This document shows positions 1 to 64,000 of a stretch of 64,000 nucleotides of DNA, in pieces. The translations under genes were made by a program, and so were the position numbers. The stretch covers positions 27,274,949 to 27,338,948 of the forward strand of contig NC_064773.1 in assembly GCF_011397635.1 (NCBI RefSeq), in the 5' to 3' direction. The DNA comes from Epinephelus fuscoguttatus (taxonomy: Eukaryota; Chordata; Actinopteri; Perciformes; Serranidae). The notes below the pieces were generated by a model. That model was not told where the DNA came from. It did not search any database and saw only the letters and a program-made list of their open reading frames with translations. How positions within the stretch are numbered: the stretch's first letter is position 1; every line of letters begins with the position of its first letter.

Positions 1-600
1 GTAACTGTGACATAAAGAACTGCATAGGAAAAAGCACATTGTGTCATTGTCCATTTTTCAAGATCCACAAGATGACACTATTAAAAATTTGATTTTGTTT
101 GAGTAACATCAGCTCATATAGGTTTTTAAAACATTTACAATACTCTGCTGTGAATAATGGTTTGTATCTGACATGGCCCCTCTACTACAACATTCAACTA
201 CATGGTAAAAAAGGCTTCTTAAAGTTATATTGGTCCCATTCTCGGAACCCATCAGCTGTATTCGGTGTGTGACTTCGAGCAGATGGCGATACAGCCTCTG
301 GGGGCAGACCCCTAATTTTTTGGCATCCCAGTTTGATTTGGGCGGAGGAGGCAAATTTTCGTTTCCGACTTCCGTTTATATATAAGTAAATATGCTGAAC
401 CATTGCGATGGATTCAGAGTTTGCAGTGACACCAATTATGTTCCGCCTGGTTAGTTCACTGCAAGGACCATTTAACCTGGCAACAACTGCAGCCGGCTCA
501 AACGTGACTGGTCAATATCATACGGACTACAAACAGCCTACAACCGGAAACCAGCGCTCTTCCGCTCTTCTTCCGGAGGCAAGATCTCCAGGGGTTTGCC

Positions 601-635
601 TACAGACTCTACATTCACTGAATGTAGAGTCTGTA
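601..635. repeat. Perfect inverted repeat, 17-bp arms, 1-nt loop
   Basis: TACAGACTCTACATTCA, then C, then its exact inverse. No transposon or gene context is recognised. Confidence 0.95.
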
Positions 636-1225
636 TATAGAGACTACATTGGTCCTATGTGGACACATGTACATCACTACATTCAACTCTGACAAAGGAG
701 TTATGATTGTGAGGGGAATTGTAGCTGTGTTTTAAATAAAAATACATTAAATATAGTGACATTGTAGGGCGAAAATGTAGACAAAGTCCTATATATTTTA
801 GGAAATTAGGTTTCCATCTTCATGGGTTTCTCAAAAACAGAAAAACATAGTGTAGTTAGTCATTATACTAACGTTGTCTTAATTTCCCCCAGCTGAGTGA
901 TACCTCTTCTCATGTATCGACGATCTTCGGCCCTCACCTACATAGTGTAATTCGAGACCTTTGCACGAGACTTTACGTAAAACACAAGGCTGCACGTGCC
1001 AGCGAGAAACGTGTTGACCTATATATTATATAACTGGACGGTCACGTGGCGACGGTTGGCTCGTTAACCCATTTCAAGGCCGTCTGCGGAGAAAGTACAC
1101 TGTCCTCGTGCACTTTACAAACCCGGAAACACCGTAAGCGGACAGGAAACAGAGGAAAAAACCTATACAGTGACACAAACAAACTTTTAGGGATATATTA
1201 AAGGACTTTTAAGGGGTGATGACTG

Positions 1226-1231
1226 AGAGAC

Positions 1232-1269
<38 letters not shown>

Positions 1270-1270
1270 T
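1226..1270. repeat. (GATA)n microsatellite with adjoining fish repeat
   Basis: About ten GATA units followed by TACTTTATTGATGCCAAACT and GTTACAGCAGCA, a pairing seen in many teleost genomes in my recollection. Confidence 0.85.
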
Positions 1271-1387
1271 AGGGCCTACTTTATTGATGCCAAACTGGGA
1301 AACTCTTGTGTTACAGCAGCAAGTATTCAAACAGTTTGTGGACATATGCATACAGAAATATAGAAATATAAAATATATACAAAAATG

Positions 1388-1426
1388 ATTTCTTGTGTAT
1401 TTTAAAATTTAAAATACACAAGAAAT
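1388..1426. repeat. Perfect inverted repeat, 19-bp arms
   Basis: ATTTCTTGTGTATTTTAAA, a single A, then the exact inverse. Confidence 0.95.
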
Positions 1427-2362
1427 ATGCAGGAATAAAATAAAATATATTAATTTGCAAGAGTAAAAAGATCAATAATATACACAACACAGTGTAGGTA
1501 GAGGTTGAATAGCCTATATAGACTTATCTGTATACGTCCATCGTGTTAACTTCTCTGTAGCGGATGGCCCTTTAAGCAAATATACCATAGCTTGTACTTC
1601 CTTTACAGCCTTTTCACATTGTAAACAATATGAGATATAAATAGACTTATTTTAAAATGCACGCCTGTTTGGTTTAGGGATAGTAAGTTTGTTTTGTAGA
1701 TCCCACTGCAGGTGTGACCTATTTGTGCCTGGGTCTTGCCTATAGTCGACCTGTCTGTGACCTCTCTCCTGAGCTCCTGAGCTCCTGAGGTGTGTTTTCT
1801 TACTCATGATGATGACAATAATAATAAAAAAAAAAAAGATGTCACGTTTCTCCAGGACTGCCTGGTTAGGGCTGGGCCTGTGGTTACACAACCAGCAATA
1901 ATTTAGATGTCCTAGTTTAATCACTGATGTGGTGAATTAAAAAAAAAAAAAAAAAAAAAAATACATGGGTCACGTTTACCCGGAGGAAAACAACTTTATA
2001 TAAGCCAAAGAAGGGACAGATGTGTTAGCCTTATATTCTCTTTTAAATTAGGTCAGTTTGACACCACCTGTATGAAAGGTTTTATCTTAAATATTCCTTA
2101 CCTTACCCTCCAGTCAAATTGCTCATAAGTCTGTCAAAATAGCATGTCTGTAAACATATAACTGGCTGCATTTCAACTTCACTACATACATTGTATCTTA
2201 TTCTATAACAGCATGCTACTATTGATTGTGGCATTAAGGGCTAATAATCAATATGAGGCTAAAAAAACAATGTTTTCTACTGTACACTTTTAAATGACGT
2301 CATGAACGCTAAATATAGCTAGGCCTACTTAAAATGTACAAACAGGAAATCAAAACAGCTAC

Positions 2363-2393
<31 letters not shown>
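2363..2393. repeat. (TAA)n microsatellite
   Basis: About ten TAA units. Confidence 0.9.
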
Positions 2394-3524
2394 GCAACTA
2401 ACTAGGTTATTCCTCTTATATCGGGGTCATGACATGACACTGTCACCGATGCATCAAGTAACCTGGTTGTTGATGGCTTTCTGCAGTAACCTGATTTCTT
2501 AATGTAAACCAGAAACCCGGTTTCTTTAATCGGGGTAAGGGATTAAGAGAAACCCGGTTAACACAGCCTTTTTTTTTCTTTGCTGAAAAAATGTGTTGGT
2601 GGCCATAGACATACGTAACCGTGTTTATAACGGGGTTACGCAGGAAGTTTCGACAGAAAAAACAATCATTAATCATTAAAATTCGTTACTGACTAAATGT
2701 ATAAACACTAGTTTATAATAAAAAACGTGCCCAAACATTTTCGCACTTCCCATAGTTCATTTTATATACAATGCTGTTGTCAAATACATCAAATACATTT
2801 TAAGGGTTGCGAAAAACAGCTTAATGACCATTTTTCCTCAAGTCAATTTCAAATGTGGCATGACTATTAGGCTATATAAATAGCACAAGCCTTTATCACA
2901 AATCCAACATGACAGCATTCGCACAGCCATGAAGCAGTGTCCATTCATAAGATCCGCTGAAGACAAGCTTGTGTGCATCAAGCGCTCCCTCTAGTGGCCT
3001 CAGTGTGTCACAGCAATATGTGCTGCGTTTGAAAACTGTGGATAGTCTTGCTTATCATTTTTATAGCTTTTCCACGTTTTTGCCTTTTTATTTGATAATC
3101 AACAGTGTGAAGATAAACAGGAAACGCAGAGTAGAAATGAAAATATCTGTATCAAATTATGTTTGTCAGATGAACACAACATGGGGCATGTTTATTACTG
3201 AATTTTAATCATTGCTGCATTTTGAAATTAATTTGTCATCATGAAATAATGGTGTCACTGAAACAGTCTGCAGTGGTTATTACCTCGGGGTTATCCAAAT
3301 GTTAGTTACAAAGTGTTACCCAATGTACAGTGATACAAAGTAAGGGGCTGTTCTTTACTTATCAGAGGAGGGGGTGTAAATTCTTTTTTTATGTTTTGTT
3401 TTTTTTTATTTTTATGCTCCTTGAAGCTACAGATATTTTTCCTTGACCCTTTGTGCAAGTGGTTAATTTTTGCCCACATTTTATAGGAAATGTAGAATAA
3501 AATGATTCTGTTGAACTATCACTG

Positions 3525-3863
3525 TTTTTAAGGTGGTGTGGTGCATTAGTTAGCACTGCCACCTCACAGTAAGAGGGTTCCCGATTCCAACCCAGGGTAG
3601 GGGAGCCCTTCTTTGTGGAGTTTGCATGTTTTCTCTGGGTACTCCAGCTTCCTCCCACAGTCCAAACACATGCAGGTTAATTGGTGACTCTAAATTGGCT
3701 GTAGGTGTGAATGTGAGTGTGAATGGTTGTCTGTCTCTATGTGTCAGCCCTGTGATAGTCTGGCAACCTGTCCAGGGTGTACCCTGCCTCTCACCCAATG
3801 TCAGCTGGGATAGGCTCCAGCCCCCGTTACCCCTGACAGGATAAGTGGTAACAGAAAATAAAT
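3525..3863 (+). mobile_element. tRNA-derived SINE with L2-like tail
   Basis: Plus strand: a tRNA-like head (GTGGTGCATTAGTTAGCACT, B-box-like GGTTCCCGATTCC), a core with TCCTCCCACAGTCCAAACAC, and a tail with GGGATAGGCTCCAGCCCCCG and GATAAGTGGTAACAGAAAAT. Imperfect flanking repeats GAACTATCACT and GAACATCACT are a likely target-site duplication. Confidence 0.8.
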
Positions 3864-4131
3864 GAACATCACTTGAAGCTCAGATTTTGGTTATCTTTTT
3901 TTCCGATGGAAGCATTCGTCGCACACAATCTGTCCAAGGACCATCAGAAATTTTGAAATCCAACGGAGATTTCTATTTTTACAGTTTCTGGTTGTAATAA
4001 ACAGTGTAATTTTGCCCATTTTTAAATAGAGTATGCCTCCATGTTTTCTTAAAAAATCTGCTGGAAATACGAAATACACCCATCTTAATTTGTTCACCCC
4101 TCTTGACTTGCCTCCCCTTTTTTTGCACCAC

Positions 4132-4153
4132 GTCCGTCCGTCCGTCCGTCCGT
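4132..4153. repeat. (CCGT)n microsatellite
   Basis: Five to six CGTC units in a row. Confidence 0.9.
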
Positions 4154-5340
4154 CATTTAAAATACAGTGAGCTAAAGTAATACTTTAACTGCTTCTGGAT
4201 GCCATAGTTCAGATATCCACTCTCTAACTCCTTGCTAACTGAGTGGCTCCAGGTTATATTTCACAATAAAACCACATTGTTTTAGTCAGTTTGGGACTGA
4301 ATGGCTTGTGCTAACAACCCTGCTGTAAAAGACTGTCGAATTAACATTTTCAAGATGTTTTATAAGACCTAAGAGCTTTCCCCAGGCCTCTGCACTCTGT
4401 GTGTTTATGGGCCATGTGCTCTTCATTTAGAGAATTATTCAGTTAGAGCCACCTGCTCCCCCCCCCCCCCCCCAACAAATAGGAAAGCTTCAGACTTTAA
4501 GTGTTTAATTTTATTATTTTAAGCATTTTGTCAACATAAAAACTCATCAACGTGAATGAATATATTAATGAGCGCTTCCTCCTTCACTCCACAGACAGTT
4601 TCCTTCAAGTGTCTACAACAACATGTACACAGCATTACACAAAAACCTCACAACATAGTCCTGGCCTGTGGAGGGTGGGTTTGAAACCTTTTACAAGTGA
4701 ATCTCCAGACTGAATTCTTGCTTTAACGGGGGGGAAATTACATATTATTAGCTTAGGAACAGGGCGCTGAGGTTTCCAAGGCAGAGACCACTTACATCTA
4801 AAGCTAGACTGAAGATGTGAATGAGCCTTTCATCTGCGTTTATCCCTTACGTTTCAGTCAACTGCTTTTTAAAAGGATAAATTAACATTTCCCTACTCTC
4901 CAAGTTAGGGGAGAGTCTCCTCTATTCTCCGAAATATAATGTGACACTGATCAGACAACACAAAGGGTGGGTCTATAAGCTGATTTGGTCCGTCAGAAAT
5001 GAATTGTCTAGCTTAACTGGTGATCAAAGTAAAACATTTCCTGAACTTGTCTCAACCTCGCAGAGAAATAAAGTTACAATAATTTAGCTCCCTTTCCATA
5101 AAGTGACACAGTAATGGATTTCAAGTCATCCTGGACATAGTATATAGAATTGTATGGATCCCAAATACAGTATTTACCCTCCTTTTTTCATCTCCTGTGC
5201 ATCTACCAACAAAAAACTGTAATAATTTCTCTATTACAACACAGAAAATGAGTTTGACATTGAACAAGGTCACACATCACCTCACAACAAAAAGCACTGA
5301 GGATCTACTTAATGAAAATGTCACTTTTTTCCCCTAGTAG

Positions 5341-5404
<64 letters not shown>
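5341..5404. repeat. (CA)n microsatellite
   Basis: About 32 uninterrupted CA units. Open frames across it are artefacts of the repeat. Confidence 0.97.
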
Positions 5405-5406
<2 letters not shown>

Positions 5407-5744
5407 ATTGCTCATAAACAATCCTAACTGTTTGGCTGTGAGACAGGACGCCCTGAATACAGCAGTTTGGCTTTGTCCAGATTGTGTCGGTGTGTTCAGG
5501 TGATGAGACACGACTGGGAATATGCAGCGGTAGCCATCAACAAAATCCCCCATCATGCATCTGTCCTGCTACTGTCCTCCAGTAGGACCACATCTTCTTG
5601 CACACTGGTCTTAGCTTTGATGACATTTGAGTTAGAATCACACATTTTGATTTTTAGTATGGGCGAAATACTGGCCAATCAGGGTTGTCTGTGTGATATG
5701 AGACTACACATGTATGTTTTAGGACATCTTCTGTTTGTAATTAA

Positions 5745-7441
5745 AGGGGCACTCCATTGTTTTTTCACACCAAGATCTCAAATGTCACTGAAATTACCCT
5801 GATGATGTCACGATGATGTCATAACGGTTACCTCTGCTTTGAGAGACTACCAATTTATAAAGGCTGCATCACAAATGGGGCATGTTTGAAAGACAGGCAT
5901 TTATACAAGACAGGAGGAGAATGATCAAAGCTGCTATCAAGTTGCATTATGGGAAGTGTAGGACAAACTGTTTTGTTTTTTTTTTAACTTTGACCATACA
6001 AGGGACTAAGGGTAAAGATATCTCAGCCTCTGCTGCAACAATTGTAACCATTTTTTAAAAATTTGTCCCTAGCTTTACAGAGGTGTGGTCATAGAAATAG
6101 AATGAATAGAATGGACATTGAGCTGTTTCCTGTGGCCACTGGACTAGTATAAAATAAAATGGCAATTGTTTATACGGTGACAACATGTCAGTGGGGTCTT
6201 TTCCTTATGAAAAGAAAAATGCAACTACAAACCAATCCAAGTTTCTTTCTTTCATCTTCCTAACTTATGTTAGCTTAATTTCTTTGTTTACTCATGGTTA
6301 AAAACACACTCGACAAAAACAACATAAAACCATCTCAGCTAATTTTGTTAGTCGTCTAGTTAAGTTAGTCTACTGTTTTAACAATCACCAGCTCTGGGTT
6401 AGTCAAAATGAATCTTTAAGTCACTGAGTTAGGCCCCAATCACACAGAAAGCATTTTGCAAGTTGCAAAATGCCAGGCGCATCACTTTTTTTTTTTTTTT
6501 TTTTTTAAATTGCTGCATCTTTTTACCCCATCGCGTCCTTACCCTAACCTTCCCATGTAATCAATCTACTGTTTGTTTTTCTGAGATCTGTGTGGGTACA
6601 TGAGACCCTGAAAAAGAGGGTGGATCACGGGGAGTACCACCAGTTGGTCCAGGAGCTTCGCATTGGCGATGGCAGTTTCCAGACATATTTTAGGATGACT
6701 TGGAGGCAGTTTGACAACCTGCTGTCTATCGTTGGGCCGTAGCTCTGGGTATCTAGCAACCACTACCACCAGTTTCTCCTCCATTGTTTACTAACTGTAA
6801 ACATGCTGTCCTGTGCACCACAGAAGGCCCGCCTCTCAAATCATCTGATTGGACAATGGGAAAAAAGATGATGAAAAAGAAATGATGTGGAGTGCTTTTC
6901 CACTCTGAGTTTTTTCAACTCGAGGAGTTCAGAGCGCTCCACAAAACGCAAGGCGCCTTGAGTGCAGGAGCAATGCAAAAACGGCTGAGTAAAAAGCTTC
7001 ATTCTTAATAAAACCAATAACAAAAAGGCACCTCCAGCTGCTAAAATGTTTTCTGTATGATCGGGGCTTTAGATGTAAAAAATATGCTCATATGCATGCT
7101 GTTTATCCCCTCAGTCTCAGTAATATTACATAATGTTTCAACAAACAAAAGAAACATGGAAATAGCAGTTACAGTAATATTTTAAAATGAACGGACTGCT
7201 AATTTAAAAAAGTAATTCTCCACTACTCGTTCGGTATAACGGCAAAACCTCACCTCAGTGAGTGCATGACTAGCCGCAAGTTGGTTTGTTTATATGGTAG
7301 TATATACAAAAGTTGGCCCACTACAACACTTGCAATGACATTAGTACACATAAACATGGCTGCCTCTCTGACGATTTGAATGTCCATTCTACTCTCATTC
7401 TATTTCTATGGATGCAATTCTACAATCACTGGAGTGCCCCT
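5745..7441. mobile_element. Terminal-inverted-repeat element flanked by TTAA
   Basis: The ends AGGGGCACTCCA and TGGAGTGCCCCT are perfect inverses and sit between TTAA tetranucleotides (5741-5744 and 7442-7445), the target typical of piggyBac and Kolobok elements. An internal inverted pair (about 6088-6116 and 7380-7410, built on CATAGAAATAGAATG) supports one original unit. It has no transposase of its own. A Harbinger element is nested inside. Confidence 0.8.
6432..7068 (+). mobile_element. PIF/Harbinger element, deleted, nested
   Basis: The inverted ends GGCCCCAATCACACAGAAAG and the complement of CTGTATGATCGGGGCT are flanked by TTA duplications (6429-6431, 7069-7071). Inside, 6584-6742 encodes 52 residues resembling the N-terminus of HARBI1-type transposase (WVHETLKKRVDHGEYHQLVQ, then YFRMTWRQFDNLLSIVGP) and then a stop. 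The DDE domain is missing. Confidence 0.8.
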
Positions 7442-7445
7442 TTAA

Positions 7446-10400
7446 AATGTTAGGGAAACCAATTGATATGAAAATCATCCGATTTAAATATACAGAATAT
7501 CAGCACAACATCTCATCTATCAACACACATGAAAAATAATAAATAATGCAGAAATATACAACCCTTGCACATTGCTTATGTAATGCAACTCCAAGTCCTT
7601 ACGGTGCGCTCTTGGCCTAACAGGACTAACTGGATGAATTCCAGTTTAAACAGATAAAATATAAGAAGACACACTGGTACAGGTGTATCATCATACACCA
7701 ATCTACTTCATCAAACTGCAAGACCACAAACGTTCCCTATCAATTCCTCAGAAATAGCACCACACACAGTTTAATATGGGATTCCTGTGATGGCTACAGC
7801 TGAACTTGAGTTCAACATGGTAAGAGTCCTCGGTATATGTCCTGTGCCTGTGTGTACATTTATAGCTTGTGTTTTGACACTTAACAGATGTGCTAACTGA
7901 GAAACATCTGTCTCTGCTCACTCGTTTTCTAGAAATAAAAATGGCAAATTATTCCTTAGCCAAGTTTAGCTCTCTTGGAAAGGTGTTTTTTTTTTTGTTG
8001 TTGTTTTTTTTAAAGGTAGTTTTCAGTTAAGTGCAGATAAGCGACAGCTACATCTGAATATGTGTTCAGATCACGATGTGTGATGATCAGAGTTCTTTGG
8101 TAACTATGTTTAGCGCTGTGTCTAGTCACAACTCTGAGCAGACATGTTGGTTACATGGTTGGTTTTGTTGAAAAAGACAGGACATTAGCTTCTAAGATCG
8201 AGGGGGGAAAATAACATTAAATACATCCAGTGGATACTTGAATTAAAATGAGACAGACAAAAACCTTACACGTGTCTAAGATATCCACCGTGTTGATCTA
8301 CTCTTATTTAGTTTCTATTTTAGTTTAATCTTAACTTGACAAACAACGACACTTTGTTCATTGTGTTTGCCTTGGCGCATTCTGTTTTTATGAGCCCCTG
8401 GTTTAATTATCTAACCTATAAAAACCTGCAATTTTTCTATTCTGCCTTTGTTTCTGTTTTATCACCTTTATCACGTCAAGTGTTTTATCACTCTGCAGAC
8501 ACACTAAATATAACCGACACATCAGAGCTTTCCATTTACTTTAAGAGACAGACTTTTTTCCCTTCTTCAAACAGTTTTATTATATCTAATAGTAATCAAT
8601 ACCTTCTGTTTAGTCTCTGATAACATCCGTAGAATATCCGGTTAAATATTTCTCAGCTATTTAAAGGCACTTTGCATGTTTCGTCCACCTAATAAGGAAG
8701 CGATTGGCCCCTGGGCTCGCTAGAATTAAAATCAGGGGGAAATGATCAATTACTGTGGCACTGATCTGAACCACACGAGGGGCTCTGAAGGAAGTGGCAC
8801 ACTCTGCACTTTGTTTGGCTTACGTGTGAATGGGCAACACTCCACAGTAACGGATGTCAAGCACAGGGCAAACTGCATTCACACGTTTCCTGGCAACAAG
8901 TTGTTCCTCTGTGAGAAAAGCAACAGCGCTGAGGCAGTGCCACAGGAAGAGATGTCCCGCAGGGCTGACACAAAGTCGCACTGTGTTTACCACCACCAGG
9001 AGGGTTAAAGGAGGATTCCAGCATGATCTGGGTTTTTGCTCTTTTGTTTTATATTTTCTATCTGTTTGATGCTAATGTTACTAGAAAGACATGTTCAATT
9101 CAATCTCCTCCATCACAGGCAAAAAATAATCATACTGTGATTACGATTAAAAAAACAAACAAAAAAAAAAACGTTTACACCTAAAGAATTCCCAGATGTA
9201 TTGAGCTAAATGCTAACATCAGCATACTAACATCCACAGACAACATGTTAACATGTCCCCCATCTTAGTTTAGCATGGTAGCATGCTAATTAGCACTTGT
9301 ACAGCTGATGCTGATGGGAACGTCATTAGTTTTAGAAATATCTGGTCAGAAACAAAAGCATCTGACGGAGAGATTTGATGTGACGATGGTGCTAGACGTT
9401 AAGGTAAGGGATCACCAAAGGGACATGAAAGCGTATGCCAAATGTCATCACACAATCCATCCAACAGTGGTAGCTATGCTGCTAGCATGCTAAACATAGA
9501 GTACCTACAACTGTCTCAGACAAGTTTGATAACAACTAAGCTCCACTAGCATTTTGCTAACTAGCATTTTGCTAACAAGTACCACTATGATCTTCAGTAG
9601 CTGTCTCCTCTGATATAAAGAAAAGCTGATGTTGAGGTTGCACCAGGTTCCAGTTTAAAAATGCATTACAGATTTTCCTCACTTTGTAAATTTAAATGGA
9701 TGCTATCTTTGTCAGTGGGAGTAGCTCTTAAAGGAATGCCTCATCCCCCCCCAAATTACCATTTGTATATCAATTACTCACCCTGTGCTACATTGAATTC
9801 AGTCCCCCATTGGAAAGGGCAGTTTGTTTAAGAAGTACTGAGCATACAACAGATACATGAGACTTGGATTACACTGCACGAGTTGTCTGAGAGTTTGTAA
9901 GCAGATGTTCAGATATAGTTTTTTGGTTGTTAAACATGGACCCCTATGACTTCAATTCACCAAGAATCTTCTATGGTTTTGGATTCTTCATTCAGAGTGT
10001 TGGCATGCAAGAAAAACAAAGTTTTCTACACAAATTCAACATAACACATGGTGATTAACTGATATACAAAAGGTCATTTGGGGGTAAAGTATCCCTTCAA
10101 ATACAAAGCAGAAAGTGAGCCAAAACAATAGAAATCATGCTGGAACCTTCCTTTAAAATCCACAAACAGGCTATAACAGTATGGACGAGAACGACTGAGG
10201 GGTACCAGTTCTTACTCAGTAATCTTTCAGAGTTGTCTACAGTGTATAGAGCTTGTCTTCAGTATTATAAACTATGTTTGCAGCAGAGCTAATTTAGCCG
10301 CCAGTGTAGAAACTATCGCTGTGAAGATGTCGAAGCAGTGATTTGTACTCGATCCTCATTCCCACGGCAGTAAAAAAAATCCTCTCCAGAAGCAGTATGC

Positions 10401-10702
10401 CGCTGAACATGCAGATATGCTGATTTAGTGTCCTAGTTAGTGAGCTGGCCTGAGAGCTATGGCTAAAGACGGCACGTGTATACGATATAAACAACCGAGG
10501 TAATGCGGTAACGCTCCTTAATTTCCGAGCTCTTGGTGTTCTTGCAGCGGCCGAGCAGACCTAAATAACTTGTGATGAGGGTTAAATTTATACTGAGAGG
10601 CTGACAGCGCAGCCTTCAGCACCAGCGGGGCTCCACGGCCCGACCCTGTGTCCGTAAACGTCTGTTTTTTTCTCCACAACGCCATCTCCCCATCTCGGCA
10701 TG
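7446..10702 (-). other. Probably stk38l 3' UTR and downstream sequence
   Basis: No coding signal. NDR2 transcripts have long 3' UTRs in other vertebrates, so the part next to 10702 is likely transcribed. The 3' end cannot be placed from sequence. A fish repeat lies at 9190-9500. Confidence 0.4.
9190..9500. repeat. Dispersed fish repeat with GCTAGCATGCTAA motifs
   Basis: Rich in TAGCATGCTAA and TAACATGTT phrases around a core (ATGGTGCTAGACGTTAAGGT, GGATCACCAAAGGGACATGA) that I recall as a widespread teleost repeat. It may lie in the stk38l 3' UTR. Class uncertain. Confidence 0.45.
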
Positions 10703-16708
<6,006 letters not shown>

Positions 16709-17511
16709 ACTATCCTGTAAGACAACATAATTGAACCAAACAACATCAGCCTGTGCATGACACTGCCTCCACTCATGTGTTTAGTGTCTGTTTTACCATC
16801 AGCTTAGTGCTTTATAAAATAGTTTTACCTTCCAGAGAGGAGTTTCACCTTGAGGACTTAAAGCACACAGGCTCAGTAATCGAATCATTAGTGCAACAAC
16901 ACATTTAAAAAATAATGGTCAAAATCGAAACAGCAAAGGCAAAGATATCCTGACTTTAATTACCTAGAGAGTGTGTCAAACTCCAGAACTTTGAATCCTA
17001 CATTTCCCCCATAATGCAATTTGATAGCGTCTTTCACTAGACCCTCCATTCCTGGCATATACCCATGTCTTTCAAACTTGAGTGACATCATCAGCATTAT
17101 TTTCATCATCATTATCATTTATGACCCATAAGAGTGTGTGGCAGTCTGTTTATCTGCAGAGACTCCTTATGGTGTGTTTGGGACATCCCTGGGCACAGCA
17201 CGCACTTGAGGTCAAGCTTTTAAAAAAGGTAGTGACCAAAAGCCAGACTGTAAGCAGCAGGCATCCAAAAGGAAGCTACAAAAATCATGAATACAGCACC
17301 AAAAACCAATGCAAATATAGCGAGGTGACAAAGTGGACAAACCTGTGGTTGATGTTCACTTTCACTTTTGCGTGACAATACTGTTTACACACATCAACTG
17401 ACACAGTACACCTTTCATGAAACTGCTTTCACAGGACAGTAGTTCTACGTAAAACAAATGAACTGATCTTTATGTATAAAAACCATTAAGTGTCCCTTTA
17501 AATATAATATT

Positions 17512-17723
17512 AAAGAGATACTTTGCCGATTTTCAACCAGGACTGTGTCACCGTGGTATGGGGAAAGTGTGCAGATGAACAGTGTCTGGCTGTCTCCCAG
17601 CCAAAATCTGCTGGATGATGCAAAATGTGTCAACAATTGCACAAAACATGACATGTTTCCGATCATCTGGTCAAGGCACGCAGTGACACAGACCTGGCTG
17701 AAAATCTGCAAAGTATCCCTTTT
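17512..17723. mobile_element. MITE with about 40-bp terminal inverted repeats
   Basis: The left end reads AAAGAGATACTTTGCCGATT and on to CCAGGACTGTGTCAC; the right end is its near-perfect inverse (GTGACACAG...CTGGCTGAAAATCTGCAAAG). About 210 bp with no coding content. Confidence 0.8.
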
Positions 17724-19882
17724 ATGAAGTCCTTTAGGCTTTCAAATTCAAAACACTTCACTCTTTTCGCTTCAGTGTACAAAGTAACCAAGTATTATCA
17801 ATTTGGAACAGACGCCTTGACCACAGACTAACAGGAGTTGGATGCCTGGCACTGAAACATTCTCTTCACCCCAGAGGAGGGACAGGAATCATGTGCTGGA
17901 TACCTCATGGTCTGCAGGGTTTTCATTCCAGGGACTAATCAGTCTAACATCCACTGATCTCCCCTGGTATGCATTCCTTTTTCATCTTTACACATCTCTG
18001 ATAATATCAAAGTGACAAAGAACAATTATAAAACGATGGCCAAGGAAGTCACATCACATAAGAACAGCGCTTCGGTCCTTATTAATGCCCGAAATTGTTA
18101 TTCTCTCCCAGGCAATTTGGGAACTACTTTCTCTAGAGGAGCACATATTGACATGTTGGATTTGATGTGTAGCCCTCCTGTGGGAGGAATGCAAACCACA
18201 GAGAGTAGAAGAAACACAAACGTACTAGTGAGGTGGAGGCCACAAGCAATAGCTGGTTGTTTGAATAAATGCAAAACATGAATGGTGTTGTAAAAGGCCC
18301 CAAGGTAAAAAAAGTAGGAACTAAGGGGGGGAGCTTCATTTTTCTCTGAGAGTAGGTGATCAACATGAGCAGATTTTAACATATTATGTAATAGACGGAA
18401 AGAGGAAGCGGGTGAATGTGTATATCATGAAACTATTTCAGTAGTATGCCATCAGAGAGTTATGTATGGGCTTGATTAGCTCACAAAGAGATAAAACAGC
18501 CCTGCAGCCCAGAGATAGGACCCATGTTTCGTCTAGTCACCGGTCCTTTTCCCGTCTCGCCCCCCAATGGTCCCACAACAACGAGACACTTCCTGACTTC
18601 TGAGAAAAATCACTGAATCACCGCTGCAAACTGCTTGGTTTGGGGGTTTGTGTCAGGTGGAAAACAGGGACAACACTGTAATAAGGGTGTTAAGTTACTG
18701 AGACCTGTGCAGATTCACCTGATACTGAAAGCTCAGCTTAAACAACAAACACAAGGCAGCACAAGCAGACTTAGTACACTAACTGTGGTCTCACATAGCC
18801 CATGTTGGCCCTATGTAATGTTACATTTCTGAGAAGATGCATATCAACAATGTAGGTATGACACCACCTTACATACTGTAACTACCACAACAGCTTGACA
18901 CATACACACAATTCGTCTGTGGACTTGTGTTCTTTTTGGTCGACCAAAGTGCAAATTTAGGTCACCCAGTCTGTCGGGGACGCTTAGTGGACAATGTGTA
19001 AGCGGGCTGAGTAATAGAGCGCTGTGTTTCAGTAGCTGTAGGAACCAGGAGAGTTTTCTCTGTTGATCATTGAAACTGACAATGTTCAACCACAAAGCTT
19101 TTACTTTCACTGACGATACAAACACTGCGGACACCACTTTTATTAAAGGGAAATTTCACCCCCAAAGTCAAACATGTATATTTCTCCTCTTGGCTGTGAT
19201 GCTATTTATCAATCTAGATCATTTAGGTGTGAGCTGCTGAGTGTTTGATATCAGCTGTAGAGATGTCTGCCTTCTCTCCAGTATAATGGAACTAGATGGC
19301 ACTCAGCTTGTGGTGCTCAAAGCGCCAAAAACTACAATATACAACAGTTTCTTCCAACCAAGTAATTTGCTTGGACGAGAGGCATTCCATGAGTGCTGAT
19401 ATATAGTAGAACATCACTGGGACATGTAACAGTAAAATCACTTCGCTCACAGGTGTTATAAATATGAATACAACCGTTAATTAACCAGCTGTCACACTCG
19501 CTACATTGACGCAAACTGACACTATAGCATTTGAATTAAATTATGAGTGGTCGTCAGAAGAGGACAAGGAAAAGGAAAGCCAGGACTGTTCTGTGCAGAC
19601 CTCCAGGTGTGTTTGAATCCGGCCGTGCCAACATCCAGGTTTGCCAACGTTTCATCAGCCGAACTGGGCGAAGTTACACAGTTGCAGATCAATGTAAATA
19701 CAAAGTAGATTGTGAGTTCCTGACGTGTGTGCTGCGTTGCCTGGAAACAGACTGGGGGAACTGTTTTTTTTTCGCGGAGCTACATAACATACTTAAATAA
19801 TTTATTTCATCACCTTTTGTTAACATTTCCTTACTCAGCATTGCTCTTCAAGCTGTTGTTGACCTGTTGTATAAAAGCAAAA

Positions 19883-19995
19883 TCACACTCGAGGTTGTGA
19901 CATTGTACTGTATATTGTCACAGCTGTAATTGTCTCCCTGTGACCGAATCACAGCCGTGACGATATACAGTACAACATCACTCCCTCTCGTGTGA
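19883..19995. mobile_element. Fold-back element, about 50-bp arms
   Basis: The arms 19883-19934 and 19943-19995 are near-perfect inverses, centred on GTACTGTATATTGTCACAGC and its counterpart, with an 8-bp loop. Probably a small palindromic MITE. Confidence 0.75.
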
Positions 19996-21309
19996 TAATG
20001 CTTAATTTGAAAAACTCAACAGCAATGTCTCTTTCCATAAATTATGACCAAATTACTCAAGATAATCCAATCCACAGATGTTGTTGTGAGCAGTTTCATA
20101 TAGGAACTATTTTCTATCTAGAAAACTACACTTGCTAACTGTATCACTGCACAGGAGGACGAGTGCATCCACTCACAGATGAGAGGCTCATGCTCGTGAC
20201 AGCACGAGATGTAAATATAAAAGGCATCCTTCTCGGGCATGCTGTAAAATTAGCTAGCTCAGTGGTGCTAGGTGAGTTAGCAGTAGATGCATCCTTCCTT
20301 CTGCATGGTGGCACAACTTGGCGAGTGTAGTAGATACTGAAAATTTCAAAATTTATGGCCGTATCAGGAGTATTCAACATTCATTCTACTTTTACCCCTG
20401 TTTTTGGTCTCCACCAGCTCCTGTGGACAACATTAGGATCTTTAGTTGCTAAATGCCCCGCTGGCTAGCTGCTAACTTCGTCCATCATTTGGTAGCATAC
20501 AGTGGGTGGAGAGAGTGGGCTAAAACAGTAAAGCTGTGGGCCATAGAACCAAAACACTGACTGGACAGTGGTTATTCTTTGGGTTCCCTCCATTAGAGTG
20601 TCTTAAATTATGTTTTCAGTTGTCTGTGTAGATCTACAGATATCTAAAAGATCAGTATTACAGTTTAGATTAGAAAAAAACATACTGTAAAGCCATTAAA
20701 CAAAACTTACAAGCTTTTTTTCACCAGGTCTGCCAGTTTGCTGTACAGAGTTGAAACTGAGCAATGGAATTAATGCATACACTCAAGGGTCTGGATGGAT
20801 TTTCTGCTTGGTTCTCCACCTAGGTGGAAAATGTCGGGCCTTTAGCTCTGTCTGAGGGGATTCAGTTTGGCTTGAAGTGAACCAGATCCACCCCCTAGCT
20901 AAACAAACAAGGCTACACCACTCAGGCACTTATAAGGAAGGCATTATGAAAGCAGACTCACTATTTGAAGACTCAAGCATGCAGCCTATAACGGGACGGG
21001 CCAAATCTGGCCGGCCAAAATTATAATATATAACTATGACACTTAAAACTTGCAATGTGTTTCCTCATCTTACTAAAACTGTTAAAGGTTCAGTTCACCA
21101 GCACTGTGTATGTGTGTGTATTTCCATACAAACACACACTCCACCCTTCAAGTACTGTAAGTGACTGGACAGGAAACAGTTTCCATCCTGAATGAAAGGG
21201 CTCAGTCATGACGCCAGAGAGAGGAATGGGGCTCTCAGACAAACACACACACACACACACACACACGCCTATAACAAAAATATATTGTCCCGAACTTTCC
21301 TCTGATTGT

Positions 21310-21786
21310 AAAGGGGAACTACGCCTGTTTTCAAAATTCATAAGTTGTTGCTATGGTCTAAGACAGTCCAAAAATATTAGTAAACATAAACAACTCTCTC
21401 AAATCCAAAAACTAGAGTGCTAAAGCTCAAACGTGTGATGATGTCATGGGGTGTAAAGTCTGGAGCTGCTCCATAGACAATAAATGGCGAAAGACGTAAA
21501 AGATGACACTGAGAGCACCCAGGGGAATGTTCTGAGTATATGGGTACATTTTCTGTTTCAGCACTGAAACACTCCAATAGAATAACGCTCAAAAATAAAA
21601 CAAACATTCTGTGGGTCCACAAAATCACGTGTCCATGAAGCAGCTCCAGACTTAATGACATTTTAAGTTTGAGACTCTGGTTTCCAGCTTTGAGAGAGAG
21701 TAGCTCATGCTCACAAATATTGATTAAACTTTGCTATGCCGTGGAAATAACATTGGAATTCCTAATTTAGGTGGTGCTCCCCTTTA
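21310..21786. mobile_element. Probable MITE with short inverted ends
   Basis: The start AAAGGGGAACTACGCC and the end GGTGGTGCTCCCCTTT are imperfect inverses. The interior of about 480 bp has no coding signal that I recognise. Confidence 0.55.
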
Positions 21787-22531
21787 AACTAAACAACCAC
21801 TTTTGTCTTTAAAAGTCACCTTGACATTCTAATAAAGGGAACTTAATGCTGTGTATCAATTATTTAGTAATATCCACAACATTATGCAGTATTATCTTAT
21901 GGAAATCTGTTATATATCCCTATTCAAAGTGTTTGTTTTTTGCAATAGTAATATATACTTGAGAAAATGCTTCAAATGGGAAAGACATGTCAAGAACTCC
22001 ATTAATTTCAAATAAATTGCATATATATTGTGTTTTGTCAGTGTATTTCAAATTAAAATAAACTTATTTTCATGTTAAATCTTGTTGTAATTGCCATGCT
22101 TTCAATCCAGTGTGCTGGTGTACCCTCCATCCACCTGCGGAGATGGTGTGTACCTGCATGGAGCATTACCCCAGCTCACAACACATTAATGTCTTGTCAA
22201 GCTAACGATTCACAACTCACTTAAATTGAAACTTTTGGGGCCACCCTGTCAAACCTCTATCTGCCACCTTAGCTGGCACTGCTGCCACTCATATAATGGG
22301 TCATACTGGATACTGGTTAATATTTTATATTATATATATATATATGCCATTAAGTTTAAATAATATGTGGTTACTTAAAACAAACATTGGGTCAGTTAGT
22401 TGTTGTGATGTGTTAGCTAGCTGTGTATCCGTTACATTGCCTTTGCGTCTCTGTCTGGCAGGTTGACAGCAACAAATAAAAATCCGACAGCATACAGATA
22501 AAGAGCACTGAGTGAGGAAAAATCACCTACC

Positions 22532-23050
22532 TCCGTGTCCTGCTCCAGAGTCAATTATTGGCTTGCCGCCACCCCACGATATAAGAGAAATATGATGTGT
22601 TTCTTCGTATTTTCCTGCCTAATATTTAGGCAGTTGAAGGCTAAAGGCTCCAGTTATTGGCCACCCTTTAGAGGAACTTATAAGGCAGCACCGTAAACAT
22701 CGTCGATATCAACGCCAAATCATAACAAAAGTCCCCTGACGTCGCCAGCAAGCTAACCTAAAATAATTTGAAATTATTTTACTTTCTTCATTTGTACACC
22801 CTGACCTCGAAATTCAACGCTTCCTCCGTCTAAATCGCTATAAAATATGAAATAAGCACCGCTGCTTCCTGGGACCGTCGGGCACATCAGACGCTCCGGC
22901 GACGCAACGGCGTAGCATTTGATTGATGTTGGAGAGAACCAATCAGTGATGAGAAAAGGGAACTGTGGTTTCAAATGGCCAATCACATGCGCAATGTACG
23001 TGGGAGTGACATGTTTGTCAGCCAATGAGAGGATCTGATCCGCCCAGCAA
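22532..23050 (-). promoter_or_regulatory. stk38l: Probable stk38l promoter and non-coding first exon
   Basis: The first coding exon of stk38l begins with an acceptor at 16714, so an upstream untranslated exon is required. Reading the minus strand, a good donor (GGAG followed by GTAGGTG) ends a possible exon at 22532. The stretch to its right is richer in CpG than its neighbours and has three CCAAT motifs at about 22938, 22979 and 23020. No transcript start can be fixed from sequence. This is inference from position and motifs. Confidence 0.35.
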
Positions 23051-24239
23051 GGGTTGTGTTTCAGGACGCAGGTTCATTTGGCTAGCAAGCATTTGCAGCT
23101 ATGAAAGACAGTACTGTAGCTCCAGTAGTTGTAATATTGGTTACATAATTTTATTGCTTATGCTTAGAGGAAACCCTCACTAAAAGAACTGATATTATTA
23201 TACTTTTTTAAGGATAATATTACACAGATTACACAGAAAATAATACATTTCTTAACACTGAATAACCTTATGAACTACAAGAGGGTATCAAAGGTCAATA
23301 AAAGGTCATATTGTGATCAAAAGAAACAAATTACTGGTTTTTAATTGCTACCGCTGGCAAGGAAACATTTACAGAAAAAAACGGAATAATTTACATCAAA
23401 TACCACTACTTAGAAAATACAAAACACCCATAACATTTTATAGGACTACTTTAACCTACTGACAATACAGGAGATAAGACACCATAAAAACAAGATAAAA
23501 TAAAATCATAATAGAGTGTCACAGACAGACCACAGCTTTATTCAAGGAAAAATACAAGCGATAGTTGTGCTGAGGGAAGATATGAGACCTTTGGTGTAAC
23601 ATTTTTGGCAAATATGGAAGATGTGTTTATTGTTTAACCTAGATGCTTCAGATTATTTTTTCACACTTCAAAGATGTAGAATTTCCAGAGGAAACTGACA
23701 CCTTTCCTGTAGTCCTCCCAGCAAGGACAATTAGAAGGACACTGATTAACCCAGTCTGAAATCTTTCATTTCCTTGTTCACATGTGTCTATATGTCAAAG
23801 GTCTATAGGACAAAGAACAGGTGTGTGCAGTAGAAAACACTAATGTCAACTAGAAAAAGCAGATAACAAAACTGTAACACCAACAACAAACTTGTGTTGA
23901 CCAAAACACAGTGAAAAGTCGTGCTGGCAGCCATAAATCTCCTTATTTGGACGGGTTGAGTGATTTTACTGTAAGAGCCATGATGTCAACATCCACAGAG
24001 GTGGGTGTAACCTGCTAACAAGTCTGGGTGTGGTGTCCAGCAGACAAGGCTGTTTTTATATTTCTTGCATCAATGGGGCCCACTGAGCTGTGACACAGCA
24101 CCTATATTTAGATTTGGGCTATAAACTCTCTGGCCTGTAGCCTGAGCTTCATAAAGTTCAGTCTGAAACTCAGACCACTGAGCCACACTTTGATTTGAGT
24201 GATGCCACATGACAACTGCTGTTGTGTAAAAAGCATTTT

Positions 24240-24423
24240 TTTTAAAAGATATTTTTTGGGGCATTTTTTGCCTTTAATGGACAGGACAGTTAAGTGTGAA
24301 TGGGGGAGAGAGAGAGGGGATGACATGCAGCAAAGGGCCACAGGCTGGACTCGAACCTGTGCCGCTGCAGCAACAGCCTTGTATATGGGGTGCCTGCTAT
24401 ACCACTAAGCCACCAACACCCCA
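24240..24423 (-). mobile_element. tRNA-derived SINE
   Basis: Minus strand: A-box-like TGGCTTAGTGGTA, B box GGTTCGAGTCC, then a body ending in ATTAAAGGCAAAAAATGCCC. It is flanked by near-identical copies of TGTAAAAAGCATTTT (24225-24239 and 24424-24439), a target-site duplication. Confidence 0.85.
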
Positions 24424-24813
24424 TGTAAAAAAACATTTTGAGTGATTTTCAGATATTAACAGTTCAACCAAATAATTATTTTATTAATTCAGACTATACT
24501 TAAATGATATTCAGAGGAGGCAGCGAGGTTATTTTATTGGATTTAAAAGACATAAAATGAAAACCTAAGATCTACCATATTCAGCACTCTGGACAAGCTT
24601 TACCTGCCCTGCCCCCAAAATATGAGAATGTACTATTATTGCTATTAATATTTTTTTTTTATATTTATTGTGTTCATCACAAACAAGAACAAGAGCTTGT
24701 TCAGGACTGGAGGTAGTACCCCTTTAACAGGCCAACCATTAGCCTTTGATCTTTACATAATTTTTCTTTACACAATTTTTCCCTTACGTTTGATTTTTTT
24801 AATGTAATATGTA

Positions 24814-24814
<1 letters not shown>

Positions 24815-24853
<39 letters not shown>
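24815..24853. repeat. (TA)n microsatellite
   Basis: An uninterrupted run of about 19 TA units. Confidence 0.9.
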
Positions 24854-24856
<3 letters not shown>

Positions 24857-27402
24857 TGTATATATCGTGGATGCAATTTTGATGCCCTTCCACCACTGAG
24901 TTTTGGATTACCAGCGTCCTCTTAGGCTGCTTGTGCTTGGGAAAACAGGTACATGCAGTACATAAGGCATTCTTTCTTATTTGTAGAGACTACATAAAAA
25001 TAGTTGAGAGTGTTTGTTACCATAAAATACAGGAATTTGAGAATCTTATGCAATTTAAGTGCCAGCATTCCCCACCCAAAAAAGCGTAAAGTACACTCCA
25101 AGAACTCATCTTAAATGTGTGTCTTGTGTTTCTTGCTACTTGGAATTTTCAGATCAGATTCTCATACTGGATCTTACATTGTCTAACATTACCAAATAAC
25201 TACATGTTTAGGTCATCAGCAGCTTGCTTCCCCCTTTTTTTTTTTTTTTTTTACCTCTCAGCAGCTTGCTTCATTTTTCCCATGCTATTTTCTAACTTAC
25301 TTATGTCATGAAAAACTAAAACTAGTGATTGGTTCCTGAAAACATTTTGGGCATTTTGAAGAGGGTCTAACTGTGCAGCATCAGCATGTTAAAAAGCTGA
25401 AGTGTGGTCACACTGAACATGACATCATTTCAGCAAAATTCAATTTACAGTGATCTTTACCTGGCTAAAGCTCCAGTGTGTAGGATCTAGAGGGATATTT
25501 TGGCCGAAATGGAATATAAAAGATATATTTTCTTTAGTGTGTGGTCACCTGAAAATAGCAATTGTTTTTTATAACTTTAAAATGAGCTATCTAGAGCTGC
25601 ATAGGGACCAGGTCCTCACCAACGGAGATCACCATGTTGCACCACCATGTTTCAACAGTAGGCTCTAGTTGGAGCCATTTGTGTTTTTGTGTCATTTTTA
25701 AGGCATCCAAGCAACAACTGCTGCTCAAGCCCTATTGTTTTTAGGGGCCGGCCAGCTCTTGTGCTCACCAATATTCTCCTCCTCCTTCTAAGGAAATTTA
25801 ACTTCCCATGCATACAAATAAACCCAACTTGGCACATAGTCCAGTCTCATGCTAAACTTCCTCAATGGGAACTGGGGGCCAATACTCCTGATGGCGGCGC
25901 TACACCAACTGTTCACAAATTCACAACAAATCACCTGTACAGCAAACAGTTTTACAACTTTTATTAAACTGTAGGCTGATTTGTGAGGACACATTTATAA
26001 ATCCATCCTAGCGCAAATTATGAAGTCCATCACTCTGTTTTTATTAGAAACTGCAAAACAAATTAAACCAATCTCCTCCAACATTTTGAAGTCAATTCAC
26101 ACCAGACTTGCTACACAGGATTTTTGATTGACTAAAAATTGAGCCCACAGTGCATCAAAATGAGTCACTAAACAAAGCCCCAATGTTCATGAAAAAATGA
26201 CAATATTTTGCTGTGAGGGTTTAGTGTATTTTAATTCAGAATTGTATTTTAAACAAAATGTATTTTTGACAGCATTTTGAACTCTGCCATCAGGTAGCCT
26301 ATATGGAAAAAGAGCATCTTAAAGCATATTTTTTTTCACTTGTGGATCAATTAATATTTGTAAAAAAAAAGACATTGCGCATGTTTTCTGTGTTGTGTCA
26401 ATGAAGTATGCAAATTCTCAGAATTTTGTCTTGATAACTGAATTTTTGACACTAGTTTGAAATCTGCCTGTAAATACATGTACAGCTGTTACGCTGCACC
26501 CTGGTGGTTGGTATTAGTGTGAAATCACTTTAAATTTTACACTGGTGACGTAGTTCAACTTGATAACAACTTGCTATTGGTGCCTAAAGGCTGGAGCTCA
26601 AGTCCTCGGTGATTAAAGATTAAACATGCTTTTACCTCCTCAGACGTCCCCACCCAGGATTAGAAACACATGACTTCAACGATACTTCTCAGCCTCAGCA
26701 GTCACCATGTTGCCTTTGTAGACAGATTTTGATAAACAGGAACAGCATGTAACACTTTGCTTCTCTGTGACAGGTAAGCTACAGTCCATACATTAAGAGA
26801 AAAACAAAAACTATAAAACACTATTCTGTGTGAATTCTGTTGGGGACCGTCAACACTACTTGGACAAACCACATACAGAACTGTGGTGCGCTGTAATACT
26901 AGAACCAGTTGTAATAATAAAGGCAGTTAGTCTAATTTTGTTTTGATTATGATTACATTTGCTCACAATCATTTGGACGGCAGTGGAGGGTTGCCTGTCG
27001 TAGGATGGCAACATATTTTAATTCTACTTTCCAGGTAAATTCTTATGTCATTAGGCCTAGATCTTAATTTGACAAAAGATTAAGGTTGGTGTTTGATGGA
27101 GGAAGAGCCAGTCAGGACACTGATGACCTCATTCCATTACAGTTAGATGGAGGTGTGCCGCAGAGAAGGAGTAACAGACACGTCACGTGTCTGACAGGAA
27201 GTGACGGCAACAGTGTGGCGTGGTGCGAGAACAACTGAGATGAAAACCATGAGATCTGTTAACACTGTCTTTAGTCAAGTGTGCCGAATAAATGTAATTA
27301 CATCAATGTTAAACCTGAATACTTTAACTGTAATATCATATCATAGATGTGTGTATATGTGTCCCACATGTCTGTATTATATTTAAATGATCTATAGTTA
27401 TA

Positions 27403-27408
27403 TTTATT
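27403..27408 (-). terminator. Candidate polyadenylation signal
   Basis: AATAAA on the minus strand, 262 bp after the stop of the candidate exons ending at 27670. Assigned by position only. Confidence 0.35.
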
Positions 27409-27669
27409 TTTATAGACTCTCACCTACGTTTTTCAGTGATGTCTTATTTGTGTCCTTTTCTGTTTGTGACAGTTCCACTGTGACGAGACATCAAATCCAT
27501 CATCTTCTAACAACTGCCTCATCATTTAATATCTTCTCTACTTCCTGTACTCCATAACAATAGTGAACATCACTCTGTGTAAATCCACATAAACCTGAAC
27601 ACTTGTGTACGCCATACTGTAAGCAGAGCTACTTTACAATATACACAGAGTTGTACACACCGGTCAGAT

Positions 27670-28230
27670 TCAAAAAGGCGCTGACAGCTTCCTGTGTGTG
27701 TTTGTGCATGTGTGTGAGGAGTGCCACGAATCCATCAGCACAGAAGAAGCAGACATTGACAGCGTCCTCTGAGCTGGTAGGGACGGGGCACTCCTCATTG
27801 TTTCCTCTGGTGGATGAAGAGGGTGGTGTCCTGGGTCAGGGTGGAGGGGCGTCCTGGACTCACTCGAGAGCTGAGAGTGGTTCAGTGATCTACTGTGGTG
27901 TTGGGTCTTCCTGGGATGACTGACGTCCACTCTCAGCTGCTCCAGGAGTGCCAAAACCTCAGAGGAGTCTTGTCCTATAAAACAGAAACACAAATAATGA
28001 ACATTTTTGAACTTGGCTATACATGGAACCATATTAAGAAGGCTCCTGTAATAAAAAATAATTCACATATGTAAAGTTAACGTTATCTGAGCACAACTTT
28101 GTGTCAGTATGGTACTTTGAAGTCTTAGTGAGGGGATTACTTACTGAGCCCACTGATCAAAGGCGCCCATCGTCCTGTAGTCATCTGTCCTTTCATCTGG
28201 TCCTGTTTTGCTCTTCCACGTTGCTGCTTC
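27670..28230 (-). CDS. Possible 3' exons of an unrecognised gene
   Basis: Two candidate exons on the minus strand: 28230-28145 (acceptor CCACACAG, donor GTAAGTAA) and 27977-27670 (acceptor TTCTGTTTTATAG). Joined, they keep an open frame of about 130 codons ending at 27670. It includes GRWAPLISGLRQDSSEVLAL, then LEQLRVDVSHPRK and a His/Ser/Pro-rich tail. An AATAAA follows 262 bp later (27403-27408). No family is recognised. The unit lies downstream of the acidic-repeat gene on the same strand, separated by a LINE, so it could be its 3' end or a separate gene. A second frame through the first exon is also open, which lowers confidence. Fragments of the same region recur inverted at 48163-48828. 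Confidence 0.35.
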
Positions 28231-28489
28231 CTGTGTGGGGGGGTCTGTTACACCTGAATATAACTGAGTAAAGAGACTTGGAGACTTTTCTTTATGTTAG
28301 TAAATATTACCTTCCCTCTGTTCATTACATCCACCTACACCTAACTGAAAACACATGACAGTAAAACAGAGTGAGCACAATAAACAACGTGGTATTATTA
28401 TACTGGTCGGTGGAATACACAGTTGTAGGAGACTTGTCTTAATGTTGTCATTAAGTATTAACTTACTTTTGCCTGGTATAACCACTTAT

Positions 28490-29830
28490 ACTTTACAAGA
28501 TGTCCAAACAGGCCGCAAGTGGAGGGGCCAGGTAGAGGTGGACAATGCTATCAGAAGGCTGAAGCATAAAGAGGACGTAGGAAGAGTGCAGGAAGGCCAG
28601 GCTGGGTTTGGCTGAGGAGAACCAGTCAAGCTCTGGTCCAAAGCCTCGAGGAAGGAGAGGAAGACCATGTTTATGGAGGAAGTATCACGGGTGGAGCGGG
28701 AGCGCTACCTCATCAAAGCCATGTCCCAGGGCAAACAGGGGGCATGGACTCGGTGGGAGGACACCATCCACAGAGCCATGATCTGGAGGGACATCTGGCA
28801 AACCTAACAGGCACAGCTCAGCTTCATGGTGAGGGCAGCGTATGATGCCCCTCCCTGCCCACAAAACCTGTCGCAGTAGTTTGGGGGTGAAGTGAAGTGT
28901 CCCCTGTGCATCAAAAACAACGCACGCCTCTAGCACGTCCTGTCATCATGTGAAGTGGCACTGGCACAGTGGTGCTTGAAATGGCGGCATGACCAGGTCC
29001 TGTATACACTGGTGGAGCTCCTGGAGAAACACAGAGTGGCTGTAAACACTTTTTCTAGCAAACGGACACCAGGCGTTTCCTTTGTCTGACCAGGAGAGAG
29101 CCAGCAGAGGCCAGTGGCAGGCCATTCAAAATCACTGCTGACCCTTGGAAAAGACTGGAAGATGCGTGCAGACCTCGGCAAGCAGCTGGTCTTCCCCGAC
29201 AAGATCATGCAGACAACCCTGAGACCAGATGTTGTGATGTGGTCCACAGCTGCCAAGCACGTACTCATCATCAAGCTGACCATGCCCAGGGAGGAGGGAA
29301 TAACAACGGCGCATGAGCTGAAGCGGCTCAAGTACTCTGAGCTGGCTGCAGAGTGCAGAGAGGCAGGCTGGGAGGCATCCATCCACCCAGTGGAAGTTGG
29401 GTGCAGGGGCTTTGTGGGCAGGTTGGTTAGCCAGCTTCTCCAGGCTGCTGGAACAACAGGCACATGTCTGCAGAGGGCCATCAAGGAGCTGGCAGAGGAG
29501 GCTGAGAGAGCTAGCTACTGGCTGTGGCTACAGAGGAGGGACACCGTATGGGACCAGACACCCCAGTGGCAGGGAGACGTCCCTAGACAGCCACTGGCCC
29601 CCCACCCAGAGATGTACTGGCTAGGGGCGAAACAGCTGAAAACCCTGCAGCTGACCCCAAGTGCACTGGAGGTGGTGCGACAGGCAAGAAGCCGGGCAGG
29701 TTAATACCAGCGACGACCTGTACGCTCCATCAAGTAAAGACTTAACAGTATAGCATGTATTAACTGCACTAACCTTACCACTAGTGCATGCATATGAAAA
29801 TATTGAATGTAAATAAAAAGCCCTGGTGCA
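28490..29830 (+). mobile_element. RLE-type non-LTR retrotransposon 3' end, decayed
   Basis: Coding remnants read on the plus strand. From about 28620 a segment such as RYLIKAMSQGKQGAWTRWED is followed by a C-x2-C-x8-H-x4-C knuckle (CPLC...HVLSSC) at about 28900-28955. Both are interrupted by stops. An open frame of 196 codons at 29114-29704 then corresponds to the restriction-like endonuclease and tail of R2/NeSL/Hero-like elements. It carries RPDVVMWST, then LIIKLTMP, VEVGCRGF and AEEAERASYWLW. From memory of the family, the LTMP block usually has a Glu where this copy has Lys54, so the nuclease is probably dead. AATAAA near 29812 may be its own 3' signal. It ends close to the stop of the convergent acidic-repeat gene. 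Confidence 0.7.
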
Positions 29831-29926
29831 AGACGCTACCGAGGGCTGTGTTAACCTCACCAGATGCGAAGGCTGCCTGGGGCTTTATCAGTCCTGCCAG
29901 ACACAAAGGTTTCCCATTTAGTGCCA

Positions 29927-32900
29927 TCAGTCTTCATCCGAGTCGCTGTCACTGGGGTACCTAGGGTATCTAGGACTTGGCCAGTGTCTTCTGAGTGCGG
30001 GGAAGCTGAGGCCTGAAGTGGAGGGTCTTGTCTCTTCGTCGCTGTCCTCACTGGTTTTCCTCTGCCTCTTCATACCTACCTGTGGTGTGTCGCTGTCTTC
30101 CCTGCTCCTCTTGGTGGATGAGCTGAGGGTGGAGGCTGGGGAAGCAGAGTCTTCAGACCTGACAGAGACTGGGGGCAGATCTTCGGGACGTTCCACTGGC
30201 TGCACAGGAAGCTCCAGGGAAGGAACACCAGGGAGGGGGGGGTCCTCTTCATCTTCTGCGTCCTCTTCGCCATCTTCGTCATCTTCGGTCACGTCTTCTG
30301 ATGTCAGGGAGCCGTATCCAGAATCTTCACTCGTCAGGTCAGACCAGACTACATCATCGTCGGGGTCTTCTTCCTCCGCCTCAAAGTCAGACGCATTTTC
30401 ATCATCGCTGTCGATCCAGGGAATGCATTCATTTGCACCTACCTGAACCTGAACCTCTCCGTCAACCACAACAATGATCCCGTCCATACTTAGCCCGTCC
30501 TCATCATCAGAGAACAGTGGGGGAATGAAGTCAAGTGCACCTACCTGAACCTCTCCGTCATCCTCGTAATGAATCTCGTCCTCACTTACCTCATCCTCAT
30601 CATCAGAGGAGGGTAGGGGAATGAAGTCAAGTGCACCTACCTGAACCTCTCTGTCATCCTCGACACCTATCTCGTCCTCACTTACCTCATCCTCATCATC
30701 AGAGAAGGGTAGGGGAATGAAGTCATCTGCACCTACCTGAACCTCTACGTTATCCTCAAAATCAATCTCGTCCTCACTTACCTCATCCTCATCATCAGAG
30801 AAGGGTAGGGGAATGAAGTCAAGTGCACCTACCTGAACCTCGATGTCATCCTCAACACCAAACTCGTCCTCACTTACCTCGTCCTCGTCATCAGAGTAGA
30901 GTGTGGGAATTAACTCACCTGCACTTACCTCATCCTCATCAGAGGAGATGTCGATGGGGCGTTGACCTTCATCGTCGTCCAGGTTCCTGATGACTTCCAT
31001 CCTCTGGCCATCTGGTGTGGGTTGCTTGATGGTGTAGAAAGGATGACCTGAGGAGGAAAGATATTCAAATTGTAAAAATTTATCATTCAATCTCTCATTA
31101 AATATTTAGGATTAAATTAGCAAAAATCAGAATTTAAATTGGAAAAACCTACAACATACCAATATACTAACTACAACTGCACTACACCTGTAACAAAGCC
31201 ATCAATACACAATGGGCTACACCTTTTAAAAGTAATATCAAATATTGTACAGTTCAGCCTCTTAGTTTGTACAGATGAGGGATGAGACAATCAATTCATG
31301 CAGCATAATATCACAAAACATAAAACTGCAGAAACAATGTGTCAATGGGCTAATGAACCGACTGCTGAGTAAAGACACTTATTTTGCACCAAACTGTCAG
31401 GACTCTAAATGGTTTCCAACAAACACCATATATTAATCCAAAAATACCTCAGTAAACTCTTTGCAGACCGAACCAGTAGTTTATAACTCATTATTCTCAT
31501 AGTTTGCACATCACAGCGCGTGTAGCAGATGGTGTCATCCTGGACACATAACGCGCACACGGAGGCACTAGTTACATAACAAATTCTCTGTTGTCCCTCC
31601 AAAACAAAATACCTCACTAACAAGCAAAGCGCATTTTAATGTCAAATGTTAAACAGAGGTTTATTTAAGGTACGAGCTATTTTCACCCTGCTGCAAATAT
31701 CAACATATTTGTACCGGGGTACAATTAGAAGTGGATGCTATTCGTACCCTGGATTATAGTGATGTGTGCTGTTTATACCCATCTTATACCCATCTTTATA
31801 CCCATCATACACATCTGTACCCTCATTTCGTACAACTAAACTATTATCTGCTCAACCTCAACCTTCAGGACCTAGGTTAACTACATAGCTAACTATCCTA
31901 CCATTACAATGCAACCATGCCAAGTGTCTTTTCTTTAAGCAGATTTATGGTTGTTCGTAGACTCTACGCACGTCGCCCACGCCGTTGTGAGCATTTCTAT
32001 TTCTGCGGTGGTTTGTCTGTGTCACTCTGCAGTTACACCTCCAAAACACTGGGCGGCGGGGGTTTCAGTGAAGCGCTGTAAAGTTTAGTTGATCAAAACA
32101 CACCCAAAACACGCACTAACCCTAACCCATACACAAATCAGCTTCAGAATAGCTCGCAGCATTCACAGACAAACGGGAAAACACATTTCCCCACAAATAT
32201 AACATGCTGTAACCGAGGGTTTACAGATGTCACCTATACTATGTAAAACTATAAAATAACAATATGGAGGCTGCAGTTTCATACGGGGACCACTTTATTC
32301 CGTCTTCCATTCCAACCGTAAACTCCACTGCTACCACACCGTGTAACAACACTTCCGCTCAGCCTTCAAAGTAAGAGCTCAAGGCATGTACTGTGGTGAC
32401 AGCCTATAACAGGAACTTAAAATCACTCTAAGAGGCAAGTCCATAAAAATAGGTTACAATGCTAACGTTATTAGCACAAACCTATTGCATTCTACATTGT
32501 ATAAATTAGCCTGGCTATTAGCAATCTTTCCCTCTTCTCATATAAAACCAGGGACAACGGCAACATTTAACAAAGGTAACGGTACACAATTTGGCTCCAT
32601 TACAACTCACAAGATTCACGGACAAAACAACTGTCACACTAAACACATACAAATACAACATGCTAACGTTATTAGCACAAGCCTATGGCATTTTACATTG
32701 TATAAATTAGCCTAGGTACTAGCGTTCTTTCCCTCTTCTCACATAAAGGCAGGGACAACGGCAACATTTAACAAAGGTAACGGCACACAATCTGCCTCCA
32801 TTACAACTCACAAGATTCACCGACAAAACAGCTTTTCCAAACAAATACAGCATGCTAACGTTATTAGCACAAGCCTATGGCATTTTACATTGTATAAATT

Positions 32901-33822
32901 AGCCTAGCGACGACCGGAGATTTCCTGCACTCATATGAAGCCAGGATAAATTACACACAAGACTTAAAATGCTATTGTAGTGGAGGCTTTACTGTCTTCA
33001 CAATTTATAGTTTCTTATTTGTAAAATAAACGGTGTCAGTGTACAGAAACAGACAGGAGGTCTGCCTCTGTTAGGTTTTTTGTACATGCAAAGTTTGTTG
33101 TCACACCTCATACAGGGGTGAAAATAGCCCAGCTGAGAGGCCAAGGACATTTATAGCCTACTGGGGTGCAAATAGTCACTCATTTATGGTAATGTGATAC
33201 TTAAGGAACAATAAGGACCTTTCTAATCAGCTCCAGATACAATATGTCAAGCTTTAACAGTCAAAACAAACCAACTCAGAGGCCCGTGCCCTGGTTTTGA
33301 TTCCACCTGTGCGTCTCTGCGTCTTGACGTTCACTCATAATAGTACGTCTCCATGGCGACAACTAAAGGCATTTTTAGCAATATTTGAAATTGGATCCAG
33401 TCGCCATATTTGTTTTAGTACATCCGATCACAGCTTGTCACATTTTGGGAGATTTGATACCCTCAAACAAAAATAACAGTGTTCACTATAAATCACTACA
33501 TGAAGTGTTAACACATCGCGCACCTGTCCCGGTAGATTTAACACATTCTGTCCATCAACAATCAGTTTACACCAGAAATCGTGAATGAGTGTCTATTTGA
33601 ATCAAATCTGCAGTTTTCCAACAGGCCTAATAACATGGTGTGAACTGTCCACCTCTACTCTCACAAAGTTACACGATTTCTACAGTGATAACGCTTTTAA
33701 CAATTTAAGAGGTCGAATCAACAGTAAAATACTAAAATAAATATAAAAGTTGTCTTACCTGCGCGGTGGGTGTCCGGCTCACGCAGGTGCTCCTCCCAGG
33801 TCGGTGGTCTGCGGGGGTCCAT
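29927..33822 (-). CDS. Unrecognised highly acidic tandem-repeat protein, two exons
   Basis: I do not recognise this gene. Exon 1 (33822-33759) starts MDPRRPPTWEEHLREPDTHR; exon 2 (31047-29927) joins in phase through a good acceptor (TTTCCTCCTCAG) to GHPFYTIKQPTPDGQR. The predicted product is 394 aa. Residues of about 50-210 are roughly five units of 32 aa built on SDDEDEVSEDEI...EVQVGALDFIPLP. Longer Asp/Glu/Ser runs follow, then a Ser/Pro/Lys/Arg segment (STKRSREDSDTP) and a tail of SDSDSDED. There is no signal peptide or membrane segment; composition suggests a nuclear, disordered, possibly histone- or basic-protein-binding role, which is inference only. A TATA box lies about 172 bp upstream of the start. 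Each repeat unit carries splice-donor-like sequence, so some copies may be partly intronic. It may be a transposon-derived or lineage-specific gene. Confidence 0.6.
30430..30945 (-). repeat. In-frame tandem repeat, about 96 bp unit, five copies
   Basis: Lies within exon 2 of the acidic-repeat gene. The units encode SDDEDEVSEDEI, a variable six-residue spacer, EVQVG and a FIPLP block. Every complete unit contains GAGGTAAGTGAGG and CAGGTAGGTGCA on the coding strand, both close to the vertebrate 5' splice-site consensus. Unit length is a multiple of three, so copy-number change keeps the frame. Confidence 0.85.
31048..33758 (-). other. Intron of the acidic-repeat gene
   Basis: Bounded by a donor (CGCAG then GTAAGAC) and a matching acceptor. 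It has no other coding signal. The part at 31970-32985 belongs to a locally duplicated repeat family that also occurs at 40020-40745. Confidence 0.5.
32461..32905. repeat. Tandem repeat, about 200 bp unit, two to three copies
   Basis: The phrase GCTAACGTTATTAGCACAA followed by CATTGTATAAATTAGCCT recurs at about 32461, 32661 and 32853, with the intervening sequence (AGGGACAACGGCAACATTTA and so on) also shared. Related units occur at 40218-40630, so the array was duplicated together with its flank. Confidence 0.8.
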
Positions 33823-33993
33823 TTCGGGCTCTTCGGTTTATCACAAACCTTTTGAACTTTTCAATAATCTGAAGTTTGAAAAGTGTTTTCCAAAAGATGT
33901 GCTTTCTGCTTCAGTACTCAAAGAGTTATCTTTGCACAAGGTGGCTCTGGTCCAAGTCCAAGTGTAAAGGGAGAGATCTGAACGGTGTGGAGG

Positions 33994-34000
33994 CCTTATA
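33994..34000 (-). promoter_or_regulatory. TATA box upstream of the acidic-repeat gene
   Basis: The minus strand reads CATATAAGGCC here. That would place a transcription start near 33965 and a 5' UTR of about 145 nt before the ATG at 33822. The pairing of TATA box, ATG and intact splice sites supports an active or recently active promoter. Confidence 0.5.
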
Positions 34001-34848
34001 TGCCTGACCTCGGCCGGGTTTCCATGACATTTGATGATGAAAGCGCTTTGGTGTCAGAAAGATGGACATTTGAATTCATTTTTCATATTTGTTCATTTAT
34101 TCATTTCATTTATGGGCTACTTTCACTGAGTGTTTTTTATTTTTCATCTCTCTCTGTGATTATAGTTTAACTGCCATGTCCGTGTAATTACTGCTGCATA
34201 AATAAATAAAACATAAAAATATATATAATGAAATAACACATTATAAATCAAAGCAGAATCACCCTTAACATTACAATGCAACAAGGCCATAGCCATGGAG
34301 ACAGCACTGGGAGGGACCAAATCTGTCAGATCTCCCCTTGTGTTGACACGAAGCTCCCAAAAACATTTCACAATTCAGAAACTCATTTCCTTTTAGCCAT
34401 TTTGTGTATTCTTTATGATTTATCAGAATCAAGTACAGCTGTTGTGATAAAGTCTGAGAATGCAGGTGGACTTCTCCATTCAGAACGGACTTTCCTTTGG
34501 TTAACTGGCATGTTTCTTCACCTTTCCCTGTGCACCTCAATGTCCAACCAGTATGTTATATGCTTCTCCTCTAATTCTGACAATGACAGAGTTTTTCCTG
34601 ATGATGGACATTACTCCCTGCAGAAGTTACAGACTCACTTAGCATGTTTAAACTTTGACTAATCACACCTCTGTTTGATTAACACTGTTATTGATAAGTA
34701 AGGTCAACATACCTGACTACATGTACACATATTATTGTCACACACAGTCACACGGTCAGCAGAGTGTTATGAGTGTTAGCGTGCTAATGCTATTGATAGT
34801 AGCATCTGTGTTAATAGGATGATTAGTTTGATTATTATTGTTTTAAGT

Positions 34849-35436
34849 TCTCCCCTGTTAGTAACTGTAGCAGTATCATAACTCAGAGTACAATTACTGC
34901 TAAGCGCTGTATTCATTATCAGCAAAGCCTAGTTAACTTTTTTGTCGTTATTAATAACCTGATGTGTGTGTTTTATTTTCTATGTGTTTCAGACCACACA
35001 CCTGCATTCTATACATGCCATAACTAGGTCTGCTGTACTGCTGTGTCGTATCAAGGATAAATCAGCCACTGAATGATTAAATCCACATCCTGTCTCCTGT
35101 CTGTGTGTTCTGATCGACACCCCAGAGTGAGTGCAGTCCTCAATATTCCTTAACAAGTCCCTCCTATATTTCAGCTATATACTGCTACAGGGATGATGCT
35201 TTTCCATAGGCTGACACAGAAGTCAGCTTTGCCCTGGCTCCCTCATCAAAAGGCCTATTTTTCCATTGAATTTTGGATTACTGCCAAAAATAAGCTCTGC
35301 AGCAAACAAAGGTTTATGACACTTATACGTTTTGTTCAGCAAGATAATCTTCCTAGACCAAACGAAAGTAAATGTTACCTAGTGATCCCGACACATAGGA
35401 TAATTAATGACAAAAAGATGGAAACTATCTTATATG
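34849..35436. other. No gene recognised
   Basis: The segment CCATTGAATTTTGGATTACT to AGCAAGATAATCTTCC (35265-35355) resembles repeated DNA I associate with teleost genomes. The open frame at 35193-35456 has no family likeness. Confidence 0.4.
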
Positions 35437-35817
35437 CACTGCTCAAAAAAAATTAAGGGAATACTTAAATCACACATCAGATCTTGATGAACGAATTATT
35501 CAAGTTGAAAATCTTTACTGATGTACAGTGTATAATTTGTTAAGAACAAAATGACATAACAACAGTCAGTGGAAATGAAAGTCATCAACCCACTGAGAGC
35601 AGGATTCAAAATCAGACCAAAAATCAAAGTAAAAAATTGAAATCACAGCCTGATCCAGCCTTTATGAAACTGATAAACTATACATTTTTGGAATCGTTAG
35701 AACACAAGGAATATGAAAACTAATGTTTCCATTTTTTTCAAACTCTCCATGGTGGCCATTTTGAATTTCAAAATGGCTAATGTTTATAACAGCATTTTGC
35801 ACAACGTGCATTGTGGG

Positions 35818-35990
35818 TCAGGATTCAGCTGGTGAGGGCTGGCTCGGTGCTCCATTGCAGGTGCGGAGTTGAGACTGAGCAATGTCAGCCAGTATGCTCT
35901 GGATCTTCTCCAGCAGCATATCGCTGTGGTAAACCACCTCCTCCAGACAGGCTGCTGTCTCATGGTTCTCCTCCTCCAGCTGCTGCAGAC
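35818..35990 (-). pseudogene. Partial duplicate of med21 terminal exon
   Basis: Reads [20 protein letters not shown], then [20 protein letters not shown] and a PSQPSPAES tail with the same stop as med21. It is the last exon only. The splice acceptor and first five codons (AASLR) are deleted, so it cannot be spliced like the original. Flanking intron sequence at about 36300-36420 matches 50430-50530, in the same orientation. Substitutions R to C, R to H and A to I show relaxed constraint. Confidence 0.9.
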
Positions 35991-36538
35991 ACAGCCAATC
36001 AGATTCAATGATAGGAGGTGGCATTTTCTGTGTTGTTGTGCATCTAATGACTGATGTGAGAGTGTATTTTATTTTAATTTATGCAAATCAAGTTGTGGTG
36101 CTAACAAGCCTTTAAAATGACCAATGTTCAAACAAAAAGTACAAACTGTGAGCTTCCACCTAATCCAAAAAGGCAACATCCTTTGACCTAAAACCTCATT
36201 ATTTATGACTGGAGGTTTGGTGACGGACAATCTCACTAACCTGCTTTATGCACTGTGACAACAGACATTATGAATAGCTATGTTCAGTCTTTGAGCAGCA
36301 ATACACGGATAAACAAGAAAACATAACTGGCTTAAAGGACAGTTAACCTAATGGGGAAAAAAAAGCCTCCTAAAAAGTTTTAGAGGCAAAATGTCATTTC
36401 AGCACATGAAACTGAAAAGTGAGAAAACTGATGTGTTAGTACATCATACTCTGTTTCACTGATCAGTAGTTACATGTTTGTGCCGTCAAGAGAAAGAAGC
36501 CAGTTAGCTGTAATTGATTGATGTCAGACTGAAGGCAC

Positions 36539-36582
36539 AGACCCAGACATCTGCTTGAAAAATCAAGCAGATGTCTGGGTCT
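36539..36582. repeat. Perfect inverted repeat, 20-bp arms, AAAA loop
   Basis: AGACCCAGACATCTGCTTGA, AAAA, then the exact inverse. Confidence 0.95.
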
Positions 36583-36641
36583 TGATTCACAGGTATGCTC
36601 TTGGGATGTTCATCTGCAATGTTGATGGGTTCCGGAGTTCA

Positions 36642-36643
36642 GG

Positions 36644-36701
<58 letters not shown>

Positions 36702-36705
36702 TATA
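36642..36705. repeat. Poly(A) run joined to (TA)n
   Basis: About 38 A followed by about 13 AT units. The open frames across it (poly-Lys, poly-Phe, Ile-Tyr) are artefacts. Confidence 0.95.
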
Positions 36706-37164
36706 GGCATTTAATTAATTTATGTGGAGGAAAAAAGACAAAAACAGCCTGATCCTGCATTAGAAAAGTACAAAGTAAAAACAACCAAAGTGCTAAAAGA
36801 ACAATCGGCAGGCATCAGGGAGAAAAAAATAGAATATTAAGTTTGTACAGTTGTAATAATAATACAGACAGAACATAGTATAAAAAGTCCCTGTAAATAT
36901 CAGGAAGAAAACTCATCGGTGATGCAACATTCACAAGAAATAATCTGAAAATTCATCCTAATTACTTGTTTTACGCAAACTTACTGCAGTTACTGTGTTC
37001 ACTACTTGGGTATTGTACATTTTATCACTGTTACTGTTAATTACTGTAGTATTAAATATAACTTAAAACATCCATTAAATATGTTACTTAGTCAGAGGTC
37101 CTCAGTTTACTCAATAACAGAAAATAGGTAGCTTTAGGAAAAAGGTTGGGATCTACTGATACAT

Positions 37165-38885
37165 AGTATTTTTTTTTTTTTTTGTTTATTTTTGTTTTTT
37201 TGTTTTGTTTTTTGTTTTTTTGTTTATTGTTATTATTTCCAACAGACCATAGTTAAACAAAGGAGCATATTGTACAGATGTACATATCGTCGCTCAGTTA
37301 TAATCGTAGAACAATAACATTTTTTAAAGGAAGGTGAAGAGTCGACAATTTAACTGGAAATACCCCAAACAAAAGGAGAAAAAACAAAACAGAAAACAAA
37401 CAAGCAAACACAACCTCAACCACTCACAAAAAACAAACAAAACTAAAAAAAAAAAAAAGAGAGAGAGAGAGACAGCGATCAGTCAGTAAAAAAAGGCACA
37501 TGTTACATTGGTTACACAACCCTCACTGTCAAATATGTAGGTCGCTCTGAGGGAACCTAATCCTTTTAACATATTGAAAAAAAGGACCCCAATTATTGTT
37601 GAATTTATTGGATAAACCAATAGCTGAGAGCCGAAACTTTTCCAGTCTGTAGTAGTCCAGGAGTAGGTACAGTGTATAAGCTTACATTGAATAAGGCAAT
37701 GTTTTGTGCAAGTTGAGGATTTATGTACCCTGTTTAGTACCTCTGTCCAAGATTCATCCAGTGAGTGGATTTGGTTGTATTTGAGTGAAATTGTGCCGTT
37801 TAAGGATGCAGTGGGTTTGAAAAAATTATCTAAGGGAGTACCACTGGGTAGGTTGGGAAACTCGGGAAACGACAAAACTGCGGACCTGTAAATACCTTAA
37901 AAACTGTTGTTTAGGGAATAAAAAAGAATCTGAGAGCTGCTGGAAAGATGCAAAGATGTTGTTAATGTATAGATCTTTAAAGTTCTTTATCCCCAAATTT
38001 GACCAAACCAAGAAGGCATTGTCTGCTAGAAATGGAGGAAAAATGTGGTTTGCAAATAATGGAGCATAAACCGATAAGGACTGGAGGACAAAGTATCACT
38101 TAAATTGAACCCAGATCGTACATGAGTTCCTAACCACCAGGTTCTTAGTATAGGGAGAAATAGAGGAGTGAATGGGCACATGTACTAGAGCCTTCAAGCA
38201 AGCCATGTGGGAGGGGGATGACGGGCCTCAGCTTCGTGCCAGTATTTTACAATCCTAATATTGGTGGACCAGTAATAAAACCTGATGTTCAGCAAAACTA
38301 TTCTAAGCTCTAAATTAATTCTAGCTAGACTAATTTGTGAAAAAAGCTCAGAGGAAGGAAAACTGGCAGACACTGAAAAAGACAGATCGGAAATGTATTA
38401 AAGCAAGTCATCCGCATAAAGAGAAACCTTCAGCTTTGTACCATACCTGCACCAGTAATAAAGGGGTTAGAACGTAATGCTAGGAGCTCAATGGCTAAAG
38501 CAAAGAGTGGGGGGCTCAAAGGACAACCCTGTCTCGTGGAGCAATATTCCGAATGAGTATTATCTGTGCAGATTGAAGCCAGAGGTGATGAATAAAGCAA
38601 CCTAATCCAAGAAATAAAAGTCTTTTTAAAGCCAAATATCTCTAGGGTGTAAAAGAGGTTATCCCACTCCACTCTATCAAATTCTTTTTCTGCAATCTAA
38701 GGATATCAGAGCTTCTTGAGTGTTGGAGGTGGAGGGGTTGTAGATAACATTAAAAAGATGTCTGAGGTTGGAAAAGGAGTGCCTATTTCGAATAAATAAT
38801 AATAGATGGGAGTTTAGATTCCAGGCATGAGGCTAATAGTATTTTAAAGTCCACATTAAGCAAACTTATAGGCCGTTATGAGGTA
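37165..38885 (-). mobile_element. L1-clade LINE remnant (reverse transcriptase to 3' tail)
   Basis: The reverse-transcriptase part reads VEWDNLFYTLEIFGFKKTF, then STRQGCPLSPPLFALAIELL at about 38455-38690. A YADDLL catalytic motif lies at 38402-38418 in another frame, with a stop right after it. The C-terminal region at 37500-38010 is open in patches. Frameshifts and stops make it inactive. The T-rich run at 37170-37225 is the probable 3' poly(A) end. Confidence 0.8.
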
Positions 38886-40019
38886 CAGGTTAAAGCAGGG
38901 CTCCAGACTAATTTGTTTTAGTATAGGAGCACTGTAGCACTGTAAAAAATTTAGGGGCACAAGCAGAAAATGTAGGGGTACACCTTAAATCGTCCTGCAA
39001 CACAGTTATTCACATTTTTGGCCATTTTAACTGTATCATAAACTATATGTAGTCTACTGTATATTAACATTTGACTGTTTTAATTATTGAAGTGTTTAAC
39101 ATCACAGAGACTGGTAGTCAGTCGGATGTGAGGACTCTAAAAATAACATCTGTACAGATGTGAAGCCCTGATTATATCTGACTGATCTTTAATGAAAGCT
39201 GTTGTCTTGTATTTTTTTTCCTCTGAAAATATTAACCTTATAGTCAGACACAATTTATTTAGCCTATGTAGTTGAGGGGACAGGTCTCCTCTGCAGCAGC
39301 AAACTGATATGATGCTGACTTACATGAGAATTCATGTGCAATGGAGACTGAATCATGAACATCAATTACAAAATTGCTTGTAAAGTATTTTAATAAATTA
39401 ATCTAGCACAATTATAACAATTGGAGACTGAGAACAAACTGATATAGCAGTTCATTTGGATTCAGCCCAAATGTCCAGACTTCACTGCACTTGCAGGCTT
39501 GCAGACTTTGCAGGCATGTTCCCGGGAAGTCTGGGAGTGCTGAGGGCTGTCCAAATCCACAATTCATCCAGGCGACAAGGGGCCTCAAGTGGACTTTCTG
39601 CAAACTTCCAGAGAGTCCGCTTGAGGTGCAGATTTAAGCAGACTTCACTGATATAATAACCTACAGTAATTGCAATACGGACGTGATGTGGGTTTTTGAA
39701 CTGCCAAAAAAAATACAACCTTATGAATAGTTATTGATAGTTAGGTCTATTAAAATGCTACTTGTATTATTATTATTGTATTGTAATATTGTAATATTAA
39801 ACCACGTCATGATACAGGATATAAGTGTTGACTGTATAGAGGGACTGAAAATGCATTTCATTTTTGTGCCTGATCAGGCTGTGCAGTGAAATAGGCTTAA
39901 AAAGAATTGTCCAAAAAAAAAAAAAAAAAAAAAGAAGGTTTTTAATGTCAGTAATGCCCAATTTATTGAGTTATAGTCCTTATTTACAACCATTTCTGTT
40001 TTTGAACGTGTAGCCACAC

Positions 40020-40745
40020 ATCACCCACGCCGTTGTGAGCCGTGGTGTGCGTGCTGTAAAGTTTTGTTGATTCAAAACACACAAAAAACACACATTAAGT
40101 ATGGCTTAACAGAGACAATTTCAAACACAAGTACACAAGTTGGCTTCACTATAACTCACAGTATTCACAGGCAAACACTTGTCTTTATCTGGACACATTT
40201 TAGCCACAAATACAACATGCTAATGTTATTAGCACAGGCCTATGGCATTTTACATTGTATAAATTAGCCTAGCAACTGTCAATCTTTTCCTCTTCACATG
40301 TTAAAGCAGGGACAACAGCAACATTTTACAAAAGTAATAGTACATAATTTTGCTCCATTCCAACTCAAAAGGTCCACTGACAAAACAACTGTCTTGTACT
40401 AAACAATTTTCCCAAACAAATGTAACATTCTAATGTTATTAGCAGGAGCCTATGGCATTTTACATTGTATAAATTAGCCTAGCAGCTGGCAATCTTTTCC
40501 TCTTCTCATATTAAACCAGGGACAAAGGCAACATTTAACAAAGGTAATGGTACATACTTCAGCTCTGTTATAATTCACAAGGTTCACTGACAAAACAACT
40601 GCCTTATACACGTTTGTGTAAATTAGCCTAGCGACAAGCAGAGAATTCCTCTGTTCATATGACGCCAGGATAAATCCTGGACTATAAATCTCTAAAGGAT
40701 AAATTACACACAAGACTTAAAATGCTATTGCTACTTTTGTGGAGG
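40020..40745. repeat. Second copy of the 31.97-32.99 kb repeat block
   Basis: Same orientation and order as in the acidic-gene intron. It begins at CACGCCGTTGTGAGC, continues through the ATTAGCCTAGC units and ends at AATTACACACAAGACTTAAA with the following GTGGAGGCTTTA. Clearly diverged from the first copy. Confidence 0.8.
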
Positions 40746-42149
40746 CTTTATTGTCTATGTTGCCAAAATTTCTTAGAAAACCCAGATGGATAACCACCTG
40801 CACTTGGGCTCTTCCCACATTGTAAGGATGTAATTTGCAGAATTTAATTCAGTGATAGTAATTGGTTCCTCCAATTTCTCAGCAACAGCTTGTTCAATAG
40901 AAGGAATATCCAAACCATCAAAAAAAACTGTCAAAATTGAGAGGGGCAGTTAGGGCTGGTTCAGGCTTGTTTTGGACCAGCCCCTAGTTAGGCTGACATA
41001 GGCCTAGTCTGCCAGGGGACCTTCTATAATACATCACCTATAATACACTTAGCCCCTTCTCTCCTTCTCTCTCTCTCTCCTTTGCTAACATTATTGATTA
41101 TTGTCACATACATATAGTATCATATATTAAAGCAACACTTACCTTATGGAAATTTTACACTTCTCTTTGTTTAGGTTAAAATGCTATTAATAAGCTGATG
41201 GCACACTAAAATGTAAGTGAATTCCACCAGAAATAAAAACTCGGAATTATACCATTCTCATATGGTTCTAAGAAACTCCAACCAATCACTGCATTCGGTC
41301 CGAATGCAACGACTGGAGTTTTCTCCTGTCCTGTCTGTCTTCCCCACGTGAGGCCTCTGACTGACATAACTGCTTGCATAACATCCAAAATGTGAACCTG
41401 CTCTCATATGTGAAGAGAACAGGGCACCAGTGGCAGACCTACCAATCTTGGTGTTCTCTGGTGAATGCCAATCAAGCTGCACGGTGCTGGGCTGTGAACA
41501 CAGGTCCCACTACAGGACGTTGGGCCCTTATGCCACCCTCATGGAGTCTGTTTTGGTCAGAATCATGCACACCTGTAGCCTGCTGGAGGTCATTTTGTAG
41601 GGCTCTGGCAATGCTCCTCCTGTTCCTCCTCATGCAAAGGAGCAGACAGCGGTCCTTGCTGCTGGGTTGATGCCGTTCTACGGCCCTGTCCAGCTCTCCT
41701 TGTGTAATGGCTGGTCTCCTGGTTTCTCCACCATGCTCTTGAGTGGAGAAAATCTTCCTGTGACGGATGTGCCATCCTGGAGGAGCTGGACTACCTGTGC
41801 AACCAGATTGGACTGCAGGTACCGCCATGCTCTCAGTAGTGACAAGGACACTAGCAGAACACAAAATTAAAGAAGAAATCGGGAAGGATAAGAAGATAGC
41901 AACTATCTGTGGCCACCACATGAAAACCATTCTCTTTGTGGATGTTGCCTTGCTTTTGCCTCTTCATTGCACCTGTTGTCACTTTCATTTGCACCAAAGC
42001 AAATTACTTCCTATATGGACAGATTGATATCCCTGAAGTTTCACTGACTTGCTTAAGTGTTGCTTCGTTTGTTTTGAGCAGTGTATTTACCAAAGTCCTT
42101 TAACAAAGAAGGCCTACAACAGGCTTTAGCGTAGAACTTTATTGCAGTG

Positions 42150-42640
42150 AAAGCGATTTATTCTGCTGCCACTCAGATGTCCCTCCATCACAAAATATCA
42201 CCCTCTGTGTCACAGTTTCATCCTCCCTGTCTCCCCTTCTATCCCTCTGCATCAGTAATTTTCCACTCTCCCTGCCTCTGCTCCATTCTACCTGCCAGCC
42301 ACTCCCACCTAATCAGCCCAACTACACTCACCTGCAAGCTCAGCTGCAGCTCATTCCCAATCAGCCCTGCATATAAGCCTCTCCAGCACTCTCATCCTTG
42401 CCAGATTGTTCTACTGCATCCATGCGAGACTTTCCAGCACTCATTACCTACCTGATCTCCTATTGCCGACCCTGCCTGCCTCCGACCTGCTCTTCTCGCC
42501 TGCCTCCTGGTAAACTTATCTGCCTTCTGTCCTTGACCACGTGCTCGTCTGTCGTTTCTACTGGCTTAGACTCCTCCGCCTGGCCCCAGCTTCCCTACTG
42601 CCTGCTCCTCACCGGTACCTCTGCTTAAAGGAATAATAAA
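42150..42640 (+). mobile_element. Probable solo LTR of a Gypsy-like retrotransposon
   Basis: A pyrimidine-rich stretch with AATCAGCCCTGCATATAAGC (TATA box near 42370), many CCTGCCTGC-like motifs and AATAAAAC near its end. Fish Gypsy LTRs look like this, as I recall. No target-site duplication or internal region was identified. Confidence 0.4.
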
Positions 42641-42967
42641 ACTTATCATTCTATTAACACAGATGCTACTATCAATAGCATTGGCATGCTAACATTCATA
42701 ACACTCTGCTGACTGTGTGACAATATACATTTGTACATGTAGTCAAGTATGTTGACCTGACTTATCAGTAACAGTGTTAATCAAACAGAGGTGTGATTAG
42801 TCAAAGTTTAAACATGCTAAGTGAGTCTGTAACTTCTGCAGGGAGTGATGTCCATCATCAGGAAAAACTCTTGTCATTGTCAGTATTAGAGGAGAAGTGT
42901 AAAGCTGGAGTGCATAACACTTCTCTTGCGTGAATAACAGCATAGAGTCCCATTGAACGTGATGATG

Positions 42968-44990
42968 TCACATGTCACAACAGTGTAGTGAGCAAAGGTG
43001 CCACCTAGTGACAATTAGATCAGCAGTCATTTGTTCAGTAGGACAATATTCCAAGATTACCTTTCCATTATTTACAGTTACCCTTATGAAGTGGTACTTA
43101 ATATCAATGTGCTTGCACCGTTGCCTGTTAACAGGGTTTCTGGCCAGTGCTATAGTACCTTGGTTGTCAAGTTTTGGTTCACATGGGGTCTCTCTGGACC
43201 TGCAGTGCAGCATTTCAAACCTCTCCAATATTTTAGTTACATATTTTTTCTGTGACATTTTGATTTCACCTTCTGCTTGGTCAAAATCTCTGCCCAGAAA
43301 ATGTCTCAACTTTCCCAAATCTTTCATTCTGAACCTTCAGGAAGCATCCTTTTGACACTTTTCAGTACGTCCTTATTACTGGCTGCTATGATCAGATTGT
43401 CAACCCATATTAGCAAGATTACCTTTTCGTCGTGTTTCTCTCTTTTTTTTTTTTTTTTCCTAAAGATTTTTTTTGGGGGGCTTTTCAACCTTTAATGGAT
43501 AGGACAGACAAGTGTGAAGCGGGGAGAGAGGGAGTGACATGCAGCAAAGGGCCACAGGCTGGAGTTGAACCTGGGCTGCTGCGGTAACAGCCTTGTACAT
43601 GGGGCACCCGCTCTACCACTAACCCACCGGCGACCCCGTTGTGTTTCTCTTTTGTATACACACAGTGGTCTGCAGGATTCTGTACAAAACTGTTTTCACA
43701 CAGATATGTTTGTAACAAAGCATTCCAGTTTCCCCCTGACTGCTTTAAGCCATAGAGAGACTTTGGCAGCTTACACACTAGTTTTTCACCTGCCTCTGAC
43801 TTTTTCTCATAGCCTTCTGGCTGCTCTATATAGAGTTCACAATCAACTGGTGCGTGCAAATAGGGTGTCTTAACGTCCATTTGGTGTAAGACTAGGTTCT
43901 CCTGCACTGCCTTTTGCATGACCACTCTACTTGTCATGTCAGCTGTGGGTGAGAATGTCTCCTCATAGTCAGTTCCTGGTTTTGGCTGTCACCTTTTGCT
44001 ACAGTTCTCGCCTTGTATTTATCTGATCCATCAATGTCACTTTTGAGTGCGAAGACCCATCTGCCCCCCACTGCCTGTTTACCTGGTGGCAAACGGGTGA
44101 GGCTGAAGGTCTCGTTCTCCTCCAGTGATTGCATCTCCTCATTCATGGCATTTTTCCAGTGCCTTGACTTGGTCGATGCTATGGCGTCCTGGTAAGTTTG
44201 AAGAATGTCGCACACTGCTCTGTAACATGAGTCCACACATGTTTGCAGTTTGTCCGCATCCTCAGTCTCAAATTCCTGTAGACCAGGTGGTTTTCTCTTG
44301 GTTCTTGGTGGGTTCCTTCTGATCACAGTCTCAGCGGCTTTACCTGGCTGTGTGTGTTCAGTCTGTTCAGGTAGAATATCAGACACAGCACTTTGAATAC
44401 CCTGACCAGGTAAATTTTCCACATTTTCATTAACAACATTTTCTTCATCACCATCTTTGGTTGTCTTGGCTGCGAATTTCACCAACCTGTGTTTTTGAAC
44501 TTTCTCTGTATCTGGGTAATACACTACATAAGCTGGGCTATTTTTGTCATAGCCAATGAAAACACCTTCTTCACAGTGTGTTTTTCTTGTTTGTAGGCAA
44601 AACACATCAAACCAAATTTCTGGAGCTTGGATATGTTTGGTTCCTTGCCTGTGAATAGCTCGTATGGCATTTTCTTTGTGCGCCTACTGTAGCACCTGTT
44701 TCTCACATAAGCTGCTGTTTGCATGGCGTAGTACCACAGTATATTTGTGCTCCTCCACGACCTTTCTGACATCATCTTGCCACCCCCCCCCCACCCCCGC
44801 TTTTCTTGCAAAGGGATTCTTGGTGTGTATTATTTTTGCAGTTACCACACCACACACGCTAGCGTGTGTCTTAGTGTGGCCTCGACCTTGCCTTACATGT
44901 GTTTTCATCACATTATCTGTAGACTCTGCTGTGTTTATTTTTTCCGCTTCTTCATCGACCCATAGTCTTCTTTTAAAGTCTGTGAATTAG
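42968..44990 (-). mobile_element. Ty1/copia retrotransposon fragment, inactive
   Basis: The minus strand encodes, in order, an integrase C-terminal part (TAAYVRNRC...MPYELFTGKEP, 44811-44524), a linker and the start of the reverse transcriptase (WKNAMNEEMQSLEENETF...GGRWVFALK). The palm follows (VLHQMDVKTPYLHA...KSLYGLKQS, 43937-43640), then the catalytic box as WVDNLIIAAS near 43400 and an RNase H end (KHIDIKYHFIR...CPTEQMTADL). The usual WVDD is WVDN, and there are frame breaks. No LTRs, gag or protease were seen. A SINE interrupts the palm coding sequence. Confidence 0.85.
43442..43640 (-). mobile_element. tRNA-derived SINE inserted in the Copia fragment
   Basis: The head on the minus strand has an A box (TTAGTGGTAGAG) and a B-box-like GGTTCAACTCC; the tail ends in ATTAAAGG and T/A-rich sequence. 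It is flanked by the 10-bp duplication GTGTTTCTCT (43432-43441 and 43641-43650). The Copia frame resumes on the other side. Same family as the copy at 24240-24423. Confidence 0.85.
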
Positions 44991-44994
44991 TGTT

Positions 44995-47900
44995 GCACAG
45001 TCTACTGGTACCAACGGTAGACCGCAGTACTAAAACACCACGGTACATATGGTACCATAATGTTGGGGTACCGTAGTACCATGGTACCTCACGGTACCAC
45101 TACTGTGGGATAAGTTCAAAGTCCAATCGCAAGAGGGTGAGTGTCCATGCACCGTCCAATAATGGCGCGTGCTGGCCACCTGGCACCTGCCTTCAAGCAT
45201 GTAAGGTGTGTGATGTAACGTTAAACATGGCAGAAGGGGGTGAGACGAGCTCTGGTGCTGCCGCGCCACCGACATTACTGAGGAAAGCAAATTCCAAAAG
45301 TTTAATTTGGAATTATTTGGGGTTTTTGGCCGACGAGCACAACAAGACGGTTGACGACGGAAAACCCAAATGCCTTAAAAGCATACCAGCCAAGAGAAAT
45401 ATATTGAACCTCTTTAAACACCGAAATGTGACGCACCCAGAGCAAGCGGTGGAATTAAAGAAGACTCAAAGTGAGAGTGAGGTTAGTGTTATACCTTTTT
45501 TGTTATAGGACGAATTAGCTAAGATATTTTCTTATTGTGTCAATACAATAACAGGAATTCTGAAACTTTGAAAGACCGCATTTGCTAATGTTAGCTAGCA
45601 CTAGCCTAGTTCCAGCTAACAACAGCACACGTCACTAAGCCACGTCTTTGTGTTTAGCTAGTTAGCTTGCTGCTAACGCTAGCTAACACTAGCCTAGTGC
45701 CAGCGTTGCCAGGTGGGAAATGTAGGATTATCGTACCAGAGACTCAAAATTATCTTTTTTTTTTTTTAAATACGATAATATATTAAAAATATTTTTTTCA
45801 GGCATTTTTAATGCCTTTCATTGATAGGACAGATGAGCGTGAAGGGGGGGGGGGGAGAGGACAGATGAGCGTGAAGGGGGGGAGAGAGAGGACAGATGAG
45901 CGTGAAGGGGGGGGAGAGAGAGGACAGATGTGAGGGAAATTATCGTACATCCGTCAAAACCAAAATAACAATCCTACTGATGCACTATAGGCAAATATAG
46001 TCACTCTAGTGTTTACTTTTTTGGTTTACTTTTTTCCCATTTTCCTTGCTTCTGTTTTTCCTCTTCTTCTTCTGTTTTGAATCTCATTCTCCCTCAACTT
46101 CCTGACGGGGGGACGGGTACAGCTGACCATTCAGCCAATCGTGCTCATTGTTCAGAGACAAACGTACCCGTATCTCACGCTAATCAAAGTGCGATTGGCT
46201 GGAAACATGTCACATGGGAACAGATGCCTTCAGGGCTCACATAAAAACTCCAGCATACTGATTACATACTGATTACAACCACACATTTATGAAATGGTCA
46301 AATTATTGTACATTTGGGATTATTGATCGTACATCGTACAGAGGACCAAATTATCGTACAAATATGATAATTATCGTACACCTGGCAACGCTGCCTAGTG
46401 CTTATGAGCGGATTATTATACGGGCAAACTGGACACGTGTCTGGGGGCGTGGAAGTGCCCAGGGAGCAGAGCCCAAGGGGCAACCAGTCAGGTAAATCAT
46501 GGTTCACGACAGACAGACAGACAGACAGACCCAGCAGAAGAGAGAGTGGAGAAGTGGACGCAGACAGACAGACCCAGCTTTATCGAAACCATTAAAGAGG
46601 TGCTTGGCCCATTGAGAAGATTTACAGATGCACTGAGTGGAGAGCAACACCCCACTGTCTCTGCAGTCCAGCCACTTGTGTGGGAGATACAGTCATGTCT
46701 TACAGTCTCTGAATCTGACAGCAACCTGGCACGTGACATGAAAGAGAGATTAAGTACTAATCTACAAAACAGATACCAAGACAGGGAACTACAACAAGTA
46801 TTAAACTGTGCCACATTTCTTGACCCTCGATTTAAAGATTCATTTGGTTCAACGGAACAGGAGGTCAAAGACATGCTGCTGGAGCATCTCTCTCCAGGAC
46901 TCCAGAGAGGCCACCCGACAACCTGAGGGAGATACAGAGCCAGAGAGCAGCAAACAAGCCAGCAAACGGGCCAAGTCAGACATGGGAGGACTTCTTTGGA
47001 GCATCAAGTCAAAAAAGAAAAGAAGACAGCACTCAGATGTCAGCCGATGAGACCTCTACGCTTGGACCCAGGGAAAAACTTCAGAATGAGATCGAAATCT
47101 ATTGCAAAATGGAGGAGATTGGTGCTGAGGACAGCCCACTTAATTGGTGGAAACAGAACGCAGGAACTTTTCCTCTGCTCTCATTGTGTGCAAGAAAATA
47201 TGTATGCATTTCTGCATGGAGTTGCGCCTCAGAATGGGTGTTTAGCATCTCAGTGACAATGTGCGACCCAAAATGAGTTAGGTTGACACAAGAAAACATG
47301 AATATGCTTTTTTTCCTGGCAAAAAATTTGCCTGAAATGAAGCGACGTAAACTGTAAAAGGACTGTTAATGCTGCTGAATGGTTAACCCAAAGTTTACGT
47401 ACTGGTCTTGTGCCTTGTTTTCCTGTGGGGAGAAAAAGAAGAAAAAATGTAGCCTACCTGAAGTAGGGTTGAAGGCTGTTAATGCTCTTGCATCTGAGCT
47501 GCTGAGTATATCAGGTTAACCTATGTAAACATTTACATATGTGTGCCTTGTTTTCCTGAAGTGAAAGGAATTGAATTATAAAAGCACTTTTATTAGCTGA
47601 GCTGATGGATATAAGCACTGATAATTTTTTTTTTTCATAGCCTAAGCCTTCTAAGCCAGATTTGTTCAATAAGCTGCTACAGTGGTTTGGGGTTGTTTTC
47701 CAGTGACATTTATTCATTTATTTTTTGTACTCGTAGGCTAGATTTGTTTGTTTAATATGCTACAGTGGTTTGTTTCCACTCTATTTAAGCGCTACATTTG
47801 TTCAATATGCTGCTGCAGTGGTTTGTTTTCCAGTGACATTTCAGGTATTAGCTGAGCTATTGAGTATCTTTAAGCAGTGAAAGTTATTATTTATTTCTTT

Positions 47901-48150
47901 TTACTTGTAGGCTAGATTTGTTTATATATGCTACAGTGATTTGTTTTCCACTGTATTTAAGTGTTAAAGTGTTAAATAAGTTAACATACAAGACTGGTGT
48001 AGGGTCTCTTCATTTTTACTGCAAGTAGTTATAATTACATGTTGTTCACTTATTGATGCTGTTTTTGAAGTATGAATAAGTCAATAAGTAATTTATTCCA
48101 TTGAAATATCATTGATGTATTATAGAAAAGTGATTTATCTTTTTATAAAT
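44995..48150 (+). mobile_element. hAT-superfamily (ZBED-like) transposon remnant
   Basis: The N-terminal piece at 45227-45482 resembles a BED-type zinc finger (LIWNYLGFLADEHNK, PAKRNILNLFKHRNVTHP), although its cysteine pair looks incomplete. The C-terminal pieces at 46546-46926 and about 46930-47276 resemble the hAT insertion and dimerisation regions (FLDPRFKDSF; SPLNWWKQNAGTFPLLSLCA; CASEWVFSIS). The catalytic core between them is missing and the tail is frameshifted. The GGTACC-rich stretch at 45005-45110 may be terminal sequence; no matching right terminus was found. The end coordinates are approximate. Confidence 0.7.
45826..45935 (+). repeat. Short tandem repeat derived from a SINE tail
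   Basis: Three to four copies of about 35 bp built on GGACAGATGAGCGTGAAGGG plus a G/GA run. The upstream TTTTAATGCCTTTCATTGAT is the SINE tail seen at 24270 and 43485. Confidence 0.75.
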
Positions 48151-48828
48151 GACAAGTCAGTCCCCTCACTAAGACTTCAAAGTACTATAGTAACGTACTC
48201 AGATAACGTTAACTTTACATATGTGAATTGTTTTTTATGACAGGAGCCTTCTTAATATCGTTCCATGTATAGTTGAGTTCAAAAGTGTTCATTACATGTG
48301 TTTCTGTTTTATAGCACAAGACTCCCCTGAGGTTTTGGCACTCCTGGAGCAGCTGAGAGTGGACGTCAGTTATCCCATTATTTTACATTTATTCGGTATA
48401 CTTGAACAAAGACAGTGTTCACTGCATCATTTTAGATTGTATTCCCACAAAGCTTTAAGTTAACAGACCTCATGATTTTCATCTCAGTTGTTCTCAGACC
48501 ACGCCATGCTGTTGCCATCTCTTCCTGTCATGAGGACAGTCATCAGTGTCCTGACTGGCTCTTCCTCCATCAAACACCAACTATAATCTTTTCTCAAATT
48601 AAGATCTAGGCCTAACGACATAAGAATTAGACTTTACCTGGAAAGTAGAATTAAAATATCTTGCCATCCTATGACCGCTGCTGTCTAAAATGATAGTAAG
48701 CAAATGTAATCATAATCAAAACAAACCTAGACTAACTGCCTTCATTATTACAACTGGTTGTAATATTACAGCATACTGCAGTTCTGCATGTGGTTTGTCC
48801 AAGTGGTGTTGCGGTACCCCAACAGAAG

Positions 48829-49770
48829 CTGTTGTTCAACTGCTGTGGGTCAGTGTCTAACACTGTTGTTGGAGCTGTAATGTTGTTTTTGTTAGTTTTT
48901 TATTCTTATCTAAACACAAGGTAAATATATATATAAAAAGTCAGTACAAATGTAGTCAAGAAATACACATTTTCACTCAACGTTAAATATTTTGCTTTTT
49001 GTCAGTTAAAAAAAGATACTAAACATTCAAATCTGCTTGGACTCCGATAAACGCCGCTTGCAGCTTTAATTGAACGTGAAACTGCTCTAATACTGTTTTT
49101 TCCCATTTAAATTACCGTGTCTGTTTGTTAGGTAGAGACCTCTGGATAACTTGCTTGCAGTCAAAAAAATAAATAAATAACCCTCAATATCTGGATCAGA
49201 AAAAAGACACAGTACAAAGACACATTAGCAGGGGCTGGGCGAGAGCACCGTCTGTGATGTGCCAAACAGCTTAGGAGAAACACTGATTGCTAAAGCCCTA
49301 TAAATCTAACACATGGTTCTATTTATAAGGTTTAACAATTTTGAAATACCTACTAATTTCACCTCCAAGCTCAAATCTTCCAGGCCTACACTTTCCTCAC
49401 TCTCAGCAGCCTGTGTGGTGGTGAGGGAGGGTCCAGCATCCGTGCTGTCACCTCCATCACTGCTGTTTGAGCATGGCTGAGCGTATTTCAGATATAAATT
49501 TAGTTATTTTACAAATAAATATGTGAGGGGAACGTAATTAGTGAGCACTAAGTGCCGTAATAGATAAACATGAAAACAATTTTGTCAGAAAGGAAATCCA
49601 TCAATAAAGATACAAATAGTTTAAACAAATGAAGTCTCCAGTGTGTTTGTTCAAGCTTTATTTCAACAGAGAAAGATGTCAGAGTTACAGTGAGTTGAGT
49701 GGGTTTATTTACTTATCTGAAGAGTGTTGAGGTTTTTCAGTAAAGACACTCCAAAAATGAGAATTTAAAC
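48829..49770. other. No gene recognised
   Basis: AT-rich spacer between the right duplication arm and the med21 3' end, with no exon signals or recognisable repeat. Confidence 0.5.
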
Positions 49771-49773
49771 AAT

Positions 49774-49779
49774 TTTATT
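49774..49779 (-). terminator. Candidate polyadenylation signal for med21
   Basis: AATAAA on the minus strand, about 430 bp after the med21 stop, in an AT-rich stretch. A second AATAAA at 49657-49662 is an alternative. Assigned by position only. Confidence 0.45.
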
Positions 49780-50211
49780 CAGACATATCTACAAAAAAAC
49801 GATGTATCAACATACAACACAGACATAAAACATAAAAAATCATAACAGGGTGACCCCTCACACATTCAGACCAGAGTCGTTTTGACCCCACGGCTGTATT
49901 TCTTAAAAGCTTTTTGTATCAGCAAAAAGCTCAGTGTAGAAAACAGTGTGTATGTGATGACATCTTCAGCTGCCATCTAGTTTCACACATTTTTCAGTGT
50001 CTCTGCCTTGAGACCAGCCGCTGCTGTGTGACAGTAACACTCCAGCTGATGTTTCACTGACTGTATAGCACCTCACATTTCCTTTACAAACACATTCAGC
50101 AACTTCTGATGCTTCGAGGCTTCCAGCTGATGTCTGAGAGCAAAACTAAAAGGTCATCATGAGTGGGACATGACTGAAAATTGTCCAGAGCTGCATTATG
50201 TCCATTGTGGG

Positions 50212-52950
50212 TCAGGATTCAGCTGGTGAGGGCTGGCTCGGTGCTCCGTTGCGGGTGCGGAGTTGAGACTGAGCAATGTCAGCCAGCGCGCTCTGGATCT
50301 TCTCCAGCAGCATATCCCCGCGGTAAACCACCTCCTCCAGACGGGCTGCTGCCTCATGGTTCTCCTCCTCCAGCTGCCGCAGACTGGCCGCCTGACAAGA
50401 GGTCACAGCCAATCAGATTCAATGTAAGGATACATGGATAAACAAGAAAACATAACTGGCTTAAAGCATGGTTAACCCAAAGAAGAAAAAAAGCCTCCTA
50501 AAAATGTTTTAGAGGCAGTATCTCATTTCACAACATGAAAATGAAACTCTAGGGCCAGATACGTGACAGCCCCAGGCACAAGTCATTGTCTTTTACATTG
50601 GCCAAACCAATACATGCCCTGTCAAGGTATATTGCAAAACCATTAGATCTATATTGGCTTTACATGTTAGTTATTGGTTTGAACAAAAATTGTGATTTAT
50701 TTATTTATTTTTATGTCTCCATTAAAGAGGATGAGATATTACAGTTTCATGGTTGTAAGGCTGTTGAATTATGGCATTAAAATCTTATAGGCCGTAAGAC
50801 ATTTAAACATTTTGACATGTCACATTAGGAAGAGCACAAACATACATCATAAAATAAATGATTGCTGAATTCTGTTTAGCTGCTTCAGTTTAAGGGTTGT
50901 ATTGAACATGCTGGCTCACTGTCACACTACTCTCTTTACAGTTTTGGTTTAGTTTCTGGATATAGTTTTAGTAATTTATGTTCTATTTAATTTTATTTTC
51001 TACTTCTTCGAGTCTCCTTGTGTTGTTTGTTTGTGACTTGGCATCAATTTCCTACAGGGATTATCAAAGTACTCTTTTTTTGTTCAGTTGACAGAAACAA
51101 AATAAAACTTTGTTCCAACAATCACTGACTCTGGTTTGGTTGAAATAAACCTTTACTTCATTCAGTCAGTTGTTTAGTGGACACTAATTGACAGTGCATA
51201 ACTGCCCAACTGGTTACACTGCAGCCTGGTTTTCTGCTGCCAGCTGCAGACCTCCCACTCAGTACTGGACCAGTTTCAAAAATGATTGTTCCTATTACTC
51301 ACTTAGAGTCTGTGCATTTTAGCTGCTGAAGACTCTAGTTGGTCTAACTATCATTAAGTTCAAGAGTTCAAGAAATCAAGAGTTTCATCAAAAATATCCT
51401 TCTAGTTTCAGCAACGCAATCAACACAGAAATAGCAGCAACCCTTCCTCTCTATTTCCACTTATGAGAAGATAATGAATTTACTTAAAAGGCAATTCATA
51501 AAAACTCACCGATCCTGAAAAAGGTAAGAAATACTCTTCTGTTAAGATGTTGGATCTGAATTTCAAAGGTAAATGCAGTACATTTTCAGAATGTGCACTG
51601 ATCTGAGTCTCTTTAAATGATCAAACCTCAAACTATATGTAGTATGTAACTGATAAACGAGTGTGCATGTGTCAAAAATTAAAAAATGTTTATTCAAGAG
51701 TTTATTAGCAGCCTCTAGGCTTCTCACGGTTAATAACCAGAGGAGCGGCCTGAAAACTGACTGCAATAATTTGGTTATTTGTTTTATACCCATGAGCAGA
51801 CATAATTTTCTTTGTCAGAGTCTTGAGCTGTCAGTGTACACAGCAGCTGAACAAGCATTCACCTGGCTCCCTCTGCTGACCGGTAGCTAGAAGTACTAAG
51901 TGGGATTTTGGATTTGTTTATCATGGAATCTGCATGTCTCAAAAGTACTTATGAAGGTGCCAACCTGCAGAGCTGCTGTGGACTCCTCACTGGGCAGAGA
52001 GTCTATTAATACATCCACATCTTTGGCTGTTCTGGCGATCAGGGCTGCAAACAGCTGGGCATACTCTGAAGAGATTAAAAAAAATGTCATCCTCATGTTG
52101 AACAAATCATGTTTCTCCATCCTGCAAGTCATTAGCAAACAGATAAGACTGGTAACATTGATGAGAGAGAGATATATGTAGGAAGAAGACAGTGTGGAAT
52201 AAAAATGTGTTGCAAATGGTGTCAGTGACTGGTCAGTAACAGTTTGTTATGTGTTGTGGATTAGTCACATCTGGCAACACACGATCAATGTATTAATTAA
52301 TATGATCATTACTGGATTGGCACATCAATAATGTAAGCCAGGGAGTGATGAGAAGCGAGATCAGTAAGAGAGGAGTAAACAAAGGAGCAACAAAAGTAAA
52401 GTAACAAAGACATATAGATTACCTTCGGTTGGGTTTGCTGGCTGATCTCTGTTGATAGCTGTTTGGATGTTACTGAAGGAGGCAGGAGGCGCACATTGTT
52501 GCAGGACGCCGATTGCATTGCAAAACTGATCTGCAAGCTGGACATACAAAACATCGATTGGATTACACTTTCTTTCAAGCAGGGAGACATGAAAGCTGTC
52601 AGTCAGCCACTCGTTTGCGACTCAGCATTCTTAGTACCTAGACTTAATACTAAATATGAGTTACTTTGAGGTTCTAATGTGTTATCTCTACAATACTGTA
52701 GCAAATGTTTCTGTGTGAAATTTAACATGAAGCTAGACTTGTTCATAGTAACGTTTCAGGCCCCTGGTCGTTAGCTACACAGTGATATAGCTAGGTTGAC
52801 AAATAACTGAAAAAAGGGGTACTGCTTAGCAACCACCTTTACGTAGTATAACCAGTCAAAATACAGTGATTTGTCACTTTTTTTCGTCTAAAAACTCAGA
52901 TGCCTTACCGAATTGACAGCGTCTTGAAGCTGAGTTAGCCTGTCCGCCAT
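50212..52950 (-). CDS. med21: Mediator of RNA polymerase II transcription subunit 21, four exons, complete
   Basis: Med21 is a small helical subunit of the Mediator middle module; it pairs with Med7 and helps connect activators to RNA polymerase II in the nucleus. Exons on the minus strand: 52950-52909, 52537-52423, 52065-51965, 50391-50212. GT-AG junctions stay in frame and give 145 aa (human 144). The protein starts [20 protein letters not shown] and contains the conserved [20 protein letters not shown] and [15 protein letters not shown] blocks. The C-terminal half is a coiled coil ([20 protein letters not shown], then [17 protein letters not shown]) and the tail ends in PSPAES. The last exon and its flank have a second, partial copy at 35818-35990. 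The start codon lies 334 bp from the first ATG of the divergent fgfr1op2. Confidence 0.98.
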
Positions 52951-53284
52951 CTTTTCTGTAATATAATAAAATCCCGCTGCATTGTCGCGAGAATTTTCTG
53001 ACATTAAAACATATCGCGAGATGTGGACGTTATTTAGCTTTGGTTAGCATATTATCGTATAGGTTAGCTGTAGCCACTTGAGTCATCTCAAGGCTAACTT
53101 TACAGCAAACGTTTGTTTAAATTAAGTTAACAGTTCGTGTCTACTGACATCTCCGTGTGTTTTAAAAAGTAATAGCGCTGCACCAGAACCTCTACTTGTT
53201 GCTCCTCGATGGAGACTAATGTTAGCCTGTAGCTAATATTAGCTACTAAACATCAACAGGAAGTAACAGACTAGCTAAACACAA
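52951..53284. promoter_or_regulatory. Divergent med21 / fgfr1op2 promoter
   Basis: The 334 bp between the two first ATGs must hold both 5' UTRs and the promoter. There is no TATA box in a suitable place. Two TCGCGAGA motifs (52985-52992 and 53014-53021) match the TCTCGCGAGA element known from TATA-less, often bidirectional, vertebrate housekeeping promoters. That the two genes share this region is inference from the head-to-head layout. Confidence 0.7.
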
Positions 53285-56200
53285 ATGTCTTGCACTGTGA
53301 GCTCTCCAGGTAAGACATTTTCTTCATTAATCAATTTTCTAACGTTAGTTGGGAAGAACTATTTTAAATGCAAGTCTACCAGTTAGAAAATGTTTGTAAT
53401 ATGAGCCCTAAATGCATGACAGTTTGAGTGTGGGTAGCAAGTCAGCTAATAAGTTAGCAAGGACTTTTAGTTGTGCTGCTGAAGTGTTATTCCTAGTCAG
53501 TTAACGTTAACTGAAGCAGAGAAATTGTGTGCGTGCCTGATTCCGCATTAACTACAGCTAAGATAAATGTGGCGCACCAGTAACTAAATTTGTCACTTAT
53601 AACATGGTAATGTTAGCCTGAGCTAATTAGCTGACACAGCAGCTGTCATCCAAGGTGGGACGAGAAGAAGAAGGGCAGGGTTAGCAACGAGCTAAATTCA
53701 TGGTGCTTTATATGTTATGTCTTTTTATTTTATTTTAGTCGGTGTCTTGTGCAGTTAATGTTAGTTTTATTTACTTAATGTAGTTACACATGGGGAGCAT
53801 CAGTTTCTGTTAGTATGACCCCTCACCTGAGGTGGGGAGGTACAAATGATGTCATGAATAGATTGAGAAGACATAATTTGCTTTATCTGGCCCAATTTAT
53901 TGCCCCAGATAATAATCTGATAAAAATGCAAAGTACAGACTTGTAAAAGGCAATAATGAGGGCTTGGCAAGTGATATTCAAATTTCACAATATATTTATA
54001 TTACTGTACAGGACCATACCACACCATATTATATCTGATATCCTGTTTAAATGTTATACTATATTATGCTATACTACACTAGTATCAGTATATGATACTG
54101 TACAATGTTATTATGTTTAATATTGTTATCATTATTATTATTATTACCTTATATTAGCCTGTATGTTATACCTCAAACAATACAAAACTGTCCTATATCA
54201 TGCTATAGAGTTAATCCTGTCTTACTCATCATATGCGGTATTTTAATTCTATTTTGGTATATTGGTATAGGCAACACACTAAGTATGATTACTTAATCAC
54301 AGTATATATTATTCTGGTGTATGGTGTAGACTTGCTGCCATTATTCATATGGTGTCACCTTAACTCATAACTTTGTCTTTCAACTGTCTGTCATTTTTTA
54401 CTTATACTCTTATGCTAGTTCTGTATACCTCCTAATTTATTCATTCTTATTCTTATTTTTTTACCTCTGTATTTCTACTTATTTATGTATTTGTGCTGTC
54501 ACAACATCTGAGTTTATCCTCTGAAGATCAATTAAGACTGATATTATGTTATATTATATTGTATTACATTCAGGTTAATGTTTCCCTTATGTGATATGGC
54601 CCATTTACTTGCAAGAACTTTGAACCAGTCATCAGGTAGAGGCATTCACTGTCATTAGCCCAGCTTTTACAACACAGTTTAAGATTTTATTGATTACTTA
54701 TCATAGGCTTACCTGGTATTTATTACACTGAAATATCTCCCATCTCTAAATTGTAGAGATTCTCCAATACCATTTTTTCCTTCCCAATATCAATTCCGAT
54801 ACCTTAACTTGGGTAGAGGCTGATACAGTGTACTGATCCATACCCATTTCCCTGTCTAGAAGCTAAATAACAAAAGACAAAGTAGAGGCCAGTTAAAGTA
54901 AGTTTCTCGACCATAGAGTTCCGGAGATATTTTAAAAGTAGTAAATAGAGTACTTTAATCTCTCATACGACATTATCGACTTCATTTAAGTTTATAATAA
55001 ATTCTATGGTATCAGACTGGTGCAGCAATCCAATCCAGCTTTTTAGGCAGTACCAGAGGCATGTCCAAAGCTGTTATTGGTATCGAAACAACTCTACTAA
55101 GTTTCAACATCGTCTAATTATAAATTGAGGAATCTACTCTTCTTTATCAAAATTACAATGCTGTAGTCATTAAATCTTCTTAGTTCCCTTGTAATTATGA
55201 CTTATATTTCCTCAGGCATGAACTGTACCTTAGAGAAGGTCCTGGCAGATGCCAAATCTTTAGTGGAGAGGCTTCGTAACCATGACAACGCTGCAGAGAT
55301 GTTAATTGAACAGACAACATCACTCAACAAGCGAGTGGAGGCCATGCAACAGGTATGGTGTCACCATATGATGCTGCCACTTAAATATGAATGTTCTGTT
55401 TATAGATGCTTCAATACAAAAAAACATATTTTGACAATGGTTCTAGCCCAGCACTCTTTTGCAGTTATGGGCCATCTAAAATTTTAGATTGAAGTCTTTC
55501 AGTAGTGTAATGGGAGATGGTTTTTTGTTGGCAGTACCAGGAAGAGATTGACTCATTAAACCAAGTAGCCCGACATCGTCCTCGTTCTAGTCTGGTCCTG
55601 GGAATCCAACAGGAAAACCGTCAGATCAGAGAACTCCAGCAGGAAAACAAAGGTAGGCAGTTCATTTGTTACTCTTATTATGGGATGGCTGCTTTGTGGT
55701 CCGTTTGTAGGAAAACATGACGAAGGAAATAGATACTTTTTTTAATTAATCATGCAGTTTTTGGAGTGGACTCCTGTTGGTCACAACCACATGGAGGTTT
55801 GGTTGTTAATCACAGCAAGGTAACATGAAGCTGACAGATGTTCTTGTAGAGGTTTTCTGCAGCATTGTTCTCTGTGTTCACTCTCCCTGCAGAGCTACGG
55901 ACATCGTTAGAGGAACACCAGTCTGCGTTAGAGCTCATCATGACCAAATACAGGGAACAAGTGTTCAGGCTCCTCATGGCCAGCAAGAGGGACGACCCTG
56001 CTATCGTGACCCAGCTGAAGGAGCAGCACACCACGGTCAGTGAGGCTCACTTGTTACTTCAATTGCCTGGTAATTTGGGGAATATTAGGTATACACGTAA
56101 ATTTTTTTACCTCAGTCGATTGTAAACTATTTTTAAATATTTTTGATATGTATGTATGCGCTTTCCCAACTCTACTGCCTTTTATTTCTATTTTTGTTTT

Positions 56201-57025
56201 TCATCTTTTGTAGGAAATGCAAGCACACATAGACAAGATCAACGAGATGGCCTCTGTGATGAGGAAGGCCATAGAGGTGGACGAGGGACGAATATGTGAA
56301 GACGAGGAGAGGATTAAACAGCTAGAGGTAAAAGAAAATGTCCTACTTTGTTCCACACACACTTCCAAAGGTTGTCCAAATAAAATTATGCTGGAAGTAC
56401 TAGGCACTGATAGAAAATCCTAAGCAGCTCCTTTTTTGACCGACGTATGTTGGTTCTGGCCAGCTAACATGACACATGGAAGTCCAGAGAAAGTTGGCAG
56501 CTTTAGTAGCAGTAAGAAAGCTAACTGAGAGAACATGAAATTGTGAGCAATGTGTGACCAAAACCATCAACAGGCAGCACAGATTAAAATCACAGAGGCC
56601 CCTTCATTCCAGATATACAGTAGTAAGATCAGCATGTATGGAAATCGTGCCGTTACCATCAACTTAAACCAGACCATAGATGCACTGTGCGTCAGATATG
56701 TAACATTATTAGTGCATAATTTGGATGGTATATGTGGTGATGTGACTAATTTGAAGCCACCAACATGCAAATGTTCCTGATTTAGGATTCCATGAAAAGC
56801 CAGGTACACATCTGTAGTGATAGTACTGTAGTAGTAGCAGTATTTCATCTGAATGTATGCCTGTACATTCCTGTTTCTGTATTCTAGCTGGAGAACACTG
56901 GACTCCGAGAGCTGCTGGGAATCAGTCGGGAGGCTTTCCTGGTTCTGAAGAGAGAAGACGCATCAGAGAGCACATCACTGTCACCATTGCTGACCAGCGC
57001 CGAAGGCAGCTTACGGAAGAGTTAG
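53285..57025 (+). CDS. fgfr1op2: FGFR1 oncogene partner 2 homologue (SIKE/FGFR1OP2 family), complete
   Basis: Cytoplasmic coiled-coil protein; the family includes SIKE1 and is associated with STRIPAK-type complexes and, in mammals, wound healing. Exons: 53285-53309 (possible upstream coding start), 55216-55352 (ATG at 55218), 55535-55652, 55893-56035, 56214-56327, 56888-57025. From ATG 55218 the product is 215 aa, matching the shorter human isoform that lacks a 38-residue exon. Conserved blocks are TLEKVLADAKSLVERLR, ARHRPRSSLVLGIQQENRQI, LEEHQSALELIMTKYREQ, MRKAIEVDEGR and the C-terminal DASESTSLSPLL...SLRKS. An ATG at 53285 in exon 1 is in frame through the splice and would add MSCTVSSPG. 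The human protein begins MSCT, which makes the choice of start uncertain. Confidence 0.95.
54755..55100. repeat. Dispersed repeat, GATACC-rich family, fgfr1op2 intron 1
   Basis: Shares TTCCGATACC and CTGATAC phrases and a terminal TTATTGGTATCG / AACAACT block with 59740-60270 in tm7sf3 intron 1. No coding content. Confidence 0.5.
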
Positions 57026-57362
57026 AGAGCCCGTGGTGACACCCGTCCCCCCCACACCTCCTCCCTGCTGCTGCCACTACTGTGTACAGTCTATTGCCAC
57101 ACACCACGTCATCTCTCACCCTACAGATCCTTTCAACGATCCTCTCAATGATCCTCTCCCTTCTCCTGGAGCATTTACAGCATGATGCTGCAGAGCTGCA
57201 TCCCTGTCTGGTGATTCAGACACAAGCAGTGTGAACACACATCTTTGTCTTTTTTTTTCCATTGGTACTTACGTTATGATTGCTAATTTTGCCAGCATGC
57301 ATGAGTCTGTGATGCCTGCAAGGTTTTAATGTGTGAATGGGTAAAAGAACGGCTTGAGTTAT

Positions 57363-57368
57363 AATAAA
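57363..57368 (+). terminator. Polyadenylation signal for fgfr1op2
   Basis: AATAAA 338 bp after the fgfr1op2 stop codon, in an otherwise non-coding stretch. No better signal lies closer to the stop. Confidence 0.7.
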
Positions 57369-58099
57369 TCTGAAAACATGAAATTGTCTCTGCTGGATTG
57401 ATGTGGATCTTATGTTACTTTCAAACCATGTTCTTGGTTCTGCTTGGTGGTCTGTGTGGGCATTTTCTCAATTTCACTATGCATGTTGTTGTAGCGTATT
57501 GTCATCGGCAGCTTTAAAGCAGGAATAGAAACATTATTCAACATACAGGATCTGGTGTAATATCCAACTTCCCCCTTCTGCTGCAGAACTGCAACAAAGC
57601 AGAGGAGTAATGTTGAAAAGCTGTCCTCCAACATTATGGTTTGTATATCAATAACAGCAGAATATTTATTTAACTGTAACTAATCAAGAACAGCAACCTT
57701 TTTAACTACTTTTAAACAATTTTGGTGCACATAAAAAGGTGTGTAAAATGGGCTCCTGATGGCTCCACAAATAGCAATAGCAACTATAAACCCACTTGAA
57801 CGTCTCATAAAGTTGCTGTACAGTGTACCACTGCTCCCCCCCACAAAACCGTCTAGTGGTGGCCCTTCCACCTACTGTATGGGCTTCTTTGCCCCATAGA
57901 GTCTAGGATCACCACTGCAAAGAGCTCCCTCTCTGCCACTATTGTTTCCAATATCCAGAAACATCATTTTGAAGCCTTTGTCAAGTTTTATCTGAGCTTG
58001 CCCTTGGTGATGTAATGTTATCATATAAGACAACCCACCAGTTATGACTAGACATAAAAAACTGATCTAAATCAAGTAAGAGGCTCCTAGAAATGTCTG
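57369..58099. other. Spacer between fgfr1op2 and tm7sf3
   Basis: About 730 bp between the fgfr1op2 polyadenylation signal and the GC-rich tm7sf3 promoter region, which face the same way. No further gene is visible. Confidence 0.6.
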
Positions 58100-58368
58100 T
58101 TATCCATCACATGTTTTTTGCTCATTAGCAATTCATCTCTGTCTGGAGAGGGAGGAGGAGCTATCGCGGGATCTAGGGCGAGATTATCGCGGAGGCGTTG
58201 TTCAGCCGTCAGAGCGGCAGGAGAGGATTGACCCGCTGAATCTCTCTGTCCAAACAAACATGTCGCTTTTTCGTTTGCAGGGACTCCTACTACCCAAACA
58301 CAGGAGAATGCGAGGTTACCAATGATTTTTAGTGACCAGCATATAGAAGTGTGTTGAAGCCGAGGGAA
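58100..58368 (+). promoter_or_regulatory. tm7sf3 promoter and 5' UTR region
   Basis: A locally GC- and CpG-rich stretch immediately upstream of the tm7sf3 ATG. It contains ATCGCGGGA and TATCGCGGA motifs near 58162 and 58185 that resemble the CGCGAGA-type element of the neighbouring divergent promoter. No TATA box stands out. The assignment rests on base composition and position. Confidence 0.45.
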
Positions 58369-61300
58369 ATGCGTCGTTGGATTTGGTGCCCGCTCCTCCT
58401 GCTGCTGCTGCTGCTTCTCCTGGGTTGTGAAGTTCAAGCTCAAGAGGAAAGTGAGTTATCGTACCAGAGACAGCAGTTATCTTTACTTGCGTTTTCAGCG
58501 ACGTTATTTATCTGTCTCAATCTTTAACTCAATAGGTATGGGGTTATATGTTAGCTAACCGTGCAGAACAGTTAAAAGGCCGCTTTGTGGCTGTTTAATA
58601 CTGAATGTAAATCACAGGAGTGTCACCAGGCTTAACTTGTTACTGTTGGTGGTTTTAGCTAACGTTAGCTAGCTGTTAATATCATATTTTCTCACAAACA
58701 GACTCTGGGTCAGATATTTATTTAGTGCAGTTAATATATCTCAACCCCTCAAACCTCTTACAGTGGACTTAATTCAGTTATGTATGGGGTTTGAGAAAAG
58801 GCTTTCTGTTTTACATGCTTAAAGGATAATGTAAGGATTTGTGGTCATCACAGAGCAATGCTAACAAAAACTGTTTTCAATATCCTCTTAATATTCATAT
58901 AGGGATGTTAGCTGAATATCACAGCTTTGGAATCACAGTCAGACAGTATCCTACTGACATGTATTACAGTATAACAACAGTGGCACCCCATGAAATGTTG
59001 GCAAAATTCAGCATGTGAAAACAGATGTGATTTATCTGCTTAAAATAAAAAGAAAAATTAAAGTTCATCTAACACTGTCAAACATTTGAGACCTTTGAAT
59101 CCAAACAAATGGTGGGTGTTGTGAGAAAAAAGGGTAGTGAAAGCAAGCACAGTCACAGTATTTACTCTGACAGGTAAATAAACTCTATACTGGATAAGTA
59201 CACAGCAGTAACAAGTTGAGATGAAATAAGATGACTTGACACTTTGCCATCTCTGTTGTAGTTTGACAACTTGTGGAAGTCACAGATTGCAGCTTCAGGG
59301 CTCAAGTAACAAGTGAATTGTGTCTGTATTAAATTATTTCGAATTTGATTAAGTATTCAGTGTTTCTGCTCCTACTTTTTCATTTTGTCAGGGTGGAAAA
59401 GCCTCTGAAATAGCATTTAGCCCCTTGTGGGACACCAAACTCTCCACTGGAACTAAAGAAATATTTTTAGCAGCTCCTAAAAGCACCAAATACAACCATT
59501 CAAGAAAGAAATGTAATATGACTAGCTTTGAATAAGGCATGAAGTTATGAGAAAAACCTGAACAGTTGAAAGACTGAGTAAAATGAGCAAAGTAGTCAGA
59601 TCTGAGTGGACTCTTTAGGGTGTTCGCTGTGCACATTATACAGTAGAATATCTCATATTTAATATTTTTATTTACAGTAAAGCAACATACATTTTTATTA
59701 TAAAGTACACGAGAGACATTTAGATGCTATTTTCCTTCCTGATACCAGTTCCGATACCTGAACATGAGTATCAGCTGATACCAGGTACCGATCTGATACC
59801 GTTGCATTTAAAAAAAATTAACAGCTGTACATCACTGACCCTGTCTGGATGTGAAATATTGCCTTTATTGTTGTATGGCATGACTCATGTTAAACTTTAA
59901 ATCTAAAACATGATGGTGGTGACCAGTGCCACCCCTCAAAACTAAACCCTTGCAAACTGTACACATTGCCTCTTTAATGGTGGGGCTTTTTGGTGTAAAA
60001 TGTTGCCACATTGCTGACATTTTGCTGACAGCTAACATTTAATCTATCGTTCTTTGCTGCTCTAAAACTCGCTGTGCAGGGTACTGTTTTAAAACAGTGA
60101 AGAAGAATTGATTTCTGGGAAAACTGCTGTTTTATTCAGATGTGAAACTGCTTCAAAATTAATGAAATCATGTGGTGTCAGATCTGTGCATAGACTCACA
60201 TACTCAGTCTAGGAAAGGCAGTTTCAGAGGCATTTCTGATACCAGTATCAGTATCAGAACAACTGTAAAATAAAGTCAGGTATATATCCTGGAGTATGGT
60301 TTCTACATCACACAAGCCCTCTCTGTCTCAGTCTGTCCCTTTAGCTCACGTGTCAAAAAAAATCAAGGCAGCAAGTCACTCCTGAGCTGGAGTCTGACCT
60401 GCAAACAGTCAGTATGGATAAGGCAGCACGTGTGACCTGCAACAAATCTACACAGCTTTAGTTTTCATACTTGACATTCTTCCATTTTGTGTGAGAGACA
60501 AACAAGTGGCAACAAACATACAAATACCATAAGACCATGCATGCATGTGATCCAAGCCGTGTAGCGCTCAGTATTATATTGCTGAAAATGTTTTTGTTTA
60601 AGTCTTCAGACAAGTACTTAAATTAAGTACTAATGAAGTGTGAATCTGATAGAAGTCGATGGTTACAGGCAGTGGCAATGTAAAATTGGGTTCCAGCTAT
60701 TTCGAAAAGGTTGTAGGTCATGTTATGCAAGTGCTGTGCACATTGCAAGTAGGGACGATCAACATTAGAAGCAGCTATCAGCAGACACTTCCTCAAATTT
60801 TGAGGCTCACTGAAATCAATCAGATAAAGTTCACTCTCACAGTCACACATTGAGTTGAAGACTAGCAGTGCAGGTAGGGCTGAGGACTACATGTTCCAGA
60901 GTTCTGTTTAAGTTGCTTCGGTGAACTGTAATGTTTGCTTTGGACAGATGATTTAGAACGACATTGTCAGTTAAATACCTACTGCAGAACTGCTTGCCAT
61001 AGATTTTTTTTTTTTTAAATGTATTGGTCAAACGGCACGTGCTTCTCAGATCTAACCTCGTTGCTGTTGCAGTGTGATCATCTGAAGGGGTCATGGTATC
61101 ACACAGCACATCAAGATTCAGTGCTTTTCTGCACATTCCACTCAGGCAGATAGTTAATGGTCACTTAAGAGTTAATGCATCCATAGTTGATCAATTATTA
61201 CTGTTTTATTTGCAGAGGAAAAAAAGCAGTGGCATAAACCCATGATTAGAGGATAATGTGCACAGGTTTTCAGTTAAAAGTTGACAAATAACTTTCATTT

Positions 61301-64000
61301 GATCATTTAAATTGAATCTTACAGTTGTTTTGTAATTTGTATTTAGTGATTTTGACTTTTAGCTAACAAGAAATAATCAGCTGACATGTTTCCTGTTACT
61401 CTAGTAGCCTTTAAAGATAAATCAGGTAAAATAATTGTAGCCCACAGCAAAATGGAGGTTGAGGAAGTTTATACTGCGATGTTAGATTTCTTTCAAGCAC
61501 TCAAACAAATGGTGGCATGCTTCAGTGTTTCAGTATAGTAGCTCATCATTGCTCAACACAGAGTGTACTTCTTCATTCAGCCTTTTCTGGGAGAGCCCTC
61601 CTTGATGTGCTGCTGACCTGGTTTTAGGTCACCTACTTGGCTTGGCACCAATTGTAGAAGCTGCTGTCTCTGATGTCAGACTATTTACAGTTTACTCTAT
61701 GTTGCCTGGTGTCCGCCACAGTCAGGCGTTGTTGTTCTCCACCTCAGCTTACATTGACTGAAACAAGAAAACAAACTTAATGTGTTTAATTTTATGTACA
61801 TCCATAGGCTGAGTAGTAATGTGATTGTGCTCTTGTGAACTTGGAGGAAAAGACAGAACTAATTACTTGACTATCCCAATAATTTTCTAGCATTAAATAC
61901 TTGTTATCTCACCTTGTAATATTTGTGGTCAAAGAATTACAACCTTTATACAGAGCACATTGTATCTTATCTTACCTGAGCCTGTCTGGCTCAGGGTATT
62001 TGGGGACACTGTGGCAGATCAGTTTATAAGCAGCACACTACAATCAATCTATTGCAATAAAATCATGTGATCAATCAGACTTTTCCTTCTCCATCACAGA
62101 CCGGGTGATTTTCCTTCCGGGAACGTTCCAGAATGTGAGCCTCTCCCAGAATGAGACGGTGCAGGCAGTGGTGTCCAGGATCCCGGCGGAGGTTGCCTTC
62201 ATTACTCTGCAGTTCCACACGCAGCACCGCAACGCCACTCTCTCCTACACCAGGGTGAGAAAGCACTGACGTACACTTTACAGCTTTGATTATTGCAGTC
62301 ACATTCTAATATGGCTCCAAAATTCTAAAATATTGACAGCCGAAAAATGCCAAACTCCATAAACCAATGAACGACATGGTAGCTATGGCCATTATTTCTT
62401 ACAGTCAATGTATAGGACATATTCTCTTCATCTTTAAGATGAATGGTTGCATGTTTCTCCCCAGATTTCTGAGTTGCTGTAGGTAAATATTTATTTATTT
62501 TTAGGTCGGGTTGCAAAATTAACCCTATCCAGTAGCCTCATACCGGTGGATTTGCTTAACTCACCAGCCAAATGCAATGGCTGGTAAAATTTGAATATTT
62601 GCTCGCCATTTGGCTGCCCGACATAAAAAGTTAATTTTGTACTCTGCTTAATGGACTGTAGCAATGAACCTGAAAGTTGGCAGAAAAAAATGGTTAAAAT
62701 GTGATGAGAATCATGGTATCAGTCAGCTGATGTGCAGCTCATTGTTTCCAGTCTTGTTACCTGTGGCTTTGCATTTGCCACCACTGGTCTTGCTGATGTG
62801 TTGTTCATGGTACAGATAACTGAGCATGACACTAAAAGTGGCTTCTGAAGATATATGGAGTAGAAGCAGTAGAAGCCGTTCGCAGGATGAAAGCTCAGTG
62901 CTGTAAAATAAGCAAATCAAGTGCCTAATCATTTTGCAGAGTTTCTCCGCATCCTCAATCAAGTCGTCCTCTTTGTGGTTACAGTAAAAATGTCAACTAA
63001 AGTGTAAAATTAAAGGTTCGCTTCGCACTGTATAAGCAAGCTGTTACTTCTCCCCGCGATTAATGAATGAGGCTTTGTGAGCGAGAGGTCGTCTGACCCA
63101 CTGGGAGAAGTAGCAGTCAGCTGACGTACAGTCCACTGGTCATGAGCAGCAGACAGGGCGGCCCTAGGGGGGAAACCTTCTGGCGTCGGTCCCAGAAGTC
63201 TCAGGGGATGGCTCGGTTTGGGTCCATGCTGCACAGACGAGCGGAGAGACTAACGTAGTTTGGCTTTATTTTTTTTAGAAAGGAAATTCACAGGAAACAG
63301 GAAGGAAAAACAGGAAGTGTGTTTTCAAACAGAAAGTTTAATGAAGAGTGAACATGCACACACACAGCACACTTTCCTTTATATTGTTATCTTCCTCACT
63401 CATTTCCTTTTCTCTTTATTCTAATCACTCACTCACTGCAAGTCATAAACCACAAGATCCTTTTTTTATGTTTGTCATTATCTGTTATTGCTGCGCATGC
63501 TGATCGTCCATTTCTCCTTCTCTACCACATAAACTTCAGCATATGGAAGCTGGCAATGCTTTTATGAAGTGAACACACAGTATGCTTGGCTGAATCACTG
63601 TTGTGTGTGAATACTGTTGGTGATTAATGAGAAGTCACATTAAGCTGCAAAATCCTTTACACACTTGTGATTATAGTGGTTTGAAGTTGCTCTAACACTG
63701 TGGCGTATTAGATAAATCCAGTAAAAACCACATCGAATGGAGTTTCTCTGCCCACTCCAGCACTGTCTGACAACAACAGGACGAGTGTCATACAATGGAG
63801 TCATTGTATGAGCAGTTGGACTAAGAGTTATACAATGTGGGCACAGCGCTTCGATGCAACCAGCTCTCCTCACACAACAGTAATTCAACATTTGCTCACT
63901 GAAAAATATTTGGCTAAATATACGGTTTACTCCCCGAAACATTGCCCTTTGCTGTCTGTCAGAGTGTCACAGATCTGACCTTACCAACCGCAGCTGTTAT
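58369..64000 (+). CDS. tm7sf3: Transmembrane 7 superfamily member 3, 5' part only
   Basis: Seven-pass membrane protein with a large extracellular N-terminus; in mammals it is linked to cell survival and ER-stress responses. Exon 1 is 58369-58450 and encodes a signal peptide: MRRWIW, a nine-leucine hydrophobic run, then GCEVQAQEE. Exon 2 is 62100-62254 and its junction is in phase. It contains VIFLPGTFQNVSLSQNETV and EVAFITLQFHTQHRNATLSY, which align with the human TM7SF3 segment NVTFLIFQIHSQYQNTTVSF and keep an N-glycosylation sequon. A third exon may begin at 63963, where a pyrimidine-rich acceptor precedes an open phase-0 frame to the window edge. The membrane segments lie beyond the window. 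Intron 1 is about 3.6 kb. Confidence 0.88.
59740..60270. repeat. Dispersed repeat, GATACC-rich family, tm7sf3 intron 1
   Basis: The start GATACCAGTTCCGATACCTG and the end GATACCAGTATCAGTATCAG match the family member in fgfr1op2 intron 1. Related by sequence phrases only. Confidence 0.5.

Follow-up and report, generated by a model that had tools for sequence, protein, structure and literature searches.

The locus described here raises the question of whether a long, repetitive and strongly acidic reading frame lying among transposon remnants is part of a gene, and how its repeats came to be kept. The window, i.e. the whole stretch of 64,000 nucleotides from Epinephelus fuscoguttatus that was analysed, carries on its minus strand one copy of a dispersed gene family for acidic proteins. 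The earlier note had described a TATA box, an ATG, a donor and an acceptor joining in phase and 394 open codons, and all of these were found in place. The TATA element (TATAAGG, 33994-34000, read in the sequence) lies in a core promoter and 5' untranslated region (33823-34060) that is family-wide according to an alignment across 16 copies. In-silico splicing yields a first exon of 64 nt (MDPRRPPTWEEHLREPDTHRA plus one base, 33759-33822, ATG at 33822), an intron running from GTAAGA to CTCAG (31048-33758) and a second exon with an open frame (29927-31047, terminal TGA at 29929-29927). Donor CAG/GTAAGA and acceptor CCTCCTCAG/G join the exons in phase, and the product has 394 codons followed by TGA. 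Tandem Repeats Finder places an array of 96-bp (32-residue) acidic modules at 30447-30937 (5.1 copies), and the only stop in frame is the terminal one, which bears out the claim of a frame kept open across a 96-bp tandem array.

A block of the intron, approximately 31668-33233, has little or no counterpart in the introns of many other copies and recurs in part at 40017-40756, so that the original intron was shorter. The block features internal tandem units and is found as an inverted copy in the intron of locus L016. The match at 40 kb consists of intron sequence only and was therefore not taken as a paralogous gene. Splicing of a candidate mini-intron of 67 nt in the basic module, from donor CAG/GTAAGT to CCACTTCAG/G, would shift the frame. 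Elsewhere, the window contains fragments of a Copia-type reverse transcriptase (Pfam RVT_2; 43485-44683, minus strand) and a hAT-like transposase fragment (Pfam PF14372; 46408-46926, plus strand). A kinase-like frame at 15273-15638 on the minus strand, probably a broken copy, has no relevant Pfam match and presumably corresponds to part of an NDR-type (STK38-like) kinase. A 193-bp repeat (35798-35990 and 50192-50384, 92% identity) reads like a coding end on the minus strand.

A search with exon 2 through the genome of the window (26 contigs, 1.047 Gb) gave at least 22 matching loci, spread over 13 contigs. Of these, 21 were examined, namely the window and 20 fetched loci, with C11:32885014 left out. 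Fifteen of these 21 retain an exon-2 frame of 200 codons or more; L010, L011, L013, L023, L028 and L029 do not. Eighteen of the 20 fetched loci, all but L011 and L029, have a match to the exon-1 sequence. The length of exon 1, measured in the window and 17 fetched copies (L023, with a broken exon 1, was left out), is 25, 28, 58, 64 or 70 nt and is 1 mod 3 in all 18. Two-exon models were built for 14 copies and 13 of them are free of internal stops, while the model for L026 has one stop, located in exon 1. Eleven of the 14 models use an in-frame acceptor above the score threshold; for L021, L022 and L025 the acceptor was placed by sequence match, and L020 was not modelled, its long frame not being continuous with exon 1. 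ATG, donor and acceptor are repeatedly present, and the copies also resemble one another, to varying extents, in the promoter, parts of the intron, exon 2 and a block downstream of it. The ATAA core of the TATA element occurs in 16 of 16 aligned promoters, the element reading TACATAAGG in L012 and L013; the promoter may have some likeness to the CRE- and X-box type.

A search with the promoter as query pointed at about ten further places, the last three being weak and confined to the intron. In four of the extra loci (L034-L037), no exon-2 frame of the family is present within 5 kb; L036 and L037 have an in-phase exon 1 and L035 an out-of-phase one, and a pattern search found none in L034. Long low-complexity arrays of DRQTDRQTWTDRHGD reside downstream of exon 1, at the place expected for exon 2, in L034 and L037. 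The family thus has what is expected of functional multi-copy genes, namely a gene structure and open frames that recur in several members. The earlier note had named multi-copy hits with stops in all copies as the outcome that would speak against a gene; the hits are indeed multi-copy, but with long frames in most loci and a single interrupted model. The window gene thus looks real on the sequence evidence, as one copy of a scattered, fast-changing acidic family.

The window copy alone could not show selection, and support comes from the other copies in the same genome. In the window, stops number 20 and 54 in the two alternative sense frames of exon 2, and the gene frame has only the terminal TGA. 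In Markov trials on the non-array part of exon 2 (20,000 per order), its 635 bases came out stop-free in a fraction of 0.0002 (order 1) or 0 (order 2), so that the frame is open far beyond chance expectation there. The antisense strand of the same exon is also open over 174 codons. Among the five array units of the window, dN/dS ranges from 0.24 to 1.11, and between copies it is 0.36-0.75, below 1 in each of 14 pairs chosen by the analyst. The proposal that the frame is kept by selection finds support between copies and no uniform backing among the array units. In 10 of the 14 pairs dN is greater than the divergence measured over the first 520 bases of the intron, so that either constraint on the protein is weak or that part of the intron is unusually conserved. 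Overall, the family frames appear to be under mild constraint.

The window protein has a net charge of -105 and a pI of 4.05. Parts that recur in the family are a brief N-terminal segment, stretches of acidic residues that contain hydrophobic-proline motifs (FIPLPFSDDEDE in the window), PVERPEDLPPVSPRSEDSAP, a basic module around KRSREDSDTPQVSVKRQRK and, at the C-terminus, an acidic segment; an EDSGYGS-like motif occurs in several family copies. The C-terminus is exactly SDSDED in nine of 15 open copies, with variants in L014 and L024; the proteins of L020, L021, L022 and L025 stop before this end. Different modules have been amplified: the acidic one in the window, the basic one in L014 and L024 and another acidic unit in L022 and L025. 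Two basic clusters (KRSREDSDTPQVGMKRQRK, 30056-30112, minus strand) recur across copies with a donor-like site between them, and by motif type we take them to be a candidate nuclear-import signal; a stricter bipartite import pattern has no match in the window protein. From composition and known motif types, the protein is likewise presumed to be nuclear, disordered and phosphorylated and to have a degron-like motif. A SUMO-binding reading was set aside, as there is a single strict motif match (PIDISSD).

Searches of the window protein against Pfam, NCBIfam and PDB sequences gave no match past the cut-off. The best Pfam match is Coleoptericin (E 0.013, 16.1 bits vs a cut-off of 25) and the best PDB match has an E of 0.29, with none in NCBIfam; four other family members gave a single Pfam match below the cut-off (E 0.72). 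No relatives outside this genome were confirmed in collections of viral contigs or of contigs from non-eukaryotic genomes. The lone match to the DNA pattern there (L001) is an unrelated frame with a chance GDEVSEDEL, and a 30-base exact pattern of the intron repeat has no match in either collection. The literature search, mostly outside subscription journals, found nothing recognisable as the acidic family. Members may figure as "uncharacterised protein" entries among annotated fish proteins.

A feature absent from the earlier note concerns the nucleotides beneath the repeats. A PWM scan with human splice-site frequencies detected twelve donor-like 9-mers with a score of at least 5 between 30074 and 30931 on the minus strand. 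Their first bases, converted from positions in the coding sequence, are 30931, 30921, 30880, 30835, 30784, 30739, 30688, 30643, 30592, 30547, 30445 and 30082. In 1,999 codon shuffles of the window coding sequence the mean was 3.2 and the maximum 9; without the repeated units six sites remain vs 1.2 in the shuffles, and 14 copies together contain 97 vs 25.9 expected. Over 13 copies, the density of donor-like sites per kb is 8.45 in the sense strand of exon 2 and 0.27 in its antisense strand, and in the sense strand 0.05 in the intron, 0.43 upstream, 1.15 in the 600 nt past the stop and 0.69 in the next 1.9 kb. These sites coincide with a codon lock: each of the 68 [QE]V[SG] tripeptides found in 14 copies has the codons [CG]AG-GTA-[AG]GT, with GTA, the least used Val codon elsewhere in these genes, accounting for only 22 of 188 Val residues there. 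The motif serine is AGT in 47 of 47 cases vs 36 of 549 elsewhere, and [QE]V before other residues uses GTA in only six of 41. The tripeptide test omits modules with an altered site (QAS in L026, QVR in L027, GLS in window unit 5), and since copies and array units are related, neither donor nor codon counts are independent. Within that limit, consensus donors are maintained beyond the needs of the protein.

Downstream of the gene, a block at 27693-28498 on the minus strand, 1.4-2.2 kb past the stop, aligns with other copies and contains recurrent splice-like sites, among them an acceptor-like TTTTATAG before 27974. An acceptor-like site before GAC[AC] is present in 13 of 18 loci scanned, the pattern having been written after the alignment had been inspected. 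The block is not conserved as coding sequence: a conserved coding tail was considered and dropped because a poly-C tract varies out of frame, and predicted downstream tails differ between copies. Neither AATAAA nor ATTAAA occurs in exon 2 or the first 538 nt past the stop in 13 copies, and three copies lack both anywhere in the fetched sequence. Together, the lack of these signals nearby and the recurrent downstream acceptor-like sites favor exon 2 as a putative internal exon with alternative donors. In the window, a GATAAA that may act as a weak poly(A) signal is located 38 nt past the stop.

The surroundings of the stop vary. In L012, L016, L020 and L027 a tandem array with units of about 110-135 bp and a copy number differing by locus follows directly. 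From 29927-30000 into the 3' sequence, and likewise in L014, L016, L017 and L026, an alternative frame is open beyond the stop, reading WETFVSGRT...SLCVW in some copies. A LINE-like remnant (28500-29740, plus strand) contains a 204-codon frame at 29090-29704 that has no Pfam match and that we take to resemble the end of a restriction-like-endonuclease LINE. Much of this remnant is located at the same place in L010 (81%), indicating an insertion before the window copy and L010 split. The plus strand at 48161-48845 carries, in inverted orientation, a piece of the downstream block of the family and of the sequence up to 26835.

What might the donor-like sites do? To us there is an even chance that the copies are members of a dispersed host gene family whose exon-2 donors bind U1 snRNP and serve as alternative donors, and we read the codon lock as selection for U1 binding, most likely in alternative 5' splicing. 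The TATA promoter would drive a tiny first exon that is spliced to the long exon 2, and the latter would encode a very acidic, probably disordered and nuclear protein built from two amplifiable kinds of module, one acidic and one basic and import-like. The in-frame 5' splice sites inside the modules would bind U1 snRNP and, as alternative donors, be joined to downstream, largely non-coding exons. The choice of donor would then set how many modules the protein contains and whether it includes the second basic cluster, and the unspliced form would yield the full frame. SDDEDE and SEDE sites may be phosphorylated and basic nuclear partners may be bound. Gene structure, mild constraint, module amplification and nucleotide-fixed, putative 5' splice sites in the modules can all be read from the DNA. 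Somewhat more tentatively, each amplified protein module may bring along its own U1-binding 5' splice site, such that the protein unit and the RNA-processing unit would coincide.

It is conceivable, if rather unlikely, that the donor sites bind U1 without being spliced and thereby block premature polyadenylation or retain the transcript in the nucleus. A minority of the sites is in phase 1 instead of 0, so one downstream frame cannot serve them all, a matter irrelevant to binding alone, and exon 2 of the window lacks a strong internal acceptor. There is precedent in the available parts of two reports, in which 5' splice-site motifs of papillomavirus late 3' regions and of terminal exons inhibit polyadenylation and favor nuclear retention (PMC3826338, PMC6199362). 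The same parts state that terminal-exon motifs lower protein output (PMC3826338, PMC6199362), which is at odds with a maintained open frame, and the recurrence of the downstream acceptor-like site also argues against binding alone.

The earlier note had left the choice between a lineage-specific gene and the accessory ORF of a mobile element. That the gene is an accessory ORF or cargo of an element that spreads it would agree with the number of loci and contigs, with the long common non-coding flanks and with the introns kept in the copies, which indicate spread via DNA. We nevertheless regard this as improbable. No crisp ends, target-site duplication or own transposition enzyme were found within the stretch examined, which ends short of the unit's ends, and no common mobile-element enzyme was recognised among the frames listed. 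Flanking inverted repeats were dropped as element ends, the listed pairs being AT or T runs. The similarity of L016 and L019 extends for several kb on the upstream side of exon 1, more in keeping with duplication of a large block. Frames near L012 and L026, presumably receptor-like and phosphodiesterase-like, respectively, are unlike each other; neighbours thus differ between copies. As there are no clear ends in the stretch examined and no common transposase or reverse-transcriptase frame among those listed, and given the long flanks of L016 and L019, a putative lineage-specific gene fits better than an accessory ORF, and large-block duplication is the preferred, if putative, mode of family spread.

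Relatedness of the copies bears on the lock itself, which might be unselected and stem from a common module ancestor together with exchange between copies by recombination or conversion. The copies are indeed all related, the arrays within a locus have been homogenised, and the basic module has many further codons that do not vary from copy to copy. Still, this reading is no less improbable than the one just discussed, since the lock extends over modules differing in sequence (EVSEDE, DEVSV, VQVGD, TPQVSVK and FEVSD) and the motif Val codon differs in none of 223 aligned between-copy pairs, as opposed to 66 of 427 for other Val and 530 of 2955 for other identical four-fold codons (V, A, G, P, T). 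Complete locking is seen for five of the 63 common tripeptides, namely QVS, QVG and EVS in eight flanking contexts each, SVK in two and CED in four. It is very hard to uphold that the open frame arose by chance from low-complexity acidic repeats or is in decay: the open antisense frame, array units with dN/dS near 1 and the loci without a long frame, the four later ones included, would suit it, but the stops in the other sense frames, the Markov trials, the exon-1 phase kept in every measured copy and dN/dS below 1 in every pair do not.

Selection for alternative donor use, the explanation we favor for the lock, can be set beside known systems. Mammals possess multi-copy families of acidic, disordered germline proteins, GAGE and SPANX, which by description resemble the family in their many copies and short, fast-evolving acidic proteins and differ in being mammalian. 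Exitrons are coding sequences that double as introns. Detained introns, as far as described in the available part of PMC6199362, likewise keep a 5' splice site in the RNA to be spliced later or never; both they and exitrons usually involve one intron, whereas the fish exon contains an array of donors and no strong acceptor. In the papillomavirus late 3' region, according to the part of PMC3826338 at hand, 5' splice-site-like sequences bind U1, and the likeness lies in splice-donor sequences placed where they could bind U1 and affect 3'-end formation. Those sites reside in a viral 3' untranslated region, unlike the sites found here, which are in frame inside coding repeats and multiply with them. 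The codfish antifreeze glycoprotein genes are, by their description in the available text of PMC8622921, a comparably young, repeat-rich and lineage-specific fish family for a different protein.

The ingredients are thus known, namely orphan acidic families, alternative donors and U1 sites in exons; coding repeats with codon-locked arrays of putative donors are, on this evidence, a new combination. Amid transposon remnants lay an overlooked gene family that has its own promoter and many open copies and whose modules turn over rapidly. It would offer a natural case for studying how open reading frames tolerate or exploit U1 sites. Should the donor arrays be functional, expansion of a protein repeat would be tied directly to RNA processing: tandem duplication would add acidic or import-like sequence along with a new transcript ending or hold-back point, and repeat number would tune the length, location and output of the protein together.
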